Shown in pieces: positions 1 through 31,335 of a stretch of 31,335 bases of DNA. Where the stretch lies: positions 1-31,335 of IMG/VR virus record IMGVR_UViG_3300049855_000300; one strand, given 5' to 3'. Origin of the DNA: a virus. Positions within the stretch are counted from its first letter, which is position 1, and each line of letters starts with the position of its first letter. Position numbers and translations under genes: made by a program. The notes under the pieces are model-generated. The model did no database searches, was not told the DNA's origin, and was given only the letters and a program-made list of their open reading frames with translations.

Positions 1-34
1 AGCCAATTAACGAAAATTTCACATGCCCCCCCCC

Positions 35-117
35 TTATCCACAGGTTATCCACAGCCCGAGCGACTTATCCACAGGTTATCCACAGGTTATCCACAGATT
101 TATCCACCTGTGGATAG
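35..117. other. DnaA-box cluster, probable replication origin
   Basis: Five exact copies of the DnaA 9-mer TTATCCACA lie in direct orientation, starting at 35, 46, 66, 77 and 88. A one-mismatch copy (TTATCCACC) lies at 100-108 and an inverted near-copy (TGTGGATAG) at 109-117. The last two form a TATCCAC/GTGGATA hairpin with a 2-nt centre. Starts are 11, 20, 11 and 11 bp apart, about one helical turn for most pairs, so bound DnaA would sit on one face. Origin function is inferred from known DnaA binding; titration of host DnaA is an alternative. Confidence 0.75.
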
Positions 118-119
118 AT

Positions 120-400
120 TATGTCCAATGGTGCGACCTGGGCGCGACCTGGGCGCGGCTGGCGCTGGCTCTGGCCGTCAGCTGGCACATGGGCGGCGCT
201 GGCTCTGGCTGGCCGTGGCTAGGCGTGGCTAGGCGTGGCTAGGCGTGGCTAGGCGTGGCTAGGCGTGGCTAGGCGTGGCTGGGCGTGGCTGGGCTGGCTC
301 GCTGGGCTGGCTCTGGCCGTGGCTGGGCTTGGCTGGCTCTGGCCGCTGGGCCTGATCGGCTGGCCGTGGCCGCTGGGCTGGGCTGGCCGTGGGCGCTACA
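120..400. repeat. G-rich low-complexity tract (GGCT/GGCC words)
   Basis: The stretch is built from permutations of GGCT, GGCTCT, GGCCGTGGCT and GCGACCTGGGC, with strong G-over-C bias on the + strand. No credible gene is seen: the open frames through it encode only repetitive W/L/A/G/R strings. It sits between the DnaA boxes and the promoter of the AT-richer operon. A very similar tract lies at 3755-4120 on the other side of that operon. Confidence 0.8.
211..290 (+). repeat. 10-bp tandem repeat, AGGCGTGGCT
   Basis: Six perfect head-to-tail copies of AGGCGTGGCT occupy 221-280. A one-base variant flanks them at 281-290 (GGGCGTGGCT) and a two-base variant at 211-220 (GGCCGTGGCT). A 10-bp period is close to the DNA helical repeat. 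The array probably grew by slippage. Whether it binds a protein is unknown. Confidence 0.9.
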
Positions 401-429
401 AGGAACCGCGCGTTCTATAGCTCTTGTGC

Positions 430-458
430 TTGCTATGGTCTTTCCGTTGCCTTACAAT
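430..458 (+). promoter_or_regulatory. Sigma70-like promoter of the left operon
   Basis: TTGCTA (430-435) and TACAAT (453-458) are separated by exactly 17 bp. Each hexamer differs from the consensus (TTGACA, TATAAT) at two or fewer positions. Transcription would start near 465, about 40 nt before the first ATG with a good ribosome binding site. This matches a rightward operon of at least four genes ending at the terminator at 3709-3754. Confidence 0.7.
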
Positions 459-463
459 GCACA

Positions 464-489
464 CCTGCCGGGCAATTCCGCACGGCAGG
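464..489 (+). promoter_or_regulatory. Inverted repeat at the transcription start, operator or leader hairpin
   Basis: CCTGCCG (464-470) and CGGCAGG (483-489) form 7-bp arms with a 12-nt spacer. They begin at the predicted start of transcription and end just before the AAGGAA ribosome binding site. The repeat could be an operator for a repressor or a hairpin in the mRNA leader. Nothing in the sequence decides between these. Confidence 0.4.
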
Positions 490-505
490 CAATCAAGGAA
501 AAACA

Positions 506-679
506 ATGGAAACCGCGAACCGTCATCACGCGAACCGACCTAGCGCATTCAGCGCGAACGATAGAGCCAAGATGCTCGGCGCATGGCCGCAAGCCAAGCG
601 AGCGCCGCGCCTTTCGATTCGGGGCGCGCTATTCATCCTGTCCGGATTTCTGCCGCTGATTTTTATGGGGAACTTCTAA
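506..679 (+). CDS. Small hydrophobic-tail protein, 57 aa
   Basis: First gene of the AT-richer operon; not recognised. The ATG at 506 is preceded by AAGGAA at 495-500, a good ribosome binding site, which favours it over upstream in-frame starts within the repeat tract. The N-terminal half is basic and polar. The last 18 or so residues (GALFILSGFLPLIFMGNF) are strongly hydrophobic and could be a short C-terminal membrane segment. The stop codon overlaps the next start as TAATG (677-681), so translation of the next gene is probably coupled to it. It could also be only a leader peptide for that coupling. Existence as a functional protein is moderately likely. Confidence 0.5.
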   Translation: METANRHHANRPSAFSANDRAKMLGAWPQAKRAPRLSIRGALFILSGFLPLIFMGNF

Positions 680-1233
680 TGTCCACGTTCAAAGACTTCC
701 AAGCTTCGCGCCGATATTTGCCTGATCTTCTCGCCTACTCGCGCGCATCCGGTTTTGATTTTTGCGCAGGGCTTGAAGATCGCGCGGAGCCGCAAGCCGG
801 TTTCGTTTATAGCGACGGTTCGCTATTCATCGAAGAAACGCGCGGCTCTCTTTACATGCTGATCGGGCGCTGCGATTGGATTAGGCCGATCTCTCAGCTT
901 TGCGAGCTTGAGCTTGAGCTTTATAGCTGGGCTTGCGACGAAGGATTCGAGGATTCCGCGACTGATGCACAAGAAGCCGCGCTGGCCTGTCTTTTCATTC
1001 GCGCTTTGCGTTGCGAGATTGGCTCAGAATCGTTTGATGAAATGCGCGCGCTAAATCATGCCGCGCCATTTGGGCCTAGCGTCTGTCATTCGCATGATTA
1101 CTGCGATGCCAATAGCGTGATGATTGACGCGCTAAACGTAATTCATCGCCGCGATGAATTGAACGATGATGATTTTTCTTTCATGGAACGCGCATGGAAC
1201 ATGGCGCGCCCCGTTCTCGGACACAAGGAATAA
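679..1233 (+). CDS. Hypothetical protein, 184 aa
   Basis: Not recognised. The start at 679 overlaps the preceding stop (TAATG). An in-frame start at 583 would lie inside the upstream gene and has no good ribosome binding site. The protein is soluble and acidic with many aromatic and cysteine residues, including a His/Cys-rich stretch near the C-terminus (VCHSHDYCDAN). No signal peptide or membrane helix is seen. Base composition is visibly lower in GC (roughly half G+C by eye) than the replication and structural genes, as for the whole operon. The next gene follows after 3 nt, with AAGGAA at 1225-1230 serving as its ribosome binding site. No function is proposed. Confidence 0.75.
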   Translation: MSTFKDFQASRRYLPDLLAYSRASGFDFCAGLEDRAEPQAGFVYSDGSLFIEETRGSLYMLIGRCDWIRPISQLCELELELYSWACDEGFEDSATDAQEAALACLFIRALRCEIGSESFDEMRALNHAAPFGPSVCHSHDYCDANSVMIDALNVIHRRDELNDDDFSFMERAWNMARPVLGHKE

Positions 1234-1236
1234 AAA

Positions 1237-2667
1237 ATGCTCTCTCACATTCTCACCATGGACACGCGTAAAGATCGTATCTTTGAAGATTACGGGCGCA
1301 TTTCTTACGGCCAGCGCGTAGCAATTCGCGCGCGCAACAAGATTGACTCTAAAGATTTTTCAAAGTTTTTCAAAGCAATGCGCGAAGATAAAAGATTTGC
1401 AGCATTCGAATTTGCTGACGCGCTAAAAAAAGCCGGTAGGTCTTTTCAATGGCGCTACGTTGCGCAATATGAATCGGTGATGCATGGCCGATTCATGCAT
1501 GATGGCTCCATTGACAGCATCGCCTATTCCCTGGCTGCGGCGCATCCTGCGCTCTCTGATAAGACCAAAATCGCCTGCTATCCTACGCGCGCCGATGCAG
1601 CGCGTGGGCGCGAAGTAGTGATGTCTGCCGGTAAATTTTTTGCTGCGATCTATCCCAGCGCGACCAATACCGAAACGCAAAGACGCGCGGAAGCCTACGT
1701 TATGCATCACGCGCCTTTGGCTCTCTTTTTTGCAAAGACCGGCGATGAATGGGCGCGCGTCTATTGCAGGCCGCGTGGCTTTACATCTTGCATGGGCAAT
1801 GCTCACTCAGGTTGGAAATCCAGCGACTTGCACCATCCCGTTAGACTGTATGCGCATCCTGAAAACGATTTGTCGCTCGCCTATATCACGCATAACGGCA
1901 AGCCGGATGGTGACACTGTAGCGCGCGCAATCGTGAACACTAAAAAAATGACGCATTCGCGCGTCTATGGCGACGCGCGCCTTGTTTCCGCATTGCATGA
2001 CTTGGGATATTCCGATGATTGGGATGCGACTGTTAAGGGCCAAGTTTGCAATGCTTACGTTCACGACGGTTCGCTTGTCGCGCCTTACATTGACGGCAAT
2101 TACACTAGCGTAAATTGGGATGGGCATTCGGACACTTGCACCATCGCGCGGCATGGTGATTACGAATGCCAAGAGACCAGCGGCTTCGCCAGCGGCCAAG
2201 ATCGTTCGGAATGCGAAGAATGCGGGGATTCCTACAATTCAGAAGAAGAAGGCGCATATTCCGAGCATCACGGCATTTCGGTTTGCGAGCATTGCGCCAA
2301 TACTGTTTTCGTTACTGCCTACACTGGCCGTAGGTCGCACGATTTGGTCAGGATTGATGATTGCGTGGAATTCAACGGGGACTGGTACTTGGATGATTCT
2401 GATGTTCTGTCGCTGCACAATATCGTGAGAACGCATGACAGCGAATTGGCCGATATGGATGATTGCATTTACTTGGACTACCTGGGCGAGTACGCGCTTA
2501 CCGATGAATGCGTTCGGCTGCATGTAGCGCATGGCGATGATGAATACGCGCTTGAATGCGACACTAAAACCATCACGCTAAATGGCGATGAAAAAATTGT
2601 TCACGAAGAATACGACGGGAAAGAAGATGAAGAAGAAAACGAGGAAGAATCAAATGCACATTGCTGA
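1237..2667 (+). CDS. Hypothetical phage protein with zinc-ribbon-like Cys motif, 476 aa
   Basis: Not assigned to a named family. The N-terminal 150 residues are basic and helical in character. Around residue 185 a SCMG motif is followed by LSLAYIT, ARAIV and RVYGD elements and later LxxLGY. This resembles an uncharacterised domain seen in many large phages (from memory, not verified). A CxxC-x20-CxxC zinc-ribbon-like motif lies at C326, C329, C350 and C353. After it come repeats of a DDC(V/I)x...Y type (RIDDCVEF, DMDDCIYLDY, LTDECVRL). The C-terminus is very acidic. The ATG at 1237 has AAGGAA 6 nt upstream. The 3' end overlaps the peptidase gene by 14 nt. Product and role are unknown. Confidence 0.8.
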   Translation: MLSHILTMDTRKDRIFEDYGRISYGQRVAIRARNKIDSKDFSKFFKAMREDKRFAAFEFADALKKAGRSFQWRYVAQYESVMHGRFMHDGSIDSIAYSLAAAHPALSDKTKIACYPTRADAARGREVVMSAGKFFAAIYPSATNTETQRRAEAYVMHHAPLALFFAKTGDEWARVYCRPRGFTSCMGNAHSGWKSSDLHHPVRLYAHPENDLSLAYITHNGKPDGDTVARAIVNTKKMTHSRVYGDARLVSALHDLGYSDDWDATVKGQVCNAYVHDGSLVAPYIDGNYTSVNWDGHSDTCTIARHGDYECQETSGFASGQDRSECEECGDSYNSEEEGAYSEHHGISVCEHCANTVFVTAYTGRRSHDLVRIDDCVEFNGDWYLDDSDVLSLHNIVRTHDSELADMDDCIYLDYLGEYALTDECVRLHVAHGDDEYALECDTKTITLNGDEKIVHEEYDGKEDEEENEEESNAHC

Positions 2668-3613
2668 CATGCTGACCTATCGGCGCGCGCATGACTCGCA
2701 AGGTGAGCGAGAATTTATCGCGCGCTACATTGCGCCCGTAGCGCATCCGGTAGCAGACGCGAATGGTGCAGTAATGGCCTACGCGCTAAAGATCGGGCAA
2801 TCTCGCTATTGCTTTAGCGCGCATACGGACAGTGTCCACAATCGCCAAAACGATTCCGCGCGCCAGCCGGTAGCGTTCGATGCTCACCTGCGCGAATACA
2901 TTGTCGGGGATGCATCCCAGCGCGACTGCCTAGGCGCTGATAATGCGGCTGGCTGTTATGTTCTGCTGAAGATGATCGGCGCGCGCGTTCCTGGGCTATA
3001 CGTTTTCTTTCGCGGAGAAGAACGCGGGGGGATTGGCTCTAGCTGGATTGCAGAAAACGCGCGCGACCTGTTCTCTGGCATAGATGCTGCGATTGCGTTT
3101 GACAGAAAAGGCACCAGCTCAATCATTACTGAAATGGCTTGTGGGAAAACATGTTCTGATGCGTTCGCCAATTCGCTAGGTGACGCGCTGGGACTAGGCC
3201 ATGCGCCCGATCCTACCGGATCATTTACTGACACGGCCAATCTTGCAGAATTCATAGCGGAATGTACCAACGTGTCGTGCGGCTACGCTAACGAACACTC
3301 CAGCGCGGAATCGCTAGATGCTGAATATTTGGAGCGCCTAGCCGATGCCTGCATCGCTACATTCTCTAGTGATTGCGAGCTTGTGATCGAACGCGAACCG
3401 GGCGACTTCAATTCGCGCGAATGGTCTCAATGGCAAGAGCCTGACTACTGCGACTTGGAGAGCATGACGGATGAAGAAATAAAGGCGCTGGTACACTGGG
3501 GAAGCGAGAACGATTTGATCGCAACGCTACGCGACGCGCGCGACCGGCTGCGCCATTACCAGTCATGGGATGAATGGGGGGAAGATGCATCTAGCCTACC
3601 TGCGCTATCTTGA
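2654..3613 (+). CDS. M20/M28-like zinc metallopeptidase, 319 aa
   Basis: A clan MH-type co-catalytic zinc peptidase. All expected metal-site residues are visible in order: HTD (H57, D59), GADN (D96, bridging Asp), GEERGG (E122/E123, catalytic base and ligand), AFD (D150) and a late His in NEHSSAE (H215). Known relatives hydrolyse N-terminal or dipeptide bonds in the cytoplasm. The substrate here is unknown. About 85 extra acidic residues follow the catalytic core. GAGGAAGAA directly upstream supports the ATG at 2654. An upstream start at 2582 would lie deep in the previous gene and add a Lys-rich string. It is an unusual enzyme for a phage early operon; processing of a host or phage peptide, or a counter-defence role, are only guesses. 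Confidence 0.8.
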   Translation: MHIADMLTYRRAHDSQGEREFIARYIAPVAHPVADANGAVMAYALKIGQSRYCFSAHTDSVHNRQNDSARQPVAFDAHLREYIVGDASQRDCLGADNAAGCYVLLKMIGARVPGLYVFFRGEERGGIGSSWIAENARDLFSGIDAAIAFDRKGTSSIITEMACGKTCSDAFANSLGDALGLGHAPDPTGSFTDTANLAEFIAECTNVSCGYANEHSSAESLDAEYLERLADACIATFSSDCELVIEREPGDFNSREWSQWQEPDYCDLESMTDEEIKALVHWGSENDLIATLRDARDRLRHYQSWDEWGEDASSLPALS

Positions 3614-3686
3614 GAGCCTGCCGCAAACTGAATTCATCCGGCGATTGGCCGGTATAGTTCGCAAGCTCGCCACCACGAATCCATAG
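3585..3686 (+). CDS. Possible small basic protein, 33 aa
   Basis: A short open frame beginning ATG CAT CTA, overlapping the end of the peptidase gene by 29 nt, with a G-run and GAAG just upstream. The peptide is MHLAYLRYLESL followed by a basic amphipathic tail. It is the last possible gene before the operon terminator. Overlap and spacing fit a coupled small phage gene, but the frame is short and may be chance. Confidence 0.3.
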   Translation: MHLAYLRYLESLPQTEFIRRLAGIVRKLATTNP

Positions 3687-3708
3687 CCCAACACGCCCAC
3701 CAAAGGCA

Positions 3709-3754
3709 AACGGCCAGCATCCCCGGAACGGGGGATTCTGGCCGTTTTTTTTTT
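3709..3754 (+). terminator. Rho-independent terminator of the left operon
   Basis: AACGGCCAG (3709-3717) pairs with CTGGCCGTT (3738-3746). An inner ATCCCC/GGGGAT stem extends it, and ten T residues follow at 3745-3754. This is a strong textbook intrinsic terminator on the + strand, ending the operon that starts near 465. Confidence 0.95.
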
Positions 3755-4120
3755 GGCTCTGGCTCTGGCTCTGGGCTGGCTGGCTGGCTGGCTGGCCGCT
3801 CTGGGCGCGGAGCTGGCCGTGTCGCGGCGCTGGCCGCTGGCCGTGGCTCTGGCCGTGGGCGCTGGCTCTGGGCGCGCCGATCTTGCGCTATGGCTGGGCC
3901 GCTGGCTGGCCGGTTCGGGCGCTGGGCTGGGCGGAGCCAGCTGTCTATGGGCCGCGCCCATGGGCCGCTAGCTGGGCCGCGTGGCGCTGGGCCGCGCCAT
4001 GGCCGCTGGCATGGCCGCTGGGCCGCGCGCGCGGGCGCTGGTGCCGCTATCGGCGCTAGGCGCGGCTGGGCTAGCAGTGGGGCAGGCCGCGGGCCTGGGC
4101 GCGCGCTGGAGCGGTTCTAG
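3755..4120. repeat. Second GGCT/GGCGC low-complexity tract
   Basis: It starts with GGCTCT three times and GGCT five times, then degenerates into GGCCGCTGG, GGGCGCTGG and GCGCGGCTGG words. It is G-rich on the + strand like the tract at 120-400. Open frames here encode only A/G/L/W/R-rich strings and are not accepted as genes. The two tracts bracket the AT-richer operon. Confidence 0.8.
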
Positions 4121-4249
4121 CTGTTTTTGGCCGGACTCCAGACCGCGTGTGAAGGTTTCAAACGGTCGTTAGGTGAAAATCCAGTTACAGTTTTGTGACA
4201 GTCGTTCATCTTAGTGAAATCTGCGTGAAAACCGCTATGTCCAGGTCGC

Positions 4250-4334
4250 TATACCTGTTTCTCGACCTACATATACCTGTTCTTCGACCTACATTTGCAG
4301 AAAAATCAGGCGCTTATACCTGTTTCGCAACCTA
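4250..4334 (+). repeat. Iteron-like direct repeats, TATACCTGTT-type
   Basis: Two 22-bp copies (4250-4271 and 4272-4293) are head to tail and share TATACCTGTT at one end and CGACCTACA at the other. A shorter copy, TATACCTGTTTCGCAACCTA, lies at 4315-4334. Copy starts are 22 and 43 bp apart, about two and four helical turns, so they face the same side. The layout, beside the primase gene, fits binding sites for an initiator or repressor. The binding protein is not identified. Confidence 0.7.
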
Positions 4335-4370
4335 TTTTTCGATTAGGTTTTCGGCCTGGCAGGGGGGGAT

Positions 4371-4560
4371 GTAGCCACTGTGCCAGTGGCACATCGCGTT
4401 TTCATAAAACCCTAGGAAAATGTATTCCCCTTTTTGTATAACTCTATAGAAATTTCAATGGCACAGTGGCTACAAGTAGAGAATACAGCTAAAAATAAGG
4501 GGTTTCGTGGTAGCCACTGGCGTAGCCACTGAAGCCACAATCCAGTGGCACAGTGGCTAC
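4371..4560. repeat. Cluster of GTAGCCACTG inverted and direct repeats
   Basis: GTAGCCACTG occurs directly at 4371-4380, 4510-4519 and 4522-4531, and inverted at 4464-4473 and 4551-4560. GTGCCA-G-TGGCAC (4380-4392) is a perfect palindrome around one base. The copies at 4522 and 4551 form 10-bp arms with a 19-nt loop. The last copy contains the stop codon of the primase gene. Between copies the DNA is AT-rich (4393-4500) and carries no credible gene. An origin, protein-binding or RNA-structure role is possible. No clean T-tract terminator for the primase operon is seen. Confidence 0.75.
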
Positions 4561-6686
4561 TTGCGCTTCTCCCAGCCCCGGTGGAACGCCTGGCCCACGC
4601 GCCACCGCCCCGCCTGCCAGCCCAGCGCGGTCATGCACCGGGAAACGCGGTGCGCGTCCTGGGGACTCCACCGGCCAACGTCGATGTGGAGTGGGCCGCT
4701 AAGGATTTCCTCGGTCGTGATCCTTTCAAGCCCCTTGAGGCGCAAGTGATCGTCAATCACGCCCTCCCAGGCATCGACCATCCGGCTGTTCTCCTGCGCC
4801 GCCTTTGCAGCCTCCTGCGGGAAGTCCCACCAGGACTCGCCCCGCTTGAAGCGCACCACCGCCTCCGCGAAAACCTGCTCACGGTTCTCCCTTATCCAGT
4901 CGAGGTCGGCATGGCCCACCGCCACCGGCCAGAAGCGCCGCGCGCCGGTTTCGTCGCGGTTCCAGTCGGTGCGGTTCGTGGTGCCTGAGAACACGCTGCG
5001 CCTCGGGCGGTCGCTAGGACGCCTGCCGTAAGGATCACGGTAGCGATCCACCGGGGTTGAGAGAACGCGCTTCATGGCGTTCACATCGGTCTTGCTGAAC
5101 TTGTCGAGTTCGGCCATTTCGACCAGCAGTTTGCCGGTCATGCACATAAGGAAGTCGTTGCTTTCGGGGCTGGATGAAGCCTCGTAAAACCACTTCCTTC
5201 CGACAAGTGCTTCAAGCGCCTGGGACTTGTTCATACCCTGCTTGCTCTCAAAGACAGGCATGGTGTCCACCTTGCAGCCGGGGCTGAGCGCGCGCGCGAC
5301 CATCGAAACCATCCAGCAGCGCGAAACCGCGTCGATGTAGTCGCTCTTATCTGCTCCGAAGCCCCTTGAGAAAAGGTTCTCTACACGCGCCACTCCGTCC
5401 CACACCAGCGAGTTTAGCCAGTCGGCGCACTCGTCGCGCCTGTTTTCGCTTGCGACGGCGGTTATGGCTTTGTCAGTGATATCGGTCGATAGCTTCGTCA
5501 TGCCGACGTTGCGCTGTAGCCACTCGGTAAGAAGCGTGGTATCAACGTCAGACCATTCGCGCTCAACCTGTTCCTTGTTGAAGATGGAAATGACGCGCTG
5601 CCTGAACTCGCAGAACCAAACGCGGCCGCTGATAGCCTTGTCTGCGCGAATGTAGGCAATGGCATTGGCGAGGTTTGAGAGAGGCTCTCCGTTCTTCGCC
5701 AGGATCAGGCTCACAGGCTCTTGGATTGGCCTGGCGTCAGCCTGCTGCGGGATGGAAACCCTCGGAGCCGCTGCCGGGTTGAGCCAGCCGTTCGCCTGTG
5801 CGCGCGCGAAGATGGTGCGCTTGGTGATGCTGGTAGGGTTGAACCCATTCCAGGTTCCGACCTGGGTTTGCGGGTCGTACTTGACTGATGTTTTAGACCA
5901 CGCATCCCACACCACGAAGCCGTCGTCGCCAAGGCTGTTCTTGATCGCGTGGCCGATCTCAACCCAGTCGGCGCGATCATCGGCGTCGATGAAGGTGAGA
6001 GCGTCCTGTATCTCGGAAACCTCCTTGTCGCTGCTCTTGATGAAGTCAGGCGTACCGGAGTGTTTGACGACGACACCGGCCTTCTTAACGAGCCAGTCAG
6101 GGACGGGGATGATTTGATCGCCTTGCAGCGGGTTCTGATTCTTGAGCCAGGCGTAGTTGCCGCCGCTGTGGTGATTGGAAGGCTCGACGACGATGTAGCC
6201 CTTGTTCTTGATGTCGATGCCAGCGCCGATGCCGCGCAGCGGGCGCTCGGGGTCGAACGAGAACAGGTAGTGCAGCCCGCCGCCGCCCGTCCTGGCGGTA
6301 GCGGTGTTGGGGATCATTTCCCCGGTCGTTTCGAGGACGCTCTCCCAGGTGCGGTGGCCGTCGTTGCGGGTGTCGAGGTCGATAGCGACCACGCCGGACA
6401 CCTCGCCCATCGGGATGCCGATGTTCGCTGCCGGGAAGCGCGTGTACCAGTCGGTGAGGACGCGCTCGTCTTTGGACGCGCTGTGCAGCCCCTTTGGCGC
6501 GAGTGCGGTGATCGGGTGCTTGCCGGGGTGGGCGCACTCGGGGTTGCCGCAGGCGCACAGGAGCGCGCCGTCGCTGCGTCCTGGCACCGGCACAAGGTTC
6601 CACACTGGCACGACGGGCCAGCCCTTGCGGGCGTAGGCGAGGGCGTAGTCGAGGCGTGTGTTGAGGGCTTGGGCGACGGTGGTCAT
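4557..6686 (-). CDS. Prim-Pol / PriCT / VirE-type DNA primase-helicase, 709 aa
   Basis: Likely primes DNA synthesis and unwinds DNA during phage replication. The N-terminal 210 residues match bifunctional primase/polymerase: ALAYARKGWPVVPV, a CxCG..C zinc-like motif with HPGKHP, NIGIPMG, a DLD catalytic pair near D103/D105, TGGGGLHY with H139, and a GIDIKNKGYIVVEPS element. Residues about 225-310 resemble PriCT. Residues about 420-709 resemble the VirE/DUF5906 ATPase, with MAELD and VDRYRDPYGR motifs. The P-loop is odd: ESKQGMNKSQ (480-489), where relatives have EGKQGxGKST, so both key glycines are replaced while K487 and S488 remain. Its ATG overlaps the upstream gene's stop as ATGA. Confidence 0.9.
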   Translation of the reverse strand: MTTVAQALNTRLDYALAYARKGWPVVPVWNLVPVPGRSDGALLCACGNPECAHPGKHPITALAPKGLHSASKDERVLTDWYTRFPAANIGIPMGEVSGVVAIDLDTRNDGHRTWESVLETTGEMIPNTATARTGGGGLHYLFSFDPERPLRGIGAGIDIKNKGYIVVEPSNHHSGGNYAWLKNQNPLQGDQIIPVPDWLVKKAGVVVKHSGTPDFIKSSDKEVSEIQDALTFIDADDRADWVEIGHAIKNSLGDDGFVVWDAWSKTSVKYDPQTQVGTWNGFNPTSITKRTIFARAQANGWLNPAAAPRVSIPQQADARPIQEPVSLILAKNGEPLSNLANAIAYIRADKAISGRVWFCEFRQRVISIFNKEQVEREWSDVDTTLLTEWLQRNVGMTKLSTDITDKAITAVASENRRDECADWLNSLVWDGVARVENLFSRGFGADKSDYIDAVSRCWMVSMVARALSPGCKVDTMPVFESKQGMNKSQALEALVGRKWFYEASSSPESNDFLMCMTGKLLVEMAELDKFSKTDVNAMKRVLSTPVDRYRDPYGRRPSDRPRRSVFSGTTNRTDWNRDETGARRFWPVAVGHADLDWIRENREQVFAEAVVRFKRGESWWDFPQEAAKAAQENSRMVDAWEGVIDDHLRLKGLERITTEEILSGPLHIDVGRWSPQDAHRVSRCMTALGWQAGRWRVGQAFHRGWEKRK

Positions 6687-6883
6687 GGCTGGCTCCTGGC
6701 GAAGCGTCGAAGATCGGCTCGGCAGTTGAGCCAGCCGCGATTATCGGAAGGTGACACTGGGGTCACTATCTTGCACTTCTGGCCACTCTTGTTTGTGAGC
6801 GTGATCTTGTAGTGCTTGGATCGCTCGACATCGACGATGGTGATGCCGAGCTTGTCGCACTCGTTTCTGAAGTCAGGGTACAT
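6683..6883 (-). CDS. Small conserved phage-type protein, 66 aa
   Basis: Not firmly recognised. The start at 6883 (MYPDFRNE) has GGAGA at a good distance; a longer in-frame version would overlap the SSB-like gene and add a low-complexity Ser/Thr string. The sequence (KHYKITLT, then TPVSPSDNRGWLN and LRRFAR) has the look of a short beta-rich HicA-like or nucleic-acid-binding fold, but this is only an impression. It lies between the SSB-like gene and the primase, overlapping the latter by ATGA, which suggests co-translation and a replication-linked role. Confidence 0.7.
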   Translation of the reverse strand: MYPDFRNECDKLGITIVDVERSKHYKITLTNKSGQKCKIVTPVSPSDNRGWLNCRADLRRFARSQP

Positions 6884-6935
6884 GGTGTTCTCCGTTAGGT
6901 GGCTGGCCCGATTGCCAGCCACCGATCCGTTTTTA

Positions 6936-7235
6936 TTAGAAAGGGACGTCAGACTCGTCAAAGTCGTCGTTGCGAAGCTGGCGCTGCTGCTGCGGAGCAG
7001 GGGCCGACCGCTGCCCGTCAGCGGGCTTGGGGTCGAACATACTGATGATGATCTGATCCTTGCCAGGATCGACATTCACGCCAGCCGGATTGAACGTGCG
7101 CTTGAGCGTCAGGAACTCGCTGCCGTCGTCGCCGCGCATGACGGCTCCGACCGTTTCCCAGCGGCCCTTCGTTTCGCCGTTCTGGGTGTAGGTGCCGACC
7201 TTGACCGACAGGTCTTTCACTTTGCGAAAAGCCAT
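6936..7235 (-). CDS. Single-stranded DNA-binding-like protein, 99 aa
   Basis: Probable phage SSB. It starts with a beta-rich stretch (LSVKVGTYTQNGETKGRWETVGAV) and ends in a flexible Q/P/A-rich linker and an acidic tip, DDFDESDVPF. That tip closely resembles the DDDIPF tail by which bacterial SSBs recruit replication and recombination partners. It is shorter than cellular SSB (about 170-180 aa), as is common in phages. AAGGAG precedes the ATG. It sits between a primase and recombination genes. The OB fold itself is inferred, not seen. Confidence 0.75.
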   Translation of the reverse strand: MAFRKVKDLSVKVGTYTQNGETKGRWETVGAVMRGDDGSEFLTLKRTFNPAGVNVDPGKDQIIISMFDPKPADGQRSAPAPQQQRQLRNDDFDESDVPF

Positions 7236-7241
7236 GTTGCC

Positions 7242-7838
7242 TTACTCCTTCTTGGATTCAGTGGTGGTGCTGTTGTTGGCGCGCTCCTTGAGAGCGTCCA
7301 TAAGGCCGACCTTGGAGAGAAGGGCTTCCTTCTCGGCTTCGGTCAGTGGTGCGAACGCGGCGCGCAGGGCGTCGATTCCGTTGGTGGCTGCTGCGGTCAT
7401 GGCGGCGACAAGCTCCGGTGAGGGTTCGATGGTGGTGACTTCCAGGCGCTTGATCGTGACGGATTCTTTCTTGCCGCGCGTGGCGTTGAGTGACAGCACG
7501 ATGTCCTTGGGGATATGCGACAGGTGCGAGATACGGATGCCGCCGACTGCCACGCCGCCGAACTTCACGTTCGGGTTGTTGTAGATTGTGGCGCTCTTGC
7601 CGACCCACGCTGCGCCGTCCTCGCCCCAGGCGAAGATCAGAACCTTGCGGCTCGACTTGCCGGGCTTCCACGGCCTGCCGTTGTCGCCGCGGTAGCCGAC
7701 GACGACGGGCTGGTCGTCGGTGCCGCGGGTGACGCTGGTGATGCGTATGGTGATCGGGCCGCTGAGAAGCGAGTCGGCGTTAAGCTGATCGCTCTTGGGG
7801 ATGATGGTGTCGCTGAGATTGGAAACGTCACTCGACAT
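7242..7838 (-). CDS. Conserved phage recombination-block protein, 198 aa
   Basis: Resembles a protein commonly found beside RecE-like exonucleases and SSBs in phages of high-GC proteobacteria; no activity is established to my knowledge. Features include LSDTIIPKSDQLNADSL near the start, a central beta-rich part (VLIFAWGEDGAAWVGKSATIY, FGGVAVGGIRISHLSHI) and a helical Ala/Glu-rich C-terminus ending in a charged tail. The start overlaps the exonuclease stop by 11 nt. Position suggests a nucleic-acid-binding or annealing partner of the exonuclease. That is inference only. Confidence 0.8.
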   Translation of the reverse strand: MSSDVSNLSDTIIPKSDQLNADSLLSGPITIRITSVTRGTDDQPVVVGYRGDNGRPWKPGKSSRKVLIFAWGEDGAAWVGKSATIYNNPNVKFGGVAVGGIRISHLSHIPKDIVLSLNATRGKKESVTIKRLEVTTIEPSPELVAAMTAAATNGIDALRAAFAPLTEAEKEALLSKVGLMDALKERANNSTTTESKKE

Positions 7839-8637
7839 AGCCGATCTCCACGATCTCGTCGTCGTTTCGCGTGACCCACGGCGGCAGGTCGAGCGATGCG
7901 GGTTCGATGCTGTAGGCAGGCCACACGCCGCTGCGCAGGCACTCGGAGTAGGTGTTGAGCGCCTGGCGGTAGTCGCGGCGACCGCGGCTCACGAACGCAT
8001 CGCTGGCGCGGAACACCTGCACGGCGAACGGCGGCGTTTTCTCGACCGCGATGAAGTAGAAGTTCTCGCGCCGTGCGCCAGCCCAGCCCATGACGTCGAG
8101 GTAGAACGCGGCCTGCTGGTGGTAGCGGTAGGCATAGGCGGCGCGCATGAAGTGGTCGCTGCTGGCGTCGATGGTGGACTTGACATCGATGATGTTCGCG
8201 CCCGAGGTGTAGTCGGGGCGGCAACGAACGGCGACTCCGGTTTCCGGGTCGGTGGTGAACACGGACTGTTCGGCCATGCCGTCGCAGAGCAGTTCGGCGG
8301 CGAGAGGGTGTTCACGGACGGCTTGCTGGATTTGCAGCAGGCGATCCATTTCGTCCTGGGTGATGCAGGTTTTCCCGGCGTTGGCGGCGTGGAACTGCGC
8401 AGACAGTTCCTTGTCGATGGTGCGGCGCATGTCGAACTTCGGCATGACGACATACTCACGCGCGAAGCGTTCGGGTTCCAGCACGGCGCAATGGATGTTG
8501 GTGCCTTCGCGCATGGCTGGTGTTTCTTCGCGGTATCCGTTGATGTAGGCCTGGTAGTGCGCGGGCGTTTTGTTGGCGATCACGGCGAGGCCGCTGTGGC
8601 TGACGCTCGGATGCTGGTGATAGGTTGCGTTGTCCAT
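7828..8637 (-). CDS. PD-(D/E)XK exonuclease, RecE-like (DUF3799 type), 269 aa
   Basis: Likely a 5'-3' dsDNA exonuclease that makes single-strand tails for phage recombination. Visible motifs are REGTNIHCAVLEPERF (G45, H49), AEQSVF (E123), RPDY with D142, IIDVKST with D151 and K153, and YHQQAAFYLDV (Q174/Q175). PD...DVK is the nuclease signature and the following Gln matches the helix motif of this family. Length fits the C-terminal nuclease domain of RecE. AGGAGT lies upstream of the ATG, directly after an intrinsic terminator. The SSB-like protein and the 198-aa protein downstream probably form the rest of the recombination module. Confidence 0.85.
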   Translation of the reverse strand: MDNATYHQHPSVSHSGLAVIANKTPAHYQAYINGYREETPAMREGTNIHCAVLEPERFAREYVVMPKFDMRRTIDKELSAQFHAANAGKTCITQDEMDRLLQIQQAVREHPLAAELLCDGMAEQSVFTTDPETGVAVRCRPDYTSGANIIDVKSTIDASSDHFMRAAYAYRYHQQAAFYLDVMGWAGARRENFYFIAVEKTPPFAVQVFRASDAFVSRGRRDYRQALNTYSECLRSGVWPAYSIEPASLDLPPWVTRNDDEIVEIGYVE

Positions 8638-8648
8638 ACGGACTCCTG

Positions 8649-8672
8649 AAAAAAGCGGGGCCGAAGCCCCGC
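8649..8672 (-). terminator. Intrinsic terminator or attenuator with UUCG loop
   Basis: On the minus strand GCGGGGC-TTCG-GCCCCGC is followed by six T residues (8654-8649). The UUCG tetraloop is exceptionally stable. It lies between the 76-aa gene and the exonuclease, and the T-run abuts the exonuclease ribosome binding site. Because the rest of the operon has no obvious promoter of its own, it probably acts as a partial terminator or a site of antitermination. Confidence 0.85.
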
Positions 8673-8678
8673 GGGGGA

Positions 8679-8909
8679 TTACTGGCCTGCGTCGAACGGG
8701 AGTTCTTGGCTTTGCGGCTCGGAGCCAGTGGTGACTTCCGCGGTGTCGTGGATGGTGATGCCAGCGCGCACGGCGTTGAGCAGTTCATCCAGCGGGACTT
8801 CGGTGGCTTCGATGTTCTGAGCGGCGAACTTGATCGCGGCCTTGGCTGTCTTGGCCTTGACGAGAACGGGATTGCTGGTGTCGCTGACGGAAACGCTGAA
8901 AACCTTCAT
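8679..8909 (-). CDS. Small acidic early protein, 76 aa
   Basis: First gene of the leftward replication/recombination operon; not recognised. It has a beta-strand-like start (MKVFSVSVSD), an Ala/Lys-rich helix (VLVKAKTAKAAIKFAAQNI), then an acidic part ending in ELPFDAGQ. AGGAA lies upstream of the ATG. It is followed directly by the UUCG-loop terminator, so it would be the most strongly expressed gene of the operon if termination is efficient. The abundance and position suggest a small regulatory or takeover protein, but there is no direct evidence. Confidence 0.65.
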   Translation of the reverse strand: MKVFSVSVSDTSNPVLVKAKTAKAAIKFAAQNIEATEVPLDELLNAVRAGITIHDTAEVTTGSEPQSQELPFDAGQ

Positions 8910-8950
8910 GGGTAGTTCCTGTTGAGCCAGCCGGGGTGGCTGGGCAGTTC

Positions 8951-8979
8951 ATTAGGCAGGATTCCCTGGGGCTTGTCAA
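8951..8979 (-). promoter_or_regulatory. Leftward promoter of the replication operon
   Basis: On the minus strand TTGACA (8979-8974, perfect -35) is separated by 17 bp from CCTAAT (8956-8951, 4 of 6 matches to the -10 consensus). It lies 42 nt upstream of the first leftward ATG. A weaker rightward promoter (TTGTCA near 8973 with TAACTA near 8995) may overlap it. Confidence 0.65.
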
Positions 8980-8985
8980 TAGCTG

Positions 8986-8999
8986 AGTTATGTGTAACT
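8986..8999. promoter_or_regulatory. Operator-like palindrome AGTTA-tgtg-TAACT
   Basis: Perfect 5-bp arms around a 4-bp centre lie just upstream of the leftward -35 box and over the possible rightward -10. The position between divergent operons fits a repressor or activator site. The neighbouring small HTH-like protein is a candidate ligand, by inference. Confidence 0.45.
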
Positions 9000-9032
9000 A
9001 TGCAGGCTCCGAACTATATTGGACAACAACGG

Positions 9033-9236
9033 ATGAACGCTCAGCTTCCCCCGCCGCGCCGCCAGGTGATCCAGGCGCGCCGCGATGAAATCTTCCGGCT
9101 TCGCGGCCTTGGCTACTCGCACCTGGAGATCAGCCGCATGATCTCGCCCCAGGTAACTCCGCAGCGCATCGGTCAGGTGCTTCGCAAGCCGCGACTGCTC
9201 AAGGCCAGCAAGAACAAAAACACCAAGAAGGTGTGA
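9033..9236 (+). CDS. Small HTH-like protein, 67 aa
   Basis: First gene of the rightward operon. After a basic start it shows RRDEIFRLRGLGYSHLEI followed by SRMISPQVTPQRIGQVLRK, which reads as helix-turn-helix with a recognition helix, then a Lys-rich tail. It may be a small DNA-binding regulator of the divergent promoters. Ribosome binding sites are weak; an in-frame ATG at 9000 would give 78 aa but would lie at the probable transcription start. Its TGA (9234-9236) overlaps a GTG of the HNH frame. Confidence 0.65.
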   Translation: MNAQLPPPRRQVIQARRDEIFRLRGLGYSHLEISRMISPQVTPQRIGQVLRKPRLLKASKNKNTKKV

Positions 9237-9238
9237 AA

Positions 9239-9628
9239 GTGAAATCTTGCTGCGTTGAAGGCTGCTCAAAACTTGGGAACGATGCAATGGGCGCGTGCGG
9301 TATGCACGCGCAGCGTTACAGGCGGCACGGCGACTACTCTTTTGTGACGGATGAAAAAACTCGTCGCGCCAACAACAGGGCTGCGCAGCCTCGGCTTGGA
9401 ACCGCAAAGGGGACGACTTACAAAAAGATGTTCGGAAAGCACGAACATCGCGTTATCGCTGAGAATGTCCTTGGACGCAAGCTTGTGCATGGTGAGGTTG
9501 TTCACCACTTAGACGGCAACAAGCACAATAACGACCCAGCAAACTTGTCGGTCATGACGCAATCGGATCATATTCGGTTGCACTTTGGGGAAATGATGTT
9601 GGAGCGAAAAGCCAAGAGGGGGTATTAA
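9239..9628 (+). CDS. HNH endonuclease (homing-type), 129 aa
   Basis: An HNH nuclease of the type found as free-standing homing endonucleases in phages. The N-terminus has a Cys/His zinc-binding part (CCVEGC...ACGMHAQRYRRHGDY). The nuclease core is HRVIAENVLGRKL, EVVHHLDGNKHNN with the HH pair, and PANLSVMTQSDHIRLH. GTG at 9239 is chosen because AGAAGG lies 7 nt upstream; GTG at 9233 is the alternative. Its stop is directly followed by the helicase gene, whose Walker A codons carry a 4-nt insertion. A mobile nuclease next to a damaged conserved motif is suggestive but not proof of cause. Confidence 0.85.
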   Translation: MKSCCVEGCSKLGNDAMGACGMHAQRYRRHGDYSFVTDEKTRRANNRAAQPRLGTAKGTTYKKMFGKHEHRVIAENVLGRKLVHGEVVHHLDGNKHNNDPANLSVMTQSDHIRLHFGEMMLERKAKRGY

Positions 9629-9629
9629 G

Positions 9630-11088
9630 TTGGAGCTTAGGCCTTATCAGCAGCAGGGGCTTGCAGACATTCGGAAGGAAATTGCCGCTGGTCAGCGCAG
9701 GGTGCTGTATGTCCTGCCGACTGGCGGCGGTTAGCAAGACTGTCCTGTTCTCCCGCGTAGCGAACAACGTATCGGCGCGCGGCAAGCGGGTCGGCATCTT
9801 CGCGCACCGCGTTGAACTGCTCGACCAGATCAGCCGCACACTGGACGGCTTCGGCGTTGCGCACGGTCGCATCGACGCCGACACCCGGCGCGTGAGCGAT
9901 CATGGCGTACAGGTGGTGTCTGCCGCGACGTACTCTCGCCGGATCAATTCGATGCCGATCTTCGACGTCGGCATAATCGACGAGGCCCACCACGTTAAGC
10001 CGGACAACACCTGGCACCGCTGCATGATGAACAGCGAGAATGCGGTGTGGCTCGGAGTCACCGCGACACCGCAGCGTTTGGACGGCACCGGACTCGGGCA
10101 GTCGTTCACGACGATGGTGCAAGGCCCAGGCCCGCGCGAACTGATTGAGGCTGGATACCTGTCGAAGTATGTGGCGTTCGCGCCGCCGTGCCGAGTTGAC
10201 CTGTCGAGCCTGCGAACGGTGGCTGGCGACTACAACCTGAGCGACTTGGCGCAAGCGGTCGATGTCCCTTCGATCACTGGTGACGCTGTAGCGCACTACC
10301 GCAAGCACCTGGACGGAAGGCCAGCGATTGCGTTCTGCGTGTCGGTCGCTCACGCGCAGCACGTTGCCGATCATTTTCGGTACGCAGGCTATAGCGCCAA
10401 GAGCATCGATGGGAGCATGGATAAGCAGGTTCGGGCCGAGATAATGGCCGAGTTCCGCGCGGGCGACCTGCAAGTGCTGACAAGCTGCGAGATCGTGAGC
10501 GAGGGTCTGGACGTACCTGGCGTCCACGGAGCGATCCTGCTTCGGCCCACGCAGTCGCTTGGCTTGTATATGCAGCAGGTAGGCCGCGCGCTGCGCCTGT
10601 GCGACGGTAAGGATCGCGCGATCATCCTCGACCATGCTGGCAACACCAGCCGCCACGGACTGCCTGACGATCACCGTGAGTGGTCGCTGGAGGACAGGCC
10701 TAAGCGCAAGAAGGGCGACGGATGCGAAACGGTCAAGCAATGCCGCAGTTGCTACGCAGCCTATAGCTCCGATCTTAGCGCCTGCCCTGAGTGCGGCTAC
10801 GCGGAGCCTGGGTCGAAGCCGCGTGAGATCGAACTACGGGAAGGTGAACTGGTCGAGGTTACGAGCCGTGCTGAAGCGATGCGCAGGCAGGGGCAAGCGA
10901 GTTCGCTGGCTGAGCTTATGGCGCAGGGGAACAGCAAGCATCGCGCGCTTCATATCCTGGCTGCGCGCGCGCAGAAAGAAATGTTGCGGAACCGTGTACT
11001 AGAACTGGTGCCGCACATAAACCCGCAGGCCCTATTTCGCATGAAGCCAGCGGAACTGAAGGAACTGATCGCGGAGATTGAGCAATGA
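9630..11088 (+). pseudogene. SF2 DEAD/DEAH helicase disrupted in Walker A (4-nt insertion)
   Basis: The reading frame from TTG at 9630 (GAGGGGG 7 nt upstream) gives LRPYQQQGLADIRKEI...RVLYVLPTGGG and then TAG at 9732-9734. The homologous sequence KTVLFSRVANN resumes in the +1 frame at 9736. Removing 4 nt (TTAG or TAGC within 9731-9735) restores PTGGGKTVLFS and one 484-codon frame. Downstream motifs are intact: IIDEAHH, GVTATPQR, EGLDVPG and QQVGRALR, then a CxxC...CxxC zinc-like pair near residues 360-380. The family resembles phage SF2 helicases such as UvsW-like proteins. As written it makes only a 34-aa peptide or a protein lacking the P-loop. A sequencing error is the main alternative. 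Confidence 0.85.
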
Positions 11089-11300
11089 ACCCGCGCGACT
11101 TCGACGCCGACATCACGCGCATCGTTGACGAGGTGCGCGCAGCAGGCGGCACGGTGACTGGGATTTACATAGAGCGCGCTGACGGCCAGGTGCTAGGCCG
11201 CAAGCCGAAGGATGATGCTGTAGTCGTGAGCGCGGAACGCTACTTGGAAATGCGCCGCTATGGTGCGGGCATAGTGATCGGAAGGAAGCCTAAGAAATGA
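11085..11300 (+). CDS. Hypothetical protein, 71 aa
   Basis: Not recognised. Starts within the helicase stop (ATGA) and ends in an overlap with the next start, so it is a real member of the translation-coupled chain. The N-terminal half is an acidic helix (DADITRIVDEVRAAGG), followed by a beta-hairpin-like GIYIERADGQVLGRK and a basic end. The small alpha/beta make-up with a basic tail could suit a DNA-associated accessory protein. Confidence 0.65.
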   Translation: MNPRDFDADITRIVDEVRAAGGTVTGIYIERADGQVLGRKPKDDAVVVSAERYLEMRRYGAGIVIGRKPKK

Positions 11301-11890
11301 AGGTACTGGTGGCGTGTGAGTATTCTGGCCGTGTGCGCGATGCGTTTATCCGTATGGGGCATGATGCGATGTCGTGCGACCTACTGCCGACAGACTCGCC
11401 TGGGCCGCACTACCAAGGCGATGTTTTCGACATCATCGGCCAAGGATGGGACTTGATGATCGCGCATCCACCATGCACCTACTTGTCGGTGAGTGGCCTG
11501 CATTGGAACAAGCGCGACAGCGCGCGCGCGGAAAAGACCGAGCAGGCATTGGAGTTCGTCAGGATGCTGCTTTCGGCAGACATTCCGCGCATTGCGCTTG
11601 AGAATCCGATCTCTTGCATTTCATCGCGCATTCGCAGGCCTGATCAGATCATCCAGCCGTGGCAGTTCGGCCATGATGCCAGCAAGTCAACCTGCCTTTG
11701 GCTCAAGAGTCTGCCGCTGCTGAAACCGACCGGCCTCGTTCCTGGGCGCATGGTGGGCGGTAAGGCTCGCTGGGCGAATCAGACCGACAGCGGGCAGAAC
11801 CGCCTTGGGCCGTCAGAAGATCGCTGGAAGATTCGCAGCACGACCTACCAAGGGATCGCTGAAGCAATGGCAAAACAGTGGGGCTGCTAG
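11297..11890 (+). CDS. C5-cytosine methyltransferase-like protein, 197 aa
   Basis: Resembles the small phage family related to DNA (cytosine-5) methyltransferases. The start MKVLVACEYSGRVRDAF fits the AdoMet-binding motif I. Asp in SCDLLPTD fits the acidic loop that follows. HPPCTYLSVSG carries a PPC in the place of the catalytic PCQ loop (C60). LENPIS (E102-P104) matches the ENV motif. It is much shorter than cellular C5-MTases (300-400 aa) and shows no separate target-recognition domain, so sequence specificity is unknown. It could protect phage DNA from restriction. Its start overlaps the preceding stop (ATGA) and its TAG overlaps the next GTG. Confidence 0.7.
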   Translation: MKVLVACEYSGRVRDAFIRMGHDAMSCDLLPTDSPGPHYQGDVFDIIGQGWDLMIAHPPCTYLSVSGLHWNKRDSARAEKTEQALEFVRMLLSADIPRIALENPISCISSRIRRPDQIIQPWQFGHDASKSTCLWLKSLPLLKPTGLVPGRMVGGKARWANQTDSGQNRLGPSEDRWKIRSTTYQGIAEAMAKQWGC

Positions 11891-12333
11891 TGAGCCAGGA
11901 TTCCGAACACACCCTGATGAATGAAATCCGCGTGGCGCTTTCACGCGGCGACACACGGCTGTTTCGCCAGAACAGCGGCGAGGGTTGGACTGGGCAGGCC
12001 ATTCGCTTGCCTGACGGGTCGGTGCTGATCAAGAATCCACGCCGCCTGATCGCGGGGTTTCCAGGCCTGGCCGACCTTGGCGGCTGGCGCACGGTGACGG
12101 TGCGCAGGGACATGGTGGGCCGCAAGCTGGCGGTGTACGTCGCGGTCGAGGTCAAGACGAAGAAGGGCAGGGCGACTGCGGCGCAGGACGGGTTTCTGGA
12201 GGCGGTGGTCGCGGCTGGCGGCATTGCCGCGGTGGCGCGCTCGGTCGGAGAGGCGCGCGCGGCGATGGAAGTGCTTGACAAGACTTTGGAGCCGTGCGTA
12301 AATAGCATACCAACGGAAAGGAAGCAGGTATGA
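11890..12333 (+). CDS. VRR-NUC domain nuclease, 147 aa
   Basis: A stand-alone VRR-NUC nuclease of the PD-(D/E)XK superfamily. It shows an N-terminal helix with NEIRVALS, FRQNSGEGW, then AGFPGLADLGG with the metal-binding Asp, VEVKTKKGRAT (the ExK pair) and QDGFLEAVVAAGGIAAVARSVGEA, the family's C-terminal block. Stand-alone members are reported to act on branched DNA such as Holliday junctions, so junction resolution during phage recombination is plausible. The GTG start at 11890 overlaps the preceding TAG (TAGTG). An ATG at 11878 would overlap more and extend by only four residues. Confidence 0.8.
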   Translation: MSQDSEHTLMNEIRVALSRGDTRLFRQNSGEGWTGQAIRLPDGSVLIKNPRRLIAGFPGLADLGGWRTVTVRRDMVGRKLAVYVAVEVKTKKGRATAAQDGFLEAVVAAGGIAAVARSVGEARAAMEVLDKTLEPCVNSIPTERKQV

Positions 12334-12515
12334 ACGAGAACTACGACTGGGATTTGCAGCTACGCGGCCTGGTGAGGCGCTCCTACCTTCGCGGCGCGCA
12401 GCGGGGGCTGCTGGAAGCGCGCGCGCTGACGGCGCTGAAGGTGGCGTTCGTGTTCGTGTGTGGGGTGGTGTTCGGAATCATCGTTGGGCTTTGGCTGACG
12501 GGGTGGTTGCCGTGA
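12330..12515 (+). CDS. Small single-pass membrane protein, 61 aa
   Basis: Not recognised. Polar, Arg-rich N-terminal 33 residues are followed by one strong membrane helix (ALKVAFVFVCGVVFGIIVGLWL) near the C-terminus. With positive charges before the helix, an N-in orientation is expected. AGGAAGCAGGT precedes the ATG, which overlaps the previous stop. It could be a holin-like or superinfection-related inner-membrane protein, but nothing specific supports either. Confidence 0.65.
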   Translation: MNENYDWDLQLRGLVRRSYLRGAQRGLLEARALTALKVAFVFVCGVVFGIIVGLWLTGWLP

Positions 12516-12832
12516 CCCTCCGCGACCGATGCAAGGAGTTGGTGCGGGAGTGGCTGGAGGTTGCAGAAGATGAAAACTACTGCCTATGGGACGTAGGCTA
12601 CAGCCGAGCCAAATCTAGCGATGCCGGCGCCCTCCAAGCAGCCATGGAGGCCACCGAGGGCGAGGCGTTGGATGCTGCGCGGTATCGGTGGCTGCGGGAT
12701 GCGGCCAAGACTACTGACTTCGACTTGCCGCGATGGACTGTTGCCAGAGAGGAAAGCGGGTGGGGCAACACCTACCGAGGCGATGCGCTAGACGCCGCCA
12801 TTGACGCCGCAATGAAGGAGAGCAAGCCGTGA
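12512..12832 (+). CDS. Hypothetical phage protein with DAARYRWLRD motif, 106 aa
   Basis: The motif ALDAARYRWLRDAAK and the end DALDAAIDAAMKESKP belong to a widespread group of small phage proteins of unknown function in high-GC proteobacteria. GTG at 12512 overlaps the preceding stop region (GTGA), which is preferred to the ATG at 12458 inside the membrane-protein gene. The N-terminus is helical and acidic (RCKELVREWLEVAEDE). No catalytic residues are apparent. Confidence 0.65.
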   Translation: MTLRDRCKELVREWLEVAEDENYCLWDVGYSRAKSSDAGALQAAMEATEGEALDAARYRWLRDAAKTTDFDLPRWTVAREESGWGNTYRGDALDAAIDAAMKESKP

Positions 12833-13071
12833 CCCCCATTAAGTTCCCGCAACAGAATGTCGTGTTCGCTGAGAATCAGCCCGAGTATCTGCCGCTGCCT
12901 GCCTACATCACGCCGGACAGGCAGGAAGTGACCGCCTGCTGGGGCATGTCTTGGCGAGAGCGAATCCGCGTCCTGCTCACTGGCCGCGTGTACGTCACGC
13001 TGCTGACGTTTGGCAAGCCGCTGACGCCTTCTATTGTGTCCACCGAGTTCACCGGGGAGAGCAATCCGTGA
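12829..13071 (+). CDS. Hypothetical phage protein, 80 aa
   Basis: Not functionally known. MTPIKFPQQNVVFAENQPEY, LPLPAY and ACWGMSWRERIRVLLTGRVYV form a pattern I recall from many phages and prophages of pseudomonads and xanthomonads. It has aromatic residues and one amphipathic, possibly membrane-associated segment in the second half (IRVLLTGRVYVTLLTFG). GTG start overlaps the preceding stop (GTGA), and the stop overlaps the next GTG. Confidence 0.65.
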   Translation: MTPIKFPQQNVVFAENQPEYLPLPAYITPDRQEVTACWGMSWRERIRVLLTGRVYVTLLTFGKPLTPSIVSTEFTGESNP

Positions 13072-13196
13072 GCGACCTATTCCGAAGAATCGTGCGCCAG
13101 TGGCACACCGACAGGGCGTGGGCTGCGCTTCACCATCGAAACCACGCGCTTGCTGACTACCGCTTCGCCAAGGCAACGCAAAGGAGCAAGCCGTGA
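13068..13196 (+). CDS. Small basic protein, 42 aa
   Basis: Not recognised. GTG at 13068 lies in a GTGA overlap with the preceding stop, and TGA at 13194-13196 overlaps the next GTG. The peptide (VSDLFRRIVRQWHTDRAWAA, then HHRNHALADYRFAKATQ) is basic, with His and Arg clusters and probably one or two helices. Its place in an unbroken chain of 4-nt overlaps supports it despite its size. Confidence 0.55.
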   Translation: MSDLFRRIVRQWHTDRAWAALHHRNHALADYRFAKATQRSKP

Positions 13197-13495
13197 GCAG
13201 TGAAACGAAGTTGCCGGAGTTCCCGGTGATGCTCCGCAGGATGTGGTCGGGCGGAGAAGTGCAGCGCTGGATTGACGAGAACATCGAGCCACTGTGGAAC
13301 GCCCGCGCCGCCGTGGAGCAGGCCAGCGAGGGGGATGCTCTCACCGACGCAGCGACGGCATTGGTGGCGCTTATTGAAGGGCCAGGATGCTTGCGCTGGG
13401 AGGATGGGCGAGGCTTCCGAATAAAAGATACCGACGAGTGGGTCAGGTTCTACGTTGCAGCCAAGAACGCCACCCACCAAAAGAACGCCCAATGA
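13193..13495 (+). CDS. Hypothetical protein, 100 aa
   Basis: Not recognised. Begins with GTG in a GTGA overlap. It contains MLRRMWSGGEVQRWIDENI, an Ala-rich central helix (ALTDAATALVALIEG) and a basic/aromatic end. Composition is that of a soluble helical protein. Its stop overlaps the ATG of the next gene (ATGA). No motif points to an activity. Confidence 0.6.
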   Translation: MSSETKLPEFPVMLRRMWSGGEVQRWIDENIEPLWNARAAVEQASEGDALTDAATALVALIEGPGCLRWEDGRGFRIKDTDEWVRFYVAAKNATHQKNAQ

Positions 13496-13986
13496 CAATG
13501 ACCGATGAACAGGCGCTGGCGGTGTTGGATGCTTTCGCACGCTGTGCGCAGACTCAAGTTTGCTGTGGCAATACGGTAGGCGGCGGCATGGACGAAAATG
13601 GCGATGGGGAGCCGCCGTCATGCTGCGGCTACCCGTTTGGCGATGATGACCTACAGGCAGCCCGCGCCCACATAGCCGCCCGCCTGTCCGAGCAAGGGGC
13701 GGGGGGTGGTGGGGTGGATTACTGCCAGATGGATTGGTCGCCGCTGAATCAACACACAAAGCGGTGGACTTGCCGTGTATGCAAGAAGGTTAAGGATGCA
13801 AACTCGGCAGACGGGCACCCGCTAACTTGGTGTGCCGCCCCGCCCGCCGCCAGCGCCGGGGTGACGTCTGCGGCTGTGGCAATCGCTGACGCCTTCGGAT
13901 GGGGCTGGGGAGAGCTTGACGCGCCCACTCAGGCCGATTACGTCCGGGCTGCCCGCGCAGCACTCAGCGCGGCGAGGGGGGAGTGA
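13492..13986 (+). CDS. Hypothetical Cys-rich protein, 164 aa
   Basis: Not recognised. The N-terminal helix (DEQALAVLDAFARCA) is followed by two Cys-containing stretches: CCGNTVGG with PSCCGYPFG, then WTCRVCKKVKD with LTWCAAPP, which could bind one zinc ion. The C-terminus is Ala-rich (ADYVRAARAALSAARGE). ATG at 13492 overlaps the previous stop, which is preferred to a longer frame from 13387 buried in that gene. The next gene starts in a TGATG overlap. Confidence 0.6.
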   Translation: MTMTDEQALAVLDAFARCAQTQVCCGNTVGGGMDENGDGEPPSCCGYPFGDDDLQAARAHIAARLSEQGAGGGGVDYCQMDWSPLNQHTKRWTCRVCKKVKDANSADGHPLTWCAAPPAASAGVTSAAVAIADAFGWGWGELDAPTQADYVRAARAALSAARGE

Positions 13987-14123
13987 TGGAATACAGCGAA
14001 TGGGTGTGCGAGTTCTCGCCTGGCTTGTTCTGGCGTCCATACAAGGGGCAAGAGCCTTCCTTGTTTGGAAGGTGCTTCGACCGCCTGTGGCTTGGCTACA
14101 GGTGGACGCGGAGGCCGCTATGA
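13986..14123 (+). CDS. Small aromatic-rich protein, 45 aa
   Basis: Not recognised. ATG at 13986 is in a TGATG overlap with the preceding gene; TGA at 14121-14123 overlaps the next ATG. The peptide is rich in Trp, Phe, Tyr and Arg (MEYSEWVCEFSPGLFW ... LWLGYRWTRRPL). The coupled junctions at both ends are the main support. Confidence 0.5.
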   Translation: MEYSEWVCEFSPGLFWRPYKGQEPSLFGRCFDRLWLGYRWTRRPL

Positions 14124-14263
14124 AGCCACGCCTGGTCTTGGAACCCATCACCGGCAACCGCTGGGTCGCCACGACGGTCGGCGCGTACTTGCTGGCGTGG
14201 CTACCTGTGGTCTGCGTTGTGGCCGCGTTCGGCCTGGGCTACTTCGTGGGCCGCTGGCGCTGA
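14120..14263 (+). CDS. Small membrane protein, 47 aa
   Basis: Not recognised. ATGA overlap with the upstream gene. A short polar N-terminus (MKPRLVLEPITGNRW) is followed by one long hydrophobic helix (TTVGAYLLAWLPVVCVVAAF, continuing GLGYFVG) and a basic end RWR. It is the last gene of the rightward operon and overlaps the convergent L,D-transpeptidase-like gene by 25 nt. A lysis-related or membrane-modifying role is possible because of that location, but it is not shown. Confidence 0.6.
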   Translation: MKPRLVLEPITGNRWVATTVGAYLLAWLPVVCVVAAFGLGYFVGRWR

Positions 14264-14616
14264 CTGCGGAACACATGCAGCACGATCTCACCCTTGCGCG
14301 CCCATAGGGCCGCGAAGGCTTCCGGGGCGATCCCGACGCATCCTGCGCTCAATCTGCGCCCCTGAGTGCTGCCGGATTGCAAAGCGCGCGCCCTGGTGGG
14401 CAGGTTTGGGTGTACAGCCCACACTTCGCGCCCGTCCTGCATGAAGATCAGGATGTCCATCTTGAGTTGGGCGCTATGCGCGCGGCGCAGAAGGTAGATG
14501 CCTTCTGGCGTGGGAGTCGCGTCCCGGCCAGTGATAGCCGGGACGGACAGTTCAATGGCTGGGGCCGACAGGGTGGCCGTCGTCAGATCGACTTCGGCCA
14601 CCGTGGTCAGGAACAC
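14239..14616 (-). CDS. L,D-transpeptidase (YkuD)-like protein, 125 aa
   Basis: Last gene of the leftward late operon. Residues 24-100 have the look of a small YkuD domain: VPAITGRDATPTPEGIYLL resembles the family's TGK..TPxGxF stretch, and H69 ... SAGCVGI (C93) resembles the His-x(n)-S-H-G-C active site, with Ala instead of the second His. The family cross-links or trims peptidoglycan stem peptides in the periplasm. No signal peptide is seen. It starts with GTG, 2 nt after the upstream stop. In a phage this position is normally a lysis gene. Assignment rests on a short motif and is moderate. Confidence 0.55.
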   Translation of the reverse strand: MFLTTVAEVDLTTATLSAPAIELSVPAITGRDATPTPEGIYLLRRAHSAQLKMDILIFMQDGREVWAVHPNLPTRARALQSGSTQGRRLSAGCVGIAPEAFAALWARKGEIVLHVFRSQRQRPTK

Positions 14617-14618
14617 GA

Positions 14619-15464
14619 TCAGCCCTTCACATCTTCGGTGATCACAGTGACCGGCACTTCCGGTTCCGGGTAGGTTACGACAGGCGGCTCAGGCACCAGC
14701 TTGGGCTTGCAGAGTTCGCCCAAGGTTTCACCGATGTCCACGTTCTTGTTCCGGCACAGGTACTCAATGGCGAGCGACGAGTCCACGCCAGCGAGGATGC
14801 GCGCGTTCTCCCTCACGGTGCAGCCCTTGTCGATCTTGTTGCCGCCGACGCTTGCGCCGTAGCCTGGGCCAGCCACACCGACACCGAAGCCCTGCGCACA
14901 AGAGTTCGAAGTGTAGATGCCAGGAGCCGTGGCGTCGGGCGTGTGCTTGTACGACTTCGCAGCCTCGAACGTGATATCCGTGGACTGCGCGGCGTTGTTG
15001 CCTTCGTTGATCGCCGTGCTGTCGTTGCGGTTCGAATTGATGTTGCTGTTCGAACTGTTGCCAGAGTCAACGATGCCTTGCGTCTGCGCCTGATCGCCGC
15101 CGCGCGCCGAACTGTTGCCAGAGTCGCTGATGCCCTGCTGCTGGCCCTGGACGCCGCCGTGGGAGTACGAGTCGCCGCCCTCGGCACGGACGTTGTTGGT
15201 GTTGTAGTCGCGCGTGTCCACGCCGACGCCGACGCCGACCACGGTGGTATTGCTGGCACCCGCCACGGCACCTGCCGATGCGTTGGCCTCCTGTGCCTGG
15301 TGCTGCCCCTGCGCCTGCGACTGCCCCTGGTCTTGGTCGTAGGACGCCGGCTGGGTGCTGGAGCCGCAGTTGCCGCGGCACCCTTCGTCGTCGCCGTTGT
15401 TGTTGGTGGCGAACGCAGCGGTGCTGGCAAGCAGCAGCGCGGCGAGGATAAGGTACTTCTTCAT
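14619..15464 (-). CDS. Secreted Q/N/S/G-rich protein, 281 aa
   Basis: Not recognised. MKKYLILAALLLASTAAFA is a clear Sec signal peptide, with cleavage expected before TNNNGDDEG. The mature part is low-complexity, rich in Gln, Asn, Ser, Gly and Ala, with a repeated unit QGIxDSGNSS (two copies) and QAQ/QGQ runs. The C-terminal third has several Cys residues (NSCAQGFG, KGCTV, YLCRN, ELCKP), which may form disulfides, and a Pro/Glu/Val tail. An exported, possibly periplasmic or surface protein from a phage late operon is unusual. ATG at 15464 overlaps the lipoprotein stop (ATGA); AGAAGGA lies upstream. Confidence 0.75.
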   Translation of the reverse strand: MKKYLILAALLLASTAAFATNNNGDDEGCRGNCGSSTQPASYDQDQGQSQAQGQHQAQEANASAGAVAGASNTTVVGVGVGVDTRDYNTNNVRAEGGDSYSHGGVQGQQQGISDSGNSSARGGDQAQTQGIVDSGNSSNSNINSNRNDSTAINEGNNAAQSTDITFEAAKSYKHTPDATAPGIYTSNSCAQGFGVGVAGPGYGASVGGNKIDKGCTVRENARILAGVDSSLAIEYLCRNKNVDIGETLGELCKPKLVPEPPVVTYPEPEVPVTVITEDVKG

Positions 15465-15637
15465 GGCGGTGTGTCCTTCTCGGTGGTGGTGACTTCGATA
15501 ACGCAATGCTGCAAGCAAAGCGGCATGACCGCCCTGACGCGCAGTTCTGGATCGGGATTGTCCTCAAACGTCTTGTGGCTTGCGCAGCCGGTGAGCAGCG
15601 CGACCGTGATCGCAATAGTCTGCGCGCTGCGTTTCAC
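15461..15637 (-). CDS. Small lipoprotein, 58 aa (possible Rz1-like)
   Basis: A coupled frame starting with GTG at 15637 (GTGA overlap with the tail-fibre stop) and ending in an ATGA overlap with the secreted-protein gene. It encodes MKRSAQTIAITVALLTGCAS, a signal peptide with lipobox LLTGC, then a 38-residue polar tail with PDPELR and a C-terminal PP. Lipid attachment to the Cys and an outer-membrane location are expected. Size and late-operon position resemble an outer-membrane spanin subunit (Rz1), but no Rz-like inner-membrane partner is seen nearby, so this is uncertain. Confidence 0.7.
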   Translation of the reverse strand: MKRSAQTIAITVALLTGCASHKTFEDNPDPELRVRAVMPLCLQHCVIEVTTTEKDTPP

Positions 15638-18099
15638 AGCGCAGCCTCCAATGCGGCAAGCCGCGCCTCAAAGCCCGCTGCGATGAAGGCCAGCAGTTCA
15701 TCATAGCGCACGCCGTAGCGGTCGCCTGCGGCGAGTGCGCGCGTTTCACCTTGCAGGGTGACTTCCTCGCTGCTGTCCCACTGGTCGTAGCAGACGAAGC
15801 CGTACTTCATGGCGTCCAGGCCGTGCGTTGCCATGATCGCAATCACCTGCTGCGCTGTCACGCCGACATGGGTGCGGGCCGCGTCGCCCTTCTTGGCGAT
15901 CATCGCCAGCCACTTGTAGGTGCCGATGCTGCTGGCGAGTTCCTTCGCAGCAGACAGTTCAGCAGCGGTGAGTGCAGAAAGCGGCGTCTTTTCGCGTTCG
16001 TCGGAAGTGTTGATAGCGCCGGTTCCGGCGTACACGACCGAGTAGCGGAACGAAGGCCGCGCTGCCGAGAACACATTGTCGTTGGTAGGGCCGATAAGCC
16101 CTTCAACAAGCAATTCGCCGCCAAGCACGACTAGCCGAGTGCCGTCGAAGAACAGCGCCTCGCTGTTGCCGGTGCCGAACAGGATCGCACCAGCGTTTGG
16201 CGCTCCGGTTCCAACGGTGCGGCTGACGCGAAGGTCGGTGTTTCCGTCTGCGGTGGTCGCCTGGAAGTTCTTGGGGCCAGTGATGGTCTGCGGCGTGTTG
16301 ATGGTGACCGGGTTCAGGTTTCCGCTATGCCAGAACTTGCGCCACGGATTCCAGCTACCGGAATCGTTGAAGGTGCGGAAGGACGGCGACTCGGGCTGAG
16401 AAGTATCAGAGCCGGTAAACCAGCCAAGCTGCATGTCCCGACCACCGAGGCCGGGAAGGTTCATCACGGACGCGAAAGCGTAAGGCGCGTTGGCACCACT
16501 GGGGCCTGACCAGCCGCCACGCAATGCGCCTTGGAATGTGTTGGCGTCGCCAGAGTTTACGTTGCCTATGCCAAACAGGTTGTTGGCGGTCAGATTGCCG
16601 TCAATCAACACCGTATTAGTAGGCCCGTTGAGCCGCACACCGGCACCGAAGTCAGCCGTCACCAAACGAATCTGGTTCGGAGCGTCAGCCCATATACCGC
16701 CGCGTGACACCGCCAGTTGGTCAGCACTTTGGAATGACCAGCCCGGAGCGTCGGAGCGCGCCTCGTACTTCTGGCCTGTCACGGCTGACGGGAGAACCGT
16801 AAGCTGGCCCACGGAGCTTCCGCGACCCGCCGGGCGAAGCCGAATGGCTCCACCCGGCGCTTGCGCGTAGATGCAGATGTTCGGCGCAGCGCCGCTTTGT
16901 ACGTCAGCAATGCCACCAGTGACCGTGGGATTGGTGCCGACAGTGATGTCGCCATTCCAGAGGGTGATCGTGCCGAAAAACTCGCTCACATCGTCGTCGT
17001 TCAGACCAATCCGAGCTACCAGCGTCGTGCCGTCAGAAAGCGCGACAGTAAAGCCGTTGCCGCCCGGACGCGCTACCGATGCGATGTTGCCAGCCGCGCC
17101 CGAGTTGAGCTTGGCACCTGCAACGGTTTGGATGATGGTCTGATTGTTCGGGAAGCCAAGCGGCCCGATACCGTTGTCGCCTCCACGCAGCACCCAGCGC
17201 CCCGACTCCCAGGCGACGTCGTAGTCAGCGCCGGACTGCTTGGTGAGGACGTGGCCCTGATTGCCGCCCGCGGGGAGCGTGGCGGCTGGAGTGCTGATGG
17301 TGTTGATCGCAACGTCGTTGTTGTCTGCAATCGTCCCCTGCGGCGCGACGACTTGCGCGATGCCGAAGGTGTAAATCTTGTTCGGCGCAACGCCAGCCGC
17401 GACGGGCTTGCTGGTGAGCTTGAATCCCTGCGAGGCTGCTGGGCCACCGCTAGTTTTCCAGAGCGTCATGAAATCGCCGATGTCGAGGCTGTCCCAGATC
17501 ACGCTTGCGTCGTTACCAGGCTGCGTCAGCGAGTTCACGAACATCTGCGTGGCGCTGGCAGGCGCGGCGTTGTTCAGGCGGTACTGGCCCGAGGGCAGGC
17601 CAGCCGCAGCAACCGCATTGTCGAAGCGGTAGTTCAGAGTGATGCCGCCGACAGGCGCGACTACCTCGTCGCGCCAGCGCACACCAGCCGCGGCGGCAGG
17701 GTCGGCGGCAAGAATCTGCCCCGGCAGTCCGACAGGGATGCGCGCGACGTCGGTGTCGAAACCGAACAGATCGCCCTTCGTGGTGAGTGGCGACGGCGGG
17801 CTTGCGTCGATGTCGTTCCGCAGCCCGTCGAGTTCCGAGCGCAGGTTGGTGACGTCCTCAATCGCGTGGCCGTGGACGAGGGGCGCATAGTTGTGCGTGT
17901 GGCCGATGTCGGCCTTGCCGAGCAGTGCGCCGCGCACGGTGGCCGGATCGGTTTCGTCGGTCGTTCCGATGTCCTGCTGGATCGCCACCACGGCATCGCT
18001 GACGTTGGTGTGCAGGGCGGCATGGGCGGGGTTGGACAGCGGATCGGTCGCAACCGGGCGCGGGAAGGTGTCGATGCCGTTGGGGAATTGGGTGGTCAT
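15634..18099 (-). CDS. Tail fibre with S74 intramolecular chaperone, 821 aa
   Basis: Side or tip fibre probably used for host recognition. The N-terminus has typical fibre elements (HAALHTNVSDAVVAIQQDIG, GKADIGHTHNYAPLVHGH). The central part is beta-rich. Near residues 560-600 PSFRTFNDSGSWNPWRKFWH followed by SGN resembles a pyocin-knob motif. The last 120 residues are a Peptidase_S74 chaperone: TSDEREKTPLS, RTHVGVTAQQV and a C-terminal coiled helix. In the family the serine after the beta-region autocleaves the chaperone after trimerisation. Next to it lie the LamG-type structural protein (10-nt gap) and the lipoprotein. Confidence 0.9.
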   Translation of the reverse strand: MTTQFPNGIDTFPRPVATDPLSNPAHAALHTNVSDAVVAIQQDIGTTDETDPATVRGALLGKADIGHTHNYAPLVHGHAIEDVTNLRSELDGLRNDIDASPPSPLTTKGDLFGFDTDVARIPVGLPGQILAADPAAAAGVRWRDEVVAPVGGITLNYRFDNAVAAAGLPSGQYRLNNAAPASATQMFVNSLTQPGNDASVIWDSLDIGDFMTLWKTSGGPAASQGFKLTSKPVAAGVAPNKIYTFGIAQVVAPQGTIADNNDVAINTISTPAATLPAGGNQGHVLTKQSGADYDVAWESGRWVLRGGDNGIGPLGFPNNQTIIQTVAGAKLNSGAAGNIASVARPGGNGFTVALSDGTTLVARIGLNDDDVSEFFGTITLWNGDITVGTNPTVTGGIADVQSGAAPNICIYAQAPGGAIRLRPAGRGSSVGQLTVLPSAVTGQKYEARSDAPGWSFQSADQLAVSRGGIWADAPNQIRLVTADFGAGVRLNGPTNTVLIDGNLTANNLFGIGNVNSGDANTFQGALRGGWSGPSGANAPYAFASVMNLPGLGGRDMQLGWFTGSDTSQPESPSFRTFNDSGSWNPWRKFWHSGNLNPVTINTPQTITGPKNFQATTADGNTDLRVSRTVGTGAPNAGAILFGTGNSEALFFDGTRLVVLGGELLVEGLIGPTNDNVFSAARPSFRYSVVYAGTGAINTSDEREKTPLSALTAAELSAAKELASSIGTYKWLAMIAKKGDAARTHVGVTAQQVIAIMATHGLDAMKYGFVCYDQWDSSEEVTLQGETRALAAGDRYGVRYDELLAFIAAGFEARLAALEAAL

Positions 18100-18109
18100 G
18101 GGCTTGGCC

Positions 18110-19975
18110 TCAAGGTTCGATGGACGGCGGGCGCGGGTTGTGGACGAACGGCGGCTGCACAGGCGGCGGCTGGGGCGACGGGGCGATGGTGATTGTGTCG
18201 GCCAGCGGCGGCGAAACCGTACCCACGGAGTCTATCGCTTCCACCACGAACGGGAAGGTTCCCGAGCCGGGGGAGCCGATCAGTTGTCCCGAGGGGAGCA
18301 TGGACAGGCCTGGGGGCAAGAACCCGGACAGGATGCGCCCGGTCAGGGGCGGTACGCCGCCTGAGAGCGCGTAGGCGAAGCTGTAGGGGACGCCGCTGGT
18401 GCCGTCCGGGGCGTTGCCTGAAATCGCCACAGGCGGCGACACAGGCGGCGGTACAGGGTCGCCGCCGCAGTTGGGGGCCGTGGGCGGGGCGTAGGGCGCG
18501 ATGTTGAAGCTCCGGTCGATAGCCAGGTCGTCCAGGTACATGATGCCTGGGATGGTCGAGCGAGCCTTCTGGATCGGGCGAAGCTCAAGCTCGACGGCGA
18601 AGGCTGAGGCCACGAAGTCAGGCTGGCTGGCGTCCACCGAGCCGAGAAGCTGGCCGTTCAGGAACACCCGGAGCGTCTGGCTGAAGTCCACGGAAAGCTC
18701 GACGTAGTGCCAGGCGTTCGGGGCCAGCGCCGGGGCATCCCCGTACACGAAGATGTTGCCAAGCTGCGCCCACACCTGGGAGCCGACGAGCGACAGGGTG
18801 TAGATCACGCGGTTGCCTGCCGAGGCAATCGTCCGAGCCGCGGCCAGCACTCGCGCGTTGCTGCCTCCCACGGATGTCGTATAGACCCACACGCGCACCG
18901 AGAGGCCGGACGGCCTGAAGGTCGGGACGATGTTGTAGTAGCGCGGCGCGTTGGTGCCGTTCGGGTAGCCCTGGTAGTCGATGCGCAGGGCGTAGGGCAG
19001 GAACTTCACCTGCTCAGGCGACTGCGCCATAAGAAGCGCCGCCTGGTCTGGCGTCCAGTCGCCGTTCACATGGTCGCGCAGGCGCACCAGCGAGTCCATC
19101 GGAAGGCAGGCGATCTCGCTGCGGTTGTATTGCAGCGGGTCAGGCTCGGGCGACAGCACACACTGGTAGGCGTGACCAGCCGAGTCGTACACGATTGCCT
19201 CGTCGTAGCGGCACTCGTTGTCGGCAGGCGGCAGGGTGTCGGCAGGCTGGGAAACGCCGTTGATGCTGAACATCGGCGGCATAGTTTCTGCGCTGATCGA
19301 AACCTCCCAGGTGTCCGGGCGAACGAGCGTCTGCTGCGGGTTGCTCACGAAGCGCATGATTTCGAACTGGCAGTTCGGCATCGACGGCGACACCATTCGC
19401 ATAAGGAACCAGGTCGTCCCTAGAACGCCAGCGAACGCCAGCCAGTCGCGCAGCGTCTTGGTGTTCATCACGAACGTCAGCGAATAGGTCGAAGCCCCGG
19501 TGTCGTCGTTGGTGGCGAGGAATCCAGCCGCGCGCGGAAGCGGATATTCCTGCGGGTAGTCTTGCAGCCCGACGCCAACAGCAGCGGCCAGCAAATCTTC
19601 CCAGCGCATCTGCTCGCGCGTTTCCAGGTCGATGGTGACGAGAAACTGGTCGAGGAAGTCGATTCGGGTGCAGGCGATCTGGCTGGTGCGGCGAACTTCG
19701 TGCAGGAACACCGGGCATGTCTGCCAGAAGTCGTTGCCGCTGATCATGCGCATCATGAACCAATCGTTGTTCGCTTCCAGCCAGCGCACCAGGTCTTGCG
19801 CCAGCGCGGTCGGGAGCCGCCAGGCTGCGCGCAGAGAGGATGCGTTGTGGCCGAACTGACGACGCTGCCGCCGCCAGCCGCCGAGCGTCTGCGCCCTTTG
19901 CAGGGTGAGGTCGGTCGTCAGGGCGGTGCCAGCAGCAACCGCGTCACCGTAGAGGTCGTGCGGGAAGTTGGTCAC
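18110..19975 (-). CDS. Tail structural protein with LamG-like and Ig-like domains, 621 aa
   Basis: Tail-tip or fibre-associated protein lying between the J-like protein and the tail fibre. The first 300 residues are a phage-specific part with NDWFMMRMISGNDFWQ and a second similar WFLMRMVSPSMPN segment, so it may hold an internal repeat. Residues about 330-500 resemble a LamG/concanavalin fold (VRVWVYT, AWHYVELSVD, RVFLNGQLLGS, MYLDDLAIDRS). Residues about 530-600 resemble a putative-Ig He_PIG repeat (GVPYSFAYALSGGVPPL, FLPPGLSMLPSGQLIG). The tail is Pro-rich. ATGA overlap with the upstream gene. Carbohydrate binding is plausible. Confidence 0.8.
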   Translation of the reverse strand: MTNFPHDLYGDAVAAGTALTTDLTLQRAQTLGGWRRQRRQFGHNASSLRAAWRLPTALAQDLVRWLEANNDWFMMRMISGNDFWQTCPVFLHEVRRTSQIACTRIDFLDQFLVTIDLETREQMRWEDLLAAAVGVGLQDYPQEYPLPRAAGFLATNDDTGASTYSLTFVMNTKTLRDWLAFAGVLGTTWFLMRMVSPSMPNCQFEIMRFVSNPQQTLVRPDTWEVSISAETMPPMFSINGVSQPADTLPPADNECRYDEAIVYDSAGHAYQCVLSPEPDPLQYNRSEIACLPMDSLVRLRDHVNGDWTPDQAALLMAQSPEQVKFLPYALRIDYQGYPNGTNAPRYYNIVPTFRPSGLSVRVWVYTTSVGGSNARVLAAARTIASAGNRVIYTLSLVGSQVWAQLGNIFVYGDAPALAPNAWHYVELSVDFSQTLRVFLNGQLLGSVDASQPDFVASAFAVELELRPIQKARSTIPGIMYLDDLAIDRSFNIAPYAPPTAPNCGGDPVPPPVSPPVAISGNAPDGTSGVPYSFAYALSGGVPPLTGRILSGFLPPGLSMLPSGQLIGSPGSGTFPFVVEAIDSVGTVSPPLADTITIAPSPQPPPVQPPFVHNPRPPSIEP

Positions 19976-22470
19976 GGATCAAGCCCTTCAAGATCAACCT
20001 GGTCTGGAGAGTCGTGGTCTGAGCGAACGGTGCTGTCGATCTCGCCTGGGATCACGAAGGCGTGTTCAGCGCCGTCGTAGCCAATGGCCTTCACGGCAAC
20101 GGTGCTGTCTGCCGGGGAGATTTCCTGCACGATGTAGGCAGACCGGAAATTGTCTGGAGTGCCGATTGCGATGGTGGTGCCTTCGCGTCCTTGGAACGGA
20201 GTATAGATGCCGAAGGGCGGTGGCGTGAGAAGCGTTACCACGTTGCGGTCAACGAGGCAGTCGATCTGCGCCGAAGGCTCACCAAGCTCCGAGCGCAGTA
20301 CGCACACATTGAGGCCGCTGATGTTCAGCACCTTGTCGATTGTGAGGATGCGCTGGGTCGGGTCAATGCGCATGATGCGCGCAGAATCCACCCAGTCCAC
20401 CAGCGGGTGCAGGACAGCGATGCGGTCGCCAACGTCGAAGCAATGCGCATCGAGTTCGGTCTTGAAGTCCACGACGCGACGAAGCGACTTGCGCTTTGTC
20501 CACAGGTATTTTGCTTGGGCCAGCGCCGTCGCCTTGTCGGTGCAGCCGAACAGACGAACGACCTCGGGCGTTGCGGCGCTAAGCGGCCACAGTACTGAGA
20601 GCGTCTGAGTGCTGAGTGGGTCTTGGTACTCGACGCGGTAGCCGTCCAGGTTGTCGTCGTCGCGCAGCTTGAACCCGAGGCTGTAGGATTCGGAGAGCAT
20701 CTGCTGGGCGGTGATCAGGTACTTGTCGAACTCCTGGGCGCGGTCAAGGCGCATACCGATCTGGCGAGCGTAGGCGCTCGGAGTTGCGCGCACGTTGCCC
20801 GCGCACACGCTCAGCGCATCGAACACCGTTTCCTGATCTTCGAAGCGGTGATTGAATCCGTTGATGCCGCCCCAGCGCGCCGAGAGCGACTTCAGGTTCA
20901 CCATGTCCAAACCCTGCGAGTCACCACCTGCCAGCGCGATCTGCGCGAACGCATCGGCAGGGTTGCGAGTGCGGGCCTTGGTGGCGAAGTCTGATGCCAC
21001 GGTTGGAAGAACGCGCGTCCCCAGCACGGTGATGCGCCCGGTGGCCGCGTCGGCAAGCGCGCGTGTGGCGCGCAGTCGCATGGCGATCAGGGTGACGTCA
21101 CCGTAGGCGAACGAGCCGCCGACGTTGACTGCAAACGCGCGCAGCGCCGTCCACAGCACCTTGGACGATTCGCGCTGGGTGGCGTCGTCACGATCCTCGC
21201 GCTTGACGCGAACACGGTAGCGCCCGGTCGGCAGGTAAAGCACCTCGGTCACGCGCTTGGTGTTGCGGTTGCGCCCGCGATAGAAATACTTGTAAAGCTG
21301 CGGAGCCGCCAGCGGGTTGTCCTGTTCGTCAACAAGCTGAACCTCGGCCCAAACGTGCGCATCCCAGTTGAAGAACTCGCCTTCGCTGGATGCGATGAAC
21401 AGGCCATTCGGAAACACGAAGTCGAGTTCAATCCGGTTGGTGGTCTTGAGCGCGGGGCAGGCCATGAACCAGCCGCGCCAGCCGTCGTCGTTCTTGACAA
21501 GCTGATACCAGGGGTTGCCAGCATCGTTCACGATGGGCCGCGCCAGGCGGTAGTTCGGGTCGGTTGGCCCACCGAGGACTACGGTGCTGACGACGCCGTG
21601 ATTTAGTTGCGTCGGAGTTTCGCCAAGCACGGTCACGGTGTCACCGATAACGATCTCGGGTGATCCTTCGTTGCCCTTGTAGAAGTTGTCGCCAGCGAAC
21701 GCCCTGCCGAAGAACACCTCGGTCGAGGACTTGCCGAGGTCGATCTCCTGAACCTCGCTGGAAGTAATGACGTCCTCGTAGATTCCGGTGGCCGCTTCTA
21801 TCACTCCGAACTCGGAGCGATGGTCGGCAGGCTTGAAGATCGTGTATTCCACGACGCCTGGCGGGAAGTCGCCAACGGGCGTGGTGCCGATGCGGATTTC
21901 GTCGGCGTCGATCTCGCCAGCACCGAGCAGCATGATGAAGAAGATGAACTGCTGGTCGGTTTCAAAGCGCGAGTAAGGCTGCGCAGCGTAGGTCGGGAAG
22001 AACCACGAAGTACCGAAGTGTTCCGGCACAACGTCACCGAGCGCTGGCTGATTCTGGCGGGCGCTGATCTCGTACACGCGGCGAGCAGCTCCCTGCGCCT
22101 TGGGCGGCTTCTGCCCAAACAGCGAAGTGATCAGGGCCGAAGCCAGGATGATTAGAACCGTCTGGATCAGGTAGATCGTTAGTTGCGCGCCAACGCTGCC
22201 TGCCGCAGCCGCAGCGGCGGTAGCGGCGATAAACGAGCTTACTGGGTCGCGCGGCGCAAACGCGATCACAACAACATCTTCAGCAACGACGGGATGATCG
22301 AAGTCGTCCACCAGCAGCGGGACGCTGTTGAGCAACACCTGGCATTGGCGACCTTCGAAGCCGCGTGGCCAGTGCTTCTGGAGAAAGTCGATCAGCGGCC
22401 CTTCGTGGGCGTAGGCTCGCGCAGAGCCTTCGTCCAGAATGTCCTCAATGACGGCGATGTTCAGTCCCAC
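19972..22470 (-). CDS. Tail tip protein, lambda J-like, 832 aa
   Basis: Central tail fibre/tip attachment protein; in lambda-like phages it closes the tail tip and contacts the receptor. GTG at 22470 is chosen since it overlaps the NlpC/P60 gene's end and has GAGG 9 nt upstream; the open frame extends to 22656 only because it shadows that gene. The N-terminus (NIAVIEDIL, CQVLLNSVPLLVDDF) is followed by an Ala-rich helical stretch with a hydrophobic segment (IYLIQTVLIILASALITSLF), as in many TipJ proteins. VYEISARQNQPALGDVVPEHFG and FIMLLGAGEIDADEIRIG are typical of the family. Confidence 0.85.
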   Translation of the reverse strand: MGLNIAVIEDILDEGSARAYAHEGPLIDFLQKHWPRGFEGRQCQVLLNSVPLLVDDFDHPVVAEDVVVIAFAPRDPVSSFIAATAAAAAAGSVGAQLTIYLIQTVLIILASALITSLFGQKPPKAQGAARRVYEISARQNQPALGDVVPEHFGTSWFFPTYAAQPYSRFETDQQFIFFIMLLGAGEIDADEIRIGTTPVGDFPPGVVEYTIFKPADHRSEFGVIEAATGIYEDVITSSEVQEIDLGKSSTEVFFGRAFAGDNFYKGNEGSPEIVIGDTVTVLGETPTQLNHGVVSTVVLGGPTDPNYRLARPIVNDAGNPWYQLVKNDDGWRGWFMACPALKTTNRIELDFVFPNGLFIASSEGEFFNWDAHVWAEVQLVDEQDNPLAAPQLYKYFYRGRNRNTKRVTEVLYLPTGRYRVRVKREDRDDATQRESSKVLWTALRAFAVNVGGSFAYGDVTLIAMRLRATRALADAATGRITVLGTRVLPTVASDFATKARTRNPADAFAQIALAGGDSQGLDMVNLKSLSARWGGINGFNHRFEDQETVFDALSVCAGNVRATPSAYARQIGMRLDRAQEFDKYLITAQQMLSESYSLGFKLRDDDNLDGYRVEYQDPLSTQTLSVLWPLSAATPEVVRLFGCTDKATALAQAKYLWTKRKSLRRVVDFKTELDAHCFDVGDRIAVLHPLVDWVDSARIMRIDPTQRILTIDKVLNISGLNVCVLRSELGEPSAQIDCLVDRNVVTLLTPPPFGIYTPFQGREGTTIAIGTPDNFRSAYIVQEISPADSTVAVKAIGYDGAEHAFVIPGEIDSTVRSDHDSPDQVDLEGLDP

Positions 22471-22820
22471 TTGAAGTACCTCAAGTGCGTGTAGCCGGAC
22501 GCCAGCAGTTCGATTTCGCTTTGAACCAGCGCCCCGTATTTGTGGCAAGTATGCAGCACTCCAGCGCGGGTTTGCAGGCCCACATGGCGGGCGATCCTGG
22601 GGCCGTGGCCCATAGACACGACGCAGCCAAGCTCGGGGCCGTCCAGCCGCCGCCAACGGCCAGTGATCTCCTGCTCGTCAATCGCTTCATGCGGGCGCTT
22701 GGGGTCGTACAGCAGCGGCGGCAGGCGAACGTGATACAGCGCCTCGGACGCCTCGCGCACCAGCGCGTAGCAGTCCAGGTCTGCGTAGGGGACGCCCACG
22801 AAGTCGTTGAGCGTTTTCAC
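22461..22820 (-). CDS. NlpC/P60 tail peptidase, lambda K-like, 119 aa
   Basis: A cysteine peptidase of the NlpC/P60 family, expected to cut peptidoglycan at the tail tip. VGVPYADLDCYALVREA carries the catalytic Cys (C17), and GPRIARHVGLQTRAGVLHTC carries the His. The protein is shorter than lambda gpK and lacks a JAB domain, so it is a minimal catalytic unit. It overlaps both neighbours by a few nucleotides. Tail tip context (DUF1833 protein upstream, J-like protein downstream) agrees. Confidence 0.85.
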   Translation of the reverse strand: MKTLNDFVGVPYADLDCYALVREASEALYHVRLPPLLYDPKRPHEAIDEQEITGRWRRLDGPELGCVVSMGHGPRIARHVGLQTRAGVLHTCHKYGALVQSEIELLASGYTHLRYFKWD

Positions 22821-23308
22821 CTATACAGCCCCGGCCATTCTTCCGGCCTCACGATGCGGCGCGGGAATGCGCGGTTGATCAGGTCGATTCGGGAAGCGTT
22901 GCCGGAAACTTCGGTGTCCGTCATAACGATGCTGTCCATTTGCAGTTCGATGGGCGTGATCTGCGGGTCGTCGGAACTGTCGGTATAGACGGTGACAAGA
23001 ACCGTGATCGGCTCACGCGCCTGCTCGGCAAGCTGTAGAAGCTCAAGCATCTGCCGCGAAGCCAGTGGGAAGGTCAGGTTCAAGTCCACCAGCCCACCGT
23101 CGTCGCGGCGCGGAAGCGTAATGCGGAACGGTGCCGGGTTGAACGTGATTTGAAGCGGGCCGAGATTCTTCGTCTTGGCTACGATGGTGTTCGTGATCAG
23201 GGCGATGTTCTCTACCCAAGCGGGATGCGTCAGCACCACCGCCTCGTAAAACAGTTCGTTGGCCGGTGCCGTCGAGTAGATGCGCTTGAGGCTGTCGGTG
23301 AGCGCCAT
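22817..23308 (-). CDS. DUF1833-type minor tail protein, 163 aa
   Basis: Matches the phage tail protein family DUF1833: FYEAVVLTHPAWVENIALI at the N-terminus, then a beta-rich domain (PAPFRITLPRRDDGGLVDLN, TVLVTVYTDSSDDP) and a basic C-terminus. It is encoded directly after the tape measure, where lambda has gpM and gpL, and probably forms part of the distal tail or tip baseplate. The ATG overlaps the tape-measure stop as TAATG. Confidence 0.8.
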   Translation of the reverse strand: MALTDSLKRIYSTAPANELFYEAVVLTHPAWVENIALITNTIVAKTKNLGPLQITFNPAPFRITLPRRDDGGLVDLNLTFPLASRQMLELLQLAEQAREPITVLVTVYTDSSDDPQITPIELQMDSIVMTDTEVSGNASRIDLINRAFPRRIVRPEEWPGLYR

Positions 23309-25566
23309 TAGACACCCACCCGGCCAAGGCCGTAGGTGCGGCGCAGCACCGCGTCGAAGTTGTTGCCGCCGCGGCTCACCGCTGTCGCCAGCGCGCCGAT
23401 CATGACGTCAACATCGCCGTTGCCACGGTTCTGCGTACTCACCAGCCCGCCACCCTGATTGTAGATGCGCACGGTCGTACCGCTGTTGCGGCTGCTGAAT
23501 CCGAAGCTGCGAGCGTCACCGCCGCCACCGCCGCCACCGCCGCTGCGCCCGTTACCCAGGATCGCGCCACCAAGGTTGCCCAGGAAGCTGCCGCCGCCTA
23601 GCGCGGTCAGGATCGCAGCCTTGGCGATCAGGATCAGCAGTTGCTCCAGCAGGCCGCGCAGGGCGTCCTTGGCAGACTGGCTTCCGTCCACGATGGATTG
23701 GAAGGCCGCGCCGAAGGTGTCGATCACGGTCTTGCCGACCTCGACCCAGTATTCCTTGAAGCGGCGGGCTTCCTCGCTGTTCACAAGCTCAGCGAAGGTG
23801 TCCTGCATCGCCCTGATTTCTTCCTCGGTCTTGCCCAGCGACTCGCCAACCTCACGGATGTTGCGCATTTCGTCGAAGAACCGACGCGAGGCCGCTTCGG
23901 CTTCGTTCACTGGCGGGATGATGTCGCGCCACCGCTGTTCAAGATCGGCAAGCTCCTTGTCGCGCTCCTTGACACCAGAGGCCAGCACCGATGCCACCAG
24001 CGCCTCGTCAACCGCCTTGCCTGCTGCCTTCGCGGCATCGCGGTAGGCGTTCACCTGCGTCACCAGTTCGGCAAACTGCGCCTGCGCTTGGTCGGGCAGG
24101 CTCAGTTGCGAGGTCTGGTAGTCCTGCAACGCCTTGAGCAGCTTCTCGTAGGTGTCGAGCAGCTTCTTAGCGGCCTTGTCCACGCCGTCTAGTTCCTGCG
24201 CGGTCTTTTTCAGTTCGCCGCCAGGATCGAAGGTAAGCGGCTGGGACACCACGCCGTTGACGATGTTGTCCCACACGCCACCGACGCCTTCCCCAAATTC
24301 TCCCAAGTCTTTCTTGATGTCGGACAGGCCACCACGGAACGACTCACCGATCAGCGCCAGCCCGGAATCCAGGTTCTCACCGATGCGCGTTGCGAAGCCG
24401 CCGACTGCATCCTTGATGCCTTGGGCATCACCGCGGAACGCAGCCGCGAGAGCTTCGATGAACGAGGATGCGAACTCCTGAACAGATTCAGTCACCGTTC
24501 GCAGCGCGGTAGTGACCACGCGCAGGAAGGTGAACGCGAAGGTGGCAGACAGGTCGATAGACAGCTTGATCGCCTTACCGAGCGTGTAGAGGATTGCGAT
24601 GAAAATCTTGACGGCGTTCGCAACCGTGATCACGGCGCGCCCGAGGATTTCGAAAGCGCCGCCAGCGCCGCTTGCGTCATTTGCAATCGTCACCAGTAGC
24701 GAGGACAGTTCGATGAACACCTGGCCTGCCGTGGCAAGCAGTTCGTTCAAGCCCTCGTTCTCAGCGATGAAATCCTTGAACGCATTTCCGGCTACAGTCA
24801 GCGCGCGGTCGAGCGTCAGCGGAATCTGCGCAGCCTGCTCGCTGATCTTCTTGTTGCCGTCGATCAGCGCCTTGGCGACCTGATCGGTTGTGAGCTTGCC
24901 CTGCTCACTCAGTTCGCGCAGCTTGCCAAGGCTGACGTCCAGCGAATCAGCAATGGCCCGAGCCGCGACGGGCGCGTTCTCGCGCAGCGACCGGAACTCG
25001 TCGCCAGCGAGGATGCCAGACTCAAGCGCCTGGCCGAACTGCTGCAAGGCCGCGGTGGCTTCGTTTGTGGAAGCGCCAGAGATCAGCAGCGACTTGCTGA
25101 AGCTGTCGGTGACGATCAAGGCCTGATCGACCGTACCGCCGAAGGTGCTGATCGCGCGGTTGAAGCGCGCAGCGGAGTTCGCCACGCTCTCAAACGAGGT
25201 GCCGGTCTGATTGGCGATTTGCAGTGTGCCAGCAGCGAGGCGCTGGAACTCGGCCTGGCTGTTGGTGGCGGCACGAAGCTGATTGTTAGCACCCTGCACC
25301 GCAGAGGCGTACTGCGAGAACGCCTTGGCTGCGCCAAGCACGAAGCCCGCCACCGCGATGCCGACGAACGCCTTGGTGGCGGTCGCCATAAGGCCGGTGC
25401 TGCGGGCAACGCTGTTTACCTGGCGCTCGACACGAACAGACGTATTGCCAAGCTCAGCGAACGCATTGTTCAGCCGCTTTACTTCGCGCTCCGACTTCTT
25501 CAGGTCATTCGCAAGCTGCTGATTGCGAACGCGCAGTTCAATCGCAATCTGTTCGGTCGTCGCCAT
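23308..25566 (-). CDS. Tape measure protein, 752 aa
   Basis: Sets tail length and is expelled during DNA injection. The N-terminus is a coiled coil (LANDLKKSEREVKRLNNAFAE) followed by a glycine/alanine hydrophobic stretch and the conserved tape_meas_nterm region (NQLRAATNSQAEFQRL, TNEATAALQQFGQALESG, GDEFRSLRENAPVAARAIAD). Hydrophobic segments lie near residues 265-340. The C-terminus is Gly-rich. By the usual 1.5 angstrom per residue, a tail of about 110 nm is expected (inference). It is preceded by the G/GT chaperones, as in lambda. Confidence 0.9.
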   Translation of the reverse strand: MATTEQIAIELRVRNQQLANDLKKSEREVKRLNNAFAELGNTSVRVERQVNSVARSTGLMATATKAFVGIAVAGFVLGAAKAFSQYASAVQGANNQLRAATNSQAEFQRLAAGTLQIANQTGTSFESVANSAARFNRAISTFGGTVDQALIVTDSFSKSLLISGASTNEATAALQQFGQALESGILAGDEFRSLRENAPVAARAIADSLDVSLGKLRELSEQGKLTTDQVAKALIDGNKKISEQAAQIPLTLDRALTVAGNAFKDFIAENEGLNELLATAGQVFIELSSLLVTIANDASGAGGAFEILGRAVITVANAVKIFIAILYTLGKAIKLSIDLSATFAFTFLRVVTTALRTVTESVQEFASSFIEALAAAFRGDAQGIKDAVGGFATRIGENLDSGLALIGESFRGGLSDIKKDLGEFGEGVGGVWDNIVNGVVSQPLTFDPGGELKKTAQELDGVDKAAKKLLDTYEKLLKALQDYQTSQLSLPDQAQAQFAELVTQVNAYRDAAKAAGKAVDEALVASVLASGVKERDKELADLEQRWRDIIPPVNEAEAASRRFFDEMRNIREVGESLGKTEEEIRAMQDTFAELVNSEEARRFKEYWVEVGKTVIDTFGAAFQSIVDGSQSAKDALRGLLEQLLILIAKAAILTALGGGSFLGNLGGAILGNGRSGGGGGGGGDARSFGFSSRNSGTTVRIYNQGGGLVSTQNRGNGDVDVMIGALATAVSRGGNNFDAVLRRTYGLGRVGV

Positions 25567-26016
25567 TAAAATGCCCCTATCATCTGCGAGAACTGGTCTG
25601 CGCTTACATCGTCCAGGCTGACTTCGTTGTTCCTGCGGGCTTCGTTTTCCTTGAAGAACCGCACCAGCATGAAAACATCGCCCGCCTGCATCGCGCGGAT
25701 TTCAGCGGGCGTCTTGTGCAACGCTTCGGACAGCGAACAGATCAGTCGCTCACTGTCCGTCAGCCTTTTTTTCCTCGACCATCCCGCAGACTTCCAGCGC
25801 CACGTTCACATGCTTCATCACGGCCATGCCAACAGACACACCAACGTCGCCGTCGAACAGCCGCTTGCCGTCAACCCAGGCGCACAGCCTGAGAATCTTC
25901 AGGCCCAAGTTCTCCTGGCTCTCGGTCAGCAGCGGAGCAACATCGTTGAACAGCGGTTCGCGGAACTCGACTTCGCCAACACCTTCCACGGAAACGGTTT
26001 TCGATTTGAGGTTCAT
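25566..26016 (-). CDS. Tail assembly chaperone GT fusion made by ribosomal frameshift
   Basis: The frame of the G-like gene runs to A_AAA_AAG (25771-25765). A second frame, open from there to TAA at 25568-25566, encodes 66 residues (RLTDSERLICSLSEALHKTP ... DQFSQMIGAF). That frame has no upstream start codon of its own near its beginning. It needs +1 or -2, not -1. The fusion would be about 149-150 aa. Its stop overlaps the tape-measure ATG as TAATG. Known G/GT pairs bind the tape measure and recruit tail tube subunits; -2 frameshifting is described for Mu and +1 for a Listeria phage. Confidence 0.75.
25750..26016 (-). CDS. Tail assembly chaperone, G-like, 88 aa
   Basis: Unshifted product of the tail chaperone locus. 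It begins MNLKSKTVSVEGVGEVEFRE, continues with LLTESQENLGLKILRLCAW and ends VEEKKADGQ. Size, acidic/helical nature and location between the major tail protein and tape measure match lambda gpG-type chaperones, which keep the tape measure soluble and guide tail tube assembly; they are absent from the finished tail. The last codons contain the A7 slippery run. Confidence 0.75.
   Translation of the reverse strand: MNLKSKTVSVEGVGEVEFREPLFNDVAPLLTESQENLGLKILRLCAWVDGKRLFDGDVGVSVGMAVMKHVNVALEVCGMVEEKKADGQ
25765..25771 (-). promoter_or_regulatory. Ribosomal slippery heptamer A_AAA_AAG
   Basis: In the G-like frame the codons read GAA AAA AAG, with seven A residues (25772-25766) followed by GG. Both lysyl tRNAs can re-pair after a shift by +1 or -2 along the run. 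A -1 shift would give GGC TGA, an immediate stop, so the productive shift to the GT frame must be +1 or -2. It shares the heptamer of dnaX, which shifts -1. Confidence 0.65.
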
Positions 26017-26033
26017 GGACTCTCTCAGTAGAA

Positions 26034-26056
26034 GGCCCGGAGGGATTCTCCGGGCC
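26034..26056 (-). terminator. Hairpin after the major tail protein gene, partial terminator
   Basis: GGCCCGGAG and CTCCGGGCC form a perfect 9-bp GC-rich stem with a 5-nt loop, lying between the stop of the major tail protein and the start of the G-like gene. On the minus strand it is followed by TTCTACT, not a full T-run. It may attenuate read-through or protect the abundant tail-protein mRNA from 3' decay. Confidence 0.55.
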
Positions 26057-26063
26057 GTTTCGG

Positions 26064-26732
26064 TTACTCGGCAGGCAGGAAGCCAGTACGAGTGGACAGC
26101 ACCAGCGACGAGGTGAAGGTGGCGGGCTGGCCGACCGGGAAGGCCAGCGAGATCGCACCGACAGTCGCGTTGATGAAGTAGTAGGCGCCGCCCGTACCGT
26201 CCGTGCTGGTCGGGTTGGCCGACTGCGGCAACACCAGCTTGAAGGTGCGGGGGATGCCGTCAGCAGCGGCGCGCTCAAGCTCCTGGTAGCCGGGATCGGT
26301 GACGTCCAGGAAGCCGTTGATGTTGACGGTGCCGTTGGACGGCGCGCCAGCGAGAGCCGCGCCAGCATCGCAGTAGGTACCGATGCTGATCGACTCCACG
26401 GTGCCGCTGTCGAGTTCCAGGCCAGCCAGGCACAGTTCCAGCCAGTCTGCGCTGTCGAAGAACCGGACGGTCGCGCCAGCACGGATGGTGCCGAAGCCGG
26501 TGCCGTCAACGTCGAGGTCAACGGTCGTGCCAGTCGCGGCCAGAACGCGCAGCGGGCGGTTGTCCACGGACGGGAAGCCAGAGCCGCTGACCACGGCAAC
26601 ATCGCCAACCGAGGCGGTGTTCGTGACCGTCAGCACCAGCGGGTCGGCGGCGGTTGCAGCGGTGATCGCGTCAGCGGCAGGGCCGGGCTGTGCGCCGATC
26701 CAGAACGAACCATTTTTCATGATGAACTTCAT
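26064..26732 (-). CDS. Major tail protein, 222 aa
   Basis: Probable tail tube subunit. The start at 26732 (MKFIMKNGSFW) has GGAGAG 6 nt upstream; a longer in-frame version would run through the preceding gene. The sequence is beta-rich with several gpV-like features: GTVNINGFLDVTDPGYQELE, RTFKLVLPQS, and an N-terminal part with DPLVLTVTNTASVGDVAVVSG that could be an inserted beta domain. Position between tail terminator-like gene and chaperones is the canonical one. Expect this to be the most abundant tail protein. Confidence 0.8.
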   Translation of the reverse strand: MKFIMKNGSFWIGAQPGPAADAITAATAADPLVLTVTNTASVGDVAVVSGSGFPSVDNRPLRVLAATGTTVDLDVDGTGFGTIRAGATVRFFDSADWLELCLAGLELDSGTVESISIGTYCDAGAALAGAPSNGTVNINGFLDVTDPGYQELERAAADGIPRTFKLVLPQSANPTSTDGTGGAYYFINATVGAISLAFPVGQPATFTSSLVLSTRTGFLPAE

Positions 26733-26745
26733 GGTGACTCTCCTT

Positions 26746-27090
26746 TCAGGACAGCGTGATTTCGGAAACAAAAGCCCGCAGATCGGGATCGTAGGACTCA
26801 AGCGAAGCGTCGAACACAGCAATACCAGCAAGCGCCAGTTGGACAGACTGCGAAAGGCTCCGAACTTCTTGCGCCGTCTTTGCAAAAATGGTCATGTCGT
26901 AGGTCTGGGAGAACATCGAAGTGCCGCAGAACGACTGCCCCACCGTGTAGTCCCTGCCTCCGTCTGCAAGAATACACAACGGAAGCTCGGTCGGCACGTT
27001 GTCGCTGTCGGCTTCGGCCACCAGGTAGCGAACCTTGGCGAACAGGCCAAGGGCAGTCACCGCGTCGATGATCTCGCGCTCCGTCGCCAT
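26746..27090 (-). CDS. Tail terminator-like protein, 114 aa
   Basis: Likely the tail terminator/completion protein that caps the tube where the head joins. ATEREIIDAVTALGLFAKVRYLVAEA at the N-terminus, a central beta part (CILADGGRDYTVGQ, YDMTIFAKTAQEV) and an acidic end match the size and alpha/beta type of gpU-like proteins. It lies directly upstream of the major tail protein gene, as gpU does of gpV in lambda. TAATG overlap with the upstream gene. Function is inferred from position and size. Confidence 0.7.
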   Translation of the reverse strand: MATEREIIDAVTALGLFAKVRYLVAEADSDNVPTELPLCILADGGRDYTVGQSFCGTSMFSQTYDMTIFAKTAQEVRSLSQSVQLALAGIAVFDASLESYDPDLRAFVSEITLS

Positions 27091-27623
27091 TAGCTGATCC
27101 TCCCAACCGTCCGAGCATAGAAGCGGTACTTCTTGCGGGCAGCGCGCAGCAGCGCCCCCTGCGCGGCGGTCAGCGCCACGGCGACGAAGGGCTTGGCGGC
27201 GAACTGGCCGCGGTTCTTGCCTGCTTTCGTCTGCCTGGGGGCGTTCTTCGAATACCTGGTGATGTTCGCGTGGGGCGCGCCGACGTTGGTGCCGCGGAGG
27301 CGCTGGGAGATCAGGACGCGCTGGCTGGTGTCGCCACCGTCGCGCCGCTTGGCGACGAACTTGCCCTTCTTGATCGCGCCCGGCACGCGCCCCCACACCT
27401 TGTACCGCTGCCCGCGGGTCTTGGTGTACCGGATACCAGGCGATGTCGGGTAGCCAGCGGCAACCGCCGCCGCCTTGGTGATCTTCACGACTTCGTTAGT
27501 GGCGAGATTCATCGTGTCCTTCACGAACTTCTTTGTTTCGCGCGATTCCGCACCCAGCGCCGCCAGCAGTTCGTACATGCCGGTGTCGTCGTAGGTCACG
27601 ATGCCCTTGCGGAACTTAGCCAT
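27090..27623 (-). CDS. HK97 gp10-like neck/tail completion protein, 177 aa
   Basis: Resembles the HK97-gp10 family of head-tail connection proteins. It has an N-terminal helical part (MYELLAALGAESRETKKFVKDTM) followed by the typical basic, Gly-rich segment (YPTSPGIRYTKTRGQRYKVW ... VPGAIKKGKFVAKRRDGG) and a C-terminal helix (AAQGALLRAARKKYRF). It is longer than the usual 110-150 residues, the extra length being basic. Located where HK97 gp10 lies, between head closure and tail terminator genes. Confidence 0.75.
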   Translation of the reverse strand: MAKFRKGIVTYDDTGMYELLAALGAESRETKKFVKDTMNLATNEVVKITKAAAVAAGYPTSPGIRYTKTRGQRYKVWGRVPGAIKKGKFVAKRRDGGDTSQRVLISQRLRGTNVGAPHANITRYSKNAPRQTKAGKNRGQFAAKPFVAVALTAAQGALLRAARKKYRFYARTVGRIS

Positions 27624-27963
27624 TGGACTGCCCGCCCACTACGTCCACGAACGCCTGGTCGCGCTTGGCGCTGTAGCGGATCGCTTGGATTTCCAGAACG
27701 TCGCCCTTGCGAACGTCCACCACGCGCATACTCGTTTCCAGCCGCAGGCCAACATGGCACCGCACCACCAGCGTCAGGGAGCGCGTGGCTTCCTCTCTGG
27801 GGCCGCGTGTCAGGTCGTCGGTGGTCGTGGTCTGCTCGTTCTCCACGGCGGCGTGTAGCTGCGCGTAGCGCGTCCAGGTGCGGGTCGGCGCGCCGAGAGC
27901 GTCCAGCGCCTCGACCGCCGTTTCGAAGTCCACCAACATGCGCGCTGGCCCGGCGCTAAACAC
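27616..27963 (-). CDS. Head-tail joining protein (head closure), 115 aa
   Basis: Matches the Phage_H_T_join family by pattern: ALDALGAPTRTWTRYAQLHAAVEN with the Trp, central RGPREEATRSLTLVVRCHVG, and LETSMRVVDVRKGDVLEIQ leading to AFVDVV. Its job would be to plug the portal/connector ring and dock the tail. It overlaps both neighbours by 8 nt in the conserved head-tail gene order. Confidence 0.75.
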   Translation of the reverse strand: MFSAGPARMLVDFETAVEALDALGAPTRTWTRYAQLHAAVENEQTTTTDDLTRGPREEATRSLTLVVRCHVGLRLETSMRVVDVRKGDVLEIQAIRYSAKRDQAFVDVVGGQSNG

Positions 27964-28495
27964 GCGGCACCCAATAGCGTCCGAGGGCTATTGCCATAAC
28001 GGTGCTGGAGTGTACGTCTTGCATTTCCGGAGTGCTGCGGTACTCGTACAGTCCTAGCGCCAAAGCGAAGATCGTCGCCTTGATGTCGTGAGGGGTGGCC
28101 GCGCCTGTGGCGAACCCCACTTCCAGAAAAACCGGCCAGGCCACCGGGGCTGCAATGCGCTTGGGCGCGATCAGCAATTCGAAGCCGAACTGGTCGCCGG
28201 GCAGGGTGCAGTTCTGCAAGGGGAGAATCTCGTAGTCGCGCGCGCGATACTCCAGTTCCATGTACCAGTCGTAGGCGACCGGAGCAATCGGGAGAAGGGT
28301 GTATTGCTCAATGCGCGACACCGCCGCCGTCAGGTAGAGGCTGCACATGGCGTCCTCGTCGGCCCAGTCGATGCGCGCGTGTTGCTTGAACTCGGCCAGC
28401 AAGTCAGCCCAAAACGTCGGTGCGCGCGTATCAACGGCAGGAGTGAGCGTCTGCCCGAAGTCGGGGATGAAGCGACCGTTGCTCCAAGTCACCAT
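27956..28495 (-). CDS. Head-tail connector protein, gp6-like, 179 aa
   Basis: Probable adaptor ring protein under the portal. FKQHARIDWADEDAMCSLYLTAAVSRIEQYT is the helical signature of the gp6/QLRG family, and the C-terminal helix HDIKATIFALALGLYEYR matches the end of these proteins. A longer beta-rich insertion (YDWYMELEYRARDYEILPLQ and on) makes it larger than HK97 gp6 (about 108 aa), closer to gp15/DUF3168-type adaptors. ATG at 28495 (MVTWSNGRF) is chosen because the earlier ATG would lie in the upstream gene. Confidence 0.75.
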   Translation of the reverse strand: MVTWSNGRFIPDFGQTLTPAVDTRAPTFWADLLAEFKQHARIDWADEDAMCSLYLTAAVSRIEQYTLLPIAPVAYDWYMELEYRARDYEILPLQNCTLPGDQFGFELLIAPKRIAAPVAWPVFLEVGFATGAATPHDIKATIFALALGLYEYRSTPEMQDVHSSTVMAIALGRYWVPRV

Positions 28496-29304
28496 TTCGC
28501 AATCTCCCGCTGGAATTGCGCGAAGTCCACGCACTTCATCGCCAGCGCCTTGAGTTCCTCGCGGGCGTCCATGCGCGCGTTCTCGGCCAGAGCCGCGACC
28601 TTGGCGGTCAGCGTTTCGTCAGACCACAGGCCCAGGCCTTCCAGGCTCGCTTCCTCGACGCTGCCGTCGTCAAACGCGAAGGCCAGCGAATTCGCTGACG
28701 CCTTGACGGCGACTACGCGCGGAGCCGGTGCGCCTGGCTCGCCGCGCTTTCCTTCGGCACCATCTTTTCCGCGACCAGCAAGCAGACGACCGCGACCGCG
28801 AGTAACGAGAAACGCAGAACCGCCGTCAACGTAAATATCGCCTTCTTCATACGCCTCGTCCGTCTTGACGCCCTTGAACTCAAAACCCAGCGTTCCGATG
28901 CGCTCCCAATCCGCGGTGCCGGGCTTGTTGGCGGTGTCGCGCAGCGCCTTGTAAACCTTGCCGTGCGCGTAGGTCACGAACGCGCCTTGACGGTACACCG
29001 AGCCGGGTTCGTGCAGCGGGAGATCGACACCCAGGCCGTCGAGGCCCGGATCGCCAGTTTCGCCAGGATCGCCGCGCTCGCCTTTCACAAGCTGTTCGAA
29101 CGCCGGGATCGACACGATTGCCGAGGCGACTTCCTCGACGCTCACACTCTTGCCGTCCACGCCGTCGCGGCCAGGCGCGCCAGGGTCGCCGGGCAGGCCG
29201 CGGTCGCCGGGAGGGCCGGGGATCATCGGAATGGCTTTCAAAGCCGTTTCCAATTCCTTGCGGATCACTTCCCCTACTGCTGCGAACAAGATTTCGTTAC
29301 GCAT
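28489..29304 (-). CDS. Collagen-like structural protein with carbohydrate-binding-like repeats, 271 aa
   Basis: A minor head or tail protein between portal and connector genes. It has three Gly-X-Y collagen-type stretches (GPPGDRGLPGDPGAPGRDG; GERGDPGETGDPGLDG; GRGKDGAEGKRGEPGAP), which form trimeric rods in phage proteins. Between them is a segment EPGSVYRQGAFVTYAHGKVY then ALRDT...TADWERIG, reminiscent of small chitin/cellulose-binding modules (CBM5/12), with a second weaker copy after it (AYEEGDIYVDGGSAFLV). ATG at 29304 (MRNEILF) overlaps the portal stop by 8 nt. It may be a decoration fibre that tethers to glycans. The head/neck location is inferred from gene order. Confidence 0.75.
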   Translation of the reverse strand: MRNEILFAAVGEVIRKELETALKAIPMIPGPPGDRGLPGDPGAPGRDGVDGKSVSVEEVASAIVSIPAFEQLVKGERGDPGETGDPGLDGLGVDLPLHEPGSVYRQGAFVTYAHGKVYKALRDTANKPGTADWERIGTLGFEFKGVKTDEAYEEGDIYVDGGSAFLVTRGRGRLLAGRGKDGAEGKRGEPGAPAPRVVAVKASANSLAFAFDDGSVEEASLEGLGLWSDETLTAKVAALAENARMDAREELKALAMKCVDFAQFQREIAKW

Positions 29305-30658
29305 GACGCACCGCCTTGGCAATCATCGCCACCGCCAGCGCCTTCGCCGTTTCGTCGTCCATGTCCTCGTCCTCGGGTTCTGGCGCTGCTGGCGCAGCGG
29401 GCGCGACAGGGGCCGCGGGCGCGGAGGGCGCAGGCACGGCATCTTCCAGCCGGACGTTCTGCGCCTGGACGCGCGGGCTGGCGCCGAACGGAACCGGAGC
29501 CAGGCCCATGCGCTCACGCGCCTCGTTCGGGCTGTAGATGCCATTCTGCACCGCCACCGCAAGTCCGTCGATGGTGGATTTGGTGTCAGCGCGCGCGAGG
29601 TTGGAGAAGTCGAAGCGGAACTCGTTTTCGGAATCCATGTCGAACGTGCGCTCAAGCGCGCGCTCAATCGCTTCAGCGAAGAACAGCAGGCCGGTCGCGC
29701 GCCAGGTGTTGAACAGGACTTCCGGGCTGGATGCAGCACCAACGACGTCCAGGCCCAGCACTTGCGGCGGGATGCGGAATAGGCGGCACAGGTCGAGGAC
29801 GGTTAGCTTGTAGGTGTCGATCACTTCGCTGTCGGCGGCGGTGATGCCCATCGGCGTCCACTTCAAGCCACCACCCAAGATCGGCACCTTGCCTTGACGG
29901 AAGCCAGCAGACTGTTCATCGAAGGCTTCGCGCAGCGCCTTCATCTGATCCTTCGTCAGCGGCATTTCCGTGGAAAGCACACCGCTGGGGCGCGCCATGT
30001 TCTGATGGAACGCATTGAGGCCGTGGCTGACCGCGTTGTTGAGCGCGATGCTGTAGCCAGCGTCACTGATCGGTGACTCGCCTTCTAGCAGGCTGCGATG
30101 CGCAGACAGCTTGACATGGAAAACATCGCGCGCGGGGACGTAGCTCCGCGGGTCTTTGCTGCGAACGTCGGAGAAATCGCCGTCCATGTTGTACCAAAGC
30201 GCGCCGGTTTCATCCATGAACGCGCGCTGCTTACCTGGCGGGACAGGGTGCAGTTCATAGATTTCGTTGCGGTCGTTGCGCACAACGTAGGCGTAGAAGT
30301 TGCCGTGATAGATCAGGCACGAAACGATCATCGAAACGAAGTCGATCTGCGTCTGATAGCGGTTCGGATACTTCAGAACCCGGTACGCCACGGTGGTCGT
30401 CATGGTCTGGACGCCACCGCCAGGAACCTTGCGAACGTGGTCGATGCCAGACGACGAGAGGCTGAACGCATAGGCGTTGCGGATTGCAGCAACGATCAGG
30501 TTGCGCTGCGTCAGGGTGCCGAGGTTCTGCTGCCAGCCGTCAGCAATCGGGCTGATCTGGAACGGAGAGGCAAATTCACCGAACAGCGTGAACGGGCCGC
30601 GCGGTTGGCCTTCACTCTTGCGGGAAATCCGCGAGAACAGGCGTGATACGAGGTTCAC
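29297..30658 (-). CDS. Portal protein, HK97-type, 453 aa
   Basis: Dodecameric DNA-entry portal at one head vertex, of the HK97 portal family (PF04860). Visible elements are NLIVAAIRNAYAFSLSSS, QIDFVSMIVSCLIYHGNFYA with YVVRNDRN, HVKLSAHRSLLEGESPISDA, RRL/TVLDLCRLFRIPPQVLGL and EAIERALERTF. The C-terminus carries a Pro/Ala-rich linker and an acidic/helical tail, unusual but seen in some phages. GTG at 30658 is chosen: AGGAGG lies 7 nt before it, whereas the TTG at 30664 would abut the ribosome binding site. It lies downstream of the capsid gene, not upstream as in HK97 or lambda. Confidence 0.9.
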   Translation of the reverse strand: MNLVSRLFSRISRKSEGQPRGPFTLFGEFASPFQISPIADGWQQNLGTLTQRNLIVAAIRNAYAFSLSSSGIDHVRKVPGGGVQTMTTTVAYRVLKYPNRYQTQIDFVSMIVSCLIYHGNFYAYVVRNDRNEIYELHPVPPGKQRAFMDETGALWYNMDGDFSDVRSKDPRSYVPARDVFHVKLSAHRSLLEGESPISDAGYSIALNNAVSHGLNAFHQNMARPSGVLSTEMPLTKDQMKALREAFDEQSAGFRQGKVPILGGGLKWTPMGITAADSEVIDTYKLTVLDLCRLFRIPPQVLGLDVVGAASSPEVLFNTWRATGLLFFAEAIERALERTFDMDSENEFRFDFSNLARADTKSTIDGLAVAVQNGIYSPNEARERMGLAPVPFGASPRVQAQNVRLEDAVPAPSAPAAPVAPAAPAAPEPEDEDMDDETAKALAVAMIAKAVRHA

Positions 30659-30665
30659 TGGCAAA

Positions 30666-30671
30666 CCTCCT
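30666..30671 (-). promoter_or_regulatory. Strong ribosome binding site deciding the portal start
   Basis: AGGAGG on the minus strand, 7 nt upstream of GTG at 30658 and within 3 nt of the upstream gene's tandem stops (TGA TAG). Its spacing to TTG at 30664 is only about 1 nt, so GTG is the better start. Confidence 0.75.
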
Positions 30672-30672
30672 A

Positions 30673-31122
30673 TCAGGGGAGTTCGTAGTCGAACGTCAGC
30701 GTAGCCACCGAGGTTTCGGTGCCGTTTTCAGCGGTGAAGTTGAACTGCGCAGGCACGGCAGAATCAGGGATCACCACGCTCGCCTCAATCGGGCTGACGT
30801 AGGTGACGTTGCTGAGTGGGACGCCGCTGTCACTCCACTCGGTCGTGGGAAGGAAGTTGCGACCCGAGATCACTGCGGTCACAGGGCCGGTGCCAACCTC
30901 GGCGCTTGCCGGTGTGATCGACGACAGCACCGGGGCGATGTCGGGAAGCGGGCCGCCGCCGCTGGGGATTGGGCCGTCGCCTTCGATGAACACCATGCGC
31001 GAGTTCACGCGCCGGATCAGGGTAAAGCCTGGCAGGGTGCCAGCGACAGCCGCGTCGAACTGCTCTCGCGTGATGCGGCGCGCGCGACGGTTGCCTTGCG
31101 TGAACTGAATTGCGATGCGCAT
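30673..31122 (-). CDS. Ig/IPT-like structural protein, 149 aa
   Basis: Encoded between major capsid and portal. Residues 1-50 have a basic N-terminus (MRIAIQFTQGNRRARRITRE). Residues about 60-149 look like an IPT/TIG immunoglobulin-like domain (VLSSITPASAEVGTGPVTAV then ISGRNFLPTTEWSDSG, ending with VATLTFDYELP). Such domains decorate capsids or fibres and may bind carbohydrates. TAGGAGAG precedes the ATG. Likely a capsid decoration or head fibre protein, based on position and domain type. Ends in tandem stops. Confidence 0.7.
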   Translation of the reverse strand: MRIAIQFTQGNRRARRITREQFDAAVAGTLPGFTLIRRVNSRMVFIEGDGPIPSGGGPLPDIAPVLSSITPASAEVGTGPVTAVISGRNFLPTTEWSDSGVPLSNVTYVSPIEASVVIPDSAVPAQFNFTAENGTETSVATLTFDYELP

Positions 31123-31139
31123 GACGCTCTCCTACAGGA

Positions 31140-31169
31140 AAGCGCCCGGAGCCGAAACTCCGGGCGCTT
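31140..31169 (-). terminator. Perfect 12-bp hairpin between capsid and Ig-like genes
   Basis: AAGCGCCCGGAG and CTCCGGGCGCTT form a perfect 12-bp stem with a 6-nt loop. No T-run longer than three follows on the minus strand. It probably reduces read-through or stabilises the abundant capsid mRNA rather than fully terminating, since the downstream genes have no visible promoter. Confidence 0.6.
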
Positions 31170-31177
31170 GGTGGCTA

Positions 31178-31335
31178 TCAGCCCCAGGTAACGCCGTCGA
31201 TCCAGGCCACCGAGGGCTGACGCAGCGAGGCCCAGGAGGTCGGAGCGATCATGCGAATGCCCAGGCTGTAGGTCTGCCACAGCGAACGCGCCGTGTAGCC
31301 AGCCGAGGCCGCGCCGGTCGGGTTGCCAGAGGCGT
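31178..31335 (-). CDS. Major capsid protein, C-terminal part only
   Basis: Runs off the right edge; only 51 complete C-terminal codons before TGA (31180-31178) are in the window. The sequence SLWQTYSLGIRMIAPTSWAS then LRQPSVAWIDGVTWG matches the end of an HK97-fold phage major capsid protein (cross-subunit beta strand then a final VxxIxGVxW motif). NPTGAAS is at the visible start. Identity is based on this short stretch and on position; the remaining coding region and any upstream protease lie outside. Confidence 0.65.
   Translation of the reverse strand, partial: ASGNPTGAASAGYTARSLWQTYSLGIRMIAPTSWASLRQPSVAWIDGVTWG

Follow-up and report, generated by a model that had tools for sequence, protein, structure and literature searches.

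Short inserts in the Walker A codons of phage helicases beside HNH endonuclease genes: a candidate system of homing and translational bypass

A viral helicase gene was found to be interrupted within its Walker A motif (P-loop) by four nucleotides bearing an in-frame stop, directly downstream of an intact HNH endonuclease gene, and this locus proved to be one of 52 non-redundant HNH-positive lineages in which 1-44 nt interrupt the Walker A codons. Comparison of the sequences established the linkage of HNH and helicase, the tie between HNH and insert, its recurrence, the stops, and a helicase 3' part that is intact and under selection. The best explanation, which we consider probable, is homing of the HNH gene combined with a protective P-loop insert and with a translational bypass that rescues the helicase. 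With rather less assurance, we also lean towards a widespread phage system in which HNH homing endonucleases act on Walker A DNA and protective inserts of these lengths are bypassed, short hops being common, many of them without a full landing match or stem-loop, and the exact P-loop being restored.

The stretch of DNA analysed (the window) comprises 31,335 nt of a virus record and carries siphophage-type genes. The first-pass annotation had named an HNH gene as the one preceding the helicase, and this was borne out by an intact, free-standing gene of 131 aa at 9233-9628 (+ strand), directly 5' of the helicase. A profile search matched its product to PF13392 (HNH_3) with E=1e-10 and 41.3 bits against a curated cut-off of 24.8, and the active-site H/N/H residues (HH...N...H) are conserved. 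After a gap of one base, the helicase, of the SF2 ResIII/phrog_16 type, starts with a TTG at 9630 and has the same N-terminus as its relatives; its 5' part (9630-9731, + strand) runs to the third P-loop glycine (LELRPYQ...LPTGGG). The frame from 9630 reads LELRPYQQQGLADIRKEIAAGQRRVLYVLPTGGG and then TAG. The glycine codons are GGC (9723-9725), GGC (9726-9728) and GGT (9729-9731, + strand), the last of which is the presumed take-off codon and is found at the same place in other HNH-positive lineages. The insert TAGC (9732-9735, + strand) follows, consisting of the stop TAG (9732-9734) and C at 9735, and its AGC (9733-9735) would be the landing triplet. The 3' part of the helicase (9736-11088, + strand, stop included) resumes at the Walker A Lys-Thr (KTVLFS...) with AAG (9736-9738) and ACT (9739-9741). 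The frame 9661-11088 is open, matches phrog_16 (E=4e-83), ResIII and Helicase_C, and retains all the later SF2 motifs (DEAH, TATP and QQVGRALR), and a continuous GxGKT is absent from any one frame of the window helicase, TAG coming after PTGGG. It had been claimed that the gene breaks after PTGGG and resumes in another frame, that the surplus is 4 nt and that a total of 484 codons remains after their removal; each point was correct, and removal of TAGC (9732-9735) or of TTAG (9731-9734) gave the same protein.

The HNH of the window is 52-61% identical to HNH genes directly 5' of helicases. This position was shared by every high-scoring locus of the window's type, with the HNH usually 5-30 nt from the first conserved codons of the helicase, and the adjacency held for helicases close or distant, down to 29% identity. 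A second scan gave 80 loci with a related HNH, 78 of which had a helicase match beside it; these loci were ranked by similarity to one HNH, and the frequencies are those of that group. The family lies 5' of two different SF2 helicase types, the ResIII type and an SNF2 type with the Walker A sequence DMGLGKT. HNH genes of weaker similarity (Javan616, IME-SA4, StenR_269, phiH, BC611 and PAE1) were not beside such helicases, and one helicase emerged when about 400 actinobacterial genomes were scanned, which was left out. At L035 (5300-5450) the gene immediately 3' of a related HNH encodes another P-loop ATPase (SPSGGGKT), a hint that P-loop DNA may be targeted rather than helicases as such.

The 52 lineages were counted after removal of near-duplicates and addition of the window, and L033/L159 were left out because several of their genes are broken, as in a poor-quality contig. 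Inserts of 1, 2, 4, 5, 6, 7, 9, 10, 15, 17 and 44 nt were found, mostly of 1-10 nt, and 48 of the 52 lineages have an in-frame stop directly after the P-loop codon, the expectation being 3/64 each. The other four (L223, L226, L231 and L244) have P-loop inserts without an immediate stop, and a sense codon (CCA or CTA) follows the glycine in L223, L226 and L231. TAGC occurs at the position seen in the window also in L227-L230, L232, L239 and L285-L287, which encode the other helicase type. Isolated phages are among the 52 lineages. In deposited phages that have a related HNH beside an SNF2-type helicase, Paenibacillus phage Pd_22F reads GGT-TAGGT-AAA, Ruminococcus phages NatCom_23091 and NatCom_29429 read GGT-TGAC-AAA, and Glutamicibacter phage Montesquieu reads ATG-TAGCTAATC-GGA. 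Several loci have contig names in the format of isolate genomes, so that the inserts are presumably more than a metagenome matter. The window is so far the sole clear insert case in ResIII-type helicases, its HNH-positive cousins having mostly changed codons. Since inserts differ even between sister lineages, some of them may be young.

A sequencing or assembly error in the window contig, which the first-pass annotation had allowed for, would be compatible with a single metagenomic contig whose locus has no near relative. However, the identical TAGC, or TGAC, stands at the same spot in contigs of independent origin as well as in phage genomes that have been deposited, TAGC there in a different helicase type beside the same kind of HNH, and the gene is otherwise open; the suggestion is thus not supported, and we regard such an error as extremely improbable.

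No close relatives of the window locus were found when searched for, and its portal relatives L052-L054 gave no match to the window helicase. In a first survey, 22 viral contigs encoded relatives of this helicase at up to 48% identity. When relatives were aligned for the absence of the four nucleotides, as had been proposed, the HNH-negative ones lacked the insert, and the P-loop was continuous in the relatives wherever the N-terminus was covered. The best HNH-negative identity in the window's family was 48%, with the P-loop intact, and relatives at this distance (48% or less) show solely that the insert of the window is not ancestral. Among about 100 HNH-negative loci of the same helicase family no such insert was found. 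HNH-negative phages with related SNF2-type helicases had a continuous P-loop in 12 of 12 cases, and in these controls the helicase mostly overlaps or abuts the upstream gene. The proposed link between the site of disruption and the HNH neighbour was thus upheld, with inserts in 51 other HNH-positive lineages and in none of the 12 SNF2-type controls. At least eight changes of the HNH trait are required on the tree; independent HNH-positive/HNH-negative pairs gave 6-7 against 0 in the same direction in nearly all pairings (median p=0.016), and the association of insert and HNH across these sequences is more than chance would give. One such HNH-negative phage, Paenibacillus phage NHScienceFair with its intact P-loop, is the sister of HNH-positive L239, which carries TAGC.

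The open frame behind the insert spans 412-443 codons in every complete disrupted locus; the frame of L262, which has no insert, ends at 282 codons. Pairs with an identical insert (L281-L282 and L258-L281) gave a dN/dS of 0.08, and values of 0.05 (L265-L279) and 0.18 (L260-L272) were obtained where the stop had changed (TAA/TAG, TGA/TAG) yet stayed a stop. Other informative pairs of insert-bearing lineages gave 0.04-0.32, and for pairs with saturated dS only a pN/pS ratio was used. Lys and Thr stand right after the gap in 39 of 39 core lineages, encoded by AAA or AAG and by all four ACN codons. The first ATG lies 5-119 codons past this Lys, and no start codon could serve all lineages. Because the frames are open, dN/dS is low, Lys-Thr is invariant but synonymously variable and a common start is missing, these sequences imply that translation must join both parts of the helicase exactly across the gap.

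These observations bear on the proposal of a target-site scar, in which error-prone repair of an HNH cut in the P-loop would have left the insert, along with a helicase that no longer functions but is not needed. A scar or inactivation, as raised in the first reading, does account for the place of the disruption, and the varied insert lengths and the 5-nt tandem duplication TTAGG in L213 agree with it. It leaves unexplained the constant in-frame stop, the matched codons flanking the gap and the purifying selection beyond it, and with open frames in all complete disrupted loci, Lys-Thr kept and dN/dS far under 1 for lineages sharing an insert, we consider a scar unlikely. Termination followed by reinitiation would instead yield a split helicase of two polypeptides, as in other genes split by homing endonucleases, known examples being the split products of nrdA, gene 43 and gene 39/60 (PMC2988022). 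Besides the missing conserved start, eight lineages have a stop just upstream of the Lys in that frame, and Lys-Thr would go untranslated, yet it is conserved; a split helicase is thus highly improbable.

Another form of recoding, a +1 or -1 frameshift or readthrough giving a helicase with extra P-loop residues, is in keeping with the C behind the stop (TAG C, TGA C), a context that terminates weakly and is prone to shifting in prfB, and with the 6- and 9-nt inserts, which stay in frame. Inserts at the same place fall in all three frames, which argues against any fixed frameshift or readthrough as the common mechanism, and the codon match over the gap would be left unexplained. A +1 shift would moreover spoil the P-loop, as had been pointed out, since it reads GGGSKT in the window and GLGDKT in L215, the Gly before Lys being lost. 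We rate such recoding as quite improbable. As sole mechanisms, +1 shift, readthrough and reinitiation were all rejected on the insert lengths, the lack of a common start and the conservation of Lys-Thr.

Bypass, a reading that the first-pass annotation did not contain, fits all insert lengths. With peptidyl-tRNA-Gly on GGU, the ribosome would halt at the stop, pass over TAGC and resume at Lys, restoring PTGGGKT. In 28 of 48 cases the last triplet ahead of the resumption point is synonymous with the codon preceding the stop (for example GGU-UGA-GGU, CUU-UAG-CUU, UUA-UGAA-UUA and GUC-UAG-GUC), and in the remaining 20 (AGC, AGU, GAC, CGC, CCC and the like) it differs by one mismatch, never by two; the AGC of the window has a one-base mismatch to tRNA-Gly. 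This match suggests peptidyl-tRNA hopping. It could partly stem from duplication at the origin of the insert, and we argue from the wobble differences and the mismatched class that pairing itself was kept. Additional RNA structure downstream of the gap was looked for in the group and none was found; the 4-nt gap of the window is too short to fold, and a hairpin within the gap occurs only in L284. There (2780-2850) a 44-nt gap in the P-loop of an SNF2-type helicase begins with GGU-UGA, has the hairpin right after take-off and ends at GGU, and it looks like a second long bypass of the gene 60 type.

With bypass as the preferred reading, the HNH would be a free-standing homing endonuclease whose spread depends on its action at the Walker A DNA of phage helicases, with cleavage predicted at the P-loop. 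In its carriers the target would stay altered, by changed P-loop codons or by a short stop-bearing insert that protects the carrier from the enzyme. HNH-positive loci without an insert usually have unusual P-loops (DCGLGKS, EMGLGKS, DLGMGKS, PCGMGKT and PTAGGKA), and two of them, L263 and L295, keep the canonical DMGLGKT. The tally of P-loop types counted some contigs twice and was uncorrected for kinship. In L138, L145 and L151-L154, also HNH-positive, the P-loops PTGSGKG, PTGAGKG and PTAGGKA lack the usual Thr or Ser behind Lys; substitution may here be another way of altering the nuclease target. A rule that an HNH-positive P-loop always differs from that of its HNH-negative sisters failed, as L026 and L130 share PTGMGKT, and L212 shares GLGMGKT with HNH-negative L306.

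L028, L029 and L030 show a tract of recombination that spans the HNH together with the helicase 5' end and reaches just beyond the P-loop. Compared in 100-nt bins, L028 and L029 show 92-100% identity throughout the HNH and across the first ~140 nt of the helicase, P-loop included, with a single lower bin (89%) at the far upstream end, and about 75% identity past that tract; L029 reaches 85-94% identity to its HNH-negative siblings only past these first ~140 nt. The L028/L029 tract has the co-conversion pattern expected of homing, as read from HNH-positive relatives and not from the window itself. Among phage records H212-H226, helicase similarity starts past the P-loop region in several Salmonella and Escherichia phages, and some records name an intein, an HNH or a homing endonuclease at that place.

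Programmed bypass has so far been treated as nearly confined to gene 60 of T4 and the mitochondria of some yeasts, and no paper on such inserts in helicases was found in the literature searched. Dozens of independent inserts that differ in length, stop and landing triplet would offer a natural experiment on ribosome hopping, and the same inserts inform how a selfish nuclease may force recoding on a host gene. Judged from these sequences, many phage helicases annotated as truncated are probably active, and if the reading is true, the P-loop is a general homing target.

Several known systems invite comparison. Inteins and introns occur in the P-loop motifs of phage proteins and are likewise homing elements that target conserved P-loop DNA, but those are spliced, whereas the inserts described here comprise 1-44 nt without any splicing element. 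A prfB-type +1 frameshift shares the stop plus C after the P-site codon; here, in contrast, insert lengths fall in more than one frame and the +1 product would have no normal P-loop. The byp elements of Magnusiomyces mitochondria are short untranslated inserts in many genes that are skipped by the ribosome, and we know of no HNH neighbour for them. They differ in being longer and in involving the mitochondrial ribosome. Byps are mentioned in PMC4592705.

The closest parallel is T4, where mobA, an HNH gene, adjoins gene 60, whose 50-nt insert, laid out as GGA-stop-gap-GGA, is bypassed and is presumed to give protection from the nuclease (PMC5009743, PMC3014915); MobA introduces a nick into its target and shows a high frequency of inheritance (PMC2988022). 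Both cases have a free-standing HNH beside a conserved gene with a non-coding insert that is absent in HNH-negative relatives and thought to be protective, and a stop right behind a Gly take-off codon; the GGU-UGA...GGU gap of L284 with its hairpin extends the likeness. Unlike in T4, the gap is 4 nt in the window and mostly 1-10 nt elsewhere, the helicase Walker A motif serves as the target, the landing triplet often has one mismatch, dozens of lineages are involved as against one phage, and the HNH lies 5' of the whole gene, so that it does not split the helicase. Membership among cassettes of the T4 mobA/gene 60 type is partial, because the stem-loop is missing and because cleavage, protection and bypass are predicted. 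By analogy, the case that the HNH-helicase arrangement works like T4 mobA/gene 60 is nevertheless a strong one.
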